A stretch of DNA of 64,000 nucleotides, from positions 1 to 64,000 of IMG/VR virus record IMGVR_UViG_3300021368_000007, one strand, 5' to 3'. A program made the translations under genes and the position numbers. Shown piece after piece: positions 1 through 64,000 of the stretch (positions are counted from its first letter, which is position 1; every line of letters begins with the position of its first letter). Under the pieces are notes generated by a model, which made no database searches, was not told where the DNA came from, and saw nothing but the letters and a program-made list of their open reading frames with translations. The DNA comes from a virus.

Positions 1-30
1 AGAGCGATTGTGCAGGGATCTTTGAACATA

Positions 31-372
31 TCAGGCGAACACATAACCAGACTCAAAATCTTCGGTCTGATACACATTCTGACCGTTCACACATCCAACA
101 AACTTGCGAACATACCAGAGGAAATCTTTCTGAAACACACCCTCACCAGCAATGCAGAATTCATCGCAAAGTGCATTCAGGCGAGACTTTGTGGTGTTAG
201 ATTGCCAACCACCATCAAAGATTGTCATGGTGGTGTCATCAACCATGGCGATCTTATTGCCGTGGAGATACACAATAGACACACCGTCGTTGGTAACAAC
301 TTGGGTGTTTCCAGATGACCAGTTCTTGTCTGCCTTGATAGCGGCACACATTTGCTGTTCGATCTTACGCAT
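31..372 (-). CDS. Hypothetical protein (113 aa)
   Basis: I do not recognise this protein. It has no signal peptide or membrane segment. The core is beta-rich with alternating hydrophobic residues (VSIVYLHGNKIAMVDDTTMT), followed by a stretch with two cysteines. I chose the ATG at 372 (MRKIEQQM) rather than the in-frame codon at 453, because the extra residues look like translated non-coding sequence. It is the last gene read on the minus strand in this window. Confidence 0.6.
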   Translation of the reverse strand: MRKIEQQMCAAIKADKNWSSGNTQVVTNDGVSIVYLHGNKIAMVDDTTMTIFDGGWQSNTTKSRLNALCDEFCIAGEGVFQKDFLWYVRKFVGCVNGQNVYQTEDFESGYVFA

Positions 373-449
373 GAAATTGAATGAATTTGGTTGATGTGTA
401 TACAATACATGAGATGGGGCACAGATCAACAGATGCTGTGCCACTTGTC

Positions 450-635
450 TCACTGGTCAGCGAACATGCCGAAATGGGCATCGACCACGTAATCTATCAC
501 GTCATCCGTGGCAGACACGTTGAAACGATCGCAAAACCAATCGACGCACATCTCAGCGGGCAGCATGGAGTCAAACATGAAATCCTGAAGGTCCTGCAGG
601 GTCTGTGGAGAGGAGAGAAGCGTTTTTGTTTTCAT
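450..635 (-). CDS. Small hypothetical protein (61 aa)
   Basis: An acidic 61-residue protein, MKTKTLLSSPQTLQDL at the start, with an amphipathic helical look and no recognisable domain. The composition (many D, F and V) is that of a real small phage protein. A TATAAT-like box lies only 6 bp upstream of the ATG, so either the mRNA is leaderless or that box is not used. Function unknown. Confidence 0.4.
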   Translation of the reverse strand: MKTKTLLSSPQTLQDLQDFMFDSMLPAEMCVDWFCDRFNVSATDDVIDYVVDAHFGMFADQ

Positions 636-800
636 GCACCTATTATAAGCATGGGGTTTGGCGATCTGCTGCCTCTAGTGTGCCACCTTGCCAACTGGTT
701 GAGGCAGCCAAAACATTCTTGATAACGAAGCGCCAGAATTTGATCCCACTAGTATACTCAGAACCAGTGGGTAAGTAAGGCGTTGTGCTATGCATTGTTA

Positions 801-962
801 TCAACCCCCGAACATATCGTCGAACAATTGTTGTGCATCACGGGCACATTCTTCACGTTGTTCTTTCATGCGTTGCTCTTCAATTGCCATGCGTCGTTTT
901 GCTTCCCATGGTGTTAATTGCTTAAGCAAAAGTAACTCACCACGCAGTCCAGTTGTTAGCAT
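801..962 (-). CDS. Small hypothetical protein (53 aa)
   Basis: Found by reading the minus strand directly. It encodes MLTTGLRGELLLLKQL, then a charged helical region rich in R, E and Q, ending DDMFGG. The second half looks like a solvent-exposed helix or coiled coil. The ATG at 962 lies just after a terminator-like hairpin (965-1010) and lacks a clear ribosome-binding site, so translation might begin at the internal Met (MAIEEQRM). Function unknown. Confidence 0.45.
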   Translation of the reverse strand: MLTTGLRGELLLLKQLTPWEAKRRMAIEEQRMKEQREECARDAQQLFDDMFGG

Positions 963-964
963 TG

Positions 965-1010
965 AAAAAGAAAAATCCCGTCAACATGTATACAATACAC
1001 GCTAACGGGA
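965..1010 (-). terminator. Rho-independent terminator
   Basis: On the minus strand a TCCCGT...ACGGGA stem (976-981 with 1005-1010) encloses a second partly paired arm around TGTATTGTATACA and is followed by T5CT5 (965-975). It lies downstream of the gene ending at 1059, as expected for a transcription terminator. Confidence 0.65.
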
Positions 1011-1058
1011 CAAATGGTGGTGATAGTGTGCAGTTCAACTAGTGGCACACGTTGTTGG

Positions 1059-1217
1059 TCAATCGTCGAAATATTCGTTATCTTTAAATTTGTTCTGCTG
1101 CTTGTTACGTTTGCTGTAACGTTTAGCATTGGACACATTGTAACCGAAATCCTCATAATCATCCTCAATATACTTTGTTTGAGGTGATTCTTGATACTTT
1201 TTGCTTGATTTTGCCAT
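1059..1217 (-). CDS. Small charged hypothetical protein (52 aa)
   Basis: Read directly from the minus strand: starts MAKSSKKYQESPQTKYIED and ends with an acidic EYFDD tail. It is hydrophilic, with lysine, arginine, aspartate and tyrosine dominating, and has no membrane segment. It resembles the very short basic/acidic proteins common in cyanophage early regions, but I cannot assign a function. The stop is followed about 50 bp later by the hairpin terminator at 965-1010, which supports this being a transcribed gene. Confidence 0.55.
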   Translation of the reverse strand: MAKSSKKYQESPQTKYIEDDYEDFGYNVSNAKRYSKRNKQQNKFKDNEYFDD

Positions 1218-1259
1218 TTTATTGGTATTATTCAGTCAATTAGTGAAATATATGAGTAT

Positions 1260-1520
1260 TTAGGGAACAATTTTGTCAATTAGAGTCAATTCTTCCTGTT
1301 TAATACTATTATTCAGGAATTTACCAACTGATTCTTTACTATCAATGACTTTTTGTAAGTTATTATCGAAATTATCAACTTTTCGTTGATACTTATAGAT
1401 TGTATTGGATGATTTGAATTGTATTTCAATATATTCAGTTCTTAATACAATTCTATTAACCATTGAAGATTCTAAATCTCTATAATCTTTGAGAATTTGA
1501 GGAAATTGAGATTCTGTCAT
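1260..1520 (-). CDS. KTSC-domain-like protein (86 aa)
   Basis: The pattern of Ser-Ser near residue 18, a central beta-hairpin (YIEIQFKSSNTIYKYQRKV) and a later S-x-G-KFLNNSI segment matches the KTSC domain, a small beta-rich fold often found in phage and mobile-element proteins and sometimes suggested to bind nucleic acid. The first KTSC residue is not preserved. The gene is strikingly A/T-rich in codon use compared with its neighbours, which suggests recent acquisition. Role unknown. Confidence 0.55.
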   Translation of the reverse strand: MTESQFPQILKDYRDLESSMVNRIVLRTEYIEIQFKSSNTIYKYQRKVDNFDNNLQKVIDSKESVGKFLNNSIKQEELTLIDKIVP

Positions 1521-1539
1521 TTTAGATTAAAGTTTAAAT

Positions 1540-1612
1540 CTTAAATTTTGAAGTTTTTAAGATTTTGTGTTTTTTAAGTTTTTGAACTTTTTGACTTTTT
1601 GAGAATTCTTCA
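1540..1612. repeat. A/T-tract low-complexity repeat
   Basis: Between the genes at 1260-1520 and 1864-2097 there is a 343-bp stretch without a convincing gene. Its left part is built from degenerate repeats of AAGTTTTT/GAACTTTTT spaced about 10-13 bp, giving phased A/T tracts of the kind that cause bending or easy melting. A 61-codon reading frame crosses it, but it encodes only a biased K/S-rich tail. Confidence 0.6.
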
Positions 1613-1794
1613 AAAGTGCTGTTTTTGCCCCCTGAAGACCTCTTAATTATACCAGCGACCCCGTGACCCTCGGCGGGGGTTTGTGCCAGTTTCTCGGGTG
1701 TCATAGAGGGCATTGACAATCGATCGGAGGCGTGCTAAGACAACAAGACCTCCGCACATTATCACACATTACCTATGTTTTTTAAACCATTTAG

Positions 1795-1827
1795 TTTTCC
1801 ACAGGTTTTTCCACAATGTTTTCCACA
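1795..1827 (+). other. Three phased DnaA-box-like repeats (candidate origin/regulatory site)
   Basis: TTTTCCACA occurs three times as perfect direct repeats at 1795-1803, 1807-1815 and 1819-1827, exactly 12 bp apart. TTTTCCACA is the DnaA-box form described for Synechococcus oriC. With the A/T-tract region about 200 bp away, the layout resembles a small replication origin (boxes plus an unwinding element), or a host-DnaA-regulated site. The repeats are seen directly; the function is inferred. Confidence 0.55.
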
Positions 1828-1863
1828 ACCCCTATATTTTGTGTTAGAAAACCTTGACGTACA

Positions 1864-2097
1864 CTAGAGAGTGCCTTTGCGGACTATCCCCAGTATCTGT
1901 GGAGATACTACCAATTTCTTTTCTTTTAGTTCTACTACCTCTTGTCCTCTCTTGATCATCTTCATCATTGCTTCTTGTGCAGATTCGAGTTGGAAATACA
2001 CAGCATGTTGTAACGTTGGTTCAGTGTGTCCATACAATGTGTGCATGTATGATACCACGTAATAGTTTGGTTTAAATTTTGGTGATCTAAAAGTCAT
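1864..2097 (-). CDS. Hypothetical protein (77 aa)
   Basis: Starts MTFRSPKFKPNYYVVSYM and contains an ALESAQEAMMKM-like helix (residues about 37-50) and a basic middle. No domain recognised. Its start overlaps the end of the upstream gene (2087-2314) by 11 bp, so it is probably the last cistron of the small operon initiated from the promoter at 2768-2796. It is followed by the DnaA-box region. Confidence 0.6.
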   Translation of the reverse strand: MTFRSPKFKPNYYVVSYMHTLYGHTEPTLQHAVYFQLESAQEAMMKMIKRGQEVVELKEKKLVVSPQILGIVRKGTL

Positions 2098-2314
2098 CTA
2101 GAATTTCTTGAAGTTCATCCAGTTTAAAATACTGAATCTCTTCGTGGTCATCTTGATCACCTAGATGCATCCACTCAAAGAATTCATCAGCAATTGCCAT
2201 AGCATCCTCATGACGACCTTTCTTGAGTAGATACTTGAAGCGACGAAGACGATTCTTCATCACCATGTCAACCTGAAGGCAGATTGACTCTTGTTCTTTC
2301 TTAAGAGGGTTCAT
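2087..2314 (-). CDS. Hypothetical protein (75 aa)
   Basis: A helical protein with a basic N-terminal half (KNRLRRFKYLLKKGRHEDA) and a strongly acidic C-terminal half (DQDDHEEIQYFKLDELQEIL). The middle A-x-A-x-EFFEWM region looks like a helical hairpin. No known family recognised. Its start overlaps the upstream stop by 4 bp and its end overlaps the next gene by 11 bp, implying translational coupling. Confidence 0.6.
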   Translation of the reverse strand: MNPLKKEQESICLQVDMVMKNRLRRFKYLLKKGRHEDAMAIADEFFEWMHLGDQDDHEEIQYFKLDELQEILDDF

Positions 2315-2529
2315 TTGATTGTAAGAACGTTGGCGAGGTGATTGTAAGAGACGAACTCTTGTTCTGGGTGAAGGGCAAGTGCTAGTCCTTTAGCAAACTC
2401 ATTAGGGAATTTGTTAAAGTAGCGCCAATACTTATCATTATCAATCCCATTGGAGATTGGGCGTAGTGTGGTTTCAGAAAGTGGTTGGAATTGCACAAGA
2501 GTGGCAACGTGATCAGCAACGATGTTCAT
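2311..2529 (-). CDS. Hypothetical protein (72 aa)
   Basis: Starts MNIVADHVATLVQFQPLSE and continues with an aromatic-rich stretch (NDKYWRYFNKFPNEFAKGL). No recognised domain. It sits in a chain of genes (2744 to 1864) whose start and stop codons overlap as ATGA, so the set is probably co-transcribed from the promoter at 2768-2796. Function unknown. Confidence 0.6.
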   Translation of the reverse strand: MNIVADHVATLVQFQPLSETTLRPISNGIDNDKYWRYFNKFPNEFAKGLALALHPEQEFVSYNHLANVLTIK

Positions 2530-2744
2530 TTGACGTAGATGTTGTTAGCGTAGGTTTGCAGGAAGTCTACAGCAGACTTATACATTTTATACTCTTCAGG
2601 GAGCATATCGTCCCAGTCGAGTGTGTCACCTGCTGTCCAATCAATTGTCCCGTCATTCTCATCTACAAGATAAGAAACGGGTGCTCCGTTCTCAAGCATG
2701 ATTGCCTCACCATTGATGACGACATACATGAGATCAGTGTCCAT
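2526..2744 (-). CDS. Small acidic hypothetical protein (72 aa)
   Basis: First cistron after the promoter at 2768-2796, with a good ribosome-binding site (AGGAGC) about 6 bp before the ATG. The protein is very acidic (YLVDENDGTIDWTAGDTLDW), with an early beta-hairpin (MYVVINGEAIMLENG). Small acidic early proteins of phages often bind and inhibit host enzymes or mimic DNA, but nothing here is specific enough to say so. No family recognised. Confidence 0.65.
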   Translation of the reverse strand: MDTDLMYVVINGEAIMLENGAPVSYLVDENDGTIDWTAGDTLDWDDMLPEEYKMYKSAVDFLQTYANNIYVK

Positions 2745-2767
2745 TGTGCTCCTGTGTTGCTGTTGTT

Positions 2768-2796
2768 AGTATACTATGTAGAGAGGCGTTTGTCAA
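2768..2796 (-). promoter_or_regulatory. Sigma-70-type early promoter
   Basis: On the minus strand TTGACA (2791-2796) and TATACT (2768-2773) are separated by exactly 17 bp. The -35 box contains the TGA stop of the upstream gene (2793-2795), and the flanking GCGTT/AACGC (2786-2790 with 2795-2799) can form a 5-bp hairpin with the -35 in and next to the loop. It drives the gene starting at 2744. Confidence 0.8.
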
Positions 2797-3236
2797 CGCT
2801 TGTAGAGGTAACCGCCCGCCCAATCTGCATTCTCAAACAACCACTCGCGGTCATTGATCAGCAGAAGATTGAAACGAACGTGCTTAGCAGGTGCTTTGAA
2901 ACTTGCTGCTTTGTACACATCACCAGTCTTCATGTCAACAAATGCATGAACACTACGGGAAGCAGGACGATTGTGGTTAGGAATCACCATGATGATTTTG
3001 TGATACTTACGACCAGACTCGATCACAAACTTATACTCAGGTGCCTCACGTCCTGCAACAACACCATGATTACGTTGCTTGAAGTTCATCTCCAGTGCAT
3101 CACACAGCATGAGAGTATACTCACGGATGCGAAGTTGGATGTCGTTGCGAGCATCCTGGGTAGCAACGTAGTCTGCGAAGGACTGACCAGTGGGGTTGGG
3201 CATGGAAATCATCGTGTCGGTTGCGTTGTTGAACAT
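2793..3236 (-). CDS. Conserved cyanophage hypothetical protein (147 aa)
   Basis: Starts MFNNATDTMISMPNPTG and contains a beta-strand-rich second half with GRKYHKIIMV, SRSVHAFVDMKTGDVYKAAS and a terminal WAGGYLYKR. I recognise this general pattern from other T4-like cyanophages, where it is annotated only as hypothetical. I prefer the ATG at 3236 to the alternative start at 3269, which would overlap the upstream gene. Its TGA stop lies inside the -35 box of the next promoter. Confidence 0.7.
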   Translation of the reverse strand: MFNNATDTMISMPNPTGQSFADYVATQDARNDIQLRIREYTLMLCDALEMNFKQRNHGVVAGREAPEYKFVIESGRKYHKIIMVIPNHNRPASRSVHAFVDMKTGDVYKAASFKAPAKHVRFNLLLINDREWLFENADWAGGYLYKR

Positions 3237-3249
3237 AGTATAGGGCAGA

Positions 3250-3501
3250 TCAGGCGTTACGCACCTCACCCTTGACCACTACGTCAGCTGGCACACGAGA
3301 GATGGTGTAGCGACGGATCTGACCCTCAAACTGACGCCATGCCTCTACGGTCTCGTTCACGATGCGGTTGTGCTGGCGATCCATGCCCTTAGCAGTGGTA
3401 CACTTGCCGCACTTGCGGAAATACACGATGGGGTGCTGCGGAGCGTCTACGGTGTCGATCTCGATCTTGTAGTAGGAGTGCTTGACTGCGGTGACTGCCA
3501 T
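3250..3501 (-). CDS. Hypothetical protein with CxxC pair (83 aa)
   Basis: Starts MAVTAVKHSYYKIEIDTVD and has a single C-x-x-C pair (FRKCGKCTTAKG, residues about 31-34) that could bind metal or be redox-active, followed by a basic segment. A strong AT-rich hexamer (TATAGA) lies upstream but without a good -35. Fourteen bases separate it from the next gene. Function unknown. Confidence 0.6.
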   Translation of the reverse strand: MAVTAVKHSYYKIEIDTVDAPQHPIVYFRKCGKCTTAKGMDRQHNRIVNETVEAWRQFEGQIRRYTISRVPADVVVKGEVRNA

Positions 3502-3539
3502 GTGGTGTTCCCTTGACGACTTCTATAAGATAACCCAGA

Positions 3540-3845
3540 TCAGGGCCACATGGGGTGATTAGTGGGCGGTTTGGCAGGTGTCCACTTGATACCCAAGCGA
3601 TCCCACAACTCATCTACTGTAATTTCTAACTCTGCTGCAACTTCTTCATCCCATTCTGCATTATTCTTCTCACATTGTGCTATAAACTCTGGATCAGCAC
3701 ACATCAACTCTACCATGTCTTCAAATGACACTGCCTCTGGAATATCACTCATCAATTCTTTCTGCAATTGTTCAGTTTCCATCTTCATCTCTCGGTGAGT
3801 GTGTTCCCATGATCCTTCTTGTTCAGGTGAGAAAAATCCTTTCAT
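3540..3845 (-). CDS. Acidic hypothetical protein (101 aa)
   Basis: A very acidic, helical protein: MKGFFSPEQEGSWEHTHREM at the start, FEDMVELMCADPEFIAQCEK in the middle and a Pro-rich tail (KWTPAKPPTNHPMWP). The helical pattern and low basicity suggest a soluble protein that may act by binding another protein; no family recognised. The upstream gene stop (TAA) overlaps this start codon region (TAAATG). Confidence 0.6.
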   Translation of the reverse strand: MKGFFSPEQEGSWEHTHREMKMETEQLQKELMSDIPEAVSFEDMVELMCADPEFIAQCEKNNAEWDEEVAAELEITVDELWDRLGIKWTPAKPPTNHPMWP

Positions 3846-4013
3846 TTACCAGATCTCCGTGAATCGTTTGTGGGTTGCTTTGGTCATTCTACCATCATTA
3901 AGCATATTATCACACACTCTACAGAAGACTTGAAACTTCTCTTCTCTAGTGAGAGTGGCGGCACCCTCACAATCTTTCATAACCTTGATCAGGTATGCTT
4001 TGGAAGTGATCAT
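3846..4013 (-). CDS. Small basic hypothetical protein (55 aa)
   Basis: Starts MITSKAYLIKVMKDCEG and has two cysteines in FCRVCDNML, followed by a basic tail (MTKATHKRFTEIW). Longer in-frame starts exist but would translate unlikely serine/histidine-rich sequence, so the ATG at 4013 is preferred. No domain recognised. Confidence 0.5.
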   Translation of the reverse strand: MITSKAYLIKVMKDCEGAATLTREEKFQVFCRVCDNMLNDGRMTKATHKRFTEIW

Positions 4014-4056
4014 AGCAATGAGGTGATAATGACAACAACAGCGAGGAGATACAACA

Positions 4057-4326
4057 TCAGCAGTATACTGGTGAGTAATCCTTACCTTTGTACTCTTCGA
4101 GGTTGAAGTCACTGACGATAGCACCATTGGCGATGTAACCATTCACATCATACACCATGCCAATCTTGTCACGGGTGGAGAAAGAAGTCATTTCAGTCTC
4201 ACTACCTTTGTGCCAGATGACACGCTTAACGAAACGCTTACCAGTGCCGACAGGATAGAAGTCGATCTGTGTGGCGGAGGTGTGGAGTCGCATGTGGTCC
4301 GTTGCTTTGACCCTCTTAATATACAT
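4057..4326 (-). CDS. Hypothetical protein (89 aa)
   Basis: Starts MYIKRVKATDHMRLHTSATQ and is rich in beta-strand-forming residues (VKRVIWHKGSETEMTSFSTR, then GMVYDVNGYIANGAIVSDF). The start at 4326 avoids a hydrophobic extension that reads through the upstream palindrome. The upstream region holds GTCCACTATAGTGGCAC, an imperfect palindrome overlapping a possible -10 box. Function unknown. Confidence 0.5.
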   Translation of the reverse strand: MYIKRVKATDHMRLHTSATQIDFYPVGTGKRFVKRVIWHKGSETEMTSFSTRDKIGMVYDVNGYIANGAIVSDFNLEEYKGKDYSPVYC

Positions 4327-4378
4327 GCTTTCGGGTGCCTGTGCCACTATAGTGGACACTACAATCACTGGCACATGA

Positions 4379-4537
4379 TCACGTCAGTCTCACTCGATAA
4401 TCTTTTAGTTTCTGGATCAGTTCATTATGGTCTGTCACTCCTGCATCAATCATTTCTCTTGATCGTGCTACATCATATGATGACATTGTATTCAATGCTC
4501 TGAGGATATGATCGATTTCTTGCAGTGTAAATGTCAT
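4379..4537 (-). CDS. Small helical hypothetical protein (52 aa)
   Basis: Read directly from the sequence: MTFTLQEIDHILRALNTMSS, then a second helix with DHNELIQKLKDYRVRL. It looks like a two-helix bundle. Its ATG overlaps the TGA of the upstream gene (4534-4677) as ATGA, so it is translationally coupled. It is the last of five consecutive tiny genes. Function unknown. Confidence 0.6.
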   Translation of the reverse strand: MTFTLQEIDHILRALNTMSSYDVARSREMIDAGVTDHNELIQKLKDYRVRLT

Positions 4538-4677
4538 TTACTTGGATATGCTAGTGGATAGAGTTGATCTAAAATATCAGTCAGTTCGTTATATCTGTCT
4601 TCATCAAACATTGCAAGAAGTCCTTTCTGTTCTCTCCTCACAATGGTGAACACTTCTTGCCATTGTCTTGTAGTCAT
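4534..4677 (-). CDS. Small hypothetical protein (47 aa)
   Basis: Encodes MTTRQWQEVFTIVRREQKGL followed by a second helix (DRYNELTDILDQLYPLAYPS). Composition and helix periodicity are those of a genuine small protein. It overlaps both neighbours by the tetranucleotide ATGA (4534-4537 and 4674-4677). No family recognised. Confidence 0.6.
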   Translation of the reverse strand: MTTRQWQEVFTIVRREQKGLLAMFDEDRYNELTDILDQLYPLAYPSK

Positions 4678-4802
4678 GTGTGTAGTGACTTCCATACTGC
4701 TTCAATATGCATGTTCCCATGTATGTATCCTGCTGCAATTGTTGCTAATGTAGCGAGCAGCAGGACACCCAACCCGATTAGATTAGGGATTGGTGGTTTC
4801 AT
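4674..4802 (-). CDS. Single-pass membrane micro-protein (42 aa)
   Basis: Encodes MKPPIPNLIGLGVLLLATLA continuing TIAAGYIHG, a hydrophobic stretch of about 19 residues after a short Pro-rich N-terminus, then a polar tail. This is a clear single transmembrane helix in a 42-residue protein. It is coupled to both neighbours by ATGA overlaps. Small phage membrane proteins may act on host envelope or photosynthetic membranes, but the target here is unknown. Confidence 0.6.
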   Translation of the reverse strand: MKPPIPNLIGLGVLLLATLATIAAGYIHGNMHIEAVWKSLHT

Positions 4803-4996
4803 TTCCAACGTAGTGTTTTGAGATAATCAAGCACGTTAGTTCTCACATCCATCAACTCATGATAACATTTTTGATTGTGAGCACATGCTCTAAGATCAGG
4901 ATCTGGTTCAATGACAGATTCAATGAAGATGTCAAGTCCACGATTCCACTTATCTTTCTTAGACTCACCATCTGGGATTGAGTTCTGATCTTTCAT
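4799..4996 (-). CDS. Hypothetical protein (65 aa)
   Basis: Starts MKDQNSIPDGESKKDKWNRG and continues with a helical region containing two Cys (CAHNQKC). The 4-bp ATGA overlap with the downstream gene shows translational coupling. No recognised domain. Confidence 0.6.
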   Translation of the reverse strand: MKDQNSIPDGESKKDKWNRGLDIFIESVIEPDPDLRACAHNQKCYHELMDVRTNVLDYLKTLRWK

Positions 4997-5000
4997 CGAG

Positions 5001-5150
5001 TCATCCTTTGCTTGGTTTCGTTCCTAATTTATCACGATCTGCCACCATTTTCGAGCTTTCGTGCAATTTCTTAATAGCTTCTACAGATTCAGGTGTCTCA
5101 TCCCACTCAAATGTGTCTCCAGACTTGGTTACAAATTGTCTCTTGCTCAT
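5001..5150 (-). CDS. Small hypothetical protein (49 aa)
   Basis: Encodes MSKRQFVTKSGDTFEWDETP, then a helix ESVEAIKKLHESSKMVADRD and a basic tail. The N-terminal beta-hairpin plus helix is plausible for a compact fold. It overlaps the upstream gene by ATGA (5147-5150). Function unknown. Confidence 0.6.
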   Translation of the reverse strand: MSKRQFVTKSGDTFEWDETPESVEAIKKLHESSKMVADRDKLGTKPSKG

Positions 5151-5305
5151 ACTGCTGCCTCTTGTAGTTTATATTGTAGTTTGGTTAGTTGATAGCGCAA
5201 GATATACTTCTCTGCGTGATCATAACATTGAAACCAGCACGTTTTCTTCTCTTTACGATCTTCTAATCGCCATGGGAACATATTAACGTGTGGAAATAGT
5301 TTCAT
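5147..5305 (-). CDS. Small conserved cyanophage protein (52 aa)
   Basis: Starts MKLFPHVNMFPWRLEDRKEK, followed by KTCWFQCYDHAEKYILRYQL. The pattern PWRLED...FxCxDHAxKYxxRY recalls small proteins I associate with other T4-like marine phages, always of unknown function. A longer frame extends upstream to 5566 but only translates the AbrB-like gene out of frame as Ser/Lys repeats, so I take the ATG at 5305. Confidence 0.6.
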   Translation of the reverse strand: MKLFPHVNMFPWRLEDRKEKKTCWFQCYDHAEKYILRYQLTKLQYKLQEAAV

Positions 5306-5324
5306 GTCACGCGAACGTGTATAC

Positions 5325-5603
5325 TTAATGGAATCCGAATTCTTTGCCTTCGCTTTCGCTTTCGTACCAGAAGTCGTACCAGTCTTTTTCGTTTGCTTCT
5401 GCGATGTTAGTTTCTCTAGATTCTTCTCTAGATTCTGTTGTGTCTTTGACTTTCGTGAGGATGATTTGGTTGCTTTTGATTGACCACGCGAGTTCGTCGC
5501 CTTCTTTCCAGTCGAGGTTTTGGAGGATGTAGGGCGGGATTTCGATGAAGAGGTCTTGCGTGTCATTGTATTGCTGTACTTTGGTGGTAAAACTAGTCAA
5601 CAT
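5325..5603 (-). CDS. AbrB/SpoVT-like swapped-hairpin protein (92 aa)
   Basis: Residues about 8-52 (KVQQYNDTQDLFIEIPPYIL, NLDWKEGDELAWSI, QIILTKV) follow the SpoVT/AbrB swapped-hairpin pattern: a strand, a short helix, the W-K-x-G-D-E-L turn and a closing strand. Such domains bind DNA as dimers, usually as transition-state or antitoxin-type regulators. The C-terminal half is acidic and low-complexity (EANEKDWYDFWYESESEGKE). It overlaps the upstream metallopeptidase stop by 11 bp. Likely a transcription factor; target unknown. Confidence 0.6.
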   Translation of the reverse strand: MLTSFTTKVQQYNDTQDLFIEIPPYILQNLDWKEGDELAWSIKSNQIILTKVKDTTESREESRETNIAEANEKDWYDFWYESESEGKEFGFH

Positions 5604-6270
5604 ATCCCTCCTCTTTCAACCACTTAAGGGTCAAGGGTGTGGGTTCATAATCTGTCCACATAGTTCCTCTAGCACAAGAACTAAGTGCTTTCATAGTCAT
5701 TCCCTCGGTATATCCTGCCCAGGTCGCTTCTGCTTCCCAAGGAACTGCCTCAGCAGGGTAAGTACGCTCTGCACTCACACGCCACAGCATGGGAACATTC
5801 TCCTCTGGCATAATAATGGCAATAAGAGAGTTTTTGATACTTCCTGCCATACAATCTTGTGCAGCGTGCCATCCTTCGTGTCTCATCACACTCATCAATG
5901 TAGATGGGCGATCCATATATTTCTTGTTAAGAAAGAAATTGTTCCCAACTGTGTGATACACACCACGATGTTGTGGTGGGAAGTAACGCTCATCAGCAAG
6001 AAATACTTTTACACCAACAGCATTCAATGAGGAGAGCATGTTATTGAACTCTAACGCGACACCAGTGTATCGTTCAGGGTTCTCATACTGCGAAGATACG
6101 TCAAGGAGGGAGAACACTTCTGCCACATCTTTACGGCATTCACGCAATAACATACACCCCATTGCATCCATGGAGTAGAAACCTTTGGTGATTTTGTCTT
6201 CATTTGCGAGTGCAACATGTGCTGTGCCCAGTGATAGTGCGGTGAGAGCACCAAGAATAATGTTTTTCAT
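5593..6270 (-). CDS. Exported HEGWH-motif metallopeptidase-like protein (225 aa)
   Basis: Residues 1-22 form a typical signal peptide (MKNIILGALTALSLGTAHVA, cleavage after ALA). The mature part has VMRHEGWHAAQDC, a HExxH-type zinc-peptidase motif with W in the fourth position, and a later WEAEATWAGYTEG segment whose Glu could be the third zinc ligand. Two further Cys pairs suggest disulfides in an oxidising compartment. Such a protein would act in the periplasm or at release. It is in the early operon, not beside lysis genes, which is unexpected. Family membership is inferred from the motif. Confidence 0.6.
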   Translation of the reverse strand: MKNIILGALTALSLGTAHVALANEDKITKGFYSMDAMGCMLLRECRKDVAEVFSLLDVSSQYENPERYTGVALEFNNMLSSLNAVGVKVFLADERYFPPQHRGVYHTVGNNFFLNKKYMDRPSTLMSVMRHEGWHAAQDCMAGSIKNSLIAIIMPEENVPMLWRVSAERTYPAEAVPWEAEATWAGYTEGMTMKALSSCARGTMWTDYEPTPLTLKWLKEEGYVD

Positions 6271-6485
6271 TGATTTGCTGCGGAGTGGTCTGCGACAATG
6301 TGTGATAGACGACGCTCTAGGTCAACATCACTGATGTTATTTCTGAATGCGAGTGCTTGAGAATCGTGTCGTGATTGACCCCACATACAATCAATGAGGA
6401 ATTGAATTTCATCGATTGATAGTTCAACACTCACAGGTTCAGAATTCTTCGAGGAGATCTTGGGGGAGGACTTCATAGATTTCAT
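6267..6485 (-). CDS. Hypothetical protein (72 aa)
   Basis: Has a Ser/Lys-rich N-terminus (MKSMKSSPKISSKNSEPVSV) and a helical C-terminus (SIDEIQFLIDCMWGQSRH). Start and stop of this gene and the metallopeptidase overlap as ATGA (6267-6270). The first 46 bp overlap, in another frame, the end of the 47-residue gene at 6439-6582; an internal start at 6476 would reduce this slightly. Function unknown. Confidence 0.55.
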   Translation of the reverse strand: MKSMKSSPKISSKNSEPVSVELSIDEIQFLIDCMWGQSRHDSQALAFRNNISDVDLERRLSHIVADHSAANQ

Positions 6486-6582
6486 TTGAGGGCATGTAAT
6501 ACTCTGCCATATGTAGAGTCTTCATACGCTCATCATACTCCAAGATGTCTTCGTAGTCAACGTTCAGGACAGAGTTGTTCAT
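6439..6582 (-). CDS. Small acidic hypothetical protein (47 aa)
   Basis: Encodes MNNSVLNVDYEDILEYDERM and ends with an acidic YEVLPQDLLEEF tail. Its ATG overlaps the TGA of the Dam-type methylase gene (ATGA, 6579-6582), so it is translationally coupled to it and is probably expressed in proportion. No family recognised. Confidence 0.55.
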   Translation of the reverse strand: MNNSVLNVDYEDILEYDERMKTLHMAEYYMPSNEIYEVLPQDLLEEF

Positions 6583-7472
6583 CGTTTGATAATAAGGATT
6601 TCGTGTGATTCTTTGGTGTTGTCGGTTTGATTGGCAATACGATTCTCACCGATGCGAGTCTCACCTAGTTGGTAAGAGTAGTGCCACTCAGGATAGTGTA
6701 ACTCAAAGTCGCTGTACCACTCACGGATTGTTTCACAATTGTTGTAAGAGAGAATGAATGTGCCCTTGTGTGAGTGGAGCAGGTCTCTCAGTTTAGCATG
6801 ATCGAACCCAGTATGGTGGACATCGATGTTACAGTTTGGATACATGCCCTTGAGCATCTTGTTATCCTTATCTTTCTTGAGATAATAAGGGGGATCAAGA
6901 TACAGGCATGAATCACGATCATTGTATGCAGGGATAACGTCTTCAAACGAATCCTCATACACTTTGAGACCAGGATTACGATAGTTTCTGATCTTCTTGA
7001 TCATGTTGTCCCACTTCTTCTGATCTTGGTAGATCTTACTCATCCATCCCAGGTACATAGGACCATAGGACAGATTGTGGTTGAAGTAATAGTACGCCGC
7101 GGCCGTCAGATTGTCAAGAACGAGAGGATCGCGCTTGTAATAGTCTGTCTGCCAATCTTTGAGCATGTCCTGAGTATAATCCCATTGAACTAGTTGCTCT
7201 TTGATCTCAGCATACTTCTCCTTGGTTGGTTCTAACTCTTGGAGTTTATCTGCTAGTGCATCTGGTTGCTCTAGCAGCACGTTCCAGAAGTTTGTGAGAG
7301 CATGGAAAATGTCGAAACCAATAACATCGACACCTAATTCTCCTGCCCAGCGTGACTCTAGTGAACCACCACCAATGAATGGTGACACAATACGATCTGT
7401 CTTAGGCAGATGATGTGTGATGATCTTGTATGCTTTACTTTTACCGCCAGCATAGCGAATAGGTGTCTTCAT
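6579..7472 (-). CDS. dam: D12-class DNA adenine methyltransferase (Dam-like, 297 aa)
   Basis: Transfers a methyl group from S-adenosylmethionine to N6 of adenine in DNA. The D12 (Dam/DpnM) class signatures are present in the right order: IRYAGGKSKA (5-14), FIGGGSLESRW (32-42, the FxGxG SAM-binding motif I) and catalytic DPPYY (193-197, motif IV). Length fits T4 Dam-type enzymes (about 260-300 residues). The ATG at 7472 overlaps the upstream stop as TAATG. Target is probably GATC by analogy, but this cannot be read from the sequence. The upstream partner is a GIY-YIG-like protein. Confidence 0.88.
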   Translation of the reverse strand: MKTPIRYAGGKSKAYKIITHHLPKTDRIVSPFIGGGSLESRWAGELGVDVIGFDIFHALTNFWNVLLEQPDALADKLQELEPTKEKYAEIKEQLVQWDYTQDMLKDWQTDYYKRDPLVLDNLTAAAYYYFNHNLSYGPMYLGWMSKIYQDQKKWDNMIKKIRNYRNPGLKVYEDSFEDVIPAYNDRDSCLYLDPPYYLKKDKDNKMLKGMYPNCNIDVHHTGFDHAKLRDLLHSHKGTFILSYNNCETIREWYSDFELHYPEWHYSYQLGETRIGENRIANQTDNTKESHEILIIKR

Positions 7473-8002
7473 TAGTTCTTGATTAGTTCCAGTCTTCCTT
7501 CTTGAATGTATTGAGGCCATGCTTTGTTTGCCTCTTTGAAGTTCCACTCGGGGAACTTCTCCTCAATCATAACATAATCATTGAGGCATTTGCGCTCCAT
7601 CTCCTTGAATGCACTGATCTTTTGGGTTTCTTTATTGAACAGACCAGTAACCTGTGCCTCCACCTGTTCAGATTGGATCAGATACACTTCAACTTTCTTG
7701 CCGAGAGCAAGTTGCTCTTGAATAAGAACATTGATTCCGTAAGTACGATCAGATGGACGACCAGAGTTGCCGCTACAATATGAACTCCAGGTGCCACGAA
7801 TGCCTCCACCTGCTTGACTACCACCGATCTTGTATACAATGTCATCAACAGCGATGATATACACACGACCAGCAGGATCTTTGAGCATTGACTTAGGAAC
7901 ACTGCTATCCCACAGCATCTTGAGTGATACTTTAGTGCTAGGATCAGTGTTGAGTACAACCTCAGCAACCCTGGTAGCAGTGCCGATGTGAGATGCGTTC
8001 AT
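7472..8002 (-). CDS. GIY-YIG-like putative nuclease (176 aa)
   Basis: Residues about 50-85 read RVYIIAVDDIVYKIGGSQ, GGIRGTWSSY: a VYI...YKIG pair about ten residues apart and an Arg shortly after, like the GIY-YIG / T5orf172 nuclease core. A conserved Glu in a later helix would be needed to complete the site; several are present (SEQVEAQV). It is transcribed from the promoter at 8024-8052 and coupled to the adenine methylase, so it could be a restriction-like partner or a nuclease protected by methylation. The assignment is by motif only. Confidence 0.45.
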   Translation of the reverse strand: MNASHIGTATRVAEVVLNTDPSTKVSLKMLWDSSVPKSMLKDPAGRVYIIAVDDIVYKIGGSQAGGGIRGTWSSYCSGNSGRPSDRTYGINVLIQEQLALGKKVEVYLIQSEQVEAQVTGLFNKETQKISAFKEMERKCLNDYVMIEEKFPEWNFKEANKAWPQYIQEGRLELIKN

Positions 8003-8023
8003 GATGTGTGTCTCAATACAAGT

Positions 8024-8052
8024 AGTATGGCACAAAAAAGGGGTGCTGTCAA
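8024..8052 (-). promoter_or_regulatory. Sigma-70-type promoter with -35 in a hairpin loop
   Basis: TTGACA (8047-8052) and CATACT (8024-8029) with a 17-bp spacer on the minus strand. The -35 box is exactly the 6-nt loop of the perfect GGGGTGC/GCACCCC hairpin at 8040-8059. It precedes the GIY-YIG-like gene, whose ATG is at 8002. Confidence 0.75.
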
Positions 8053-8059
8053 GCACCCC
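8034..8059 (-). terminator. Rho-independent terminator overlapping a promoter
   Basis: A perfect 7-bp stem GGGGTGC/GCACCCC with a 6-nt loop, followed by T6 on the minus strand (8034-8039). It lies 10 bp after the stop of the gene at 8070-8228 and would end that transcript, while its loop is the -35 box of the next promoter. Confidence 0.8.
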
Positions 8060-8069
8060 AACCAGTTCA

Positions 8070-8228
8070 TCAAGTGTCCCCAAAGATCGGGATGATGTCA
8101 GTTTTCACATGTAATGTTCTGTTGATGTGCTGTTCCCACTGACTGGCGTCGTCTAAATTGTAGAAGATTGCTTCTTGGCGTGTCTTCTTGTTTTTCTTCT
8201 GCTTCATGTAGACAACAGCGTATTTCAT
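8070..8228 (-). CDS. Small hypothetical protein (52 aa)
   Basis: Starts MKYAVVYMKQKKNKKTRQEA, then IFYNLDDASQWEQHINRT. The beta-strand followed by a basic loop and a helix with SQWEQHI is a pattern I associate with small cyanophage early proteins of unknown role. The ATG at 8228 is preferred over longer frames. It overlaps the 100-residue gene at 8098-8400 by about 130 bp in another frame, and is followed by a strong terminator. Confidence 0.6.
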   Translation of the reverse strand: MKYAVVYMKQKKNKKTRQEAIFYNLDDASQWEQHINRTLHVKTDIIPIFGDT

Positions 8229-8400
8229 GTTGATACTCAGGATAGACAATGATGTTAGCATAGTGACGACCCCAGCGTGAGTTTGCTGAATCAGGCAGAG
8301 GAACGTCCTTAAAGCAAATACTAATGTAGTATTCACTTACAAATGAAATGTAACCACGAGTGCCGTGGTATTCTACTGGTTGGAGTAATTCAAACGTCAT
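8098..8400 (-). CDS. Hypothetical protein (100 aa) with long out-of-frame overlap
   Basis: The first ~58 residues (MTFELLQPVEYHGTRGYISF, SEYYISICFKDV, ANIIVYPEYQHEI) form a credible beta-rich domain. The rest (KQEDTPRSNLLQFRRRQSVG) lies entirely within the 52-residue gene at 8070-8228 in another frame and reads like shadow sequence. Either the two genes truly overlap by 131 bp or the C-terminal part arose by loss of an earlier stop. The ATG overlaps the upstream coiled-coil gene by 11 bp. Confidence 0.5.
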   Translation of the reverse strand: MTFELLQPVEYHGTRGYISFVSEYYISICFKDVPLPDSANSRWGRHYANIIVYPEYQHEIRCCLHEAEEKQEDTPRSNLLQFRRRQSVGTAHQQNITCEN

Positions 8401-8563
8401 ACTCTTTGTTTTCCATGTCATCGATCTCACGACGGAGTTCTTTGATGTAATCAGACAAGGATTCTACTTTCTTTTCGAGGTGAATGTTGCGATCTTGAAG
8501 ATCTTTAACAAGATCTTTTACCTCTTCGGTCAGGGCATCAGCTGCCTCTTGATTGTGTGCCAT
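8390..8563 (-). CDS. Coiled-coil small protein (57 aa)
   Basis: Encodes MAHNQEAADALTEEVKDLVK, then a heptad-like stretch (DLQDRNIHLEKKVESLSDYI) ending in an acidic tail. Leucine, isoleucine and valine at alternate 3/4 spacing indicate a coiled coil of about 35 residues, so the protein is probably a dimer. It ends inside the start of the 100-residue gene. Function unknown. Confidence 0.6.
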   Translation of the reverse strand: MAHNQEAADALTEEVKDLVKDLQDRNIHLEKKVESLSDYIKELRREIDDMENKEYDV

Positions 8564-8577
8564 AGTAAAACACTGTG

Positions 8578-8829
8578 TTAGAATGCTGCTTTATCTAGTT
8601 GATTAAGAGTTTCAACTGCTTCGTCGGCGTTAGTTTGTAATGCTTGTTGTGTGAGATCGATGACAGGAGCGCCACCATTCCCAAAACCATCACCTCTAGT
8701 CATGTCATGTTTGATCTTATAAAGATCACGCAAACGACGCTTGAGTCGTCTCAACTCTTCATCATTATACAGGTAATCCTGCTTGAGAGCTTCTTTTACG
8801 TATTTAATTTCTTTTTGAGGTGACCACAT
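8578..8829 (-). CDS. Hypothetical protein (83 aa)
   Basis: Starts MWSPQKEIKYVKEALKQDYL, followed by a very basic helix (ELRRLKRRLRDLYKIKHD), a Gly-rich hinge (RGDGFGNGGAP) and a C-terminal helix. The basic helix could contact nucleic acid. The start at 8829 is preferred because the upstream in-frame part is a shadow of the preceding gene. No family recognised. Confidence 0.55.
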   Translation of the reverse strand: MWSPQKEIKYVKEALKQDYLYNDEELRRLKRRLRDLYKIKHDMTRGDGFGNGGAPVIDLTQQALQTNADEAVETLNQLDKAAF

Positions 8830-8830
8830 T

Positions 8831-9151
8831 TTAGTAACGTTCAGGGAGATCATTGTACTTGGTTTCACATGCTTTCTTCTCAACCAAAAACTCTTGACGA
8901 CCAAGATCAGGGTTGATATCATTGATACATTGTTGCATGTCCATTTTATCAATGAGACGATGACCTTGCATCAATGACTTGAGATCTTGTGCTTTCTCCA
9001 TGTGACTTTTGTGGTAGTCAATCCACTCATCAATGACAGATAGCATCTCTTCGTAACAACGACGAGCATCTATTTCCTCATCATTGAGATAATCGGCAAT
9101 TGCATCGTCCATTCGGAGTCTGCGTTGTTCTGAATAAGATGGTAGTTCCAT
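8831..9151 (-). CDS. Hypothetical protein (106 aa)
   Basis: A helical, charged protein: MELPSYSEQRRLRMDDAIAD, then EEIDARRCYEEMLSVIDEWI, then a Lys/Asp-rich region. It is first after the promoter at 9196-9224. No membrane segment and no known domain recognised. It is separated from the next gene by a single base, so the two are likely co-translated. Confidence 0.6.
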   Translation of the reverse strand: MELPSYSEQRRLRMDDAIADYLNDEEIDARRCYEEMLSVIDEWIDYHKSHMEKAQDLKSLMQGHRLIDKMDMQQCINDINPDLGRQEFLVEKKACETKYNDLPERY

Positions 9152-9195
9152 AGGAGTGCGTGAGAGGGGTCTAGAAGGCGCTGCAACCGCCCTCT

Positions 9196-9224
9196 AGTAT
9201 ATATTAGGTGGTCTGGGTTGTCAA
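9196..9224 (-). promoter_or_regulatory. Sigma-70-type early promoter
   Basis: TTGACA (9219-9224) and TATACT (9196-9201) with a 17-bp spacer, minus strand. The TGA stop of the helicase gene (9221-9223) lies inside the -35 box, and GGTTG/CAACC (9216-9220 with 9226-9230) can pair with the -35 in the loop. It drives the genes from 9151 downwards. Confidence 0.8.
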
Positions 9225-10462
9225 GCAACCACAGAGGTGGCAGGGAGACCTTCTACGAAGATGGTGTCCACGATGCGCTGGAGACGCTTGATAGTCTGAG
9301 CACCATAGTTCTTGAACACAGGTACTGTAACATAACCAGTGGACTTGCGGTAGAGTCCAACAGCACCCGCAGGAATCTTACCAGCAGCAATGTCAGCAGC
9401 ATCATCGCGATGCATACGAATCACGCGACCGATAGTCTGTGCCATCTCGATGATGTCAAGATTGCGGAGCATGATAGTATGGGTTAGACCATGCACGTTG
9501 ATACCTTCAGACAGAATGCTGTAGTGGAAGATGATGAACTTCTTAGAAGGATCTTTACCATAAGCATCGAAGGTGTTGAAGAACTGCTCACGATTGACCT
9601 TCTGGTCATTCACATAAGCACCATACTTGCTGGTGATGTGGAGCACTTCATAACCACGCTGCTTCAGGTCATGCAGGATACTGGTCTTGAACAGCATAGC
9701 ACCCATGATCTTGCTAGCAGGAGACGCCACAAGGACCTTGGATGCCTTGTCAGCAGGCAGAGAGTCTACGATGTCCAGCAGCATGACACGATCGTTCACG
9801 GCAGCAGCAGCACCCTTCTCACGCACAAGGTCACGCTCGTAAGGTTGGATGGTGACGGGCAAGATGCTACCACCAGCGATCAATTCAGGTGCTGGCACAT
9901 TGCAGAGCACAGAACCATAGATCTCGCTATTGTTCATGCCACGATTGGTCTTGCGAGTGTGCTTAGGTGTGGCAGTGAAGAAATAAGATGCCTTGCTGCT
10001 CAGACTGGCAGCAGCGACACCAACAAAATGATGACGCTGCACAGCATTATGCGCTTCATCAAAATAACAGCAATCGAGGTCGATACCAGCATCGATGATA
10101 CGAGGCAGGGAATGATAAGTGGTGAAGATGATCACATGCTCACGAACATGATGACACATGCGGACGAACAGATTGATACGATCAGACTTAGTAGTGCTGA
10201 AGTGTGTTGTCTCGCCGCTGTGAACATGCAGGACGTTAGCATTAGTGATATGCTCAAGGTATTCCGCACTGAGTTGCGTGGCAAGCATGATGCGAGGCGC
10301 AACAACAACGATTGTTTGCGGAGACTCTGCGGATTCGAGTCGCCGCACGGCATCCTTGATAGCAACCAGCGTCTTGCCACCACCAGTGGGCACCAGGATC
10401 TGACCCTTGTCAGCAGTCAGCATAGCATCGAGAGCACGCTGCTGGTGGGGACGGAGTTGCAT
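9221..10462 (-). CDS. SF2 DEAH-type helicase (413 aa)
   Basis: ATP-driven DNA translocase/helicase of superfamily 2 (type III restriction Res-subunit/UvsW-like). Motifs occur in order: Walker A PTGGGKT (25-31), DEAH (135-138), TATP motif III (163-166) and QTIGRVIR motif VI (342-349). At 413 residues it is shorter than T4 UvsW, which has an extra N-terminal domain, so I call it helicase rather than uvsW. It would act in replication fork remodelling or recombination-dependent replication. It has its own promoter at 10491-10519, and its stop codon is part of the next promoter. Confidence 0.85.
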   Translation of the reverse strand: MQLRPHQQRALDAMLTADKGQILVPTGGGKTLVAIKDAVRRLESAESPQTIVVVAPRIMLATQLSAEYLEHITNANVLHVHSGETTHFSTTKSDRINLFVRMCHHVREHVIIFTTYHSLPRIIDAGIDLDCCYFDEAHNAVQRHHFVGVAAASLSSKASYFFTATPKHTRKTNRGMNNSEIYGSVLCNVPAPELIAGGSILPVTIQPYERDLVREKGAAAAVNDRVMLLDIVDSLPADKASKVLVASPASKIMGAMLFKTSILHDLKQRGYEVLHITSKYGAYVNDQKVNREQFFNTFDAYGKDPSKKFIIFHYSILSEGINVHGLTHTIMLRNLDIIEMAQTIGRVIRMHRDDAADIAAGKIPAGAVGLYRKSTGYVTVPVFKNYGAQTIKRLQRIVDTIFVEGLPATSVVA

Positions 10463-10490
10463 GATGTAGGTCTGTCGCGTTGATGCACAT

Positions 10491-10519
10491 AGTATAAGGC
10501 ATCAGACCGCGCTGGTCAA
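10491..10519 (-). promoter_or_regulatory. Sigma-70-type promoter of the helicase gene
   Basis: TTGACC (10514-10519) and TATACT (10491-10496) separated by 17 bp on the minus strand, followed by the helicase ATG at 10462 (a leader of about 25 nt). A weak 4-bp hairpin (GACC/GGTC) overlaps the -35. Confidence 0.75.
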
Positions 10520-10544
10520 GGGAGTGTGTCAGTTCTCAGACTGG

Positions 10545-11429
10545 TCAGGGGCGACTGACTTTGAAGTCTTTAACTTCTCGCTTGTACACTAGTACATCAC
10601 GAAGAGTTTTGTCTCCATTGAATTCAAACTCGAAGTCAATCTCTTGATCCTCATGATCAATGAGTGAGCGAATCCACGTAGCATCATCCTCACTAATCAT
10701 CTTCCATTTATCTTTGACTACATCAATGTAAATGTTTCTTCTTTCTGTTATAGTTTTTTCCTTCTTCTTCCAATTCATACCAGTAAGTTTCTTGGTATCG
10801 ATGGTGGTAAGACCAGGAAAACTATAGTAACGAACATCATATTTGTGAAGGACTCTTAATGATACACCAGTGTCACCTTTTGTGTGCTTAACAAATACCT
10901 CATTGTGTGACCAGAATTTCTTAAACTCATTAATAAATTGTCCAAATGGTGTATCATCCCACTTAGGATCATGTGGTCTTGGAGTAGTAACCAATCCAGT
11001 GGTCATTCCATCACTATCAATAATAACAGAGAAAATCTTTGCAGATGCTGGTCTATCTTGATCGTGCCAATCAACAAACTTCTCTTTAATGTCATCAATA
11101 ATATCAAGCGTACTAACAGCTTTTAGCATCTCTGCAGGTTCTTTCAATGCTGCCAGTTCAATGTCACTTGTTACTTCAATCGATTCGATACTATCATTAT
11201 AGCAGATGCCAACACTTCTCTCCAGAGATAGAGAGCATTCAACATAAGGACTAGCATAATCGTACTCTAAAATATCCTTCACCTTCTGCTTTGCTGCAGC
11301 AGTAAAGATGTCAGGATATTCATCCGATGTTGCACATGTACAATTTGCCCACATAGAAGAATGTGTATGCATCAGTGATCGTGTGCTCAGACGATATACT
11401 TTAGAGACATTGAATTCTTCTGTGAACAT
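10545..11429 (-). CDS. Hypothetical protein (294 aa)
   Basis: Not recognised. Starts MFTEEFNVSKVYRLSTRSLM; the middle has VFVKHTKGDTGVSLRVLHKY; the C-terminal part is basic then acidic (MNWKKKEKTITERRNIYIDV, EIDFEFEFNGDKTL). No signal peptide, membrane segment or familiar motif. It is coupled to the upstream gene by TAATG and lies downstream of three oxygenase genes, possibly in the same late transcript. Confidence 0.6.
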   Translation of the reverse strand: MFTEEFNVSKVYRLSTRSLMHTHSSMWANCTCATSDEYPDIFTAAAKQKVKDILEYDYASPYVECSLSLERSVGICYNDSIESIEVTSDIELAALKEPAEMLKAVSTLDIIDDIKEKFVDWHDQDRPASAKIFSVIIDSDGMTTGLVTTPRPHDPKWDDTPFGQFINEFKKFWSHNEVFVKHTKGDTGVSLRVLHKYDVRYYSFPGLTTIDTKKLTGMNWKKKEKTITERRNIYIDVVKDKWKMISEDDATWIRSLIDHEDQEIDFEFEFNGDKTLRDVLVYKREVKDFKVSRP

Positions 11430-11782
11430 TAGTTGTTATCCGAAAGTAGTTGTCCATTGGGACCATAGATTGCATAGAAGATATAATCTTCTGGTCTTGC
11501 ACATGCTGCTTGTGATTCTGGAAATACATCTTCACAGAAATCAAATGCTTCCTCTGTATTGTCACAAGCAATGAAAACATACTCAGACTGATTTAGGTCA
11601 GTCCAGATATCTAGAGAAATGCGAGTCTTGTACAACTCACGAGATGCATTGATAGCATCAACATCAGTGCTATTGTTCCAACCAGTGGAACGCAGGAAAA
11701 TAATAGTTTTCTCCTGTCTCTTTGCGGACTCACCAATAAAGTCCTGCAAGTAATTAATAGTGTAGTTTGCGTGTAGCTCCAT
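11429..11782 (-). CDS. Hypothetical protein (117 aa)
   Basis: Starts MELHANYTINYLQDFIGESA and contains KTIIFLRSTGWNNSTDVDAI, then EYVFIACDNTEEAFDFCEDV. Alternating strands and helices suggest an alpha/beta fold, but I do not recognise the family. A GGAAG ribosome-binding site precedes the ATG, which lies 29 bp inside the end of the 2OG oxygenase gene. Confidence 0.55.
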   Translation of the reverse strand: MELHANYTINYLQDFIGESAKRQEKTIIFLRSTGWNNSTDVDAINASRELYKTRISLDIWTDLNQSEYVFIACDNTEEAFDFCEDVFPESQAACARPEDYIFYAIYGPNGQLLSDNN

Positions 11783-12269
11783 TTAACTTCCAGGCAATTG
11801 TAACTCTTAGTGAATTATATATTCTAGAGACTTCTTCTGCATGATGTGTTCTCATAGCAGGAAAGAATACACCTCTATTTGGTTTTGGTTCAACATATGA
11901 CCAAGTGTCATCATCATTTAGAAAAGCAGTTTTGCCTCCCCATAGACTATTCCACTCATCATTAGCATAAAGCAAAAATGTTCTGCAATCATCATAATGT
12001 CCATCTACATGAGGCATTGCCTTATCACCAAACACATGTCCATTTGCATAGACACGTTCTAGTTGTAGATCAGGTTCATTGACTGCATCCCTAATGATAT
12101 TTAGTAAATAATCAGAAAAGAACTCATCATCAGACAATTCCATCATCCAAAATGGCAATACATTCTTTCCTTGATTAGATCCATGACCATATTGCCACTT
12201 TGGTTGAGAAACTCTGTGTAGTATTTCACCGAAGTCTATGCCAGTGAAAATGTCATCATAGATTTCCAT
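11754..12269 (-). CDS. 2OG-Fe(II) dioxygenase, prolyl 4-hydroxylase-like (171 aa)
   Basis: A 2-oxoglutarate/Fe(II)-dependent dioxygenase of the prolyl-4-hydroxylase superfamily, which hydroxylates protein or small-molecule substrates. The iron triad is visible: H87-x-D89 in MPHVDGHYDD and a distal His near 142 in FFPAMRTHHAEEV, followed by an Arg in the SLRVTIAWKL strand that would bind 2OG. The double-stranded beta-helix pattern GGKTAFL...PNRGVFFP is typical. It overlaps both neighbours slightly. Substrate unknown; adjacency to tail-fibre genes makes virion proteins a candidate. Confidence 0.8.
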   Translation of the reverse strand: MEIYDDIFTGIDFGEILHRVSQPKWQYGHGSNQGKNVLPFWMMELSDDEFFSDYLLNIIRDAVNEPDLQLERVYANGHVFGDKAMPHVDGHYDDCRTFLLYANDEWNSLWGGKTAFLNDDDTWSYVEPKPNRGVFFPAMRTHHAEEVSRIYNSLRVTIAWKLNGATRKLHY

Positions 12270-12939
12270 ACTCTCTTATAAAATTAGCTCTAATTTGTTC
12301 GAGTGGTAGAATTGCTGGTGATGCCTTATCTCTTCCACCAGGATATGTTAATGCTGCATTTCTAATTGCCTTAGACATATCAAGCAATTGATATCTCATG
12401 AATGAATCATCAATTATACTTGTGCCCCACAAAATAGCAACTCTTCTTCTACCAGATGTCACAGGAAGAACTTGATGTCTCAATCCTGTTGGATAAATTA
12501 GACATGTTCCTGCTGCTGGTTTATATCCATACTCTTGATCACCAAGAGTAATTGCTAGTTGTCCTCCCTCATACTCATCAGGTTCACTGAGAAAAATACT
12601 CATACTATGATGTGTCAGGAGACCACCAATAGACACATCATCAATATGTGTTTTATAAAATCCTCCCTCACGATACTCAGAAAAAATAGGAGGAGTCATC
12701 TCTTTCAAGAGATACACCTGATTAAAATCTTCTGATTTTCGCAGTCCTTGTTGAACTAATTCAATACTCTTACGATATTGCGATGAAGTGTTCTCCATCG
12801 CATAACTATCCTTAGTGCTGGTGTCTACATCATTTTTGCCAGCATATTGCACTTTTCCTGGTTTTAATGTAGCAGTATCAAAGTAATGATTTATTTTGTT
12901 TACCTGTTCTTTGGTAAGCACTTCACTTTCATAGATCAT
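12256..12939 (-). CDS. PKHD-type 2OG-Fe(II) hydroxylase (227 aa)
   Basis: Fits the PiuC/PKHD-type hydroxylase family (about 225 residues). Iron ligands are H98-x-D100 (YKTHIDD) and H155 (TGLRHQVLPV), with Arg 164-166 (GRRRVAIL) for 2-oxoglutarate. The segment YEGGQLAI...AGTCLIYPTG is the classic jelly-roll core. The C-terminal helices match the family. Bacterial members are linked to iron uptake, but phage homologues probably hydroxylate another protein. It ends 14 bp inside the next oxygenase gene. Confidence 0.85.
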   Translation of the reverse strand: MIYESEVLTKEQVNKINHYFDTATLKPGKVQYAGKNDVDTSTKDSYAMENTSSQYRKSIELVQQGLRKSEDFNQVYLLKEMTPPIFSEYREGGFYKTHIDDVSIGGLLTHHSMSIFLSEPDEYEGGQLAITLGDQEYGYKPAAGTCLIYPTGLRHQVLPVTSGRRRVAILWGTSIIDDSFMRYQLLDMSKAIRNAALTYPGGRDKASPAILPLEQIRANFIREYGNL

Positions 12940-12940
12940 A

Positions 12941-13876
12941 TCAGGTGTCCTCTTCTTCTTCGTCCTCTACTTTAAACATTTCAATATCAAAATCTGGGAA
13001 GATATCTTCAATCCTCATATCTTTAATAATCTGTCTAACGTCTTTTCTGACAGCTCTTGGTGAAACAACACGTTGTCTAGCATAGATCAGTTTGTTGATC
13101 ATTCTGCTATTGAGGAAGTCAGATGATGCGTCATCATCATAAGTAGTCCATTGATCAGCATCATCGGGATCCATGAATGCAGGTGGATTCTCTACATCTT
13201 CATATAGTTTTCTATAGTTCTTAGGATCGATTGGGAATGTATTCTCGTAAATAGTTTTCATAAAGTCCAGAGGAGTATCAAATACATCTGGATTAGGAAT
13301 ATCAATTGATCTGATTTTTGCTCTCCATGCAATCCATTGATCCTTTTCTCCCTCATAGCTGTCACTTACATCAGGAAGAACTCGCCAGTCACATGCACTA
13401 AGCATTCTTCTCTTTTCAGCAATTCTTTTCAACCACTTTGCCTCAAAGAATGAGTGTTGTTCTTCGAGAGTGTCAAGTTTCTTCTTAGTAAGAGTTGCCT
13501 TTTGAACAGTTTCAATCGCAAAAATAGCACAGGCTACGTCATATACTACCTTAGCTTGTTCTGCTGTGCCACCTTTAAATGTATAATCATTCCAATAAAG
13601 AGATTCAGAAGCAAAATCATACTTCTGTCTCTTTCTCTGTGCATACCAAGTTCCATCACTAAAGTAACAGAACAACTCTAGTTGATCTTCTTCAGTATGC
13701 CAGAATGCATCAATAGTTTCATAGAACTTCGCTTTCAACTCGTCGCTGAAACTAATTTTTGCCAGCGATTCCTTTGCCTCAAGACTTGCTTGATTAGCAG
13801 GTGCCATGAGTCCATTATTGTTAACCAGATCTATTTGCAAGATCGGTTTACGTGTTGGTGGTGGAGTTGTTGTCAT
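12941..13876 (-). CDS. Tail-fibre-assembly-chaperone-like protein (311 aa)
   Basis: Residues about 160-200 contain RRMLSACDWRVLPDVSDSYE followed by DQWIAWRAKIRSI, the (L-x-x-x-DW-x-x-L-PD...W-x-x-YR-x-x-LR) signature of caudovirus tail-fibre assembly proteins. The Pro-rich N-terminus (TTTPPPTRKPILQ) and acidic C-terminus are extra. It is larger than a simple chaperone (about 150-200 aa), so it may be a fusion or a structural protein with this domain. Its position immediately before tail-fibre genes, between two oxygenases, fits a role in fibre assembly. Confidence 0.55.
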   Translation of the reverse strand: MTTTPPPTRKPILQIDLVNNNGLMAPANQASLEAKESLAKISFSDELKAKFYETIDAFWHTEEDQLELFCYFSDGTWYAQRKRQKYDFASESLYWNDYTFKGGTAEQAKVVYDVACAIFAIETVQKATLTKKKLDTLEEQHSFFEAKWLKRIAEKRRMLSACDWRVLPDVSDSYEGEKDQWIAWRAKIRSIDIPNPDVFDTPLDFMKTIYENTFPIDPKNYRKLYEDVENPPAFMDPDDADQWTTYDDDASSDFLNSRMINKLIYARQRVVSPRAVRKDVRQIIKDMRIEDIFPDFDIEMFKVEDEEEEDT

Positions 13877-14598
13877 AATAGGTGCGTCTTAACATACCAT
13901 CCCGTCAAAATATATTTATGACCATTAAGAAGGGTATTTCCTTTGTGTACATGTGTCATCCCTGCAGGGAAGAAAACTACAGTACCAGCAGTCGGATTGA
14001 TTCTTCTACGCTGATACATAAACTCAGTTTCACCACCATCTTCGGGTGGAATATCATTAAGATAGATCATCCAAGTAACTTCTCTCTGTGAATGTGATGC
14101 AGCAGAGTTTTCATAGTGCCACTGATGATATCCACCCATAGGTCCTGTCTTCTGCATTTTAACATCAGAAGACATCATAGGTACATTTTTGAGTTGTCCA
14201 AACTCAGTGACATAATGCAAAAGGCAGGACTTCAGAAATTGATTTACTTGATAAGTCAATCCATCATTGCAATAGTTGGTCAGAACAGACTGGTCTCTTC
14301 TATTCAGGTTGTTTTTATATTGAATATGACCTTCTGATTTGTATTGTTCAAATCCCGTCATATTTGTGGGACCAAACTCATCTTCAATTTTAGAAAAATC
14401 TTCTGCGTGATCATCAGGAGCAAACTCACCACCCTGATCATATAGATGGTCAAACCATCGCATAGCATTTTCACAGAAATGCCTTGGGACGAAATCTTGC
14501 CAAACACCAATAAAGTCTGTACATTCAAACTTTGTGACCTTTGGATCTCTCATCAATTCAAGGGGACGCCACTCTTGGACTTTTTTTGATGTAGACAT
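13873..14598 (-). CDS. 2OG-Fe(II) dioxygenase-like protein (241 aa)
   Basis: Has the jelly-roll core of 2OG-Fe(II) oxygenases: QWHYENSA (H161-x-E163, so Glu in place of the usual Asp), GGETEFMY, AGTVVFFPAGMTHVHKG (distal His 216/218) and a final strand with YILTGWYVK in which the 2OG-binding residue would be K rather than R. It may therefore be an active variant or a divergent enzyme. The 3' end overlaps the next gene by ATGA. It is the first gene after the big tail-collar protein. Substrate unknown. Confidence 0.7.
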   Translation of the reverse strand: MSTSKKVQEWRPLELMRDPKVTKFECTDFIGVWQDFVPRHFCENAMRWFDHLYDQGGEFAPDDHAEDFSKIEDEFGPTNMTGFEQYKSEGHIQYKNNLNRRDQSVLTNYCNDGLTYQVNQFLKSCLLHYVTEFGQLKNVPMMSSDVKMQKTGPMGGYHQWHYENSAASHSQREVTWMIYLNDIPPEDGGETEFMYQRRRINPTAGTVVFFPAGMTHVHKGNTLLNGHKYILTGWYVKTHLL

Positions 14599-14608
14599 GC
14601 TTTAAAAC

Positions 14609-17600
14609 TCAGTATGCTTTAATTATATATTTCATTTTGTGGAAGGGGGTTACGATAGGAACTTTTCTTTGTGGATCCATCTTTGCCTGAGGTACAGGTT
14701 TAGTAGAATTATTCCAAGAGAACGTTGCAGGATTCAATTCAAGTTGAACATCTGATTGGTTGAATGTTATCTGACATGTATTGCCAAAAGTTGCCAATCC
14801 ATTTCTATATGCAGATCCTTGGGCATTAACATTACCATAAGAGAAATCCTGGTTTGGATCAAGAACTGGATCGAGACCTAGCAAGTGAGAGTGTGTCTTG
14901 AGTGTACCAGGGTTTTCATAGTTTGTAATTCTACCTCTGCCCTCTTCCGAATCAATAACACCTGCATCAGTTTCATTCTGAAGTCCAGGTTGGAAATGAT
15001 CTGCTTTATTACCCTCAAGTAGTGAATCAAGTGCAGAAGTAGGAGAACCCCAATAGTTTCCAAATGATTGTGTAACATTACCACTATTAGGCAAGAAATC
15101 TCCAGCGTCAGTGAATCCACCAGTTCTACTAACTTGCTGGTCAAAATCAGTATAGCTCCATCCAACTCCCATTGAGATGTTTTCCCAGTATCCATCATCA
15201 AATGCATCTGATTTATCGTCATCTTGGTTGTTAGCACTTCCCGATCCCGAAACTGCACCCTGACGACCAGTTTTATAGTATGCAGGAACACCCCATGGAA
15301 TGACTGGATCACCATCAGGATCTGCAGTTTCAGATGTAACGAAAGCGTGTTCGTGTGGTGGTACACGAACAGGAACAGACGAAAGATCGTTCATAGTGGC
15401 GACAACCGCACCAGTGATGTTAAAGTCAACATCAGCAGTTAGCTGATCAGTTCCTGTTGTTCTAGGAGTTCCAAGAGTGAAATACTCAGAATCTACACCT
15501 GTAGTTTGTCCAGCAGGAGCAATAACTTGCTCTAGTGGATTAGCACCAGCAACATCAACATCATCAACATACCACCATCCACCAGTAGAACCAGGAAGTT
15601 CATAAGATCCACCAGCACTAGTTACAGGAACAAACGCCGAGGATCCTCTGTTAGCATCAACGATACCTCTACCAACCATTCTAACACCACGATAGTCTGG
15701 AAGATTAAAGTTTCCTGAATATGTTTTGGTTGCTGTAACATATGTCGCAGTACCACCATATTGGGTGCCGATTGCATCAAACAACCAAGGATAATCTGCT
15801 GCTGCTACTGATTGACCCTTACATTCCAGGAATCCAGGATATCTATCTTCTAAAGTGCCATATCCATAGTTACCATCGTCTACAACAGTTTCTTTTGGAA
15901 CAGGGATAACTGTACCAATTGAATAACCATCAAACTTAGGTTGTCTATAGTAATCTTTAGCATCATTTGGATCTTCTCCTGCTGCTGTCCAACCTGCCTC
16001 ATCGAAGGAAGCATTCTTCTCAGTATACCACACTCCAAGATATGCTGGGGGAATTGGTTTCACAGCATAATTAACAGATCTTAAGTTAAAAGGGGTTGCA
16101 TCACCAAATGTAATAGTAGTTCTGGTTTGATGAGACAATCCAATAACAGGTTCTACATCAGCATTTCCAGGTTGTTGTAGAATAATTGTAATAAGAACTG
16201 GATCTCCAGTATAATCTGGTTGAACTGTAACGCCACCAGTTTGAGTTGCAGATACAGCAGGTGCTCCATTGATAGAGAATAAAACATCTCCTACATTTTC
16301 TCCTGTAGCAAATCCAAACTCATTATATGCTAGTGGTGCAGTAGCACTAATTGTAATCGGTTGATTAAAATCTGTCAATCCAATAGGTCCGACAAGACTA
16401 GATCCGCCAGGAGTTCTATTCAATACTTCATTAATAGGTGTAAATGATGGAGTAGTGTCAGGTGCTGCCCAGTTAGTAATTGTCCATGGAAAAATGTCTC
16501 TATCGCCAACACTAATTGCCATTTTTACTTCACCATTAAATCCATTAATTGGATCATTAATAGTAGTAGCTCCATCCATAACCAGGCGAATTCTATCACC
16601 ATTTTGTACAGTTACATTACCAAACTGACCAGGAGAACCATCGTTTTTAATAATTCTAGGATTAGTAGCAGTTGTTTCTGAAGTTCTCAGGTTTACAGGA
16701 ACTGAAATGCCATCAGTAAGACCAGCAATCAATGCATCTTGGTTACTATTAGCAGCAGAACCTGATTGAACTGTAGATACGTAGTTTGTTCCTCCTGGTT
16801 GTTGCTCAATCAAATCTTGGAACGTAAAAACATCTGGTAGTTCATCAATATCATCACCAGTAATTACTCTCCAAGATCCATTATTGGCATTATCTCCAAT
16901 TGTAATACCATAGTCTTCTGTAAGGTTTCCAACACCACCTGTCTCTGCTCTCAACTGAACATACTGACCATTATTTACCTGAAGATTATCTCCCCATCCA
17001 CTAAGGATATTATTAAATACAGCATCACCCTGAGAATTAGTGAATGTAGTATTGAAATTAGAAACAGCAGCTTCTACATTAGTAGGAACACTAATGGTAG
17101 CAGTAGTATTCAAACCATTAATTTGAACAATATCACTATACACATATTGGAAATTCAATGGTGCATCATTATACGTACCAAAGTTGGGATCGGGAAATGG
17201 TGTGTTAACTGGAACTGCACCAGTTTTTACCACCCATTCAGCACTGCCACTACCAATAACTACATCAATTCTATGACTAGTGACTGCTACAGTAGGAGAT
17301 TTTAACCTTAACTGAATCTGATCATTATTTGATACTGTTAAATTGCTGCTATTAGTAAGCCAAGAACCCCAAGCATTGTAACCAGATCCATTATAAACTC
17401 TAAGTCTAAATCCCCAAGCAGCACTAGTCTGATCAAGAGTATTAGATGAAACTAGTAGTGGTGCTTGAGTAGTACTGTCTAGACCAGTAATAGTTACAAC
17501 TTGCTCTCCTGCTCTTAGTGCAGGGGGATCACCTTGTTCCCCTGTATATGCAACACCATTATCAGGATCTGCAGTTGCTGCAAATGTATACAATTCATCT

Positions 17601-17806
17601 AGATCTGCAGGATCTACATTCTGAAAACCAAATGGATCGGGAGCAAAGTCTTCTAACTTCGTCTCAATAATCCAGAAGACAGTAAGTTCACCAATATCAA
17701 TACGTACCTGTTCAATGGTATCAAATCCAGGAGGTGCTTCATACCTAAACTGGACTGATTGACCATCAGCAACATATAACGGATTGGCACTATACGAATA
17801 GGTCAT
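14609..17806 (-). CDS. Tail fibre/virion protein with phage tail collar domain (1065 aa)
   Basis: A large virion protein, probably part of a tail fibre or adhesin. Residues about 640-740 contain DRYPGFLECKGQSVAAADYP, AIGTQYGG, NFNLPDYRGVRMVGRG, the phage tail collar domain found in T4 gp12 and many fibre tips. The preceding 600 residues are several beta-rich repeats separated by T/N-rich linkers; the C-terminal 200 residues carry many HSH/HVH-like loops seen in trimeric metal-binding fibre tips. A late promoter (AATAAATA) lies 28 bp upstream of the ATG. Confidence 0.75.
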   Translation of the reverse strand: MTYSYSANPLYVADGQSVQFRYEAPPGFDTIEQVRIDIGELTVFWIIETKLEDFAPDPFGFQNVDPADLDELYTFAATADPDNGVAYTGEQGDPPALRAGEQVVTITGLDSTTQAPLLVSSNTLDQTSAAWGFRLRVYNGSGYNAWGSWLTNSSNLTVSNNDQIQLRLKSPTVAVTSHRIDVVIGSGSAEWVVKTGAVPVNTPFPDPNFGTYNDAPLNFQYVYSDIVQINGLNTTATISVPTNVEAAVSNFNTTFTNSQGDAVFNNILSGWGDNLQVNNGQYVQLRAETGGVGNLTEDYGITIGDNANNGSWRVITGDDIDELPDVFTFQDLIEQQPGGTNYVSTVQSGSAANSNQDALIAGLTDGISVPVNLRTSETTATNPRIIKNDGSPGQFGNVTVQNGDRIRLVMDGATTINDPINGFNGEVKMAISVGDRDIFPWTITNWAAPDTTPSFTPINEVLNRTPGGSSLVGPIGLTDFNQPITISATAPLAYNEFGFATGENVGDVLFSINGAPAVSATQTGGVTVQPDYTGDPVLITIILQQPGNADVEPVIGLSHQTRTTITFGDATPFNLRSVNYAVKPIPPAYLGVWYTEKNASFDEAGWTAAGEDPNDAKDYYRQPKFDGYSIGTVIPVPKETVVDDGNYGYGTLEDRYPGFLECKGQSVAAADYPWLFDAIGTQYGGTATYVTATKTYSGNFNLPDYRGVRMVGRGIVDANRGSSAFVPVTSAGGSYELPGSTGGWWYVDDVDVAGANPLEQVIAPAGQTTGVDSEYFTLGTPRTTGTDQLTADVDFNITGAVVATMNDLSSVPVRVPPHEHAFVTSETADPDGDPVIPWGVPAYYKTGRQGAVSGSGSANNQDDDKSDAFDDGYWENISMGVGWSYTDFDQQVSRTGGFTDAGDFLPNSGNVTQSFGNYWGSPTSALDSLLEGNKADHFQPGLQNETDAGVIDSEEGRGRITNYENPGTLKTHSHLLGLDPVLDPNQDFSYGNVNAQGSAYRNGLATFGNTCQITFNQSDVQLELNPATFSWNNSTKPVPQAKMDPQRKVPIVTPFHKMKYIIKAY

Positions 17807-17834
17807 CTAAATCTGATACTTTGTCCCGTACTGG

Positions 17835-17842
17835 TATTTATT
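17835..17842 (-). promoter_or_regulatory. T4-type late promoter
   Basis: AATAAATA on the minus strand, 28 bp upstream of the tail-collar protein ATG (17806). It fits the late-promoter consensus (TATAAATA) at 7 of 8 positions and would be recognised by the phage late sigma factor with gp33. Confidence 0.6.
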
Positions 17843-19604
17843 ATATTTGTCTGAGGTTCTTCCAATTAGACTCGATGTCTGGATCGGCATTATCAAAACG
17901 AACTTTAATAGGTCTGTTTGATTTGATTTCAGCAGCAACATCGATATCTTCAATGGTAATAGGATCACTCAAAACATCATCAGTGTCTGGTGCCACAACT
18001 TGATCTTCGGGCACTACTCCTCTACTATCTTCAATAGCAATATTATCAGGCAATTCATCAACATTGACATCAATAGTCGCAGCTTGTGAAGTGTTTCCAC
18101 CTCCACCTTGAGCAGAAAGAGTCATATTAATTTCAAATGGTCCATGTAGTCCCCATGGAATGTTTGCTGTCACATTATTTGTAATAGAACCACCACTCGA
18201 ATCAGAATTAGTTCCAGGTAAAGAAACACTTTGAGAAACAGTCGTTGGATTGCCATTAGAAGGATTTCTCATCGTGTAAACAATAGTTCCGATTACACCA
18301 CTTGTAGCATATCGATATGTAACTGGAATGACAAGATTAGATTCCCAATTGATAGTGCTGGGAGCAGTATAACTTATCTGTGGTATTTGATTGACAACAA
18401 TAGTTACTGAGTCACTATCATTACCACCAAGACCACTAGCATTTATAGTATATGTTGTGGTGGTAGATGGAGATACATTTTTACTGGAAGCTAGCAAAAC
18501 AGCACCAATACCTTGATTGATTGATGCTGATGATGCATCGCCAGTTGTACTCCAGGTTAATGTTGCATTGGCACCTGCAGTGACAGGATTAGGATTTGCA
18601 GAGATAGTTACATTTACTGGTTGATATACAGTAACAGTTACACTTTCTGAGTCATTACCTGCTAGTCCTTGTGCGGTTAAAGTATATGATTTAGTTGAAG
18701 TTGGAGCGACAGTTGTAGAACCACTCGCAGAAACAGAACCGACACCCTGGTTAATAGATCGCGATGTCGAATCAACTACAGTCCAACTCAAAGTAACACT
18801 TTGATTTCCGTTGTTAATAACAGTTGTTGGATTTGCACTGAAATTAGTAATTTCTGCTACTGATAAACTATAACTAAGTACCGCTTCGCCCTGTCCATTA
18901 TTAGTACCTTGACTTGACAGACTCATTTTGTTTCCATTATAGCGAGAACTGCCGCCTCCGCCGCCACCTCCGCCGTTGTTACAATCAGTGCCAGAACCGC
19001 CACCACCACCTCCAGAGTGACCGCCACCACCACCTCCACCGCCGCCGCCGTCTCCGCCGCCTTTGTTGGATCCAGCATCACCATTATCAGCATTAATGCT
19101 AGAATTGTTAGTCCAACCTCCACCATTGCCTCCATTACCACCAGGGCGTTGAGCACCACCACAAGAGAAGGATCCTCCTCCGCCGCCTCCGCCGCCTCCT
19201 GCAATAGCAACTAGGTTACCGCCCAAGTAAAATGTAGATGCGGCACCACCACCAGCGCCACACCCAGACCATCCACTAGCGCCATCATCACCACCTTTAC
19301 CACCATCACCATTTCCATTAACACTTCCACCATTACCACCAATAGCAGCACCAGATCCACCAGGACCATTGGCACCTTGAGTTCCTGCTCTTAATGAGTA
19401 ACTTCTATCACTATTTGAACCATTAATAGAAAATTGTCCTCTTCTGCCACTACCAGCAGATCCTCCAGGTCCGCCAGAGTCAAATCCTCCAGCTCCTCCT
19501 TTAGCACCTTTAAGTGTTAAAACAATATTTGTAGCGCCGCCAGGGATAGTGCCGTTTTTGACACCACCCAAAGGAGAAGAGACAGATACGTTTGAAGTTG
19601 CCAT
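17841..19604 (-). CDS. Glycine-rich, Ig-like-repeat tail adhesin, paralogue 1 (587 aa)
   Basis: The N-terminal third (about 30-240) is extremely glycine-rich, like the polyglycine II host-recognition tips of T4-family gp38 adhesins. The middle has at least two Ig/PKD-like repeats (ISANPNPVTAGANATLTWST, then SINQGIGAV...SPSTTTTYTINASGLGG). The last 50 residues (PEDQVVAPDTDDVLSDPITI, RPIKVRFDNADPDIESNW) are shared with two other proteins at 19604 and 22044. No signal peptide. Likely a modular fibre tip or adhesin; the conserved C-terminus may be a common attachment or assembly module. Confidence 0.65.
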   Translation of the reverse strand: MATSNVSVSSPLGGVKNGTIPGGATNIVLTLKGAKGGAGGFDSGGPGGSAGSGRRGQFSINGSNSDRSYSLRAGTQGANGPGGSGAAIGGNGGSVNGNGDGGKGGDDGASGWSGCGAGGGAASTFYLGGNLVAIAGGGGGGGGGSFSCGGAQRPGGNGGNGGGWTNNSSINADNGDAGSNKGGGDGGGGGGGGGGHSGGGGGGSGTDCNNGGGGGGGGSSRYNGNKMSLSSQGTNNGQGEAVLSYSLSVAEITNFSANPTTVINNGNQSVTLSWTVVDSTSRSINQGVGSVSASGSTTVAPTSTKSYTLTAQGLAGNDSESVTVTVYQPVNVTISANPNPVTAGANATLTWSTTGDASSASINQGIGAVLLASSKNVSPSTTTTYTINASGLGGNDSDSVTIVVNQIPQISYTAPSTINWESNLVIPVTYRYATSGVIGTIVYTMRNPSNGNPTTVSQSVSLPGTNSDSSGGSITNNVTANIPWGLHGPFEINMTLSAQGGGGNTSQAATIDVNVDELPDNIAIEDSRGVVPEDQVVAPDTDDVLSDPITIEDIDVAAEIKSNRPIKVRFDNADPDIESNWKNLRQI

Positions 19605-21511
19605 TAGATTTGCCTTATGTTTTTCCAGCTTGATGCTTGATCAGGGGGATCATCATCAAAACGAATTTGAATAGGTCGATTTGCTTTGATCTCTACAGGA
19701 ATATCTATACCAGTAACTTCAATAGGATCACTTAGTACATCCTCTTCATCTGGCGATTCAACCTGATCTTCAGGTATTGCTCCCCTACTATCTGGAATAT
19801 TCATGGTATCTGGCATTGTGTCGATGATAACAGGAATCGTCCCGACCTGATTTACATTACCACCAGAACCATTTGCTGCAACAACAACATCAATCTCATA
19901 TGGTCCGAAATCACCCCAAGGAATATCTGTTGTTAAATCTTGTGTTATCTGCCCTGATTGATCTGCTGTAGCATTTGTAGATCCATTAACAACCAGAGTG
20001 TCTGTTGAACCATCAAGATATCTTGCCGTGTAAGTAGCACTTACTAGAGTATTTGCATAATCAGTTGTGGTGTCTAAAGTAAAAGTATCCCCATAGTCAA
20101 TTTGTGTAGGAATCTCAACACTTAATGTTGGTATTTGATAAACTTGAACTATAACATTGTCAGTATCACTACCACCAGGACCACTAGCAGATAGTGTATA
20201 AGTTGTAGTAGTGCTAGGACTTACCGACTGAGTATCTGTAAGAGAGACAGAACCAATTCCTTGATTGATTGATGCTGTATTAGCACTTCCACTAACTTGC
20301 CAATCTAAATTTACACTTTGACCAATAATAATAGCTGTGGTATCTGGTTGACCACCTGCACTCAATGCAGCTACAACAGGTGCGTAAACATCTACATTAA
20401 TTGATGATGTATCTGTTGCTGATCCAGCATATGCAGTGAGAGTAATTGGTGCATCAATCTGCTCACCAGAAGAAGCACTAGGAGTCCAAGTATATGATAG
20501 TGTATCACCAGGAGAAAATGTCACACTAGCAGAAGCACCATTTGTTCCAAAAGGACCACCCAATGTAGCACTAACAAAATCAATTATATTAAATGTAAAT
20601 GTAAATGATGCTGGATTGCCACCAATAATTAGTGATGGGCTACTACTAGAGAAAGAAGTAATTTCTGGTTGTAGAGCAGTCCATTGTACATTAACATATC
20701 CATTACCACTAGTACCATTACTAGCAGTAAGACCATAGTTAGTTACTAAAGTAACAATACTATTATTATATCTAGAAATAGAAGATTGATTATACGCTTT
20801 TGAAGTACCAAGGGCAGATCCACCGCCGCCACCAGTACCACCATTTGATCCACGACTGACGCCACTTAATCCACCAGATAATGAACTAATCGCACCTGTT
20901 TGAAACTGACTAGTATTAGCTCCATTACCATCACCAGGAGCGCCGCCTCCGCCTCCACCGCCGCCAGAGACAACAGCTATGCTCCCACTTACATAAACTA
21001 CAGTAGCAGCACCACCGCCGCCTCCAGCGCCAGCATTTTTGTTCCTATAACATGTTCGTGGACAAAACCAACGATATCCACCTTCTGCACATCCATTATT
21101 AGGTGCGTTGGTGTATCCACCAGAACATGGTGGACTATCTGTACAACTATATCCTGGAGCAACAGGACATGTACATATATTAGCAGTATATGTACAGTTA
21201 TAAGCTTCTACCCAGACTCCACTTGCTCCACTGCCACCATCACCATTTCCATTAACACTTCCACCTCCTCCAAAAGAAGCTCCACTACCACCATTACCTC
21301 CCTTTGTTCCAGGTCTAAGATTTAATGATCTTTGTACAAAATTTCCACCAATTAGAAATTTTCCTCTACGAGAAAGACCACGAGATCCACCACCATTTCC
21401 ACCTACACCACCTCTACCACCTATAAGATCAATATAGATATCCCTGGCATTATCAGGAATAGTTAGGTTCTGGCTTGATGAGTATGTTTGATTGTAAGCG
21501 GTTGTAGACAT
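19604..21511 (-). CDS. Glycine-rich, Ig-like-repeat tail adhesin, paralogue 2 (635 aa)
   Basis: Same layout as its neighbour: a glycine-rich N-terminal domain (GGRGGVGGNGGGSRG, with a Cys-rich insert TYTANICTCPVAPGYSCTD that could be disulfide-bonded), Ig-like repeats (SINQGIGSVSLTDTQSVSPS) and the shared C-terminus (RPIQIRFDDDPPDQASSWKN), though more diverged. The neighbours' start and stop codons overlap. Likely a second variant adhesin on the same fibre. The glycine-rich part differs in detail, as expected for receptor-binding tips under selection. Confidence 0.65.
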   Translation of the reverse strand: MSTTAYNQTYSSSQNLTIPDNARDIYIDLIGGRGGVGGNGGGSRGLSRRGKFLIGGNFVQRSLNLRPGTKGGNGGSGASFGGGGSVNGNGDGGSGASGVWVEAYNCTYTANICTCPVAPGYSCTDSPPCSGGYTNAPNNGCAEGGYRWFCPRTCYRNKNAGAGGGGGAATVVYVSGSIAVVSGGGGGGGGAPGDGNGANTSQFQTGAISSLSGGLSGVSRGSNGGTGGGGGSALGTSKAYNQSSISRYNNSIVTLVTNYGLTASNGTSGNGYVNVQWTALQPEITSFSSSSPSLIIGGNPASFTFTFNIIDFVSATLGGPFGTNGASASVTFSPGDTLSYTWTPSASSGEQIDAPITLTAYAGSATDTSSINVDVYAPVVAALSAGGQPDTTAIIIGQSVNLDWQVSGSANTASINQGIGSVSLTDTQSVSPSTTTTYTLSASGPGGSDTDNVIVQVYQIPTLSVEIPTQIDYGDTFTLDTTTDYANTLVSATYTARYLDGSTDTLVVNGSTNATADQSGQITQDLTTDIPWGDFGPYEIDVVVAANGSGGNVNQVGTIPVIIDTMPDTMNIPDSRGAIPEDQVESPDEEDVLSDPIEVTGIDIPVEIKANRPIQIRFDDDPPDQASSWKNIRQI

Positions 21512-21514
21512 GAA

Positions 21515-21838
21515 TTATTTTCCTAACTCATCCATTGCTTGATTCATAATTTCTTTTTGAAGAACAATATCTTCTTGTACCAAAAGACCCAAAAGATCCC
21601 ACAAGATAGTGGTTTCATCTCTATCCATTCTTATCAAAATACTTTTAAGTTCTTCTTGGATAAAATTTTTAACCTTTTCTGCATCCTCGGTTTGAAAAGT
21701 ATTACACATCATTTCCCAAGTGTTACTAGTCAAATGATAGACTCTTCTTTGAAGCATTTCATATTCACCTTCCACGAGAGGACCAGTACCAATAGGATGT
21801 GCCTCTCGGTATTCTTTGATTAGTTCGTCAATATTCAT
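21515..21838 (-). CDS. Hypothetical protein (107 aa)
   Basis: Starts MNIDELIKEYREAHPIGTGP and is helical throughout (NFIQEELKSILIRMDRDETT). An ATG at 21850 is also possible (MVINMNI) but overlaps the previous stop. It lies between adhesin genes and is small and soluble, so it could be a chaperone for the adhesin trio; this is inference from position only. No family recognised. Confidence 0.55.
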   Translation of the reverse strand: MNIDELIKEYREAHPIGTGPLVEGEYEMLQRRVYHLTSNTWEMMCNTFQTEDAEKVKNFIQEELKSILIRMDRDETTILWDLLGLLVQEDIVLQKEIMNQAMDELGK

Positions 21839-21843
21839 GTTAA

Positions 21844-22017
21844 TTACCATTTAGGAGGATCAGCAGGACATTTCATAAAAGGTACTAAAACCTTTGCAGG
21901 CATAAAACACCCACACAATTTACATTGTTTAGTTGCTTGATTAAAATTTTCACATTGAATACAAATTTTCATTTTATTAACAGCTTCCTGCTTCATGCGA
22001 GTAAACCTGTTTTCCAT
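21844..22017 (-). CDS. Zinc-ribbon-like small protein (57 aa)
   Basis: Starts MENRFTRMKQEAVNKM and contains KICIQCENFNQATKQCKLCG CFMP, i.e. C-x2-C...C-x2-C, a zinc-ribbon-like arrangement, then a fourth region KCPADPPKW. Proteins like this occur in many T4-like marine phages with unknown function. The frame opens upstream at a GTG (22029), but the ATG at 22017 leaves a sensible leader after the late promoter at 22041-22048. Confidence 0.65.
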   Translation of the reverse strand: MENRFTRMKQEAVNKMKICIQCENFNQATKQCKLCGCFMPAKVLVPFMKCPADPPKW

Positions 22018-22040
22018 AAAACTTATCACATAATTTTAAA

Positions 22041-22048
22041 TATTTATG
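22041..22048 (-). promoter_or_regulatory. T4-type late promoter
   Basis: CATAAATA on the minus strand, 24 bp before the ATG at 22017, overlapping the last codons of the vWA-like adhesin gene. Matches the late-promoter consensus at 7 of 8 positions. Confidence 0.6.
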
Positions 22049-23897
22049 TTATCTGCCTTAAATTATTCCAATTAGACTCGATGTCTGGATCGGCATTATC
22101 AAAGCGAACTTGAATAGGTCGATTTGACTTGATTTCAACTGGTATATCTATGTCTTCGATAACAATAGGATCACTCAATACTGTATCAGTATCTGGTGCT
22201 TCAACCTGATCTTCAGGTACTACATTTCTACTATCTGGGATATTAATTGCATCTGGAGTTTGGTCAATGTCTACTTCGACTATCACCCCTTCAGTATTAA
22301 CATTTCCTCCGCAACCTGCTGCTGACAATGTATATTCAATAGTCTCTGGACCAAAATTATTCCAAGGAATATTCAAATCTACAGTTGCTGTAGTTTCAAC
22401 ATTGTTCTTATCACTTGCAGATGGTGTTAACTGAATAGTACCAGTTGTAACAACACCATTAGTTCCAGTGTAGACAGCATTTATTTGTGCAACAGTAGTA
22501 GCATTTCTATATGAAACATTTACACTAGGAGTGTCTCCATAATCAAGTGTTGATGGAAAAGTTGCACTAATTTGAGGTATTTGACATACCTGAACTAACA
22601 CTTCAGCAGTGTCATTACCACCAAGACCACTAGCAGTTAGTGTATACGTTGTACTTACAGAAGGAGAAACTGATGCTGATGATGATAACAACACCTGTCC
22701 ATTATTTGTTATATTTGGACTAATACTAGCAGTAGAAGCGTCACCAGTAACACTCCATGTTAAATTTGTGCTTTGACCTGCAGTAATAGGATTAGGATTT
22801 GCAAATATATTAGCAACAACTGGTTGATATACATCAACTGTTACAGCTTCGGTAGTTACAGATCCCTGAGCACCACCGAAATTTTTTGCAGTTATCGTAT
22901 ATGTTGTACTATCAGTAGGATTGACTACTATAGATCCTGTCAATCCAGGACTATTGAGGACATTATAGGTAGATTCATCTCCACCACTACCAACAATTTG
23001 CAAGAAATCAACAGAAATACCACTTACATCCCAAGACAATGTACTAGATCCAGGATTAATAAATGACGTTGGAGACGCACTAAATGTAACTGTTGGTGGA
23101 GGTGGTGGCAAGACTGTTACTGTAACAAGTCTCTGCTGAGATCCTACTGGTCCAGTAACAGTTAATTGATATTGAGTTGTTGCTGCTGGATTTACAGTAA
23201 TTGTACCAGAAGGATCATTTACCGCACCGACTCCTGCATTAATTACTGCACTGGTAACATCACCAAAAACAACCCAAGACAAAGTAGCACTACCACCATA
23301 GGGAATAGTTACACCCTCTACTACATTGAAGTTGTTCAGAAAGTTTGGATCAGCAGAAAATGAAGCAGATGGAGGAAAGTCAACAGTTTGATCTACCGAC
23401 CATCTCTCACCCTGATCACTAACATTAAGAACAACATTAATTCCTGCAGCAGCACATCTTACAAAGAAATAGTCATAAGATGCTCTAACTGTGCTCAGTC
23501 TCATAGAACCAGAGACATCCAACCACAGCGATACATATGATCCTGGCGGTTGTGTATCTAAACCACAAATAGCAAACCAATCAGATCTATTAGATGTAGA
23601 TCCATTGTCTCTAGCAACTGTTCTAGTTCTTGTAAGAGAATCATTAATAAAATTATTTGGTCTTAATAGGTCAGAAAATTGTCGTCCTGGTTGCAACAAC
23701 CAAAACTCTCTACCATTTCCATTATTGTTGGGATATTCTGATCTAAATCTATTCCAGTCATTTTGAAGCGCCTGTGCGCTACTACTTACACTTTGTGGCC
23801 AAGGTGAAGGTGGTGGATTTTGGTTGTAATTATTTCTTGCCTGGTTACCTAGAGATTCGTCAATAACTGAGATACATTGCGTTCTTGGGACTACCAT
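22044..23897 (-). CDS. vWA-like domain / Ig-repeat tail adhesin, paralogue 3 (617 aa)
   Basis: The N-terminus (about 1-170) is unlike its two paralogues: instead of a glycine-rich tip it has YVSLWLDVSGSMRLSTVRAS, whose D127-V-S-G-S-M is a MIDAS metal-binding motif of von Willebrand A domains. Then come Ig-like repeats (SPSVSTTYTLTASGLGGNDT and others) and the common C-terminus (RPIQVRFDNADPDIESNWNN). A vWA domain could bind a host protein through Mg2+/Ca2+. The swap of N-terminal modules over a fixed C-terminus suggests receptor-range variation. RBS AGGTTGAGAT precedes the ATG. Confidence 0.6.
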   Translation of the reverse strand: MVVPRTQCISVIDESLGNQARNNYNQNPPPSPWPQSVSSSAQALQNDWNRFRSEYPNNNGNGREFWLLQPGRQFSDLLRPNNFINDSLTRTRTVARDNGSTSNRSDWFAICGLDTQPPGSYVSLWLDVSGSMRLSTVRASYDYFFVRCAAAGINVVLNVSDQGERWSVDQTVDFPPSASFSADPNFLNNFNVVEGVTIPYGGSATLSWVVFGDVTSAVINAGVGAVNDPSGTITVNPAATTQYQLTVTGPVGSQQRLVTVTVLPPPPPTVTFSASPTSFINPGSSTLSWDVSGISVDFLQIVGSGGDESTYNVLNSPGLTGSIVVNPTDSTTYTITAKNFGGAQGSVTTEAVTVDVYQPVVANIFANPNPITAGQSTNLTWSVTGDASTASISPNITNNGQVLLSSSASVSPSVSTTYTLTASGLGGNDTAEVLVQVCQIPQISATFPSTLDYGDTPSVNVSYRNATTVAQINAVYTGTNGVVTTGTIQLTPSASDKNNVETTATVDLNIPWNNFGPETIEYTLSAAGCGGNVNTEGVIVEVDIDQTPDAINIPDSRNVVPEDQVEAPDTDTVLSDPIVIEDIDIPVEIKSNRPIQVRFDNADPDIESNWNNLRQIT

Positions 23898-23906
23898 ATC
23901 TCAACC

Positions 23907-24797
23907 TCACATTTTGATAATGTACGAGACGACAATAAAAGGTGTTACGACATTATCTAATTTTGTGATATCGTCAACACCAACGTTCAATGTTGTTGAT
24001 ACATTATCTGCAGGAATCTGGAATGGTTCAAATGAATATGCAAAGTTGTGATTATAAGTGTTTGGTTTTCCTAGTTTGTGAACATGAGACGTGCTCTCAT
24101 TAGTATTCAATTCAGTAGTTTCTACAACGTTATAGGCACCAGAGTTTCCACTATCTGCTCCACTTTCTTTACCATCTCCACTTACTTGGTGGTTTGCACT
24201 AAAGTTGATGTAAGTTGCAGATGATTTATGTACGTGACCCTGAAAATTTTCAATGTCTAGGAATTCTTCAGATGTTAGTGCTGGAAATTGGTACTTTACA
24301 TTTGCTTGAAAATCGTAATCGTTGTCAACTACTTTTCTTCTTCCTTCAAAGTTGCCCAAGAAATCACATGTTAACTGAGTTCCTTCATTACATACAACCT
24401 CAACTTCAGGACCAACTCTAGAAAGATTAGAATCACCAACGAAATCGTTTGTATAGTCTCCAACAGATCTAGATGCAACAATAACTTTAGATCCTAGATC
24501 GGGAAGTTGAAATTGTCCCAAGTCACCAGTTTCCTCATCAGGTTCTCTAAGAGTTACATTATCTTTTCTAAATTTTGATTCACTTCCTACACCCAGAACT
24601 TGTGACAACGCAAGGTACTCACTTGCATTTTTGATACTACCATCACAAAGCAAAAATCCTGCAGGCGCATGAAGTTTAAAAGGAGTAGTAGAAGAATCAT
24701 TAACTCCTGTTAGATATGGTGTAGCATGAGTTTGGATAGAACCAATGTATCCACCATATTTTGCTTTTGTTTGTGCGTAGTTATTTGTATTTGCCAT
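23907..24797 (-). CDS. Tail-collar-type fibre protein (296 aa)
   Basis: Residues about 15-115 read YIGSIQTHATPYLTG, then APAGFLLCDGSIKNASEYLA and GQFQLPDLGSKVIVA, the tail-collar domain. The second half has HVHKSSATYIN and HVHKLGKP, H-x-H pairs like those that coordinate iron in trimeric fibre tips. It looks like a shorter relative of the 1065-residue protein, forming a fibre tip or accessory fibre. Its start overlaps the upstream stop. Confidence 0.65.
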   Translation of the reverse strand: MANTNNYAQTKAKYGGYIGSIQTHATPYLTGVNDSSTTPFKLHAPAGFLLCDGSIKNASEYLALSQVLGVGSESKFRKDNVTLREPDEETGDLGQFQLPDLGSKVIVASRSVGDYTNDFVGDSNLSRVGPEVEVVCNEGTQLTCDFLGNFEGRRKVVDNDYDFQANVKYQFPALTSEEFLDIENFQGHVHKSSATYINFSANHQVSGDGKESGADSGNSGAYNVVETTELNTNESTSHVHKLGKPNTYNHNFAYSFEPFQIPADNVSTTLNVGVDDITKLDNVVTPFIVVSYIIKM

Positions 24798-26545
24798 TAG
24801 TATGCTCTGATGCAGTAGATACAGGTCATCTGTGGTTGAGAAGTATTGAAATTGATTTGGAAAACACCAACGTTTCTTGCATTATCTAAATCAATACCGA
24901 TCAAAGATCCAGAAGTTGTAGATGGATTAGGTGCGGTAACGTCAATCTCAATTCTATTTAATGGTCTTAGACCAGCACGATCAAACTCAATATCAACTTC
25001 ATCATGAGTATGTGGTCGGATCATATCAATTCTACCAGTTGTGTTAGCAGTTCTATTGAAATCCCAACCAGCGTTACTATTCATTGTGTGAGTAACATTA
25101 ACATTGAAATTCTCAAAAGTGTCTTTATTAGATAGTGGATTGTTAGTTGCATCACCATCATATTGAAGAAGATCTGGATACCAGTTTGTTTCTCCAGATG
25201 GGAGATTTAATTCATTTCCACTAATACCATATTTAACTGTTTGTGCAGAACCATCACCCTTATTGAAACCAGCAATACCACCTTCACCTGCCAACATACC
25301 TTTCAAACTACCAACACCTTCATTAAAGTTTCTGTGGTTGTGTGGTTGCGTCAATTCAGATTTAATTGGAGACCAAACAACATTTTTTGGAGTCCAGTTA
25401 ACAGGTGGACTTTCTGCGTGGACATAAGCTACAAGTCTTCCATCAAGTCCTCCACCAAATCCACTTCTACCTCTATCATATTGACTCATACTCCATGATA
25501 GATCAAATGAGTTATCATCAGTAATGAAGACATCTCCATCACCCGTTTCAACTTGAGCTTCAAATGTAAAAGTGAGACTAGACCAAGGAATAACACCTTC
25601 GCCTGGTTGTGATGAAGGATCTCTTCTAACTGTATCAAATCTCCCAGAATGGCGATGACTCTTTAAATGCTCTCTACCCAATTTTCTGGGTCCAAAATAC
25701 ATAATCTTTGCAGCTTCACCAGAACCAGAAACAAGTGTGTTGCCTGATAGAGTTCCACTATAGTAGAATCCAAGTTCTCCGCCACCTGCAGGAAACGAAG
25801 TTCTTTCATTCAACTCAAAGACCACATCAGTAGTAACATCATTAAAGGTTTGAGGAACACCAGTATCAGTATTTGCTCCGATATAAGGAACAACCTCTGC
25901 AATTGTTACAGGGTCATGAAACGCTGGCATATTTGCTGCTGGTAAGACAGAACCACTACCAAAATAATTTGTCTCTAGGTCAACAATTGGTTTATTAAGC
26001 AAAGAAGGCAGAACAATCTCACCAGCATAGTTGGGGAATTCTCCGCCAAATGTAGAGACGGATCCAGTTTCTACTGAACTAACTGTGACAATAATATCTG
26101 TACCACCACCAGTTTGCCCTGAAACAAGTGTTAGATTATCACCTACTTCATAGTTAATACCTTGAGTAAGTCTAGTAACAGTTACAGGACCACCAACTCC
26201 GTTAGGTGCTCCGCCAGAATTTGTTCCAGCATCGGCAACAACAATTGCAAAAGTAGCACCTCCGCCACTCCCATCTAGGGGAGAATAAACGTAAGTTCCT
26301 GGTGCTCTACCTGTCTCTGTTGTAGCATTGGTAGTAAAGAGATTGATTAGTCCTTGAGTGACTGCAGTAGACAGATTATAGGTATCACCAATTGCTCTTG
26401 CTAACAAAGGGAAATCAGAAGCATTGACACGAGATCCATCACATGGAATCCATCCATCGGGGATATCTGAGATATTCCCCGTGAATGGCATGATTGTGCC
26501 AATAGCAGCTGCTTTGGCGGTTTTAAGTTCCTGATAAAAAGACAT
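24797..26545 (-). CDS. Tail-collar-domain fibre protein (582 aa)
   Basis: Opens with AAIGTIMPFTGNISDIPDGW then IPCDGSRVNASDFPLLARAI, a phage tail collar domain at the very N-terminus. The rest contains beta-rich segments and Gly/Ser linkers, ending in a short hydrophobic strand (PQMTCIYCIRAY). As a structural protein it probably trimerises. It begins 3 bp after the 4316-residue giant gene, so the two are probably expressed together and may form the same fibre. Confidence 0.65.
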   Translation of the reverse strand: MSFYQELKTAKAAAIGTIMPFTGNISDIPDGWIPCDGSRVNASDFPLLARAIGDTYNLSTAVTQGLINLFTTNATTETGRAPGTYVYSPLDGSGGGATFAIVVADAGTNSGGAPNGVGGPVTVTRLTQGINYEVGDNLTLVSGQTGGGTDIIVTVSSVETGSVSTFGGEFPNYAGEIVLPSLLNKPIVDLETNYFGSGSVLPAANMPAFHDPVTIAEVVPYIGANTDTGVPQTFNDVTTDVVFELNERTSFPAGGGELGFYYSGTLSGNTLVSGSGEAAKIMYFGPRKLGREHLKSHRHSGRFDTVRRDPSSQPGEGVIPWSSLTFTFEAQVETGDGDVFITDDNSFDLSWSMSQYDRGRSGFGGGLDGRLVAYVHAESPPVNWTPKNVVWSPIKSELTQPHNHRNFNEGVGSLKGMLAGEGGIAGFNKGDGSAQTVKYGISGNELNLPSGETNWYPDLLQYDGDATNNPLSNKDTFENFNVNVTHTMNSNAGWDFNRTANTTGRIDMIRPHTHDEVDIEFDRAGLRPLNRIEIDVTAPNPSTTSGSLIGIDLDNARNVGVFQINFNTSQPQMTCIYCIRAY

Positions 26546-26548
26546 CCG

Positions 26549-29500
26549 TTATACGTCCATTAGATACCAACCTGCGCGGTTTGGATTGACTCCGCCACCA
26601 CCATCAGAATCGACTGTTCCAGCATATACAAGACCAAATGCAGCATTTGGTGTCTGAACAACTAGTTCACCGCCGTCATGTTGAGAAAGGTTGCCAGATG
26701 CTAGAGAACCGAGAATTGTCGATCCTGTATTGCTTAGAGAACCTTGAATTCTCTGTAGACTTGCCGCTCTAATAACGAGCGAGATATTATATGACAGGTT
26801 ACCACTAATATCTATAATGCGAATCATATCGCCCATTTGAGGGTTCGTTGGTAGTCTGATTAGAGACGTACCAGATACATCAACGAAGTAACTGATGTTA
26901 GATGTAGCAGTAAAGACGCTGGTGTTAATAACCTGCCACTTCGTTGCTCCAGATGGAGAGAAGTAGTTGGTAATTCCACCCATGTTGATAGAACCATCGT
27001 CATCAATCGCGAAGATTTCATCTCCTGCTTGATTAACAACTAGATCACCGCCGTTAACTGTTAGATCTCCCGCCATCGTAACAGGACCACCGAAGGAAGA
27101 TAGTCCAGTTCCAAGTGCAGAGAACGCACCATAAGTAGTGAAGTCTCCAGAGGAGTTGTTGAATGTTAGGCGAGGTGTAGTTCCATCAGTTCCAAAGATG
27201 TTGATGTTGCCACCATTCATCGTGAGATTACCATTCGCAGTATCAACTTGGAAGGTAGTTCTCAGTGGGACAGCAACTGTTACACCATCATTCTCGTAAG
27301 AAGGACCACCATTAGTGATGGTAAAGTATTCAGTTGCAGCAATGGTAGAACCATTCAGTGTGAGAGTATTCTCAATGGTTGTGGTTCCAGCAATGTTAGT
27401 GTTACCAGTTGCACCAGCAACTGTAAACTTAGTGTATCCTTGTCCTGTACCAAGATCACCAGAAAGAACTGTGTTACCAGTTGTAGATTCTACCTTAAAC
27501 TTAGTAACTGCGGGGTCACCACCATCAGTAACAATCAAGGATTGAACATCAGTGCTGATAACATCAGCGATGCCACAAATCTCTGCCTGATCAATTCTGA
27601 TAAGATCGTTTGTGGTTAGAATACCACCAAACTCAGCAAGACCGATTCTTACGTTACCACTGGTTCCATCGATACCAGCTCTTGGTTCATCCAGGATACC
27701 ATCAGGAGTGGTAGGTGAACCATTGACTGTGCCAACGTCCTTACCTGTCAAGTAAGATGCCGAAGCATTCTTATCTAGTTTAGCGATGACACAACCATCA
27801 GGGTGGTTTGTACCCTCTTGAGTGCCTTCCTGCGCCCTCACAACAGAGATTCTGAAACCATCAGTATCATTTGCGTTGGTAACGTTATCGAGACCAACAA
27901 TACGCATGATCTCCGATTGTGCTTGGTTACGAAGACCAGTAACAGCAGTGCCCCCTAGAGGAGAATACTCATCAGGAGATGCAGCATTGCCGCGATCCAA
28001 GAGGATCAGATCACCGATATCAAAGTCATTTACAGAAGGTGTTGTGATTGGCAGGATGTAAACATCACTGGAATCTGTAACACCATTAATATCCAGAGTA
28101 ATGTCAGGAGCGCCGCCTCCACCAACTTGAGAGTCAGCAATGGTTAGAGTCTGGTTGTCAGCATATCCAGTACCAGTTGATTGGATTTCAATAGTAACTG
28201 TACCATCGAAAGCAACGTTAACATCAAATGCTGCACCTTGTCCAGATCCACCAGTTGCAAATCTGAATGCATAACTACCAGCAACACGGAGGTTGCTAGG
28301 ATCAGGTGATTGTACATTGTCAAAGTCACTGATTCTACCGCCGCCTGCTAGATCCTGACTTCCACCCCATAGTCTGTTACCTTCAGTATCGATAACTCTA
28401 CCAGTTGAATTGTACTTGTAGAAGTCAATGTTTGGAGTGTCAAGAGATCCAAGATTATGGAGACTAATAGGAGTAGAGAATCTACCTCTTACAATCTCGA
28501 TAATACCAGCAGTTGTACCACCAGATAGAACAATGTTAGAATCGACTGTTGCCGATGCTTGAACCTTCAGGGAGTTTCTAATGGTTGTTGTACCACCAAG
28601 AGAAGCAAAAGTTAGGTTGTTGGACTTAGTAAATGCCTCAACCTGTGTGTTTTGGTCATTATCAAAGAGTCTTACTCTTCTGACTTGAGAGAAGAGTCTT
28701 GCTTCTCCAGTTCCAGCAGCAACTTTACTACCAATTTCAAGGTTACCAGCAATAAGTGCCTGAGCAGATCCTAAAGTGACTTTAGAGTCTGCGTTTGCCC
28801 ATGCGCCACCGATATAAACCTCGGACTGGTTGTTTGCGTCATCTTGTACTGTAGCAATGTCAACGAATGCATTTGTCGATAGTGGGTGAACACTAAAGAT
28901 AGTTCTAGCAGAGTTCTGACCAATTCTAATTGTCTGGAAATCGGCATTACTACCAATGGTCAGTGTTTGATCATTAGTGGTATTGCTAAATGCATCGAAC
29001 AATTGTGCCTGGCTAGCAAAGTTGACGATGTTAGCATTCTGATTAATCAGGTTAAACGTGCTAGCAGTGGTGTTAATGTCACCGCCATCAACACTGATGT
29101 CATCCTGAATCAAGAAGTTACCAGTGATTCTACCATCACCATCAACAACTAGGTTGCGATCTAGATCACTCTCTGCTGTTAGTCCCAGAGTTGTGTTAAT
29201 ACCAACTCTACCACCAGTTTGATAGGTAGCACCACGAGTTCCAGAAGGTTCGTCTGATGTTGTAACACGGAGAGTTGCACGCTCGTCTAGGTCATTGCTA
29301 TCACCACCGACCAAGAATGCATTATCTTGAGGAATAAATCCTTGATTTGCTAGGTCTGCTCCTGTTAGAGCTTCACGTTGATCGCTATTAAGATTATTAT
29401 CTTCCCAGCGGTTGGTGATATCACCTGTACCAGAATCGACAGAGGTTAGAGTCTTACCAGAGACGAATGCTGTACCAACAACGTCAAGCGTTGCTCTTGG

Positions 29501-32500
29501 TTCAGTAAACTCATCAACATTACCAGTAAGAACTGCATTATGTCCTGCTCTTGCAATGGTGTTAACACCAAGTTTGTAATCACCACGCTCTTCAGTATAT
29601 GTTCTGAGAGTCTCGGCACCGATGACACCAGTCTCTTTCCATTGCTTAGAAGAAACAAGGATGTCACCACCAGACCAGTCAGCATCTGTGTAAATTGTTC
29701 CAGAAGTAACTGTATCGTCAATAGCAATCTGGAATGTTACACCTGCGTCTGTTCTTGTAGAATCAATAACTTCCCAAGTGCCAATTAGAGCAGTATTACT
29801 GAAGTTAGTAATTCTGATCTGAGAGTCATCAAATACATTAGAGTTGCCGTTGTTGAATGTAGCAGCATACTCAAATGTGAGTGTGGTTGTACCATCAGCA
29901 GTAATTCTAAAGATTCTATTTTCGATAGAAGTAAAGCTATTAGCAAGAATCCATCCAAGTGATCCCGAGTTACCTACAGAAGAACCCTTAAAGACAATAT
30001 CGCCACCTTCTGGAGCATTTCCAGATCCAAAGTCGATATTCTGTGCTGGATAGAAGACTGTATTTGGATCGTTCCATGGAACGATGTTAGAGGGTTCGCC
30101 ACCAGCAATATGTGTTCTGAAGGAATAAGACTGACCATACTGAGCAAGAGGTTTTGGACGTGCATTCAAGATGAATACCGCCGACTTAATCTTGTTACCA
30201 GAAATCTTAATATTACCTTCTGCCTGATCTCTCCAGGAACCACTGAATAGTGTCTGATCTTCGTTAGCAGCGATATTAGAGAATACTGTTAGAGCATCAC
30301 CTTCGCTTGCTTCAACGTTGATTTCTACTGGTCCGTTCAAAGAAGACTTACCAGCAACTGTAATTGTGCTGTTGAACGTTACAGGAGAATCGAACGTTGT
30401 AACGAGGGTTCCGATATCCTCATCATCATCCTCAGAATCTAGAAGTGCTGCACTTTCTAGGAATGTCTCCTCACCAGTAATAGCGTTGACTTTCTTGTTA
30501 CCAATGTATAGGTCACCATTGGAGTTCAGACCCGTGTAGAAGACGATACCGCCGTCCTCACGCTTCGCTTGAGCATAGAAGTCCTGTTTGTCAGTTAAGA
30601 CGACTTCCTGGCGCAGTGGGAAACCAGTGGAGTAGTTACCAGGACCGAATCCAAGGTATTCAAACGTATGGTTACCAGATCTTGCGATAGATGGTCTTCT
30701 AAGTTCAACGTAGAGCTTGCGCTCTGTTGGGAACTCGGAGTCGCCAGAGATAGGAATCAGTCTATCTTCAGAACCAGAGGTTGCGTTACCTTCTTGTGCT
30801 TGGATGACATTATCACCAGTATATGTGTAACGATTCAAGAAACCATTTCTGATCATGTCACTGACCATTTCTCTGGTCTCACTACCCTTAGCATCGTTAA
30901 CTGTTACGAGACCATGGACATAGTTGTCTGCTGCAGAAGATGTAGCAGGAACGTCAAGAATAGAGGTATCTCTTACACCAGTTGTGCCATCAACTTGGAA
31001 CCACAATGGGTCATTCTTATAGTTGATAGGATAGAGTTGGGAGATAGGTTGAGAGAACTTGAAGTTTCTGAAGTTCTCGCCAACACCAGATCCAGTTGGG
31101 AATGGAGAGATGTTACCACGTAGGCAAGTCAGGTAGTAGATACCATCTTGCTGGTTGGGAATACGCTCTTGTAGTGTATCAATGTCGAAGATGTAGAAGC
31201 AATCATCGAAGTTGCCTTGGTCTTCAATTGTAGCAACATAGTAAGAGTTGAGTCCAGTGTCGTCAGTGATAACGTCACCAGGAGCAATCGTATAAACGTT
31301 AGAACCTTCTACTCTGTAGAGATAGTTCTCACGCTTAGACTTGTCAAGGTACTCAAGTTGATCACCGAAGGAGTTAGGAACTTCAATCAGTTCAATCTGA
31401 ACATCGCCCTGCTTAAACAAGACTTGCTTGGATGGATCGAATGCCAGTTCTCCAACTGCACCCTTCAGAACTAGAACTGCTTGAGCAGTTTCCAGATCAT
31501 TGATGTATGCTTGTAGATATGCCTCACCTTGGATGTTACCACCACCAACTGTTTCCCAGGTGATCTTATTGCTATCGTTGCTTTGTGTAGCGTTAGCAGT
31601 GAAGAATCCACCTTGTAGGAAGTTACAACGTACAACTGTAAAGATCTCGTTCTTAACAGACTGGTTGACAATCGTGTGGTCAAACAGAGTTACTTCCAGG
31701 AATGTATCAGTTGTGCCAGCAGGAGTGAACTTTCTAGCAGACTGAATAGTTGCAGCAATCTTAGAGTCAAACTCAATTACTTTTGGTGCTAGGTATGGAT
31801 CATACAGGTTCTGCTGCTCAGGTAGCAGATCAACAACAGATGGATCGATTGTTCTGATCTGATCAGCAATCAGTTCAGACTTGTTCAAACCAATTTGTTC
31901 ACCAGCATTTGCAGGGTTATAGAACGATGCAACTTGATTAGGGTTGCCAGGAATTGGTTTGAGTAGAACTCTCTGTGGAACTAGACGACGCTTGTCATCA
32001 GTTCTAGTCTTGATGACGAAACCATTGAGAGGATCACGAACTGTTTCCAGATAATTTGGAACAACATAACGCAGTCTGTAAACTCTATCTTCCTTCTCTC
32101 TTTCGTCCTCAACACGCAGATAGCGACTATCTAGTGTAGGATCAGTCTTAGTCTGGAAGTCATTTGCTAGTTCAACACCACCATGGAATCTGGATAGGAT
32201 GCTGTAACGATTATATGCAGCACCGCCAGTATTGGACTCATCCTTAACGTTGAGATACCAAAGACCAGTATTGTTACCAGTTGCAGAATACTCAGCGTCA
32301 AAGCGTAGTGGAGACTCACGCTTGTTAGCATACAAGTAGAAGTTAACACCAGTTCCAGAAACAAATGTCAGTGCTCTATCACCAGACTCTGCATCAGCAG
32401 CAGAGGTGTGAAGTGTGACACGCTTATTAGAGACGTAACGTACAAAGTATTCGGTCTGTGTAGAGATAGCAGAAGCAGATCCACTCAGCTGTGGTAGAGT

Positions 32501-35500
32501 AGAACCAGCGATGTCAGTTGCGAGTCTAACAAATACTTTCTGTGGAGTTGTGTTAGCAGAAGGAACGTCGAAGATATGAGCAACTGATGTTTCAATCTCA
32601 GAAGCACCAACGACGTTCGACTTGTACTTGTGTAGGTCATATCTACCATCTAGTACGTATTGTTCGATAGAGATCTCAACGTCAGGATCAACCGAATCGG
32701 TTTCTGGCGAATACATGTAAATACCCGCTGCTGCATTCTCAGGAGAAGTAGCAAGCATCAACTTGTTAACTTCAGTGCCATCAAATACACCAGGATATTC
32801 TGCTTGAGATGTTGCAGTGATTTCAATCTCGATATCAGGAGCACCTGTACCACCTAGTTGACCATCGGTGATAACAACAATGTCACCATTTTGATATCTA
32901 GAACCACCATTAGCAATTGCATCTAGGTTTGCTGAAGTATCTCCAAGGGTTAGAGAACCATCAGCATTGACTCTAATGTTAAAGCGTAGTCCAGTACCAG
33001 ATGCTAGTGCAGTTCCATCAGTGTCAACTTTAGGTTGTGCAACTAGAGAACGATAGAGTCCTGCTGCAGTTGCTCTTGTAGCATTTGCAGTTGCAAAGTT
33101 AGTTCCTGCTGCCTCTGTAACTGTGATAGCAGCAGCAGACTGAGCAAAGTTTTCTGGATAGAGATTTCTACCAGGAGCAATGACATAATACTTAGTATTT
33201 GTCTTGAATCCATCAGGTAGTCTGATAACACGCTTATCGGGATCAGTACCAGGGCGAGCGCGAGGAACCAGTCTGACAGCAGTTCCTGTCTCCAGGTCAT
33301 GTGGATTGGGGTTGCCAGCAAAGCTGCCTGTGGCAAGCGTGAAGAGGGTTGCTCTTGCAGATAGACCTTCCAGGTTGCTATTGGGTTCAACACGGGTTAC
33401 AGAAGCAAACGTAGGCATCGTGATGGCACCCAGTGGTTGGTTCTGAATACCAGAAGTGATCAATGCTGTTAGAGTCGTGATGGTTTGAGCAACATCAGCG
33501 CAAGGAGGTGTTACAAGGTTTCCATTTGCATCATACTCAGGAATAACTTGAGAATCAATAACCTGAGTTAGACCATGATCACCTTGAACTGTGATTGTTT
33601 CCTGGCGCATTGCTTGAATTGCCAGGTCTCTTGCCATATTGAATGCTGCAGCAGATTCTGCTTCTTCACCAGCAACAGATGCACTGGAGATATAGAGTTC
33701 TGCAGCTGCATATACTCTATTATTACCACCATATCTGACGTTGTAAGCAATTTCTTTGAGTACATTCTCAACGTCATCTACACAAGCATCTTGAATAGTT
33801 TCACCAGTCGATGCTAGCAGACCTTGACCAAGACTTGTTCCAGCGTATGCAGGATCATTAGCGATTCTGTAAACTGCTTCTGCAGCGATGAAACGTGCAT
33901 TGTCAGTGATTGCATTAGAAGCATCAACTTCAGTGCCACCCAGTACACTATAACCAGAGTTAAGTACCAGGAAGATTTGCTCGAAGTATCCTTCAATAGT
34001 AGTTGCAATGTTAGAGCACTCAGGTAGTGGATCGCCGTTACCATCAACTCTATTATCTTGAGTGATAGTGTCGTCACTAGTTGGAGTAATGCTGCTCCAT
34101 GCACCATTCTCTAGATCAAAGTGCAGATATGCAGAAGTCGTTCCTGTACCGATAGCAGGTCTGGTTGCACCAGTGGTCAGTTTAGCACCAGGGATACCCA
34201 TTTCAATCTGAGTATCACTGATGATTCTCTTAATGAATGTATTGACAGGAATGTTGGTTGTGATTGCAGTTGCACCAGCGTTTAGTCTGCCATTTGTAAA
34301 GTCAGAAGGAGCATATTCTTCTACTCTCATACCAATGACGAGACCAGAGGTGTCACCGACGTTGACAATAGCAGATCCAGGAGTGATTGAACAATCTCTA
34401 ATCAGATAATCCCAGTTACGCATTGCTGCGATCATCAGGTTCTTGACATAATCAAATGTATCCAGAGTTTCATTCAACTCATTAGGGATGTAAGAGAGTT
34501 GCCCTTGGATGTAGTAACCTTCTGCTGCTTGAATAGAGTTGATGTTGCCACCAAGTCTCAAGTCATTAACAACAGCATCAACGAAATATCCGATATCTCT
34601 TTCACACTTACCAATAACAATGTTGGTGTTGTTTAGGAGTTCAGGATACTTAGCAATGATGTACTGATAACCTTCGTTCTGAATCAGTGCCTTGTTATCT
34701 TCAATTCTGTTAGCAGCATCTTGTGCATAGTTGTCAACCGATGCACTGCTAGGAGTTAGCGTCTCGATGCCAACTGTCCATGCTTTAAATCCAGATGGTT
34801 CTAGTTTCGACTTGAATTCAATTGGACCAGCTGGTTCAGATGGATAACGAGCAAGATCAACTGCAATCTCTTCACCAGACTTAGCACCAAGTCTGTATCC
34901 ATTGATAGAAGATGCTGGACGATCATCAGGATTCTCAATGCCATCACCAGCAAGATATAGTCTAGTATGATTAGCTCTATCCTTGGATGCAGGAACATTA
35001 AATGTATACCACTGGTTAATAATAGTGGTGCTTGGATTGATTATTCCAGGTGGAATAATGTCGGTAACGTATCCACCCTTATCCTGGTTAAAGGAGAATC
35101 CTTTGAAACCAACAGAGTGAAGTGATGTATTTCCGAAGTTGGAGTTAGAGTTGGTGATAGACATGTCACCACCTGACTCCATCAGGAAGTGATCGAAGAA
35201 ACCAACAGCGAAGACCGAAACACACTGAATAAAGGAGTCATCAGAAGCACGAATGTGGAAGTTTCTCCAGTCATCTTTCCAGTATGCATCACCCTTGGTG
35301 TGGTAAGGGATTGTAGCGAATGCATCAGTGAGTGATGCTTGGTTCCAAGTGTTTGTAAGTCTGTCGTAACGGATGAACGCACGATCGTCTTTCTGCAACG
35401 ATACGCCCGTATATTGAGCCACGACCATCGACTTGAATCCAGTCGCCTTAGATCCATCCGCCCACATGCCGCACTGACCCCAAGTAGAGCGGATCGAGCA

Positions 35501-38500
35501 GTTGAAAACGTAAGGAGATGCGGACTCAACAGAGTCAATTTCCGCAAGAACTACCGCGTTTGTGCTGACTCCGCCGACTTCACCAGAGAAATAGGTTTGA
35601 CCAGAGACAAGTCCGAGGGATGCTGCGGTATTATTGTATACTTCATACTCAAATACCTTAGGATTAACCTGATCAATCTTGGTAACCTTCCAGGTTCCGT
35701 TGATTTCATCAGATAGACCAGAGTTAATGATCGCAACATACTGACCTTCAAAGTAACCATGGTCAATCTTGGTGGTTACTGTGATGTTAGTGTAACCAAA
35801 TTGCGCGGTAAACGCAACTGCACCACTACCACTGATTGCTTGGTTCAGTGTTACTGTGTTACCAGAGATCGATTCGATTCTAGTATTAGGATTAACAACA
35901 ATTCCTGAGGCACTGCTTTGAATTTCTGCACCAATATTGAGTTTGCTGGTGTCAGAAACGTTTGTAAGAGTATCAGTGCTGTTAGCAGTTGCGGTAAATG
36001 TTGTCTGATCCTCAATCTTGATACTCTCGATAGTTCTACTATCAGACAGAGGACCAACGATTCTGTTTTCTTGAACCAGTGCTTCCAGTCCACCATCATC
36101 AATAGTTGGTTGGAACTGCTGGAATGCCTTACCTACCTTTTCATAGTAGTTGTCAAGATCAGATCTATCTGCATACGTCATGATGCAGATCTTATGGTGA
36201 GAATACTCAGGAATTGCTAGTTGAGTAGATCCCTTCTTATTGTAGACTTTACCAACACCTGCGGTTGCATCATACAGAGGAGATTGTGCAGAGAGGTCAC
36301 CATCCTTGATAGTGAACTGCCACAGATAGCAACCACCAGTCAGGTTAAAGATAGAAGTTCTTTCCTGTGTTGTATCAGCAGGATCAGGAACATACAGAGG
36401 ACGAACGACTGTACGACGGAGGTCATAACCAATCAGTGAACAACCTCTAGGAACGATACAACCACCAGTTGCAGCGTTGAACTTATAGAGAACGTTGTCA
36501 GGGTTTGCTAGGTCAACAATAGAGTTGTCCTGCCACTCTTCCAGTGCTCTGTTGTAGTTAAAGGAAGGAAGAACACCTGTGACTTTGATATCTGCTATGT
36601 CATCTAGGTTACCAACTTCAATAACAGAGGTAAGAATATTGATTAGAGTATCAATAGTTTGCTGGACATCCTGACATGTTTCGATATTACCAGATCCAGT
36701 GTAAGGAATAACTGGAGTGTTGGCACCAGCAACTGCAGGACCAGGAGAAATAGTCAGGTCCTTAGCAAATAGTCTGTTAGTTACTGCTCTCTTTGCCCAA
36801 TATGCAATACCATTGAATGCAGTGATGGATTCTGCTTCTTCACCTAGGACACCATTAGCAATAGGATTGCCGAAGCGATCAAAGTATGCTTTAGCGTTGG
36901 TGATTGTGTTTGCGTTGCCATCAGTTGCGAGGTCATCGATCAGACCATCAACAATGAAACCAGAGTCACGCTTACACTTAGCATGTCCTGCAGATACCAG
37001 AGTAGAAGTGGTTTCGTCAGGAAGTTGACTTAGGTTCTCATCTGTTACAGATGTAATAATAATTGCACCCAGAGTATCGATAGCAGACTGAACGTCAGCA
37101 CATGCTGCAGGGTTACCAGACTGAAGATTCTCCTGTGGGTTGTTGCTATTGCCGTAAATAGCATCACCAGGGGTGATTGTAATATCTTTGAAGTATAGTT
37201 GATTAGTAACTGCCTTCTTCATCTCTGCAATCGCAAAGTTAAATGCAGTTAGAGATTCAGCAGTTTCACCTTGAAGACCATTTGCAACCCAGTTGTTGCC
37301 AGTGTCATCAAAGTAGTTCTGTGCTAGTTTTCTGGTGTATACATTACCACCCGCTTCATGAACGTCAAGGGAGATTGCATCGATGAATTGTCCGATGTCA
37401 CGCTTACACTTAATTTCACCAGCAGGTAGGATAGTTGAAGTTGTCTCAGCAGGAAGGACGTTACTAAGTAGGAATGTTCCATTGTTTGCTGCTAGGTCAG
37501 AATTATCAAAAATACTATCGACAATAGCATATAGCGTGTCGATCATATTTTGGATGTCAGTACATGCAGTAGGATCAGTATTACTTACTGTACCATTGCC
37601 ATCACCATAAACTGCTTCACCAGGAGTTACAGTATTATCTGTGTACTCGCTACCAGGAGAAGATGTAGAAGCAAAGTTGTTGGTGATCGCCAACTTCATC
37701 AACTCAACTGCTTTGGAGAATGCAGTTAGAGAAGAAGTTTCTTCACCACGAAGACCCGTGGTTCCATCATGAATAACACTATTGTCAAGTGCGCTTACAA
37801 ATGCATGAGTTGTTTGTGGTTCATGCTTGATTGCCTGTGCAGTTGCACCGATGAAGTAGTGAGTAGAAGTATCAGAAGAGGTGCCCACATTAATAGTGAA
37901 AGTGCCATCTTGACGCTCAACACCATTAGCAGTCGCACTGACGAAGGTGTGGGCACCAGTGTACTCAGAAGGACCTACATTAATTTCAAACGTGTTGGTA
38001 GTTACGTTTTGAATTTCCATCCAACGTCCAGATGGATAATCAACGCCTGGGCGAGGATAAGACTTGGTTTCAGTGTCACCATCTAGGACACAGGTGTAAG
38101 ACAGAGAATTATCTGCAACCTTAATGTAATCACCATTGCTAAATCCGTGGTTTGCAATGGTAAGTGTTACAACACCAGATGCTGCATCATAAGGAGCATC
38201 GGTTACTGTGTGGGAAGTAGAACCAACTGCAGCGATTGCAATAGACTGACCTGCATATGGGTCAACTCCAGGACGTGGATAGGTGTGCTGAGTTGCACGA
38301 TTATCGAGGTCACATTCAAAAGTGAAGGAGTTGTCTTCTAGAACAACGCCGCGGCCAACACCTAGACCATGTTGACCAACAGTGACAACCATGTCACCTG
38401 TTGATGGATTGTAATCTACAGCAGATGGTTGGAAATACTTGTTAGGACCAGATGGACCAGCGTTAAAAGTAATAGTGTTAGCAGTAGTTGCAGTTACACT

Positions 38501-39499
38501 GAATCCTTTTACAGCACCAGGATCAACACCAACGCGAGGATATGCCTTGACTGCCTGATCACCATCCATGTCACAAGTGAACGACAGAGCACCTTCATTA
38601 AGGAAGACTCTATCATTAACAGCGATGCTATGTGGATTTGCAAATGTAATTGTGGTCAGACCATTTGCAGGATCATATGTTGCATCAGTTGGGGTATAAG
38701 GAGTTCTAGTTCCTACCCAATCAGTGCCAGCATCATTGAAATAGTTGCTAATATACTTTCTAGTGTACTTGTTACCACCACCTTGCTTAACGTCAAGAGA
38801 AAGTGCATCAATCAAGAAAGTGATGTCACGAACACAACTACCACTATTATATCCAGGTGGTAGAGGTGAAGGAGGATTGACCGCATCCATGTGGTCAAAC
38901 GCATCCTGAGCAATCAGACTCTTGTTTCTTTGAATCAGATTGTAACCATCATTAAATCTAGACCAAGGACCAGTTGCAGCATCACCAGGATAAACAAAGT
39001 CAGGATGTTGTACAGAGATTTCAGCAGCAGACCTATCAATAATCTCGTCTCTATTCTTCTGGATCAGACGATATGCGTCCTTATAGCGAGACCATGCCCC
39101 TGTTTGTGGGTCTCCAGGATAGTAGAAATCAGGATGTTCGACGGATACTTGTGCTACAGCACGATCAATAACCTCTTGGCGGTTAGCACGTAGGAGGTTA
39201 GATGCATCATAATAACGTGCTTCTACAGCAGTTTCTGTTACCAGACCAGGGCGGTTATCAATATAGTGATTACCAGGCATCAGCATGATGCTGAACTGGT
39301 CAAACCTGTCATTATTTGCTCCAGGTAGATAAGAATACCTAGAAACCTCAATAAATGCCCTTTGAATTGTCTTAAAAGGACGTAAAGGCGAGTTACCTCT
39401 ATTGTTTAGTTCATCACTCGCATTAAAGTCGTCTGGTGATACATAGAGGTATTTTCCAGTCTTACTTGAATACAGGTTATCAAGTCTTGTTAAAGGCAT
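26549..39499 (-). CDS. Giant virion/tail-fibre protein (4316 aa)
   Basis: One uninterrupted gene of nearly 13 kb, a fifth of the window. The N-terminus (YVSPDDFNASDELNNRGNSP, then PFKTIQRAFIEVSRYSYL and FSIMLMPGNHYID) is a pectate-lyase-like beta-helix start of the kind found in cyanophage VrlC-like proteins. Residues about 200-1100 and 1700-2100 hold several degenerate copies of one module (a Cys-R/D-D-x-G-x-hhDAh...E-A-E-S-h-x-A-F...PGxAh). The C-terminal half has many beta-helix-like TINNGSA-type repeats and ends NPNRAGWYLMDV. Probably a long fibre or whisker; a late promoter lies 34 bp upstream. Confidence 0.75.
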   Translation of the reverse strand: MPLTRLDNLYSSKTGKYLYVSPDDFNASDELNNRGNSPLRPFKTIQRAFIEVSRYSYLPGANNDRFDQFSIMLMPGNHYIDNRPGLVTETAVEARYYDASNLLRANRQEVIDRAVAQVSVEHPDFYYPGDPQTGAWSRYKDAYRLIQKNRDEIIDRSAAEISVQHPDFVYPGDAATGPWSRFNDGYNLIQRNKSLIAQDAFDHMDAVNPPSPLPPGYNSGSCVRDITFLIDALSLDVKQGGGNKYTRKYISNYFNDAGTDWVGTRTPYTPTDATYDPANGLTTITFANPHSIAVNDRVFLNEGALSFTCDMDGDQAVKAYPRVGVDPGAVKGFSVTATTANTITFNAGPSGPNKYFQPSAVDYNPSTGDMVVTVGQHGLGVGRGVVLEDNSFTFECDLDNRATQHTYPRPGVDPYAGQSIAIAAVGSTSHTVTDAPYDAASGVVTLTIANHGFSNGDYIKVADNSLSYTCVLDGDTETKSYPRPGVDYPSGRWMEIQNVTTNTFEINVGPSEYTGAHTFVSATANGVERQDGTFTINVGTSSDTSTHYFIGATAQAIKHEPQTTHAFVSALDNSVIHDGTTGLRGEETSSLTAFSKAVELMKLAITNNFASTSSPGSEYTDNTVTPGEAVYGDGNGTVSNTDPTACTDIQNMIDTLYAIVDSIFDNSDLAANNGTFLLSNVLPAETTSTILPAGEIKCKRDIGQFIDAISLDVHEAGGNVYTRKLAQNYFDDTGNNWVANGLQGETAESLTAFNFAIAEMKKAVTNQLYFKDITITPGDAIYGNSNNPQENLQSGNPAACADVQSAIDTLGAIIITSVTDENLSQLPDETTSTLVSAGHAKCKRDSGFIVDGLIDDLATDGNANTITNAKAYFDRFGNPIANGVLGEEAESITAFNGIAYWAKRAVTNRLFAKDLTISPGPAVAGANTPVIPYTGSGNIETCQDVQQTIDTLINILTSVIEVGNLDDIADIKVTGVLPSFNYNRALEEWQDNSIVDLANPDNVLYKFNAATGGCIVPRGCSLIGYDLRRTVVRPLYVPDPADTTQERTSIFNLTGGCYLWQFTIKDGDLSAQSPLYDATAGVGKVYNKKGSTQLAIPEYSHHKICIMTYADRSDLDNYYEKVGKAFQQFQPTIDDGGLEALVQENRIVGPLSDSRTIESIKIEDQTTFTATANSTDTLTNVSDTSKLNIGAEIQSSASGIVVNPNTRIESISGNTVTLNQAISGSGAVAFTAQFGYTNITVTTKIDHGYFEGQYVAIINSGLSDEINGTWKVTKIDQVNPKVFEYEVYNNTAASLGLVSGQTYFSGEVGGVSTNAVVLAEIDSVESASPYVFNCSIRSTWGQCGMWADGSKATGFKSMVVAQYTGVSLQKDDRAFIRYDRLTNTWNQASLTDAFATIPYHTKGDAYWKDDWRNFHIRASDDSFIQCVSVFAVGFFDHFLMESGGDMSITNSNSNFGNTSLHSVGFKGFSFNQDKGGYVTDIIPPGIINPSTTIINQWYTFNVPASKDRANHTRLYLAGDGIENPDDRPASSINGYRLGAKSGEEIAVDLARYPSEPAGPIEFKSKLEPSGFKAWTVGIETLTPSSASVDNYAQDAANRIEDNKALIQNEGYQYIIAKYPELLNNTNIVIGKCERDIGYFVDAVVNDLRLGGNINSIQAAEGYYIQGQLSYIPNELNETLDTFDYVKNLMIAAMRNWDYLIRDCSITPGSAIVNVGDTSGLVIGMRVEEYAPSDFTNGRLNAGATAITTNIPVNTFIKRIISDTQIEMGIPGAKLTTGATRPAIGTGTTSAYLHFDLENGAWSSITPTSDDTITQDNRVDGNGDPLPECSNIATTIEGYFEQIFLVLNSGYSVLGGTEVDASNAITDNARFIAAEAVYRIANDPAYAGTSLGQGLLASTGETIQDACVDDVENVLKEIAYNVRYGGNNRVYAAAELYISSASVAGEEAESAAAFNMARDLAIQAMRQETITVQGDHGLTQVIDSQVIPEYDANGNLVTPPCADVAQTITTLTALITSGIQNQPLGAITMPTFASVTRVEPNSNLEGLSARATLFTLATGSFAGNPNPHDLETGTAVRLVPRARPGTDPDKRVIRLPDGFKTNTKYYVIAPGRNLYPENFAQSAAAITVTEAAGTNFATANATRATAAGLYRSLVAQPKVDTDGTALASGTGLRFNIRVNADGSLTLGDTSANLDAIANGGSRYQNGDIVVITDGQLGGTGAPDIEIEITATSQAEYPGVFDGTEVNKLMLATSPENAAAGIYMYSPETDSVDPDVEISIEQYVLDGRYDLHKYKSNVVGASEIETSVAHIFDVPSANTTPQKVFVRLATDIAGSTLPQLSGSASAISTQTEYFVRYVSNKRVTLHTSAADAESGDRALTFVSGTGVNFYLYANKRESPLRFDAEYSATGNNTGLWYLNVKDESNTGGAAYNRYSILSRFHGGVELANDFQTKTDPTLDSRYLRVEDEREKEDRVYRLRYVVPNYLETVRDPLNGFVIKTRTDDKRRLVPQRVLLKPIPGNPNQVASFYNPANAGEQIGLNKSELIADQIRTIDPSVVDLLPEQQNLYDPYLAPKVIEFDSKIAATIQSARKFTPAGTTDTFLEVTLFDHTIVNQSVKNEIFTVVRCNFLQGGFFTANATQSNDSNKITWETVGGGNIQGEAYLQAYINDLETAQAVLVLKGAVGELAFDPSKQVLFKQGDVQIELIEVPNSFGDQLEYLDKSKRENYLYRVEGSNVYTIAPGDVITDDTGLNSYYVATIEDQGNFDDCFYIFDIDTLQERIPNQQDGIYYLTCLRGNISPFPTGSGVGENFRNFKFSQPISQLYPINYKNDPLWFQVDGTTGVRDTSILDVPATSSAADNYVHGLVTVNDAKGSETREMVSDMIRNGFLNRYTYTGDNVIQAQEGNATSGSEDRLIPISGDSEFPTERKLYVELRRPSIARSGNHTFEYLGFGPGNYSTGFPLRQEVVLTDKQDFYAQAKREDGGIVFYTGLNSNGDLYIGNKKVNAITGEETFLESAALLDSEDDDEDIGTLVTTFDSPVTFNSTITVAGKSSLNGPVEINVEASEGDALTVFSNIAANEDQTLFSGSWRDQAEGNIKISGNKIKSAVFILNARPKPLAQYGQSYSFRTHIAGGEPSNIVPWNDPNTVFYPAQNIDFGSGNAPEGGDIVFKGSSVGNSGSLGWILANSFTSIENRIFRITADGTTTLTFEYAATFNNGNSNVFDDSQIRITNFSNTALIGTWEVIDSTRTDAGVTFQIAIDDTVTSGTIYTDADWSGGDILVSSKQWKETGVIGAETLRTYTEERGDYKLGVNTIARAGHNAVLTGNVDEFTEPRATLDVVGTAFVSGKTLTSVDSGTGDITNRWEDNNLNSDQREALTGADLANQGFIPQDNAFLVGGDSNDLDERATLRVTTSDEPSGTRGATYQTGGRVGINTTLGLTAESDLDRNLVVDGDGRITGNFLIQDDISVDGGDINTTASTFNLINQNANIVNFASQAQLFDAFSNTTNDQTLTIGSNADFQTIRIGQNSARTIFSVHPLSTNAFVDIATVQDDANNQSEVYIGGAWANADSKVTLGSAQALIAGNLEIGSKVAAGTGEARLFSQVRRVRLFDNDQNTQVEAFTKSNNLTFASLGGTTTIRNSLKVQASATVDSNIVLSGGTTAGIIEIVRGRFSTPISLHNLGSLDTPNIDFYKYNSTGRVIDTEGNRLWGGSQDLAGGGRISDFDNVQSPDPSNLRVAGSYAFRFATGGSGQGAAFDVNVAFDGTVTIEIQSTGTGYADNQTLTIADSQVGGGGAPDITLDINGVTDSSDVYILPITTPSVNDFDIGDLILLDRGNAASPDEYSPLGGTAVTGLRNQAQSEIMRIVGLDNVTNANDTDGFRISVVRAQEGTQEGTNHPDGCVIAKLDKNASASYLTGKDVGTVNGSPTTPDGILDEPRAGIDGTSGNVRIGLAEFGGILTTNDLIRIDQAEICGIADVISTDVQSLIVTDGGDPAVTKFKVESTTGNTVLSGDLGTGQGYTKFTVAGATGNTNIAGTTTIENTLTLNGSTIAATEYFTITNGGPSYENDGVTVAVPLRTTFQVDTANGNLTMNGGNINIFGTDGTTPRLTFNNSSGDFTTYGAFSALGTGLSSFGGPVTMAGDLTVNGGDLVVNQAGDEIFAIDDDGSINMGGITNYFSPSGATKWQVINTSVFTATSNISYFVDVSGTSLIRLPTNPQMGDMIRIIDISGNLSYNISLVIRAASLQRIQGSLSNTGSTILGSLASGNLSQHDGGELVVQTPNAAFGLVYAGTVDSDGGGGVNPNRAGWYLMDV

Positions 39500-39533
39500 A
39501 ACTACCCGAGTCCGTCTGTGCTTTTCCTGAGTT

Positions 39534-39541
39534 TATTTATA
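39534..39541 (-). promoter_or_regulatory. T4-type late promoter of the giant protein gene
   Basis: Perfect TATAAATA on the minus strand, 34 bp upstream of the ATG at 39499 and just after the tRNA-Leu gene. Identical to the T4 late-promoter consensus. Confidence 0.75.
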
Positions 39542-39548
39542 CTCCGAA

Positions 39549-39630
39549 TGTCGGTAAGAGGACTTGAACCTCCACGTCATAAGACACTGGAACCTAAACC
39601 CAGCGCGTCTACCAATTCCGCCATACCGAC
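39549..39630 (-). tRNA. trnL-UAG: tRNA-Leu (UAG)
   Basis: Minus strand. Acceptor stem GTCGGTA/TACCGAC, D arm with GG, anticodon loop TTTAGGT with anticodon TAG, a long variable arm as expected for class II tRNA-Leu, and a TTC-A T-arm. 3' CCA is not encoded. Reads CUA and related leucine codons. Confidence 0.9.
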
Positions 39631-39633
39631 ATA

Positions 39634-39705
39634 CTCCCAAGGCAGGATTTGAACCTGCGACCGAGTGATTAACAGTCACCAGCTCTGCCACTGAGCTACT
39701 TGGGA
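39634..39705 (-). tRNA. trnN-GUU: tRNA-Asn (GUU)
   Basis: Minus strand. Acceptor TCCCAAG/CTTGGGA, anticodon stem GGTGA/TCACT with loop CTGTTAA (anticodon GTT), T-arm GCAGG/CCTGC with TTCAAAT loop. No CCA encoded. Only 3 bp separate it from the tRNA-Leu. Confidence 0.9.
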
Positions 39706-39746
39706 ATGGAGGAGGTTCTTAGGATGCTAGTAAACCAGAAGAGTAG

Positions 39747-39815
39747 CTACTCTCCCCAAACGCCCAACCAAGCAGGTTGCAAGCAATTTGCTCGGGGTAT
39801 TACTAATAACTTCAT
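39747..39815 (-). CDS. Mini-ORF with strong Shine-Dalgarno (22 codons)
   Basis: Between the tRNAs there is AAAGGAGGTTCA followed by ATG, the best ribosome-binding site in the neighbourhood, opening a 22-codon frame MKLLVIPRANCLQPAWLGVW. A 12-bp palindrome (GAGTAGCTACTC, 39741-39752) covers the stop. It could be a leader or regulatory micro-peptide, or a chance frame in spacer sequence. The strong SD is the only positive argument. Confidence 0.35.
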   Translation of the reverse strand: MKLLVIPRANCLQPAWLGVWGE

Positions 39816-39907
39816 TGAACCTCCTTTTCACTACTCCCTGCTATAAGAGGGATTCTAGTGTTGGGGCGCTTCCGCGTAAGGGAAGATCTTTTGTTTGTAC
39901 TCCCCAA

Positions 39908-39980
39908 TGGAGAATAGGAGACTCGAACTCCTGACAGCCTGCTTGCAAAGCAGGTGCTCTACCAACTGAGCTAATTCCCC
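39908..39980 (-). tRNA. trnA-UGC: tRNA-Ala (UGC)
   Basis: Minus strand. GGGGAAT...ATTCTCC acceptor (one G-T pair), D arm AGCTCAGTTGGTAGAGC, anticodon loop TTTGCAA (anticodon TGC) on a CCTGC/GCAGG stem, T-arm AGGAGTTCGAGTCTCCT. Standard class I fold. CCA not encoded. Confidence 0.9.
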
Positions 39981-39982
39981 AG

Positions 39983-40054
39983 AGCCCCTGACAAGATTTG
40001 AACTTGCGACCTGAGCTTTACAAAAGCCCTGCTCTACCACTGAGCTACGGGGGC
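39983..40054 (-). tRNA. trnT-UGU: tRNA-Thr (UGU)
   Basis: Minus strand. Acceptor GCCCCCG/CAGGGGC with one C-A mismatch, D arm AGCTCAGTGGTAGAGC, anticodon loop TTTGTAA (anticodon TGT), T-arm GCAAG/CTTGT. Its 5' end overlaps the last codons and stop of the oxygenase-like gene at 40045-40599 by 10 bp. Confidence 0.88.
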
Positions 40055-40599
40055 GGGGTTTCAAAAGAGTAATTGCAAGAAAGAGTTTTTCTTGTTTTAT
40101 CACTCTTATGAACGTTAACTCCATGTAGAATTGTGCTAGGGAAGAAGATAATATCTCCAGGACTTACATTGGGAACCCAAGTAGACTTGAAGTTAAAGTT
40201 GTTTCTCCATCCAGGTTTCAAGGAGTTGTTATATCGATCAAAGAAAAAGAATTCACCAAAGTCTTCTTCAACATGTGGGAAGAAAACTGACGCAAAGTCA
40301 ACTTCTATATGATCGTGAACTTCTTGATACGAACCTTTCTCGTAGCAATTAATCCATGGATCATGGAATTTGTAACCAAAAGACTTTCCAAGTTCTTCTC
40401 CAAACTGACAAACAGATGGTTCTATTAACTTAAAAGTCTCTTGCCACGGACAATGGATTGTTTTTACCTGACATCCTCTTGCCCAATCAAACTGAGTATA
40501 ATCCTCAGTTTTATTCAGAACATACTCAGTAAGTTCTTTAGCATTAGGAGCAGGAAAAACAGAACACCATTGATTGTAAGGAAACAGATCAGTGATCAT
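40045..40599 (-). CDS. 2OG-Fe(II) oxygenase-like protein (184 aa)
   Basis: The core resembles 2OG-Fe(II) oxygenases: YQEVHDHIEVDFASVFFPH (metal-ligand candidates H95, H97) and PGDIIFFPSTILHGVNVHKS followed by a KTLSCNYSF strand. HxH rather than HxD occurs in some related phage proteins. The final codons (CCG CCC CCG, stop TAG) are the 5' end of tRNA-Thr, so the reading frame ends inside the tRNA. Substrate unknown. Confidence 0.65.
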   Translation of the reverse strand: MITDLFPYNQWCSVFPAPNAKELTEYVLNKTEDYTQFDWARGCQVKTIHCPWQETFKLIEPSVCQFGEELGKSFGYKFHDPWINCYEKGSYQEVHDHIEVDFASVFFPHVEEDFGEFFFFDRYNNSLKPGWRNNFNFKSTWVPNVSPGDIIFFPSTILHGVNVHKSDKTRKTLSCNYSFETPPP

Positions 40600-41117
40600 A
40601 CTTTTTTAAATAAGAAACACCCATGCTGTGAACCCCACAATTGTTGTTTGGACTCGGGGTGGAACCCTTTGTCCTCTACATTATACCACCCATCGCCCAA
40701 GAACGCAAGGTTTTCAAGATAGGTTTCTTGAGTTCCCTGCATGACGATGCAGTTGCATCCTGGTTCGATGCGACCAGCGTAGTGCCCATCCTTGGACTCA
40801 AATATTGTATCGCATCCGACGTTGTGTGTCAAGGGTTTTTTCAGAAGAAGATCTAAGTTCTGAAACCCTAGGTGAGCAGTCTTATCAGCGATGTAATAAC
40901 TGCTCACGCGAATCTTACCATCTTCTTCTTTGATGTTAAGAAGAAACTGACGATAAGGTTTCTTTAGTTTATTAAAGTATGCTTGCTCACCATAAAACCA
41001 TCCATCCTCCACCTTGCGGTGTTGAACTACGATATAAGCATAACGAGAGGGATAAGTGAATGCTTGAATTTTGTTATTAAACGTTCCTTCAAACCAATCA
41101 CTAAATTGATCAATCAT
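40596..41117 (-). CDS. cpeT: CpeT/CpcT-like phycobiliprotein lyase (173 aa)
   Basis: Chromophore lyase of the CpcT/CpeT family, which attaches phycoerythrobilin or phycocyanobilin to a Cys of a phycobiliprotein. Signatures: FSDWFEGTFNNKIQAFTYPS, YAYIVVQHRKV, FYGEQAYF, PYRQFLLNIKEEDG, HYAGRIEPGCNC, and GWNVEDKG-like WYNVEDKGFHPES. Length matches the cyanophage version, which is shorter than host CpeT. The start at 41117 (MIDQFSDWF) overlaps the upstream stop by 8 bp. It would alter host light-harvesting during infection. Confidence 0.85.
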   Translation of the reverse strand: MIDQFSDWFEGTFNNKIQAFTYPSRYAYIVVQHRKVEDGWFYGEQAYFNKLKKPYRQFLLNIKEEDGKIRVSSYYIADKTAHLGFQNLDLLLKKPLTHNVGCDTIFESKDGHYAGRIEPGCNCIVMQGTQETYLENLAFLGDGWYNVEDKGFHPESKQQLWGSQHGCFLFKKV

Positions 41118-41379
41118 CTTGTGGTAACAAAGCAATATCGTTTACTTTAATATCGAACATGAGAGGATGAAGTTCCTCTTCTATCAAATAAGAAGACCAG
41201 CGGTACATTTCATCCATATCCCAATCCTTACCTTGTAATGCTTCAGTCTGGATTTGGGGGTGATCCTGAATAATCTGAGGAAGTTCATCAAACGTATAAG
41301 GAACACCTTGGATGAAATACATTCTCACAACATTACCTTCAAGAAATTGATAAAGTTGTGAGAGTCTGTACGCTTTCAT
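41110..41379 (-). CDS. Hypothetical protein (89 aa)
   Basis: Starts MKAYRLSQLYQFLEGNVVRM and continues with IQGVPYTFDELPQIIQDHPQ and an acidic second half (DWDMDEMYRWSSYLIEEELH). No family recognised. It begins 19 bp downstream of a late promoter at 41398-41405 and precedes cpeT, with which it is translationally coupled. Confidence 0.55.
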   Translation of the reverse strand: MKAYRLSQLYQFLEGNVVRMYFIQGVPYTFDELPQIIQDHPQIQTEALQGKDWDMDEMYRWSSYLIEEELHPLMFDIKVNDIALLPQDD

Positions 41380-41397
41380 CGCTCAATTGTCTCCTAC

Positions 41398-41405
41398 TAT
41401 TTATG
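41398..41405 (-). promoter_or_regulatory. T4-type late promoter
   Basis: CATAAATA on the minus strand, 19 bp upstream of the ATG at 41379 and overlapping the stop codon of the oxygenase gene at 41401-42051. It would give late expression of the 89-residue protein, CpeT, and the next oxygenase. Confidence 0.55.
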
Positions 41406-42051
41406 TGGGTTTTGACACATGAGGGTGAATACTAGTGTTTACAGTAGAGTCATGTCTACCCCACGTACCAATTGGAAAGAAATTTGCTGAAATAGAATAT
41501 CTCAACGTAGGATTTAGATTCTGAGCAACAGAGTGATCTAGATAACTCGGAAAAAGAAGACATCCTCCTTTTGAAGGATTTACACTTAACTGATTTACAT
41601 TAAACTCTGTTTTTTCACTTATGTCAAAGTCCATTCCTCGGGGAGTGCCTTTATAGAATTTAATTGGAGTGATATTTTCTTGCAAGTACATCACTGCCGA
41701 AAAATAAGAATTGGCATGTGAATGAACTCTTGAATATCCTCCAGGAATCGTGCATGTAACCCAAGAACTACATACGGCAAATTCTAAAGATTCTTCATTT
41801 CCAATGTCTTTAGAAATTTTTGTAAATTCTTTTTCTAGACGATCTTGCAACCATGGTTGATGTTTACGAAGATAGTCGTTGTCGTTGGTAGAATATGTGG
41901 TTGTTTTATACTTTTGTGTGTATGCATCAAAAGGTCGATAATATTCAAGCGTCGCAACTTCATCTAAAAGAGAATTACATTCTTCATCCGTCAAAAAATT
42001 ATTAATCTGAATCAAAGGAATTGGAAAAATGGGAATAATATCAGTTTTCAT
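41401..42051 (-). CDS. 2OG-Fe(II) oxygenase-like protein, TIGR02466-type (216 aa)
   Basis: Starts MKTDIIPIFPIPLIQINNFL and has GGYSRVHSHANSYFSAVMYL, with an H-x-H pair (HSH) in the position of the metal site, then GGCLLFPSYLDHSVAQN with the distal His and an R in LRYSISANFF as 2OG anchor. This is the common cyanophage putative 2OG-Fe(II) oxygenase (TIGR02466). Its 3' TAA overlaps the late promoter for the next gene. Substrate unknown. Confidence 0.75.
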   Translation of the reverse strand: MKTDIIPIFPIPLIQINNFLTDEECNSLLDEVATLEYYRPFDAYTQKYKTTTYSTNDNDYLRKHQPWLQDRLEKEFTKISKDIGNEESLEFAVCSSWVTCTIPGGYSRVHSHANSYFSAVMYLQENITPIKFYKGTPRGMDFDISEKTEFNVNQLSVNPSKGGCLLFPSYLDHSVAQNLNPTLRYSISANFFPIGTWGRHDSTVNTSIHPHVSKPT

Positions 42052-42608
42052 TAGTGTCTTCCTACTCCTCCAAGTATGATACGTTTAAATCCAGACTTAA
42101 GTATAGCACCCTTGTGTATGTTTTGCAAATCTGACGTATAACAGATAATACTACCTTTACGTGGTTTTACCCTGATACGTTGATTCATAAACAGAGTGTC
42201 ACCACCCTCAAAATCATCGTTTAGGTACAATACGTAAGAGATTAGTTGTTCAAAATTTGGAGGAAAGTCAACATGCCAGTCATATGAGTCTCCAGGTTTG
42301 TAAAATCTGTAGATATAATGAGGTCTTAATCTGTGGTTATATTTCAGTATGTCACCAAAATGTTTCACTAATTTATTATCACTAATATAACTCTCATGCA
42401 CCTTTAGAAAGTATTTGTCAATAATACCTGCTACCTCTGGTGTGAGGAATATTGAATCGTTGTCTTGTGCTTTTGCACGCTTGTTTGGAAAAATTCCACT
42501 TTTATACAGAGGTGTAGACTCCATTTTACCAATAATAGAGTCACACACCTCGGGTGGTATCACATCATTATAGTAATAAATGTAATCATGCAGACGCTGT
42601 AGTTCCAT
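42051..42608 (-). CDS. 2OG-Fe(II) dioxygenase, prolyl-hydroxylase-like (185 aa)
   Basis: A clear 2OG-Fe(II) dioxygenase: SYDWHVDFPPNFEQ gives H112-x-D114; YTSDLQNIHKGAILKSG gives the distal H165; R176 follows in GFKRIILGG for 2-oxoglutarate. Jelly-roll strands SYVLYLND, FEGGDTLFMNQ and KGSIICYTS are in order. Together with the other five such genes in this window it suggests a protein-hydroxylation programme. Start and stop with the downstream gene overlap as TAATG. Confidence 0.85.
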   Translation of the reverse strand: MELQRLHDYIYYYNDVIPPEVCDSIIGKMESTPLYKSGIFPNKRAKAQDNDSIFLTPEVAGIIDKYFLKVHESYISDNKLVKHFGDILKYNHRLRPHYIYRFYKPGDSYDWHVDFPPNFEQLISYVLYLNDDFEGGDTLFMNQRIRVKPRKGSIICYTSDLQNIHKGAILKSGFKRIILGGVGRH

Positions 42609-42618
42609 TCAGTATTAA

Positions 42619-42861
42619 TTAATGAACATAATTATTTTGTTTTAGATACTGCAATGTATCTTTGAGAGAACCAATATGCTTGTAACCAATGTTGATTTGA
42701 GGGTATTCTGCTCCTTTGCCGAATTCTTCTTCAAACCCTCTTTGTGAAAAATGCTGATTGAGGCGATATTCTAGGAATTGCCCTCCTAGTGAACGCAAGA
42801 GAGATGCCATTCTCTCACACTCTTGTGATCCGTTAGTGTAGATAACTGCTGTCTCGTTCAT
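42619..42861 (-). CDS. Glutaredoxin-like protein with SxxC site (80 aa)
   Basis: Thioredoxin-fold glutaredoxin: AVIYTNGSQECERMASLLRS gives the active-site helix, with only the second Cys kept (SQEC replaces CPYC), then EYPQINIGYKHIGSLKDTL is the cis-Pro/Gly-x-x-x-h-G region. Reduced to one Cys (and in the second, not the first, position) it may not be a classical redox enzyme. Such genes are common near nrdAB in T4-like phages, but here it sits among unknowns. Confidence 0.65.
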   Translation of the reverse strand: MNETAVIYTNGSQECERMASLLRSLGGQFLEYRLNQHFSQRGFEEEFGKGAEYPQINIGYKHIGSLKDTLQYLKQNNYVH

Positions 42862-43256
42862 TTGCTTTTGTGGTTGAATTCGATGACAATTTTTTGGTGA
42901 TACGTAGTACGGTCAGAACACTCAAAATAGTGTGCTTTGCCGTCCAACAATTCTTCGATTTTCTCAACTAAATTTTCAGCAATAACCTTATTGGTCGCTA
43001 TACGCCATTTCTCTTCATTCTCCTCTCGTGGATCAGTCATTGGTTCACACTTACTATGGGGCCAAGGATCACTACCATCCGTGATCATAGGTTTTTGTGG
43101 TTTGAATGTAGTTGGAAGTTTAACTCCAATAGAATTATCAATTTGCTCCTGAGTAGGAACAATAATACTGATGGGAGTTCCTTCTTCCTCAAACTCTTCA
43201 TTCATTTTTATATATGTTTCTGGAGTAATCTTTTCAGTCACGTTGCCTCCAATCAT
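42858..43256 (-). CDS. Hypothetical protein (132 aa)
   Basis: Charged and mostly without fold clues. Contains ISIIVPTQEQIDNSIGVKLP, a Pro/Lys-rich middle and DRTTYHQKIVIEFNHKSK at the end. A start at 43205 (MNEEFEEEG) is also possible and would avoid the 23-bp overlap with the upstream gene. Overlaps the glutaredoxin-like gene by ATGA. Function unknown. Confidence 0.5.
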   Translation of the reverse strand: MIGGNVTEKITPETYIKMNEEFEEEGTPISIIVPTQEQIDNSIGVKLPTTFKPQKPMITDGSDPWPHSKCEPMTDPREENEEKWRIATNKVIAENLVEKIEELLDGKAHYFECSDRTTYHQKIVIEFNHKSK

Positions 43257-43548
43257 CAGGTTTGTCCTGTTTGAACCAATCTACAATTTCATCAGCACTA
43301 TCGAATCCCGTTTTATAATTAGATGGGTCGGGATCGCCTAATCCCATCTTATTCATAAAATCATCCATGCTGCCCTCCTGAATGTCTTGGGCAGCATGAC
43401 GACGTGCTTTGCGTAACCATTCTCTAGCAGTTGTATGACTCTTGGCAAGTTTCTCTGCCCAAATCATATCATCTAGTTGTACTTCCTCTTTGTTTGCAAT
43501 CTTTTTACAGATAAACTCCAACCTGAGTCTGTATTTGGTAGATAGCAT
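43234..43548 (-). CDS. Conserved cyanophage hypothetical protein (104 aa)
   Basis: Starts MLSTKYRLRLEFICKKIANK, then VQLDDMIWAEKLAKSHTTAR and REWLRKARRHA, followed by an acidic C-terminus (SADEIVDWFKQDKPDDWRQR). I recognise this as a protein often present in T4-like cyanophages without assigned function. The basic, helical first half suggests nucleic-acid or protein binding. Confidence 0.65.
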   Translation of the reverse strand: MLSTKYRLRLEFICKKIANKEEVQLDDMIWAEKLAKSHTTAREWLRKARRHAAQDIQEGSMDDFMNKMGLGDPDPSNYKTGFDSADEIVDWFKQDKPDDWRQRD

Positions 43549-43552
43549 ATGT

Positions 43553-43756
43553 CTAGTCCTTTGCCTTAGTAATCCAATTTTCTAGTTCATTCACTTTAGT
43601 AAAATCAGAATATGATGATTCTGAACGATCATGAAGAATATCTAGGATATCATCAATAATTTCATTGTTCTCAACGTAATCGTCAAGATACTTGTCCAAT
43701 GCTTCTTTTAAATATCTGTATCTGTGCCACTCTGGACTATATGGTTTGTAGTGCAT
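43553..43756 (-). CDS. Hypothetical protein (67 aa)
   Basis: Starts MHYKPYSPEWHRYRYLKEAL and is helical and acidic (YVENNEIIDDILDILHDRSE). First gene after the promoter at 43818-43846; a CTAAATA late-like hexamer lies 22 bp upstream too, so it may be expressed both early and late. Function unknown. Confidence 0.55.
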   Translation of the reverse strand: MHYKPYSPEWHRYRYLKEALDKYLDDYVENNEIIDDILDILHDRSESSYSDFTKVNELENWITKAKD

Positions 43757-43777
43757 AATGAAGCTTCACTCAATAGT

Positions 43778-43784
43778 TATTTAG
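43778..43784 (-). promoter_or_regulatory. Possible late-promoter variant
   Basis: CTAAATA on the minus strand, 22 bp upstream of the ATG at 43756. It matches the late-promoter consensus TATAAATA except for the first bases. The same CTAAATA form occurs before gp4 on the plus strand (55763-55769). Confidence 0.35.
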
Positions 43785-43817
43785 AGTCACAGTGACCCTT
43801 GAACCCTTTACAGAGTT

Positions 43818-43846
43818 ATCCTACTCGGTTTCTGGGGATTTGTCAA
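43818..43846 (-). promoter_or_regulatory. Sigma-70-type promoter
   Basis: TTGACA (43841-43846) and TAGGAT (43818-43823) with a 17-bp spacer on the minus strand, directly after the intergenic repeat copy at 43847-43903. It reads into the 43756-42619 gene set. Confidence 0.65.
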
Positions 43847-43903
43847 GCTCGACTTTTTTGCCCATTTTTGGGCGGAGAAATTTTTTCGGAATTCTCGTAA
43901 TCA
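43847..43903 (-). repeat. Dispersed intergenic element, copy A
   Basis: On the minus strand it reads TGATTACGAGAATTCCG, an A-run, TTTCTCCGCCC, an AAAA-rich segment, then AAAAAAGTCGAGC. Related copies are at 51394-51450 and 58541-58596. It starts at the TGA of the spike-like gene, and GCCCA-TTTT-TGGGC (43860-43873) can form a small hairpin. Confidence 0.7.
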
Positions 43904-44974
43904 GTTTAGGAAAATCGATTTGCCCGTCATGGTGATCGCTGCCTTACCTACCAGATTGATGTTGGTGCTTGAGAAGACCGAAGCACCCACGAACTTAGCA
44001 TTAAGGAACGATGAACCACTGATGTCCAACGATCCTGCAGCAGATGATCCTAGTTTGATTGCCATTGCTGCTGGAGGATCATCCATAGCGAGTGCCTTAC
44101 CAAGCACAGTTAGACTTGACAAACCACGAACTGTCTTGGAATCATCTCCGTTAAGAACTGTCGCTGCTCCACCTTTTACTGCTTTCTGCAGAATGTGAGA
44201 GAAATCAGATTGTAACTGAATATTTCCTGTTGCTCGTAGTGAATAATCACCCTTGATAACTTGGTTGATTGTACCAAGAGTATTGATAGCAACTTGAGCG
44301 CCAGGTTTTAGTTTCTGGTTTACACTAAACTCCCCACTACCATCAATATAGAATCCACCGCTAGTAGTGAAACGAGCAAAAGATGAGTCAACGTTAAAGT
44401 CTGTTGCAACAACATTGACCTTACCTTGACCCTCTGCAGGTTCTAGGTTGATAGATTCTCCTGAACGAAGTGTAAGGTTGTTGAGTGCATTGAGAGTGAT
44501 GTTATCTCCCTTCATTCCAATGTCACCACCTTGCGCTTCAATAGCAACGTCACCCTCTACGTAGATAGAATATGGTGCTGACCCTGTGGTGCTTCCATCT
44601 TCTTCTTTTGTCTGTGAGTCATCATTGCCACGTACATGTAGAGCATATGTGTCAGTCTTTTCGTGGTGATCCTTAGCATGAATAACAACTTTACCACCGC
44701 AACCTGATTGCCCAGGTTTACCAGTTGCCATAACAATGTTACCATTTACATCAAAGTGGAACATTGACTGACCATTAGTCATGATGAATCCAGTGGTTCC
44801 ATCTTCATTTTGATAGGAACCCATAGTCCAACCATGTTTTGTTGCTATGACATTAAATTCACCATTAGTAAATTGACCCTCATCAGGATTTTCTGATCCT
44901 GCTGGTCTAGCAACACCCTTCTCTTTTAATTTTGCCTGTTCAGGACTTGCTTTTTGTGTGTTTGTAATAGCCAT
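43901..44974 (-). CDS. Baseplate spike-like beta-helical protein (357 aa)
   Basis: The middle (about 120-330) is a run of short beta-strands with repeated GGDIGMKGDNITLNALNNLT, SGESINLEP, ATGNIQLQS turns, as in the beta-helix of T4 gp5 and other cell-puncturing spikes. It lies directly after the gp5-like OB gene, so this may be the spike domain encoded separately. The N-terminus (MAITNTQKASPEQAKLKEKG) is Lys/Glu-rich. Stop codon is the first base triplet of the dispersed element. Function inferred from fold and context. Confidence 0.6.
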   Translation of the reverse strand: MAITNTQKASPEQAKLKEKGVARPAGSENPDEGQFTNGEFNVIATKHGWTMGSYQNEDGTTGFIMTNGQSMFHFDVNGNIVMATGKPGQSGCGGKVVIHAKDHHEKTDTYALHVRGNDDSQTKEEDGSTTGSAPYSIYVEGDVAIEAQGGDIGMKGDNITLNALNNLTLRSGESINLEPAEGQGKVNVVATDFNVDSSFARFTTSGGFYIDGSGEFSVNQKLKPGAQVAINTLGTINQVIKGDYSLRATGNIQLQSDFSHILQKAVKGGAATVLNGDDSKTVRGLSSLTVLGKALAMDDPPAAMAIKLGSSAAGSLDISGSSFLNAKFVGASVFSSTNINLVGKAAITMTGKSIFLN

Positions 44975-47886
44975 TATGGACAATCAACGTAAGAACCAGT
45001 TCCAATCTTGGCGTAACCCTTACGCTCAAGTTCAATATTATCTAGACATGCCATGTTAGGCAAGAATCTAGCACCCGCTCCATTTCCACCGACAATACTG
45101 ACGGCAGGCATAGATGTATATCTTCTATTACGATCTAGTGTTCGGACACTAACAACATATCCCTGAGTATCAATGACTGCTTCAGCAATTCCTTCTTCTC
45201 CATTGATGAGAACTTTTGGAACCTCAGTGTATCCAAGACCAGGAGAAAGAATAGTAAAGGAATCAATGATACATTGTAGATTATTTTCATCTGGTGTGTT
45301 GGGTTTGTAGTTTACACCTTGTCTTGTGACACGAACTTCACTGACAAGTCCTTTGTCATCGATTAGAGCAACAGCACCGCCGCCATAACCAGGACCACTA
45401 ATTATAACTTGTGGTGGAGTTTGATATGGTCCACCAGGATACACAATAGGAATATAAATGATTCCACCATTGTCATCGGTGATTGGATCACCAGCGACTG
45501 GTTTGGTGATCTGGAAGTCGCTTTCTTCTGGTGGTGTTGTTGGATCCTCATTGTCACCGCCAGCACCAGCAGATTCAACGATGTTGAAGTCTGTACTTAC
45601 ACCTTTACTTTGTAGTATAATAGTAGCAGTCTCAATACCTTCTACAACTGTATCATCTTCGATACCAAGGACAAATACTGCTGCATTATTCTGAATGACT
45701 AGAGTATCAGATAGAGTGTCAGATACAAAATCAGATGAAGTAATACCCTTACCAATCATAAAGTAGGTAACTTCTGTACCATCAGGGACATTCTCTGTGG
45801 TAACTGTTACTAGAACATCCTCACCCTCTTCATAACTTGGTTTATCTGTAGTGATATTCCAAACTTGTACTTGAGTTGGGTTTGGTGCTACTGGATCAAC
45901 CGATGTGACATCAATCACCACATCAGTCTGAGCATCTGGATTGTAACTAACACCATCAACAACAATAGCAGTGTTAATCACACCAACCATTCTCAGTAGT
46001 TCAGGAGAATCTTCAGCTACACCATCCTCTGCAATTTGAACAGGAACTACTGCTGTGTTGCTATTCATGATCACATCACCCGAAAGGTTTCCAACAATAT
46101 CTGTATCATTAATTTGTGGACCACTTAACTGCCAGCTGATGGTAGTGTTGTCAGGAATATTGACACCAGTGAAAGTGAAGGTAGCAGTGTTACCCTCTTG
46201 ATATACTGTAGCGTTCGCAGAAAGGGTGAGGAATGGTTCACTTCCTTCAGGTAGAGGTGTTGTTGGATCGGGATCGGGATCTTCTACAGTAGGATCTTCT
46301 ATGTCATCTTCTTCGATGGGATCATCGTCGAATGGTGGTTCATCTGCAACACTAGGAGGTACGTAGTCAATAGTTTTCTCGGGTCCAGGTGGTTGGTTTG
46401 GTGGTGATGGAGTTGGATCATTGGGAACACCACCAATAAAACTGATTGTTGTATCTGCAACTGGTGGAACTACTTTAGATTCATTACAAACAAATGCAGA
46501 TTGATCACCGATGCCAGACTCAAGATCTTTCAATAGTTTGTCTAGATCATCAGACTCATCTGAAGAACAATCAGTACACTTTTGCTTGATTGGTTCACAC
46601 TGCTGTCCAGGTCCAGTGCAACTGATACCCAACAGTTTCATGAAGTCATTGATGATGCCACCAATGAAGTTCAGTGGTGCAGCAATTGCTTCTAGGATTG
46701 CTTGAATAGGTGCAAGGATTGTGTTGACTAGTTCCTCAAACTTTGATAGAATCTCGTTAAGAATACCATTTACTAGAGTATCAATAAAACATGCTGCATT
46801 GTTGAATACATCTTGAATGTATCCCATCAGCAGATCAGTAATAAAACTTGCAATAGTATCAGTAATGTCAGCAATACTACAACCAAGTGCTTGGAAGATT
46901 TCGTCAAAGATTTCTTTGATCTTCTTAAATCTATTTCCTTTCTCTTTGATAGGTTTGAATGCTTTCTCTGGATCTGCGAGTGGTCCAGTATTACCAACAA
47001 TAACTTCTTCTGTTAGCAGAGCATTATTAAGGAAGTCAATAGCACCACGTAGTGCCTTCGTGATCTCTGTCTTTCCCCTAGCAATAAAACTCTTGACTAG
47101 TCTAACAACACGACTGATATGGAATCGAGCAATATCAATCTTGTCATACATCAAACCATTGACTTTACTGACATAGTAATCACCAAGTTGTCCACCTGAT
47201 GCTTGGTTGGCAGCGAGCATATCACCAATGAGTCTAGTCATTCCAGACTTTAGATCATTTTCTTGACCACAATTAGGATTGCCAATGACTACACAACTTT
47301 GTCCGCCAGTAGGATTAGTTTCTGAGTGCTTACCATATGCTGCCAATAGAATAGGTGGCGCTCCGTTCTTTTCATCTGCTCTATCAGCATCAAGAACACC
47401 TTTATCGGTGTTAGCACCATCATCATTCTTACCACTCTGGGTTTCTATAGATCTATTCTGCTGTGGATTTACTTTAGGATCTACGAATGGAGTGAAGTTT
47501 AATGGACCAGAACCAGGATCAACATTACTTACTTTAGTTGCTCCCTTGACGCCACCAACAGAACCCATGATGATAGGTTTCTGCTTGTCATTATCTAGAT
47601 AGAAACCAACTACAAAGCAACCACGTTGCAGACCAGGAGATGCACCACCAGTACCACCCTCAATGAATGGTGTGGTGACGGGCATCATCAAGTGTGCCCA
47701 TGGTAGATCCTCTGTTGGCGTAGCATTCTCACCTGTTTTCAGGTGTTGTCCGATGATACGCACACGAAAACGACCAGACCTTTTAGGGTCATCCTTTTTA
47801 TTGGTCTCTACCTGACCGATCCACCAAGAGAATCCGTCAGAACCAATCTGATGTATAGGATATAGCGATGATAAAGACTGATCCAT
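44974..47886 (-). CDS. gp5: Baseplate hub protein with gp5-like OB domain (970 aa)
   Basis: The N-terminal ~115 residues (SWWIGQVETNKKDDPKRSGR, RFRVRIIGQHLKTGE, then LPWAHLMMPVT and GCFVVGFYLDNDKQKPIIMG) are the gp5/VgrG OB-fold of the T4 central spike. T4 gp5 then has a lysozyme domain; I see none here. Instead there is a Cys-rich middle (CTGPGQQCEPIKQKCTDCSS), Pro/Asp-rich linkers and two Calx-beta-like repeats (ATVYQEGNTATFTFTG, and a second copy). A TTAAATAA late-like box overlaps its upstream region. Function: hub/spike base of the tail needle. Confidence 0.75.
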   Translation of the reverse strand: MDQSLSSLYPIHQIGSDGFSWWIGQVETNKKDDPKRSGRFRVRIIGQHLKTGENATPTEDLPWAHLMMPVTTPFIEGGTGGASPGLQRGCFVVGFYLDNDKQKPIIMGSVGGVKGATKVSNVDPGSGPLNFTPFVDPKVNPQQNRSIETQSGKNDDGANTDKGVLDADRADEKNGAPPILLAAYGKHSETNPTGGQSCVVIGNPNCGQENDLKSGMTRLIGDMLAANQASGGQLGDYYVSKVNGLMYDKIDIARFHISRVVRLVKSFIARGKTEITKALRGAIDFLNNALLTEEVIVGNTGPLADPEKAFKPIKEKGNRFKKIKEIFDEIFQALGCSIADITDTIASFITDLLMGYIQDVFNNAACFIDTLVNGILNEILSKFEELVNTILAPIQAILEAIAAPLNFIGGIINDFMKLLGISCTGPGQQCEPIKQKCTDCSSDESDDLDKLLKDLESGIGDQSAFVCNESKVVPPVADTTISFIGGVPNDPTPSPPNQPPGPEKTIDYVPPSVADEPPFDDDPIEEDDIEDPTVEDPDPDPTTPLPEGSEPFLTLSANATVYQEGNTATFTFTGVNIPDNTTISWQLSGPQINDTDIVGNLSGDVIMNSNTAVVPVQIAEDGVAEDSPELLRMVGVINTAIVVDGVSYNPDAQTDVVIDVTSVDPVAPNPTQVQVWNITTDKPSYEEGEDVLVTVTTENVPDGTEVTYFMIGKGITSSDFVSDTLSDTLVIQNNAAVFVLGIEDDTVVEGIETATIILQSKGVSTDFNIVESAGAGGDNEDPTTPPEESDFQITKPVAGDPITDDNGGIIYIPIVYPGGPYQTPPQVIISGPGYGGGAVALIDDKGLVSEVRVTRQGVNYKPNTPDENNLQCIIDSFTILSPGLGYTEVPKVLINGEEGIAEAVIDTQGYVVSVRTLDRNRRYTSMPAVSIVGGNGAGARFLPNMACLDNIELERKGYAKIGTGSYVDCP

Positions 47887-47905
47887 ATTTAATTAATCCC
47901 CCCTA

Positions 47906-49297
47906 TTATTTAACACCCGAATCATACTCTTTGATTCCATACGTATCACGAATTAGATTTAATACTGTAGTGAACTCTGGTTCGCCACTCTCTTTGACAA
48001 GTTGATAGTTGTGAGACAATTGAGCGATGAGATATGTACCGCTGTTCTCTTCATCCCATTGCTGACCCTCTTTAATTTCTTCGGCAGCAACGTTTGGAAT
48101 GTATATCTTTACCTTGTCTCCTACTCTCAGACTTGAATTACCAGGGATGACAACCTCTACCTTCTGATTTTCCATCAGATATCGTCTTCCAATTGACTGC
48201 GCTGTGTAATACTTTGCATAGTCAGGAAACTCTGCGTCACCATCTTCTTCTGGGTTAGCAATACCATCTCCGTCATACCATAGTTCAGGATCCAATAGAA
48301 CTGTCATGATTCTACTGGGTTTAGCACTCAAATCTTTCTGATACTTTGGAACACTAGTTTGACTACCAAGGTGTGACATGTTATTAAAGGTAGTCTTCAT
48401 GTCATAGTTGTACTCTTCATACTTTTGCGATGAGAGATCAAAGTAACACATGTGTGTAGAGTAGATGCCATTGTTTAACTTATCAATGATGTCAATCTCA
48501 TCTGTGAACTTGTAACTCTCAATGGTATTGAATGCAGACTCAGAAGATTGTCCAGCAGCAGGACGAGAATAGTATTCTGCCACAGGTGCAGACCCACCGA
48601 AAGTATCACTGCCATCAGAACATAGCAGGTCCATAGATTTGAATACAAATCCATCTGCATTCTGGAAGAACAGATATCCTGCAGTACCAGATGCTTTAGT
48701 TGCATTAGTACCCAGTTCTCCTCCAGGTTGTGCATCTTCTACACCACCACCCTTCTTAAACTTAGAAGACTTTGGTACAGTTCTTGCCATCAGTGATTGA
48801 ATGATCGCATGTGGTTTCCTACCATTGGGAAACATGCTCATCTTAAACTTAGATGTTTCAGCAAAGATTTTGTCTTGTGGCACACCTAGATTTGTTGTGA
48901 GAACATCAGAAACAATTTGTTCTGGATGTGCTTTCATCTTCTTTGTAACTCTGGCAGCTTCATTTGTCATTGCTTCTTTAGATAGCAATGCAAGGTTATA
49001 CATCTGTCTGTTCTTGTCTACAACTCTGTTGTATACCTTGTAAACATATAGTTCATACTCTACAACTTCTCCTTTAACATTATCAAGAGTAAAGATAACT
49101 CTCTCGCCGCCTTGGATAGGTAGATTACCAATCAAGTTTTGTCCACTATCAATAACAACCATGTTAGCACTGACAAATGGTGTAAAGATATCCTCATAGT
49201 ATGAGAACGCACCAACAGTTGATGTCATAACAAATTGAGTACCATCAACACTAGTGATGACCACAGATTTCGGATTAAAGAATTTAGAATTAGACAT
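47906..49297 (-). CDS. gp27: gp27-like baseplate hub protein (463 aa)
   Basis: By position (between the gp5-like gene and the M23/lysozyme tail proteins) and by its beta-rich, tail-hub-like pattern (PKSVVITSVDGTQFVMTSTV, GAFSYYEDIFTPFVSANMVV, VVYELYVYKVYNRVVDKNRQ, and a late RVGDKVKIYIPNV) this is the best candidate for a gp27-type hub protein, which forms the ring at the tail end that carries gp5. No decisive motif can be read by eye. Length (463) fits gp27-like proteins (about 390-470). Confidence 0.5.
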   Translation of the reverse strand: MSNSKFFNPKSVVITSVDGTQFVMTSTVGAFSYYEDIFTPFVSANMVVIDSGQNLIGNLPIQGGERVIFTLDNVKGEVVEYELYVYKVYNRVVDKNRQMYNLALLSKEAMTNEAARVTKKMKAHPEQIVSDVLTTNLGVPQDKIFAETSKFKMSMFPNGRKPHAIIQSLMARTVPKSSKFKKGGGVEDAQPGGELGTNATKASGTAGYLFFQNADGFVFKSMDLLCSDGSDTFGGSAPVAEYYSRPAAGQSSESAFNTIESYKFTDEIDIIDKLNNGIYSTHMCYFDLSSQKYEEYNYDMKTTFNNMSHLGSQTSVPKYQKDLSAKPSRIMTVLLDPELWYDGDGIANPEEDGDAEFPDYAKYYTAQSIGRRYLMENQKVEVVIPGNSSLRVGDKVKIYIPNVAAEEIKEGQQWDEENSGTYLIAQLSHNYQLVKESGEPEFTTVLNLIRDTYGIKEYDSGVK

Positions 49298-51393
49298 TAG
49301 AATTGATGTTGCATGTATGGATTCTCACCATTGATTGCTGCCCAAGGTGAAGTGAGGGGAGCACTCTGTTGCATTTGTGCTGGTGCTGGTGTTGGTGTAG
49401 CTGGCAAAACAATTGGTGGCAGTGCAGTCATGCCTGCTTTACCAGGATCAATCACTGCTCCTGCTCCTGTTGTTGGTGGAGTTGCACCAGGAGATACTAC
49501 AGGAGGTGGTGTAGTAAATGCCTCAACATTTCCGCCGACAGTAAATACTGATGATGCAAATGGAGATCCATCAACTGGTCCTCCACTTCTAGTTGGATAG
49601 TATTCAAAGTGTAGGTGTGGACCAGTGGTAGGACCAGCACCAGGAGTTCCAGGTTGTCCACCAGTCTCACCAATGAGTGTTCCAGGAACAACAGCAGCTC
49701 CAGGACTCACTGCAACCTTACTCATGTGTAGATATCTAGATCGAGATCCATCATCATGTTGAATGTATACCTCACCATTGTTACCAATAGCAGGAACAGT
49801 AGTGTCAATAACTTTTCCTGGTTTTTTAACTGCTAGTGGTGTACCTTGTGGAATGCCATAGTCAACACCCATGTGATTTGTTGAACCAACACCACCAGGA
49901 GATCGACGATAACCAAAACCAGATGTGATTTGATAACCATCAACAGATCCACCACCTGATACCATACCAGGCGACATAAATCCCATGGCACCACCACCAA
50001 CCGCTGCTTCTGCACCACCAGCAGCACCCTTTCGCTGTTTCTTTCCTCTTCTTCCCCCACCTTTAAGTTCAACACCCCCTGCTTTTGATTCCTCTCCACC
50101 AAAAAATGCAGTGACTAAATTTTCTGGGATGCCAAACGCTGCAGCAGCAGGTGTGAACATTTTCTGAATGACTGGTCTGAATATCTGACCAATACCACCC
50201 ATCTTATTAACAACATTACTAGCAGTGCTCATCAACACAGCACCAGCAGCAATCGTAGGTAGTTGCAGTGCCTTAGCAAATGGATCTGCTTTCTTTACAT
50301 TGTCTTGGTTCTGTTTGACTGCTGTTTCTAGAGTATTCTTAGGAACAACTGCCTGGTCTCCACCACCTCCAAGTGGTGTTGGGTTGTCAAGTACACCACC
50401 AGACGCTAGTTTTCTGCGTCCAGGTAGCACTCTGGATGCCATGCGAGGAGCGAATCCATTGATGCCAGCACCACCTCTTGCTCTCGCCCATGGTGTGCTG
50501 GATCCCATCCTTTGTGGTCCGATAGGATTAGTGTACATCCTACCCTTAGACATGCGTGGCATTCTATTTCTGCCACGACCACCACGACGACCTAGTAAGT
50601 TAAGACCAAAGTTGACGATGTTTCCTAGCAGTCCTCCACCACCACCTGCTTTATCTCTCTCATTATCAAATGCAACACCACCTGCCATGCGGTTGCGTGC
50701 TCCAGCAGCGGCAGCAGTTCGTGCAACCTCAGCATCATCCTCTGCTTTTATCTGTTGAGCAAGACTCTCTTCTGATGCTTTGACCTGTTGTTCTTCTAGA
50801 CTATTATTCTTGGAGAAGAATGTTCCTATGCCACGGACATTCTCTGCCATTCTCACGACCAGAGATGGTGTCTTGTCACCATCTTCTTTTTGTCTTAGTG
50901 CATCTACCTTAGCACCAAGAATAGAAAACTTCTCTGCGATGCTAGCAGATAGTTTACCAAGAGCACCTTGCTCTTTATATCCTGCACCTTCTAGGTCTAG
51001 TTCACCCTGCTTAACTCTCTGCACTTCTGCAGGTTGTGCTGCTACAAGTGCATCAAATCTTTTTTGCTTATCTAATGATGGATCGTTCTGTGCTTCTGGA
51101 TCTCTTTGGAAGAATCCTGTGGTTCTTCTACGTAAATCTCCACCGAACTCAGTGCCCAGTGCCTTCTTCATGAAGAACCCTTTGCCCTGCTCGTCTTTCT
51201 GTGCTAGGAGATCGGTAAGTCTTTGTTGTTCTTCTGGTGTTTTTTCTGACTTGTTTTGTAGTTCTTCAATCTCATTCTGTTGTCTGCGTCTAGCACCAGC
51301 TGCCATCTGAATGGCACTACCAAGTTTCTCGCCCAATGCACCAGCGAGGTTGCCATACTCAGGTTTTTGGTAACTTACTGTGCCTGCTGCCAT
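49297..51393 (-). CDS. Tail protein with M23 endopeptidase domain (698 aa)
   Basis: The C-terminal part has a complete LytM/M23 zinc endopeptidase: SGFGYRRSPGG, NHMGVDYGIP (about 505), RYLHMSKV, and TGPHLHFEY (about 590). These metallopeptidases cut peptidoglycan crosslinks. The N-terminal half is Gln/Glu-rich, helical and Ala/Gly-rich (GGGGLLGNIVNFGLNLLGRR GG), like a tape-measure or tail lysin scaffold. Together with the lysozyme-domain protein upstream it gives the tail two different peptidoglycan hydrolases. RBS and late promoter (51476-51483) are 83 bp upstream. Confidence 0.8.
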   Translation of the reverse strand: MAAGTVSYQKPEYGNLAGALGEKLGSAIQMAAGARRRQQNEIEELQNKSEKTPEEQQRLTDLLAQKDEQGKGFFMKKALGTEFGGDLRRRTTGFFQRDPEAQNDPSLDKQKRFDALVAAQPAEVQRVKQGELDLEGAGYKEQGALGKLSASIAEKFSILGAKVDALRQKEDGDKTPSLVVRMAENVRGIGTFFSKNNSLEEQQVKASEESLAQQIKAEDDAEVARTAAAAGARNRMAGGVAFDNERDKAGGGGGLLGNIVNFGLNLLGRRGGRGRNRMPRMSKGRMYTNPIGPQRMGSSTPWARARGGAGINGFAPRMASRVLPGRRKLASGGVLDNPTPLGGGGDQAVVPKNTLETAVKQNQDNVKKADPFAKALQLPTIAAGAVLMSTASNVVNKMGGIGQIFRPVIQKMFTPAAAAFGIPENLVTAFFGGEESKAGGVELKGGGRRGKKQRKGAAGGAEAAVGGGAMGFMSPGMVSGGGSVDGYQITSGFGYRRSPGGVGSTNHMGVDYGIPQGTPLAVKKPGKVIDTTVPAIGNNGEVYIQHDDGSRSRYLHMSKVAVSPGAAVVPGTLIGETGGQPGTPGAGPTTGPHLHFEYYPTRSGGPVDGSPFASSVFTVGGNVEAFTTPPPVVSPGATPPTTGAGAVIDPGKAGMTALPPIVLPATPTPAPAQMQQSAPLTSPWAAINGENPYMQHQF

Positions 51394-51450
51394 GCTCGAC
51401 TTTTTTCCTAAAATTTTGGCGGAGAATTTTTTTCAGAATTCAGGTAATCA
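51394..51450 (-). repeat. Dispersed intergenic element, copy B
   Basis: Same sequence family as 43847-43903: TGATTACCTGAATTCTG, A-run, TTCTCCGCC, AAAA segment, AAAAAAGTCGAGC, running up to the ATG of the M23 gene. It lies in the 5' leader of that gene, downstream of the late promoter. Copy A is at a gene 3' end, so position relative to genes varies. Confidence 0.65.
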
Positions 51451-51475
51451 AAAGGTGAATTTGGTATCACCTATG

Positions 51476-51483
51476 TATTTATC
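51476..51483 (-). promoter_or_regulatory. T4-type late promoter
   Basis: GATAAATA on the minus strand, 83 bp upstream of the M23-peptidase gene start. Matches the late consensus at 7 of 8. It overlaps the stop codon of the lysozyme-domain gene (51482-51484). Confidence 0.55.
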
Positions 51484-54109
51484 AGTTGACTTGTAACCTG
51501 GCACGCTTGAGTGCATCCAATGTAGTTCTGTTTCCTTGCCTATCATAATAGAAATGAGCAACGCCTGCATCCTCTCCCATGTCATGGTTCTTTCTGTAAC
51601 CTACTGGAGTTGATGAACCTTGAATAATAATAGGTTGGAATGTCATCGAACCAAATTGATCATTCTCCTGCATCTTCTGTAAGTTCTTAGGCAATGGCAC
51701 CATCTGCTCAGGTGATGGAGGTGTCATCACTTCTTGATTCTGTTGATCAGGTGCCTCTGGTGGTTGTGTTCCCACTGGTCCAGGAGTCTCTGCTGTGTGA
51801 CCACCATTATCATCTGCAGCGGCAGCAGGTTGCCCTGGCGGAGAACCAGGAGGTGGTGCCATGTCAGGCATGTCTGCACTCAGACCCATCTTATTAATCA
51901 TTCCCTCATAAACAGAGGGAGTATACTTTGCTTGAATACTAGCAGCAGGGATCTCCCAATACTTCATCCACCAGTGAGCAGCTTCTCCAGGACTACTGAA
52001 TTGTGTCTGCAAATACTCTGGTCCACGATGCTCCTGCAAAGCATAATCAATCTGACCCTTCCAGTTTGATTGCCAATTAGGAACCGCTGCCATCATAGGT
52101 CCACCACGACCTGCTGCCATGTTCCATTGGAACAATCCAAACGATCCACCGATTCCACGATCACCATGAGCACCAATCTTAAATCCAGACTCGCGCATGA
52201 TGTTAACGACGAGACCTTTGGCATGAACCTCAGGGATTCCTTTCGATAGTAGGTATTTGTAAACAGCACCAGCAGATGTCTTACCTTCACCACCACCCAT
52301 ATTAATGTCAGGGATAGGACCACCAGGACCCATCGCTTGCTGACCATTCATAGTTTCTTGTGGGTCTACTCCACCTTTTTTCAATTGTTGATCAGCAACG
52401 GCAGCTTCAGATTGAATTCCTTCTGCTCCATCTCCAACCACACCTTGGACATTGAAGTTTGAAATGCCAAACAATCTTTCGAGAGGTCCGATCTCTTGCT
52501 TGATAAATGGTTTGACTTTCTCTCCACCAACCTGTTCGATAATTTTTTTGGTGATGCCAAGGATGAATGGAATAGCACTCAATCCTCCAGTGCTTACCTG
52601 TGACACCTGCTTAACTACTTTTCTGCCAGTAGTAGATGACAAACTGAACACTGCCTCTGGTCCTGCTTCACCAGCAAGGAATCCACCCGACGCTAGTTTC
52701 TCTGGTGGTGGATTGCCCATCTGTGCTGACAAATCTAATGCTTTCTGCTGCATTTCAGTTGGGTTGTCTGGATCGAAATCATTTCCAGCAACTTGCTGTG
52801 TGACCTTTGGTTCTGCTGCAGGAGCACTGCCGCCACCACCTGTGAGTGCATCATACAAGAATCCACCGACCATATCACCAAGAATACCACCAGCAACTGT
52901 ACCAACAAATGGGATAGGAATCAGTGTGCCCAACGCACCACCCAATGTAGCACCAACTGCTTTCGCTGCTGCTCTACCTACTGGTTCACCCAGCATTAAT
53001 GAAACAGCAAAGTCAATTAGACCACCAAAGATAGGAATGCGTTTTATAATTGGACGCATGAGACCTAGTGCTGCTTTCTTAATGAATGACTGAGTTACTT
53101 TAACTGCAGCAGTCTTAGCAAGTTTCTTGCCACCTAATCTTAACGCTGTTCGGGTGAGAGCTCTGCCCGCACCTCTTCTGCCGACTCTACCTGCTGCTTT
53201 ACCACCCTGTCGCAGAAAGTCATCCCCTGACAGAAAATCAAGAGCAGTATCCAGTAAACCTGGCTTCTCCTGATCATCTTCTGTAGTTTCGTCTTCATCT
53301 CTTTCGTTATCGTACTTTAGTAACGAAGTATTGTCTACAACCTCTTCACTAGGAGATTCAATTGCCTCCACTTGCTGTTGATCTTTTTGCGCTGCGTTGA
53401 ATCTAAAGAATTTCTTCTGAATTTCAACTGCTTTCTTCTTAATTGTATTGCTTTCTTTGATATGAGACTTGACATCTTCTGTGGTCTCTTGCTCTACATC
53501 AAAGGCAAGTTCTAATTGTTCTTCTTTATTTTGTTTCGATCTAATTAGATCATCAAACTTCCCAGTAAGAATGGAGAACGCCTTGCCGATTCCACCATCA
53601 TTCTCACTCTCAGGTGCAGGTAGAGGACCCTGCTGCATCTCAAAGTATGGATTAACTTGTGCCGAGAACCTACCTGACCTACCCAACGCTGGGTCTTGGA
53701 CATCAGTAGGATCTGACGAGAATGTTCCTTTGGTTCTGTTGATTAAGTCACCACCAAACTGGAACTTAGCTGCCTGGTATAGATAAAACCCAGGATCTTT
53801 TTTAATTTTGTTAGGGTCAGCAGCACGAGCTGCTGATGCCATGGAGAATGTCTCTCCGATTTTACCACCAAGAAATCCAGCAAAAGATTCTCCCTGTTGA
53901 GTAGGAGAAACCTTGATTACTTTAAACTTTACTTTCTTGGGTTTGACTTTGCTCTCACTTGGAAGAGGTAAGGGATCTGGTTCCCCTTTCTCATCCTCTT
54001 TGTAGATAGATTCCAAAAGAGGATCCAGCATGTTCTCATCGAAGCCCCTTTCCATGCGGTCAAGGACTTCTTGTAGACTCTTCTTCCTCTTAGGATCTAC
54101 CTCAGGCAT
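51482..54109 (-). CDS. Tail protein with phage_lysozyme2-like domain (875 aa)
   Basis: Residues about 605-730 (AGAVYKYLLSKGIPEVHAKG, LVVNIMRESGFKIGAHGDRG, GGSFGLFQWN, WMKYWEIPAAS) match the Phage_lysozyme2 tail-lysozyme domain: the Glu in NIMRESGF is the expected catalytic residue. The long N-terminal part is charged, with a Gly-rich hydrophobic run (PIPFVGTVAGGILGDMVGGF) that could insert into a membrane. A tail-tip lysin or tape-measure-type protein. Start overlaps the gp51-like gene by 8 bp. The pair of hydrolases (this and M23) may act together on the host wall. Confidence 0.8.
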   Translation of the reverse strand: MPEVDPKRKKSLQEVLDRMERGFDENMLDPLLESIYKEDEKGEPDPLPLPSESKVKPKKVKFKVIKVSPTQQGESFAGFLGGKIGETFSMASAARAADPNKIKKDPGFYLYQAAKFQFGGDLINRTKGTFSSDPTDVQDPALGRSGRFSAQVNPYFEMQQGPLPAPESENDGGIGKAFSILTGKFDDLIRSKQNKEEQLELAFDVEQETTEDVKSHIKESNTIKKKAVEIQKKFFRFNAAQKDQQQVEAIESPSEEVVDNTSLLKYDNERDEDETTEDDQEKPGLLDTALDFLSGDDFLRQGGKAAGRVGRRGAGRALTRTALRLGGKKLAKTAAVKVTQSFIKKAALGLMRPIIKRIPIFGGLIDFAVSLMLGEPVGRAAAKAVGATLGGALGTLIPIPFVGTVAGGILGDMVGGFLYDALTGGGGSAPAAEPKVTQQVAGNDFDPDNPTEMQQKALDLSAQMGNPPPEKLASGGFLAGEAGPEAVFSLSSTTGRKVVKQVSQVSTGGLSAIPFILGITKKIIEQVGGEKVKPFIKQEIGPLERLFGISNFNVQGVVGDGAEGIQSEAAVADQQLKKGGVDPQETMNGQQAMGPGGPIPDINMGGGEGKTSAGAVYKYLLSKGIPEVHAKGLVVNIMRESGFKIGAHGDRGIGGSFGLFQWNMAAGRGGPMMAAVPNWQSNWKGQIDYALQEHRGPEYLQTQFSSPGEAAHWWMKYWEIPAASIQAKYTPSVYEGMINKMGLSADMPDMAPPPGSPPGQPAAAADDNGGHTAETPGPVGTQPPEAPDQQNQEVMTPPSPEQMVPLPKNLQKMQENDQFGSMTFQPIIIQGSSTPVGYRKNHDMGEDAGVAHFYYDRQGNRTTLDALKRARLQVN

Positions 54110-54275
54110 TTTGTTTTTGCTTGTCTTCTAGTTCTTTAAGGTATTGATTAAGCAAAGACACGTATACCGTGCGTTCCCACGGCATCATATTTTCAATCTC
54201 AGTCAAGCTATATTTATGGTGCTGCATGAGAGCAAAGTTTGTTCTATAATAATTTTCCAGAGTATTATAGAACAT
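54102..54275 (-). CDS. gp51: gp51-like baseplate assembly protein (57 aa)
   Basis: Found by reading the minus strand directly: MFYNTLENYYRTNFALMQHH, then YSLTEIENMMPWERTVYVSL and NQYLKELEDKQKQ. Small helical proteins of this kind sit next to gp26 in T4-like cyanophages and are annotated as baseplate hub assembly catalyst (gp51). The ENMMPWER pattern is the recognisable part. It overlaps the lysozyme-domain gene by 8 bp (ATGCCTGA). Confidence 0.6.
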   Translation of the reverse strand: MFYNTLENYYRTNFALMQHHKYSLTEIENMMPWERTVYVSLLNQYLKELEDKQKQNA

Positions 54276-54277
54276 GC

Positions 54278-54994
54278 TTATCCGAAAAAAGACTGCAAAC
54301 CCTCCAACGTGTAGGACGATTCAACACCAGTGTTCGGATTGGTTACCTTAAACTCATGACGTAGAGTTGGCATCGTGTTAAAGAATGCTTGAACAGATTC
54401 AAACTGCTTCTGTGTAAGACCCTCAACAAACTGAACCTTCTCTTTCATTGTAGTTGTAGAGTCATCATATACTTCATCACCTTCATAGATCTGATCAATA
54501 CACTTAGCAATGACTCCAAAGATTTCATCAGGATCATCAGGATTCTGACCCATCATAGTATAGTTAACAAACTCTTTCATGCCAGGATAACGCATGATCA
54601 TACCAACATTGTCAGTAAGTTCAATCTTATTGCTATGATCTTTAGGGAATGTCACCTGAACTTCAGTAAGATCAACTGTATAATCAACCTTAGTTGTGCC
54701 ATCATCATCACAAGTAATCTTCATGGCAACTTCCTCACCAACAGATTGAGCACGAATGTTGAGGAACAAATACTCAAGATCAAATGAAGTTAGATCATCA
54801 ATCTTGATTCTTGATAGGACACAAGACTTTACGATAGTCTTTACAGCTTCTTCTACATCCTTTGCGTCTTCACTTTGCGTGGCAAGCAGAAGAATCTTCT
54901 CCTCTTTTACAAGGAAAGGACGATATTTAATTTTCTTTTTCGATGATGGCAGACTCAACTCATAAGTTGGTGTAGCAATAGATGGCAATGCCAT
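54278..54994 (-). CDS. gp26: gp26-like baseplate hub subunit (238 aa)
   Basis: T4-family baseplate hub protein gp26. The N-terminus MALPSIATPTYELSLPSSKK then YRPFLVKEEKILLLATQSED is the family hallmark, followed by VEEAVKTIVKSCV and a beta-rich second half with DEIFGVIAKCIDQI and EGLTQKQFESVQAFF. Length is close to that of T4 gp26 (208). It acts in hub assembly, upstream of gp51. Expressed from the late promoter near 55782 with the tube-like protein. Confidence 0.8.
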   Translation of the reverse strand: MALPSIATPTYELSLPSSKKKIKYRPFLVKEEKILLLATQSEDAKDVEEAVKTIVKSCVLSRIKIDDLTSFDLEYLFLNIRAQSVGEEVAMKITCDDDGTTKVDYTVDLTEVQVTFPKDHSNKIELTDNVGMIMRYPGMKEFVNYTMMGQNPDDPDEIFGVIAKCIDQIYEGDEVYDDSTTTMKEKVQFVEGLTQKQFESVQAFFNTMPTLRHEFKVTNPNTGVESSYTLEGLQSFFG

Positions 54995-54999
54995 AATAA

Positions 55000-55743
55000 T
55001 TATCCTCTAAAGTTCGATATATCGTTGTAAGTAACAGTATGTTTGGAATAATAAAAACTTGCTGTCACTTTAGTTGCTTGAGATGTACCTGCTGACAGAG
55101 GCACAGCGTCAATAGAATAAGGATAGCAATCAAGCATAGTATATGTCATTGATGCTCTAGAGTTAGAAGCATTTACTCCCTTCTCTGCCTTGGTAATTAA
55201 ACACTTACCCAAGTATTGTTCTGGATAGTTTAGTCTAATAGATCTCTTCTCTTGAATAGCGTTACCACCACCTGCTTCATTCTTAAGAGCAGCTAAATTA
55301 TCCCCATCCAAATTGTTGTTGGTAACTAACTCAGACTTGTTCTCCAAATACTCTCCGAAGATAGTATTGTACCACACATTCAGGAATTTTAGTGGAGTCA
55401 TGTCAGCATCACAAATCCATCCTAGTTGGAAGTCAGTGAACACCCTAGTATGTGGGTAACTAACCTGACCTTCACCCATTAAAACACCACTCGTCTGCCC
55501 TGTTTGTGCAGAGATGTTAGGAAGTTGTGCCTCGTCACAGAATAACTTGACAACATCACCCCTATATCCAGCAAGTGTTCCACCACCTGCTACTGCTACA
55601 GAACCTCCAAGAGTTGATAGAATACCAACCTCCTTGAGATTCTTTACCAATAACGATTCTCCATTACTAACAGTTGGAAAAATCCATTCAATATCATAGG
55701 TGTTACTATAAGAGAGACCTCCACTCTTCGTGATAAGGTCCAT
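55000..55743 (-). CDS. Tail-tube-like / baseplate tube protein (gp54/gp19-fold, 247 aa)
   Basis: Has VKLFCDEAQLPNISAQTGQT, GEGQVSYPHTRVFTDFQLGW and MTPLKFLNVWYNTIFGEY, resembling the T4 gp19/gp54 tail-tube fold, in which six copies stack. T4 gp54 (tube initiator) lies beside gp48 in the same baseplate set. The ATG at 55743 (MDLITKSGG) is preferred, as the upstream in-frame sequence belongs to the shared promoter region. It could be the tube initiator or a minor tube protein. Confidence 0.6.
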   Translation of the reverse strand: MDLITKSGGLSYSNTYDIEWIFPTVSNGESLLVKNLKEVGILSTLGGSVAVAGGGTLAGYRGDVVKLFCDEAQLPNISAQTGQTSGVLMGEGQVSYPHTRVFTDFQLGWICDADMTPLKFLNVWYNTIFGEYLENKSELVTNNNLDGDNLAALKNEAGGGNAIQEKRSIRLNYPEQYLGKCLITKAEKGVNASNSRASMTYTMLDCYPYSIDAVPLSAGTSQATKVTASFYYSKHTVTYNDISNFRG

Positions 55744-55761
55744 GAAGTTCTTTACTGACAC

Positions 55762-55789
55762 GCTAAATAATTGTGGTGGTATATTTATA
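55762..55789. promoter_or_regulatory. Divergent pair of late promoters
   Basis: In the 49-bp gap between the tube-like gene (minus) and gp4 (plus), a perfect TATAAATA on the minus strand (55782-55789, 39 bp upstream of the ATG at 55743) and GCTAAATA on the plus strand (55762-55769, 24 bp before the gp4 ATG at 55793) face away from each other. The plus one is a variant of the consensus. Together they drive baseplate and head-completion genes late. Confidence 0.55.
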
Positions 55790-55792
55790 TTT

Positions 55793-56230
55793 ATGGCGTA
55801 TTCAGGGATATATAAACCCAAGCACCCACAGAAGTATAAGGGTAACCCTACCCGTATCATTTATAGAAGTCTGTGGGAACGTAAGTTTATGTATTTCTGT
55901 GACATGAACACCTCCATAGTTGAGTGGGGTAGCGAGGAAGTAATCATTCCTTATCGTTGTCCAACGGACGGACGAGTCCACCGCTACTATCCTGACTTCT
56001 ATATTAAAGTCGCGTCTAAGTCAGGCATGGTCAGTAAATATCTGATCGAAGTTAAACCCAAGAAACAAACACAAGCACCGAATGAGAATCCAAAACGTAA
56101 GACTGCCTCTTGGAAGAGGGAAGTCCTAACTTACGCTAAGAACCGCGCTAAGTGGTCCGCAGCGGAGGACTTCTGTGAGGACAGGCAGATGAAATTTTTA
56201 ATCCTCACCGAAGAACACTTAGGAGTCTAA
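55793..56230 (+). CDS. gp4: gp4 head completion protein (145 aa)
   Basis: Head completion protein (T4 gp4, also called gp50/65), needed to finish filled heads before tail joining. It has the endonuclease-like family pattern: RIIYRSLWERKFMYFCDMN, VEWGSEEVIIPYRC, YPDFYIKVASKSG and LIEVKPKKQTQAP (D...E-x-K, a PD-(D/E)XK-like core). Length equals T4 gp4 (150). Start ATG at 55793, right after the divergent late promoters. Confidence 0.88.
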   Translation: MAYSGIYKPKHPQKYKGNPTRIIYRSLWERKFMYFCDMNTSIVEWGSEEVIIPYRCPTDGRVHRYYPDFYIKVASKSGMVSKYLIEVKPKKQTQAPNENPKRKTASWKREVLTYAKNRAKWSAAEDFCEDRQMKFLILTEEHLGV

Positions 56231-56232
56231 CA

Positions 56233-56865
56233 ATGGCACAAGGATTTAAGTCTATCCAGCGCACAAAGACTTATAAAAAGTCAACTACATTGTTTGAAAA
56301 GGTTAGCAACATGACAGAAGGAGAGAAGAAGTCTCTCTCATGGTATAGATCTGCTGTCAAACAAGTTGCATCAGGTTACAAAAAAGATCTAAGCAAGTTC
56401 GTTAGAGACGAAAGACAAACAAATGAAGATGAGAATACTCTCCGCCGATACTCAAAGGAGGGTCACTTGTATATGTTTGAGTACAAAGCGAAGATGAAAT
56501 ACCTACCATACTATGATAGGAATCCTCTCGTCTATGTAATAAAGGCATCGCCATCAGAATTCTTTGGAGCAAACCTACACTACATGAATCCAAAGAAAAG
56601 AATTATGGCAGTGAAGAGATTGATGGAAGGACGAATAGATATACCTAAGAAGTGCTTCCATAAATACCTACAGAATCATGTAGATGGTCTACTACTTGAC
56701 CTATCAATAGATGAGTGGGACACCGCCATCTTACTACCAACTGAAGACTTCGTTAAAAACATTGGGTCAACTGCATTCCCTTACGACAAAGAGCTTGTGT
56801 GGGAAGAGACTAGTGAATCTTACTATGACAAAATCAAAGGACGCCGCGTCGTTAAGAGTTACTAA
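56233..56865 (+). CDS. Possible gp2-like DNA end protector (210 aa)
   Basis: Contains FEYKAKMKYLPYYDRNPLVY, then ASPSEFFGANLHYMNPKKRI and VDGLLLDLSIDEWDTAILLP. In T4, gene 2 lies immediately beside gene 4 and encodes the DNA end protector that shields injected ends from RecBCD. The LPYYDRxPLVY...GANLHYxxP pattern is what I associate with that annotation in cyanophages, but I cannot verify it. T4 gp2 is longer (274). Coupled to neighbours by 2-bp spacing and TAATG. Confidence 0.5.
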   Translation: MAQGFKSIQRTKTYKKSTTLFEKVSNMTEGEKKSLSWYRSAVKQVASGYKKDLSKFVRDERQTNEDENTLRRYSKEGHLYMFEYKAKMKYLPYYDRNPLVYVIKASPSEFFGANLHYMNPKKRIMAVKRLMEGRIDIPKKCFHKYLQNHVDGLLLDLSIDEWDTAILLPTEDFVKNIGSTAFPYDKELVWEETSESYYDKIKGRRVVKSY

Positions 56866-57881
56866 TGGCAGAAGATAAAGTATCATATAGTTTTGTTGGG
56901 AAGAGGAATCAAGACCCTACTAATAAACAGCGTCTTGAATATCCTCAAGGGAGGCTGTATGACAATCACACAGACTATGTGAGATTCAATTTTGTAAAGT
57001 ACAAACCTCCCTTTGCTTCTCTAAAAGGCAATCAATACATTGCTGATGATGGCAAACCCAAAGATGGTGCTAAAGCGATAAACATCTACAACAATAGCAT
57101 CGGAGAGTTCCAGCCTGCTGGACTCCCTAAAGTCTTCATGTATATGCCTGAAGATCTGGGTGCTGAATATGGTGCAGAGTGGGGCGGCAAAGGTTTCACC
57201 AACACTGGTGCTGATATCATGCGTGTTGCAGGTGCTGCTGTTAATGCTCAAGGTGTTGGTGCTGCAGTTGGTACTATCGGACAAGCGTTCGGAAACTTCA
57301 TGGATAGGGGACCAGCACTAGTTGCTAGTGGAATTACAGAAGCATTGAGTAAACTACCAGGCAAAGTTGGTGGTGACATTGGTATTAATGATGTTCTAGG
57401 TGGTATCGGTGGTGTAATTCTCAACCCCAATACAGAATTATTGTTTAGTGCTTTTAACCTAAGAACATTTGGTCTCAACTTTAAGATGTCTCCCAAGAAT
57501 CAAAAAGAAGCAAAGCATATTCGTGACATCTGCACCACATTTAAACGTGCAGCACTCCCCAGACTTGGTGCATCTCCTGCTAATAGTTTGAACAACGTGT
57601 TCGGAGGTGAAGCAGGTGCAGAAGAGAACAACAATAGAAACTTTATTGGTGTTCCTAACCTGTGTATTGTGGAGTTTATGAAGGGTCCAGATGTTCATCC
57701 ATATCTTACCCAGTTTAAACCATGTGCTATCACAAATGTATCGGTATCCTATACACCTGATGGCAACTACGCTACGTTTGAAGATGGATCTCCTGTTGCT
57801 ACTCAACTAACGTTGCAGTTCACAGAGTCCAAACTTGTATACAGCAACGAAATTTCATACGGAGATCAAGGTTCATACTAA
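56865..57881 (+). CDS. gp48: gp48 baseplate tail tube cap (338 aa)
   Basis: T4 gp48-type protein that caps the baseplate and starts the tail tube with gp54. The characteristic stretch NPNTELLFSAFNLRTFGLNF then KMSPKNQKEAKHIRDICTTF and VHPYLTQFKPCAITNVSVSY matches this family, and the length is close to T4 gp48 (364). A Gly/Ala-rich middle (GAAVNAQGVGAAVGTIGQAF) resembles a flexible insertion. Starts by TAATG overlap with the preceding gene and ends with TAATG into gp53. Confidence 0.8.
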   Translation: MAEDKVSYSFVGKRNQDPTNKQRLEYPQGRLYDNHTDYVRFNFVKYKPPFASLKGNQYIADDGKPKDGAKAINIYNNSIGEFQPAGLPKVFMYMPEDLGAEYGAEWGGKGFTNTGADIMRVAGAAVNAQGVGAAVGTIGQAFGNFMDRGPALVASGITEALSKLPGKVGGDIGINDVLGGIGGVILNPNTELLFSAFNLRTFGLNFKMSPKNQKEAKHIRDICTTFKRAALPRLGASPANSLNNVFGGEAGAEENNNRNFIGVPNLCIVEFMKGPDVHPYLTQFKPCAITNVSVSYTPDGNYATFEDGSPVATQLTLQFTESKLVYSNEISYGDQGSY

Positions 57882-58540
57882 TGCCATACTTTAACTACCT
57901 GCCAGACATTAAATATGATACTAAACCTATCAGTTATCCGTTCTCGGAATCTGAATTTGTTGTAGCGAAAAATTTCTTTCGTAGATTTAAAATCACTGAC
58001 GAGTTCCAGCAGTATGCTGTCTTCTTTAAGCAGTATACTATCAGTGACTTTGAAAAACCCTGGCAGGTAGCAAACGCAGCATACGATGATCCCACAAAAG
58101 ATTGGGTGATCCTACTGACAAATAATGTATTCAACCCATTGTTTGATTGGCCTCTAGATTCATACACCTTTAGAAAGTTCATCGAAGGAAAGTATGATGA
58201 TCCATATGGAACTATCAAACACTACAAAACATATGAAGTCAAAGATGGCAATGGTGTTGTAGTACAAAAGGCAGGGATCATTGTTGATGAAGCATTCTTT
58301 ACTGGATCGCACAAATACTATGACACATTGACTGGTCAAGTTGCTGTAAGACAGGGCAATGTAATGTGTGGTCCTGTTACTATCTTTGAGCACGAAGAAG
58401 AAATAAATGATTCCAAGAAGAACATCTATCTTCTGAAACCAAAGTATCTAGATCCATTCATCGATCAGTTCCGTCAGGCAAATAGATACAAGGACTCTAC
58501 TGATACCATCAGCAGCAGACTGAAGAAGACTGGAGTCTGA
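57881..58540 (+). CDS. gp53: gp53 baseplate wedge subunit (219 aa)
   Basis: Baseplate wedge subunit. The N-terminus PYFNYLPDIKYDTKPISYPF, with SESEFVVAKNFFRRFKITDE, and then DDPTKDWVILLTNNVFNPLF is the gp53 family pattern (PF11246); the C-terminus LLKPKYLDPFIDQFRQA also fits. T4 gp53 is 196 residues. Last gene of the plus-strand operon; its stop is the beginning of repeat copy C. Confidence 0.88.
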   Translation: MPYFNYLPDIKYDTKPISYPFSESEFVVAKNFFRRFKITDEFQQYAVFFKQYTISDFEKPWQVANAAYDDPTKDWVILLTNNVFNPLFDWPLDSYTFRKFIEGKYDDPYGTIKHYKTYEVKDGNGVVVQKAGIIVDEAFFTGSHKYYDTLTGQVAVRQGNVMCGPVTIFEHEEEINDSKKNIYLLKPKYLDPFIDQFRQANRYKDSTDTISSRLKKTGV

Positions 58541-58596
58541 TCGACTTTTTTGCATAAAAAATGGCGGGGAAAATTTTTCCCCCGCCATGAAATCAG
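58541..58596 (-). repeat. Dispersed intergenic element, copy C
   Basis: Third copy, on the minus strand: ACTGATTTCATGGCGGGGG, an A-run, TTTTCCCCGCC, a TTTTTT/AT segment and AAAAAAGTCGA. It lies between two converging genes (gp53 on plus, pstS on minus). The copy has gained a perfect hairpin that serves as terminator (58563-58586). Confidence 0.65.
58563..58586 (-). terminator. Terminator of the pstS transcript
   Basis: GGCGGGG/CCCCGCC stem with an A/T-rich loop, followed on the minus strand by ATTTTTT. Strong rho-independent terminator after pstS; on the plus strand it also sits after gp53, preceded rather than followed by a T-run, so a terminator role there is less clear. Confidence 0.75.
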
Positions 58597-58606
58597 TTAT
58601 TCAATT

Positions 58607-59584
58607 TCACTTTAGTGTCTCAGTAGCAGCGAGTGCTTTCTGACGAAGTGCCTCAGGAAGAGGAACATAACCAAGGGAGTCTGCCTTCTGTTGCTGAGTA
58701 GGTGTCAGCATCCAGCGAAGCATCTCCTTTACCTCACCATTCTTCTCATACTCAGGATAAGCAAGGATCCAAGTCAGGGAGACGATAGGATAAGCATTTT
58801 CACCTGCGGGGTTAGCGTCAGCACCACGCAACTGATCATCAAGAATGATCTTGTCAAGACCAGCAGCAGAAGTCTGAGCATTAGCGGTGACATAATTACC
58901 TGCTTTATTCTGTAGTGCTACCTGTTGGAACTGACCACCAGTTACATAACCATAGTTCAGGTAACCAAGAGCACCATCAAGTTGTTTGATACCAGCAGCA
59001 ACACCGCTGTTACCTTTACCACCAATACCAACAGGCCACATAACAGACTTGCCAGTACCTACCTTTTCTTTCCACTCGGGAGAGAATGCTGACAGGGAGT
59101 TAGTGAAACCTTTGGTGGTTCCGCTACCATCAGAACGATAAACAGTTGTGATCTTTTTATCAGCACAACCAAAGGCAGACCAGTTAGTGATCTTACCAAG
59201 GAAGACATCAGCCAGTTCAGTCTGTGTCATCTTGGCATCACATCCAGGATTATTATAAGCGGGGACGATCGCACCGCCCGTCATAGGGATGTGAACCATA
59301 CCTTCAGCAGGTTGCTTAGCATCACTCACAGCACCATCGCTGGCACCAAAGTCAACGGTCTTTGATTTGAACTGACGGACGCCAGCTCCACTACCAACTG
59401 CTTGATAGTTTACCTTATTACCTGTTGCTTTGTTGAAATCAACTAGAACAGAGTTGTAATAGGGGGCAGGGAAGGTAGCACCTGCTCCATTAAGACTCCA
59501 AGGTTCGTTTGCTTGGTCGGTGGAACCACATGCCACCACTAGGGGTGCTGCCATGACGGCAGCAGCGATTGCTTTGAGTTTCAT
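58607..59584 (-). CDS. pstS: PstS phosphate-binding protein (325 aa)
   Basis: Periplasmic phosphate-binding protein of the Pst ABC transporter. The signal ends in VVAC (lipobox, Cys19), indicating a lipoprotein. Then WSLNGAGATFPAPYYNSVL, VNYQAVGSGAGVRQFKSKTV, DFGASDGAVSD and VYRSDGSGTTKGFTNSLS provide the phosphate-binding serines and aspartates. Length fits cyanobacterial and cyanophage PstS. Cyanophages carry it to keep phosphate uptake going under P starvation. It shares the Pho-box-like promoter region at 60006-60055 with the porin-like gene upstream. Confidence 0.93.
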   Translation of the reverse strand: MKLKAIAAAVMAAPLVVACGSTDQANEPWSLNGAGATFPAPYYNSVLVDFNKATGNKVNYQAVGSGAGVRQFKSKTVDFGASDGAVSDAKQPAEGMVHIPMTGGAIVPAYNNPGCDAKMTQTELADVFLGKITNWSAFGCADKKITTVYRSDGSGTTKGFTNSLSAFSPEWKEKVGTGKSVMWPVGIGGKGNSGVAAGIKQLDGALGYLNYGYVTGGQFQQVALQNKAGNYVTANAQTSAAGLDKIILDDQLRGADANPAGENAYPIVSLTWILAYPEYEKNGEVKEMLRWMLTPTQQQKADSLGYVPLPEALRQKALAATETLK

Positions 59585-59595
59585 CAGTCAGTGCC

Positions 59596-59964
59596 TCAGA
59601 ATTTGTACTTGGTGCCGACTTCAACCTTCCAGTCACGGGTGTCATCACTATCTTGGAAGATGTTTTCCCACTTACCATAAGCAGAGAACTCATCAGTGAT
59701 CTTCACTTTAGTTCCAACTTCCAGTGCTTTGAATGTATCATTGTCACCACCATCAGGAACGGAAACACCTAGACCTGCCTCAACGTAAGGGGAGAAGCGA
59801 CCAGTTTTCCATTCGTAACCGACACGTCCTTGATGAACAGCCTTGCTGTATTCATCATCGGTGCCTTTGAATTCGTGTTTGGACTCAACGTAGGGTCCTG
59901 CAAGGGCAGGAGTCGCCAGTGCAGTTGCCGAAACTGCCAGTGCGGCTAGAGCGATTGCTTTCAT
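59596..59964 (-). CDS. Small outer-membrane beta-barrel-like protein (122 aa)
   Basis: A signal peptide (MKAIALAALAVSATALATPA, LA cleavage) is followed by alternating strands typical of a small beta-barrel (YVESKHEFKG, RVGYEWKTGRFSPYVEAGLG, KVKITDEFSAYGKWENIFQD, WKVEVGTKYKF) with C-terminal Phe, the usual mark of outer-membrane insertion. It is co-oriented with pstS, 11 bp upstream, and likely a phosphate-related porin, as in other cyanophage pstS clusters. Function in uptake is inferred. Confidence 0.7.
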   Translation of the reverse strand: MKAIALAALAVSATALATPALAGPYVESKHEFKGTDDEYSKAVHQGRVGYEWKTGRFSPYVEAGLGVSVPDGGDNDTFKALEVGTKVKITDEFSAYGKWENIFQDSDDTRDWKVEVGTKYKF

Positions 59965-60005
59965 TTGTAATTCCTTTGTAAAAATAGATCAACGACTTTT
60001 GATCT

Positions 60006-60055
60006 GTGTATATTTTAACATGCTTAAGGTTATCTTGGGTTAACCTTAGTTAAAA
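60006..60055 (-). promoter_or_regulatory. Pho-box-like operator and -10 box upstream of the phosphate operon
   Basis: On the minus strand three TTAAC/ATAAC motifs recur every 10 bp (starting at 60053, 60043 and 60033), followed by a TTAAG (60027) and a TAAAAT or TATACA -10 (60012-60017 or 60006-60011), 40-50 bp upstream of the porin-like ATG. This resembles the cyanobacterial PhoB-type box (repeats of TTAACC-like units), though the period is 10 rather than the usual 11. It suggests host PhoR/PhoB control. Confidence 0.55.
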
Positions 60056-60073
60056 TTTTAACTAATGCTCAGT

Positions 60074-60098
60074 AAAAAGGGTCTCGGTTAGGAGACCC
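60074..60098 (-). terminator. Rho-independent terminator of gp32
   Basis: GGGTCTC/GAGACCC stem (60079-60085 with 60092-60098), 6-nt loop, followed by T5 on the minus strand. Located 25 bp after the gp32 stop codon. Confidence 0.8.
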
Positions 60099-60123
60099 TG
60101 GTAAAGTTATTTGAATATCAGAT

Positions 60124-61002
60124 TCAATCTTCTGCTGCGAGAGAAGCAAAGTAAGACAGAGCATCATCATCGCCAGCAGAGGGAGTGATGTCTGCATCGT
60201 TGAACCCACCCGTGCTAGGGGTCACGGGAGCAGGATCTTCTTCAAACGATTCGTCCATGCGAGGAGCAGGAGATGCGTTGCCAAGAACCATGTTCAGGCG
60301 ATTCTCCATTTCTTCGTAGGACTTGAACTGATCACTAGCAGTGAATGATTCAAGCGAGTATGCTTGCTGCCAGAGTGCTTCCATCTCATCATCGTCAGCA
60401 CTCAATGCTTGAGGTGCTGCGAATTCAGATGCATCGTAGTTCCAGTAACCACCGATGGTGCGGATCTTCAGTTTAAAGTTAGCACCTTCCCAGAAGTCAA
60501 AGACGTTGACAGGAGTCTCGTCTTGGAACTCAGGTTGCATGGCAGCAAGGATCTTGTCATGGATCTTCTTGCCGTACTTGTAGAGAAATACTTTTCCTTC
60601 GTTGTCAGGATTGGCAGTGTCCTTGACAACATAGATGTTGCTGTAGTAAGAGAGTTTGCGCTTGCGTTGACGTGCAATCTCTTTGTCGGATTCTACTCCG
60701 CTGTTCCAGAGTTTGTTGTTGGCAGCACAGACAGGGCACTGGTCACCATTGGTGGTCAGGCAGTTGTCAATCAACCACCCACCAGGACCTTGGAAGGCGT
60801 GAGAATAAACCTTTGCCCAGGGAAGGGACTCGCCCTCGGGAGCAGGGAGGAAGCGGATCACAGCGTAACCATTGCCAGTCTTATCAAGTGCTGGTTTCCA
60901 CAGGCGCTCATCAGCACCACCTTCCTTGGTGGATTTGGTGAGTTCCTTTTGAAGGAAGTCAAAGTTAGCTTGAGACTTGCGCTTCAGATCTGCAAAAGAC
61001 AT
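60124..61002 (-). CDS. gp32: gp32 single-stranded DNA-binding protein (292 aa)
   Basis: T4-type ssDNA-binding protein used in replication, recombination and repair. The start MSFADLKRKSQANFDFLQKE is the LAST-like basic motif that drives cooperativity. The core has NGYAVIRFLPAPEGESLPW, WLIDNCLTTNGDQCPVCAA with Cys/His residues of the zinc subdomain, and ARQRKRKLSYYSNIYVVKD. The C-terminus is acidic (SFEEDPAPVTPS, SAGDDDALSYFASLAAED), the protein-interaction tail. RBS GAGG precedes the ATG at 61002. Driven by the hairpin-embedded promoter at 61057-61086 and ended by a terminator. Confidence 0.93.
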   Translation of the reverse strand: MSFADLKRKSQANFDFLQKELTKSTKEGGADERLWKPALDKTGNGYAVIRFLPAPEGESLPWAKVYSHAFQGPGGWLIDNCLTTNGDQCPVCAANNKLWNSGVESDKEIARQRKRKLSYYSNIYVVKDTANPDNEGKVFLYKYGKKIHDKILAAMQPEFQDETPVNVFDFWEGANFKLKIRTIGGYWNYDASEFAAPQALSADDDEMEALWQQAYSLESFTASDQFKSYEEMENRLNMVLGNASPAPRMDESFEEDPAPVTPSTGGFNDADITPSAGDDDALSYFASLAAED

Positions 61003-61056
61003 GTGAGATACCTCGGATTTGTTAGATATGGTTGTATGACTCCCAACCACTTAGAC

Positions 61057-61097
61057 ATAATAACATGGCACAGGGCGGGGAGTCAAGTCCCTGTGCC
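61057..61097 (-). promoter_or_regulatory. Promoter of gp32 embedded in a hairpin
   Basis: GGCACAGGG/CCCTGTGCC (61067-61075 with 61089-61097), a perfect 9-bp stem with a 13-nt loop, carries TTGACT (61081-61086) in its loop. TATTAT (61057-61062) lies 18 bp further on, giving a good sigma-70-type promoter for gp32. It also follows the stop of the DUF1825 gene, as a terminator would, although no long T-run is present. Confidence 0.7.
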
Positions 61098-61103
61098 AAT
61101 TTC

Positions 61104-61445
61104 CTAACTGGCGCGGCGGTGCGCTTCTTCCTTGAGTTGTCCTACTTTATCAAGAAGTTCATCGAACATCTCCAGGAGATTGTCCGTGGGTTCTGCACCC
61201 AGGAGAACAATACTATCCTTCATTGCTTCAATAAATTCTTTTGCCTCGGGATCATCCGAAAGACTAAGACGCATGTAGAATACCTTTTGCTTTTCGATTA
61301 GTGTCTCCAAGACATCAAAGTATTCTATTTGCTTTTCTATAGAGAGAACTGGGAATGACATCATGGAACGCACACAGAACTGCTGCAGTTCTGCCATCTC
61401 CTGAATGTCACCACGGACCATTTCCGATTGAAAGAATTTACTCAT
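61104..61445 (-). CDS. DUF1825 family protein (113 aa)
   Basis: FFQSEMVRGDIQEMAELQQF, then LEKQKVFYMRLSLSDDPEAK (with LSLSDDPEAKE being the recognisable cyanobacterial core) and LLGAEPTDNLLEMFDELL: the DUF1825 pattern (PF08855), a protein of about 110 residues known mainly from cyanobacteria and their phages. Long amphipathic helices indicate a helical bundle. Its place between gp33 and gp32 suggests a role in late transcription or replication. Stop overlaps the start with the upstream gene (ATGA, 61442-61445). Confidence 0.8.
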   Translation of the reverse strand: MSKFFQSEMVRGDIQEMAELQQFCVRSMMSFPVLSIEKQIEYFDVLETLIEKQKVFYMRLSLSDDPEAKEFIEAMKDSIVLLGAEPTDNLLEMFDELLDKVGQLKEEAHRRAS

Positions 61446-61690
61446 ACTAGCATCAACTTAGCTCGACTTGTTTTTTTAATGAAGTTTAACTTCTGTGCAT
61501 CATACTTAAGTTTTTCCTTAAGTGGTTTGCTAATCAGTTTAGAACATGATTCAATTTCAATCTCGTTCATTTCGCAGTAGTGAATGACTGCATCAATGTA
61601 ATTCATGTCAGAATTATTTAACACTAGTTTTTCCACATCCTGCGAGAATCTCGCAGCAGTCATAAAGTTATCCTCCAGATTTTTTGCCAT
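61442..61690 (-). CDS. gp33: gp33 late-promoter transcription accessory protein (82 aa)
   Basis: T4 gp33 links the sliding clamp to RNA polymerase at late promoters. The family pattern is visible: NFMTAARFSQDVEKLVLNNS, then YIDAVIHYCEMNEIEIESCS and LISKPLKEKLKYDAQKLNFI, ending TSRAKLMLV with the hydrophobic tail used for clamp contact. Length is that of cyanophage gp33 (shorter than T4's 112). It explains the NATAAATA late promoters upstream of the tail genes. Overlaps the exonuclease gene by 23 bp. Confidence 0.75.
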   Translation of the reverse strand: MAKNLEDNFMTAARFSQDVEKLVLNNSDMNYIDAVIHYCEMNEIEIESCSKLISKPLKEKLKYDAQKLNFIKKTSRAKLMLV

Positions 61691-62357
61691 ATTTCTCTTG
61701 GTATTCGGTGATGTACTCTTGAAGTCTCAAGAAGTATTCCTTCTTGGGAGTCACTACTGAAACTTGAACATCACTATTCTCACAAGCAACAATTGTTACT
61801 AGCTTCTTCACTGAAATGCCATACAATTCTTGCAAGCAACATGCATAAGCAGTCTCTTGCACGTAGTAATCATATAACCACGCTTCTTTCTTTTGTTCAG
61901 CAGATGTTTTGAAATCAATAATTGCGAGTTCTCCGTCATACTCTGCTATGCAGTCCACTCGTCCTGCAACCTTAAGGAAGTCAGAATATAACGCCGCTTC
62001 TTGTAGATATATTTTATTTATCTTATTAAGAATATGCTTGCTGGAGTTAAACATAATCCAGGGAAGAGGCATGTCCTTATACTTCTTGGTGTCCAACTCA
62101 TTGTTGATGTAGTCTTCTACCAATTTGTGATAACGAGTACCTCTTCCAGCAGCGCGGGTTGAAGTTGCTTGTGCTTTTTCTTTTCCAACTCTTGCTCTCC
62201 ATTTAGCAAGTGACTTCTGCTTCTTGGAGTTGTTACTGATCACTGTTGTGATAGACGGATACTGATTCCCACTAGGAGTGAGATAGTATCTTTTCCCATC
62301 AATCATTTCAGCATTCATTTCAATGGGGTCCAACCCAACATGATCAAAGATGTGCAT
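61668..62357 (-). CDS. PD-(D/E)XK exonuclease (229 aa)
   Basis: Nuclease of the PD-(D/E)XK superfamily, like MGME1 and RecB nuclease domains. GRGTRYHKLVEDYI gives the N-terminal helix motif; GRVDCIAEYDGELAIIDFKT gives the catalytic D...D-F-K (ELAIIDFKTS), and YYVQETAYACCLQELYG is the QxxxY motif. Cyanophages commonly carry such an exonuclease near gp32 and phoH, probably in recombination or degradation of host DNA. Stop and start overlap phoH (ATG shared at 62357). Confidence 0.82.
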   Translation of the reverse strand: MHIFDHVGLDPIEMNAEMIDGKRYYLTPSGNQYPSITTVISNNSKKQKSLAKWRARVGKEKAQATSTRAAGRGTRYHKLVEDYINNELDTKKYKDMPLPWIMFNSSKHILNKINKIYLQEAALYSDFLKVAGRVDCIAEYDGELAIIDFKTSAEQKKEAWLYDYYVQETAYACCLQELYGISVKKLVTIVACENSDVQVSVVTPKKEYFLRLQEYITEYQEKYGKKSGG

Positions 62358-63112
62358 TAGAATCCCAAGTTTAGTTTAGCAATTAGATAGTTCTTGACCA
62401 GACCAGAACGAACGATGTCTTCAATGCCATACTCAATCATGGCAAAGTCATCAGTCATACTAGCAATGATCTTTTGGAAGTCCAGGATGCCTGTCTTCTC
62501 ATTGATCTTCTGAAGGTCAGACTGGTTGGAGTCACCACAGAACATGATCTTTGTGTCTTGACCACAACGAGTCATGATCGAATCAAGTTCATGGAAGTTC
62601 AGGTTCTGACACTCATCGATGATAACGATAGAGTTGTCTAGTGTAGTACCACGAAGGAAGGATGTGGACCAGAAGGATATAGTTTCCTGTGCCTTTAGAT
62701 TTTCATACAACATTTCATACGATGCATCATCAGGCATCTCAAACATGGATTGAACCATGTTCTTGTATGGAATCTGATACAGAGATGCTTTATCTTCATG
62801 GGTTCCAGGTAAGAAACCAATCTCTCTCGTAGCAACCAGTGAACGAACGATGTAAACCTTTTCGTATGGTGTGTATTCATCTAGCACATCTCTCAATGCT
62901 AGGAAAAGAGCTACGAAAGTCTTACCTGTTCCTGCACAACCTGATGCATAAATGTTTTTACCCTCACCATACTGCTCAAACATCAGTCGCTGATTGTCTG
63001 TCAGTGGTTCAATGTTCAGAAGGTAGTCAGAATTAATTGGTTTCTTTCTACGCATCTGTTTGGCAGTCATGCCATTGATATCAGGTTGCGTTTTCTTTCT
63101 AGCTCTTGGCAT
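62357..63112 (-). CDS. phoH: PhoH-family ATPase (251 aa)
   Basis: P-loop ATPase of the PhoH family: NIYASGCAGTGKTFVALFLA (Walker A at about 58-65), the glycine-rich REIGFLPGTHEDK, and SIVIIDECQNLNFHELDSIM (Walker B at 162-169), then GDSNQSDLQ. Phage PhoH proteins are widespread in marine phages; in hosts the gene is PhoB-controlled, yet its biochemical role is unclear (possibly RNA metabolism). Basic N-terminus (MPRARKKTQPD). Length (251) is typical of phage versions. Confidence 0.92.
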   Translation of the reverse strand: MPRARKKTQPDINGMTAKQMRRKKPINSDYLLNIEPLTDNQRLMFEQYGEGKNIYASGCAGTGKTFVALFLALRDVLDEYTPYEKVYIVRSLVATREIGFLPGTHEDKASLYQIPYKNMVQSMFEMPDDASYEMLYENLKAQETISFWSTSFLRGTTLDNSIVIIDECQNLNFHELDSIMTRCGQDTKIMFCGDSNQSDLQKINEKTGILDFQKIIASMTDDFAMIEYGIEDIVRSGLVKNYLIAKLNLGF

Positions 63113-63115
63113 TAA

Positions 63116-63355
63116 TCACCACTCCACTTGCGATCCAGGCATCTTCGCCATTTTGTTCATGTGTTCAGACCATCCAGGATGAGTCTTGTTCATCTTGTTA
63201 CGCCAGTCTCCGACTTCTCCGACACCAGCGCAACCTTTAGACCAATCTTTATCCCAGTCAGGATTCTTAAGTCTCCACTGATCATACTCTCGCATGGTCA
63301 TGTGGAGTTCGTCTGTCTCTCCTGTTTTCTTATTTATTACGGGGTAGGTAGGCAT
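63116..63355 (-). CDS. Small conserved cyanophage protein (79 aa)
   Basis: Starts MPTYPVINKKTGETDELHMT and contains MREYDQWRLKNPDWDKDWSK then GCAGVGEVGDWRNKMNKTHP. The MPTYxVxNxxTGE...EYxxWxxxNP pattern is that of a Cys-less FmdB-like protein frequently found in T4-like marine phages. Function unknown. Placed between phoH and thyX, with start and stop within 4 bp. Confidence 0.6.
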   Translation of the reverse strand: MPTYPVINKKTGETDELHMTMREYDQWRLKNPDWDKDWSKGCAGVGEVGDWRNKMNKTHPGWSEHMNKMAKMPGSQVEW

Positions 63356-63988
63356 TTATAGACTCCATGCTTCGGTGATAATTGGGAACTGCTCTGCAAA
63401 AATGCGTTTGCATTCCAGGGCAATGTCCATGTGTTCTTTCTGTGTACCATTTGCAGATCGCAGATCTATATAGTGCATCCAACTGCGAAGATTGCCTGTC
63501 ATAAAGAGACGAGTAGGAACAGCAAGAGGAAGCACAAAACGGGCACACTCTTTAGCAATCCCTTGGCGAAGAAGCTCGTTATAGAGATCAAGGCTCTCAG
63601 TAAAATGTCTCTGAATCTGCCCCTGTAGTACAGACTTCTTTTCGGGGCTGATATCATCCACTGAATTTTGTCTATTCTTGTGATCCTGAGATCGAAGATC
63701 TGGGATAGGAATCTCTTGGGAGAGAAGGTTTGTGTCTGCATAGCGTTGCGAAAACTCTTGGAAAGTAAAGCTACGATGACGGAGGATTTGAGCCGCGATG
63801 CCGCGTGTTGTATTAATTTCGAGAGTCATATGTGCTTGCTCGAACACCGACCAGTGTCCATGTTTGATGCAATATGACAGAAGCTTTGCGTAGTTAGGGT
63901 TCTCCTGGTTTGCTGGGTTGCTTACGCGAGCGATGTAAGCAATGGTTTTCTCAGCATCAGGAGTAACAGAAATCAGATTGATGTTCAT
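63356..63988 (-). CDS. thyX: ThyX flavin-dependent thymidylate synthase (210 aa)
   Basis: Makes dTMP from dUMP using FAD and NADPH, bypassing ThyA. The ThyX motif RHRx7S is present as R70-H71-R72...S80 (RHRSFTFQEFSQRY); also GHWSVFEQAH, ARFVLPLAVPTRLFMTGNLR (second nucleotide-binding region) and NLRSWMHYIDLR. Length fits ThyX (about 210-250). Common in cyanophages for DNA synthesis from host nucleotides. It begins at 63988, close to the right end of the window, so the promoter is probably outside. Confidence 0.95.
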   Translation of the reverse strand: MNINLISVTPDAEKTIAYIARVSNPANQENPNYAKLLSYCIKHGHWSVFEQAHMTLEINTTRGIAAQILRHRSFTFQEFSQRYADTNLLSQEIPIPDLRSQDHKNRQNSVDDISPEKKSVLQGQIQRHFTESLDLYNELLRQGIAKECARFVLPLAVPTRLFMTGNLRSWMHYIDLRSANGTQKEHMDIALECKRIFAEQFPIITEAWSL

Positions 63989-64000
63989 TAACAGGGATCA

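Follow-up and report, generated by a model that had tools for sequence, protein, structure and literature searches.

The window analyzed here, the whole stretch of 64,000 nucleotides, comes from an IMG/VR virus record of 70.3 kb. Since its closest named genome is that of Synechococcus phage Sf-CH11 (95% identity across the gap described below) and an ORF near this gap matches Gp96 of the Kyanoviridae, the window is assigned to a T4-like cyanophage. Between two minus-strand ORFs (1260-1520 and 1864-2097) lies a gap of 343 bp (1521-1863), in which a direct sequence search confirmed the three perfect repeats of the original prediction: TTTTCCACA occurs in three exact copies on the plus strand (1795-1803, 1807-1815 and 1819-1827) with a period of exactly 12 bp. 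The features of the locus are collected in Table 1.

Table 1. Features in and around the gap (window coordinates).
Feature	Position	Strand	Basis or remark
Flanking ORF, 86 aa, without Pfam match	1260..1520	-	Pfam search
A+T maximum of the window, with T-tracts at intervals of 7-9 bp	1519..1609	.	A+T scan
Conserved pair GTGCCA...GTGTCA, just upstream of the promoter-like motif	1683..1703	+	Consensus of 45 box-bearing elements; most relatives
Promoter-like TTGACA-N17-TAAGAC, pointing toward the boxes, antisense to the flanking genes	1713..1741	+	Conservation; weak -10
A/T-rich block CCTATGTTTTTTAAACCATTTAG, immediately preceding the boxes; candidate site of unwinding	1772..1794	+	Conserved; co-occurs with boxes and promoter-like motif in an independent scan
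Array of putative DnaA boxes, TTTTCCACA x3, 12-bp period	1795..1827	+	Conserved; in relatives, the third box may be inverted or TTATCCACA variants occur
Flanking ORF, 77 aa, without Pfam match	1864..2097	-	Pfam search

According to shuffles, 1.2 exact copies of TTTTCCACA are expected per 64-kb window, and three copies within 33 bp thus exclude a chance origin of the triple. A genome scan found no other array, the only further exact copy in the window being located at 61629, within an ORF, and copies with at most one mismatch are depleted in the window (11 observed versus 27.6 expected). A coding explanation of the 12-bp period was rejected, as the repeats share no open frame, the third box is often inverted in relatives and inverted pairs lie 13, 14, 23 or 24 bp apart. 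An RNA element was also discarded, no Rfam match near the gathering score being obtained.

Regarding the identity of these sites, most cyanobacteria use TTTTCCACA as their DnaA box, which has been studied in Cyanothece with the purified domain IV of DnaA (PMC4674748). The array forms a cluster of at least three close sites matching TTTTCCACA or TTWTNCACA, and the canonical DnaA-box form TTATCCACA occurs at the equivalent place in phages S-SKS1 and S-BM3. A scan of 84,980 prokaryote genomes for the exact 12-bp triple yielded 41 sites. By title, five belong to cyanobacteria, and three of them are at dnaN: a pair lies in the dnaN-dnaA gap and the third adjoins dnaN near a record end. Two further sites of the 41, non-cyanobacterial, also adjoin dnaA or dnaN homologues. 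The original assignment to cyanobacterial DnaA boxes is thus upheld by the literature consensus, by the same triple beside dnaN or dnaA and by the TTATCCACA forms, and we judge on these sequence matches that the phage boxes are very probably host DnaA sites. In small cyanobacterial genomes whose first contig opens just upstream of dnaN (probably picocyanobacteria), this region holds mostly ATTTCCACA, GTTTCCACA or TTTTCCCCA beside ACTACT trios, with TTTTCCACA being occasional, and several genomes of 2.5-2.8 Mb have none within 700 bp. Considering the mixed site forms at dnaN of the small genomes, the phage boxes fit the general cyanobacterial consensus and are not the copy of one picocyanobacterial oriC. 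Any DnaA acting at the boxes would come from the host, since 14 of the phage genomes encode no DnaA homologue above the family cut-off. In Sf-CH11, the Bac_DnaA AAA domain has a match below the threshold (16.6 bits, E 7.8e-4) at 143829-144107, in a 341-aa frame that probably encodes another AAA+ protein. Several IMG/VR loci apparently unrelated to the phage element (L005, L010, L012, L016, L024 and L031) contain 3-5 copies of TTTTCCACA, also on a 12-bp period.

Conservation in related phages, on which the original prediction partly depended, was found to be extensive: the array belongs to an element kept in 19 of the 21 complete cyanomyovirus records, 17 of which have the boxes. Its order is a promoter-like TTGAC-N17-TAAGMC, followed by CCTATnTTTTTTAAnnCATTT and then by 2-4 boxes, which in box-bearing elements start 72-146 bp past the start of the -35 hexamer, downstream of the promoter-like motif. 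Conservation of this motif runs through GCTAAGACAAC (1734-1744) in the window. A consensus promoter scan of the window omits the motif, its -10 hexamer being weak, and we infer promoter activity of 1713-1741. Of 57 forward pairs of neighboring boxes, 52 have the 12-bp distance, and 100 non-redundant elements, a partly ascertained set since the boxes had led to some of its loci, hold 128 exact boxes versus 24 one-mismatch 9-mers. The third box is inverted in S-CAM3, S-PM2, S-RIM32 and S-CREM1; S-SKS1 (Llyrvirus) has one TTTTCCACA and two TTATCCACA with 21-bp spacing, and S-BM3 has TTATCCACA; the second hexamer of the promoter-like motif is TAGANT or TAGAAC in S-H38, S-CREM1, S-SM2, S-BM3 and S-SKS1; and the A/T block stands after the boxes, not before them, in S-BM3, S-SM2 and S-SKS1. 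In S-SKS1 (NC_020851), about 4-5 head-to-tail copies of GAAGGTTTATAAGAGTATTAGA occupy the ~100 bp that immediately precede 151414, where they separate the promoter-like motif from the boxes. In S-PM2 (AJ630128; locus L044, 6031-7950), tRNA genes are annotated over the element and overlap CDSs as well; ARAGORN finds no tRNA there and the annotation looks misplaced.

The place of the element, taken from relatives as the record of the window starts before gene 25, is constant. Its position is about 59.6 kb in Sf-CH11, 19.25 kb in S-PM2 (AJ630128) and 52.57-52.70 kb in Syn9. Gene 25 (PF04965) lies 1.6-9.5 kb from the element in 19 of 19 cases and on the same side each time, the element being upstream, and in all 19 the promoter-like motif is directed away from gene 25, against the genes; gene 6 comes after gene 25 in the cyanophage records examined. 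The annotation of phage T4 puts oriE upstream of gene 6, at a distance of 1.7 kb, and gives it a primer RNA that is complementary to the transcript of gene 5; this origin combines an early promoter with evenly spaced 12-nt repeats of unproven role (PMC3016281). A T4-oriE-like placement with an antisense priming direction is thus shared by the 19 elements. The genes flanking the element vary among relatives and the element stays. P-SSM2 and P-SSM4 seem to lack it, as it was not found near gene 25 with relaxed patterns. Over the 21 genomes, all 17 exact-box clusters are within 1.2 kb of the element. A second, intergenic pair of exact boxes is located ~0.6-1 kb from the main array in S-RIM32 (61859-61880), S-CREM1 (88401-88432) and ACG-2014d (37690-37709).

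Such tight and specific clusters, with the second pair within about 1 kb in the latter three genomes, could be decoys by which the amplified phage genome titrates DnaA, pulling it off the host oriC and stopping host replication. However, most genomes have only 2-3 clustered boxes, and a fixed place, an adjoining promoter and an A/T block are all conserved yet unnecessary for a decoy, making this function highly improbable.

Two scans of IMG/VR were run without the boxes in the query, one by the A/T block and one by the promoter. With the A/T block, exact boxes were present in 34 of 84 matches, and the promoter motif was found in 33 of these 34, the exception being cut off upstream, versus 1 of the 50 box-less matches. 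Of the 99 distinct sites obtained with the promoter, 40 have exact boxes downstream; among 1,762 control pieces from the same loci, 9 do. At the 59 promoter-anchored sites without exact boxes, other repeats often stand instead, the commonest being TATTGAGAA palindromes such as those of S-RSM4, whose whole genome contains no TTTTCCACA; in P-HM1, the promoter and the A/T block are present and the boxes absent. These box-less elements with other repeats indicate that the promoter and the A/T block are the constant part of the element and the DnaA boxes one of several site types, and the boxes look swappable. The substitutes seen in the box position, in S-RSM4 (locus L050, 1200-1400) as well as in many IMG/VR loci, are TATTGAGAA palindromes (ATTGATTCTCAATAG and CTTATTGAGAACC) or TTCACCGAGGGGGGAGA. 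We tentatively propose, at somewhat less than even chances, a modular origin of the oriE type with exchangeable initiator sites, in which a constant antisense promoter and A/T block would be combined with host DnaA boxes or with other repeats, and by which a T4-type phage having its own replisome would start under the host initiator.

The replacement of the boxes bears on two other explanations. Operators can likewise be replaced by other repeats, and it is conceivable that the gap is no origin and that DnaA at the boxes governs either the plus-strand antisense transcript or the leftward gene 1260-1520; the boxes adjoin the conserved promoter-like motif, and the minus strand has a promoter-like pair of its own (TTTAAA-17-GATAAT) in overlap with the A/T block. 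Nevertheless, the boxes are downstream of the plus-strand promoter, starting 72 bp or more (up to 146 bp) after the start of its -35, the minus-strand pair is not conserved in Syn1, S-RIM44 and S-CAM1, and the element persists when its flanking genes change, so that we regard such transcriptional control as unlikely. Alternatively, the presence of different repeats in the same place, such as the palindromes of S-RSM4, makes several site-specific binding proteins conceivable, and the repeats of T4 oriE show that 12-nt repeats of unproven role occur at such a place; the array could hence be an iteron-type origin or an operator that works without DnaA and is bound by a protein, encoded by the phage or not, that happens to recognize TTTTCCACA. 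Such a coincidence appears quite improbable: against it stand the exact match to the host DnaA box, the swap to TTATCCACA, itself a DnaA consensus form, and the occurrence of the identical 12-bp array at the oriC of cyanobacteria.

Regarding DNA unwinding, the left part of the gap had originally been described as phased A/T-tract repeats. Its richness in A+T was confirmed: the 70-bp maximum of A+T in the 64-kb window begins at 1519, and the genome-wide top 70 and 200 bp in A+T fall in this gap in Sf-CH11 and S-CAM3. Easily melted DNA is thus found beside the boxes in the window, Sf-CH11 and S-CAM3; at the same gap, S-PM2 is near the top of its genome, and Syn9 and ACG-2014d are not exceptional. 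Helical phasing is not supported by the spacing of the T-tracts (8, 9, 7, 9, 9 and 8 bp between 1546 and 1600, versus 10-11 bp). DnaA-trios 3' of the last box occur at most once in 44 elements and not at all in the gap of the window, host genomes showing CTACTACTA, and the A/T block and the host trios are on opposite sides of the boxes; the geometry is therefore not that of canonical unwinding. Neither dnaA nor dnaN is linked to the array, the flanking genes being small phage ORFs. GC skew, suggested in the original prediction as a signal of origin use, was computed for seven complete genomes and does not inflect at the element in any of them, a weak test in these circularly permuted phages with one-sided gene orientation.

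To our knowledge, T4-type phages do not start replication with host DnaA. An origin had originally been offered together with DnaA titration and a DnaA-controlled region, and it is favored over these two by the conservation of the element, its uniqueness in the genome, its T4-oriE-like place and the adjacent A/T-rich DNA. We consider it reasonably probable that the element is a replication origin and lean modestly toward the view that T4-like cyanophages (Kyanoviridae and Llyrvirus) have in the gap 1521-1863 a replication origin that uses host DnaA. Counting against an origin are the lack of a GC-skew inflection and of DnaA-trios, the weak -10 hexamer and the missing A+T peak of Syn9 and ACG-2014d, as well as the missing boxes in S-RSM4, in P-HM1 and at about half of the promoter-anchored sites, and the apparent absence of the whole element from P-SSM2 and P-SSM4.

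If the element is such an origin, host RNA polymerase would start, early in infection, at the plus-strand promoter, with an expected transcript start near 1748, and would run through the A/T block and the box array in the antisense direction relative to the genes. Host DnaA bound to the three boxes may help to keep the strands of the A/T-rich DNA apart, to bring in the replisome, or both. The antisense transcript could be the first primer, as at the R-loop origins of T4. Later rounds would be recombination-dependent, as in T4. Phage replication would then be tied to the host initiator DnaA. The element provides, for many isolates, a precise candidate origin of about 115 bp.

Several known systems can be compared with this element. 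The cyanobacterial oriC, located in the dnaN-dnaA gap, shares the 9-mer with the phage element and, in some cyanobacteria, also the 12-bp triple. The phage element, however, has neither dnaN nor dnaA nor DnaA-trios, its A/T block and its boxes are in the reverse arrangement, and it possesses an additional antisense promoter-like motif; it is not a copy of the bacterial oriC. Iteron plasmid and P1-type origins, which also belong to extrachromosomal replicons, place DnaA boxes beside A/T-rich DNA and need a plasmid Rep protein on their iterons, whereas no Rep protein is known for the phage element. The nearest precedent for the DnaA part is the ori region of phage lambda (pR/pO), where control of the origin involves DnaA sites placed downstream of a promoter (PMC3985674). 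Transcription across the origin and host DnaA sites downstream of the promoter are thus common to both; unlike the T4-like cyanophages, which have their own replisome and no known phage initiator for the element, lambda uses its own initiator O on iterons together with the host DnaB. Among cyanophages, a single theta origin has been predicted for Syn9 in its genome paper, as a review mentions (PMC2984593). The literature searched, mostly without subscription papers, contained no mapped origin of a T4-like cyanophage and no earlier report of this element.

The likeness to T4 oriE concerns the position upstream of gene 6 (between gene 25 and gene 6 in cyanophages), the primer RNA or promoter antisense to the genes, the early-type promoter and the repeats in a 12-nt register. 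T4 oriE depends on RepEB and an early promoter, and we know of no DnaA role reported for it. Its repeats (GTTGAAGGTAAT...) have a 24-nt period inside gene 5 and differ in sequence from TTTTCCACA, and a sequence kinship with the boxes was searched for and not found; the element is hence likened to T4 oriE with host DnaA boxes by place and direction, not by homology. It provides a second case, beside T4 oriE, for the role of short phased repeats at such origins. In T4, the 24-nt coding repeats of gene 5 (locus L285, 5403-5570) are the only repeats found near oriE, and the 12-nt iterons reported for this origin may be at least partly coding repeats.
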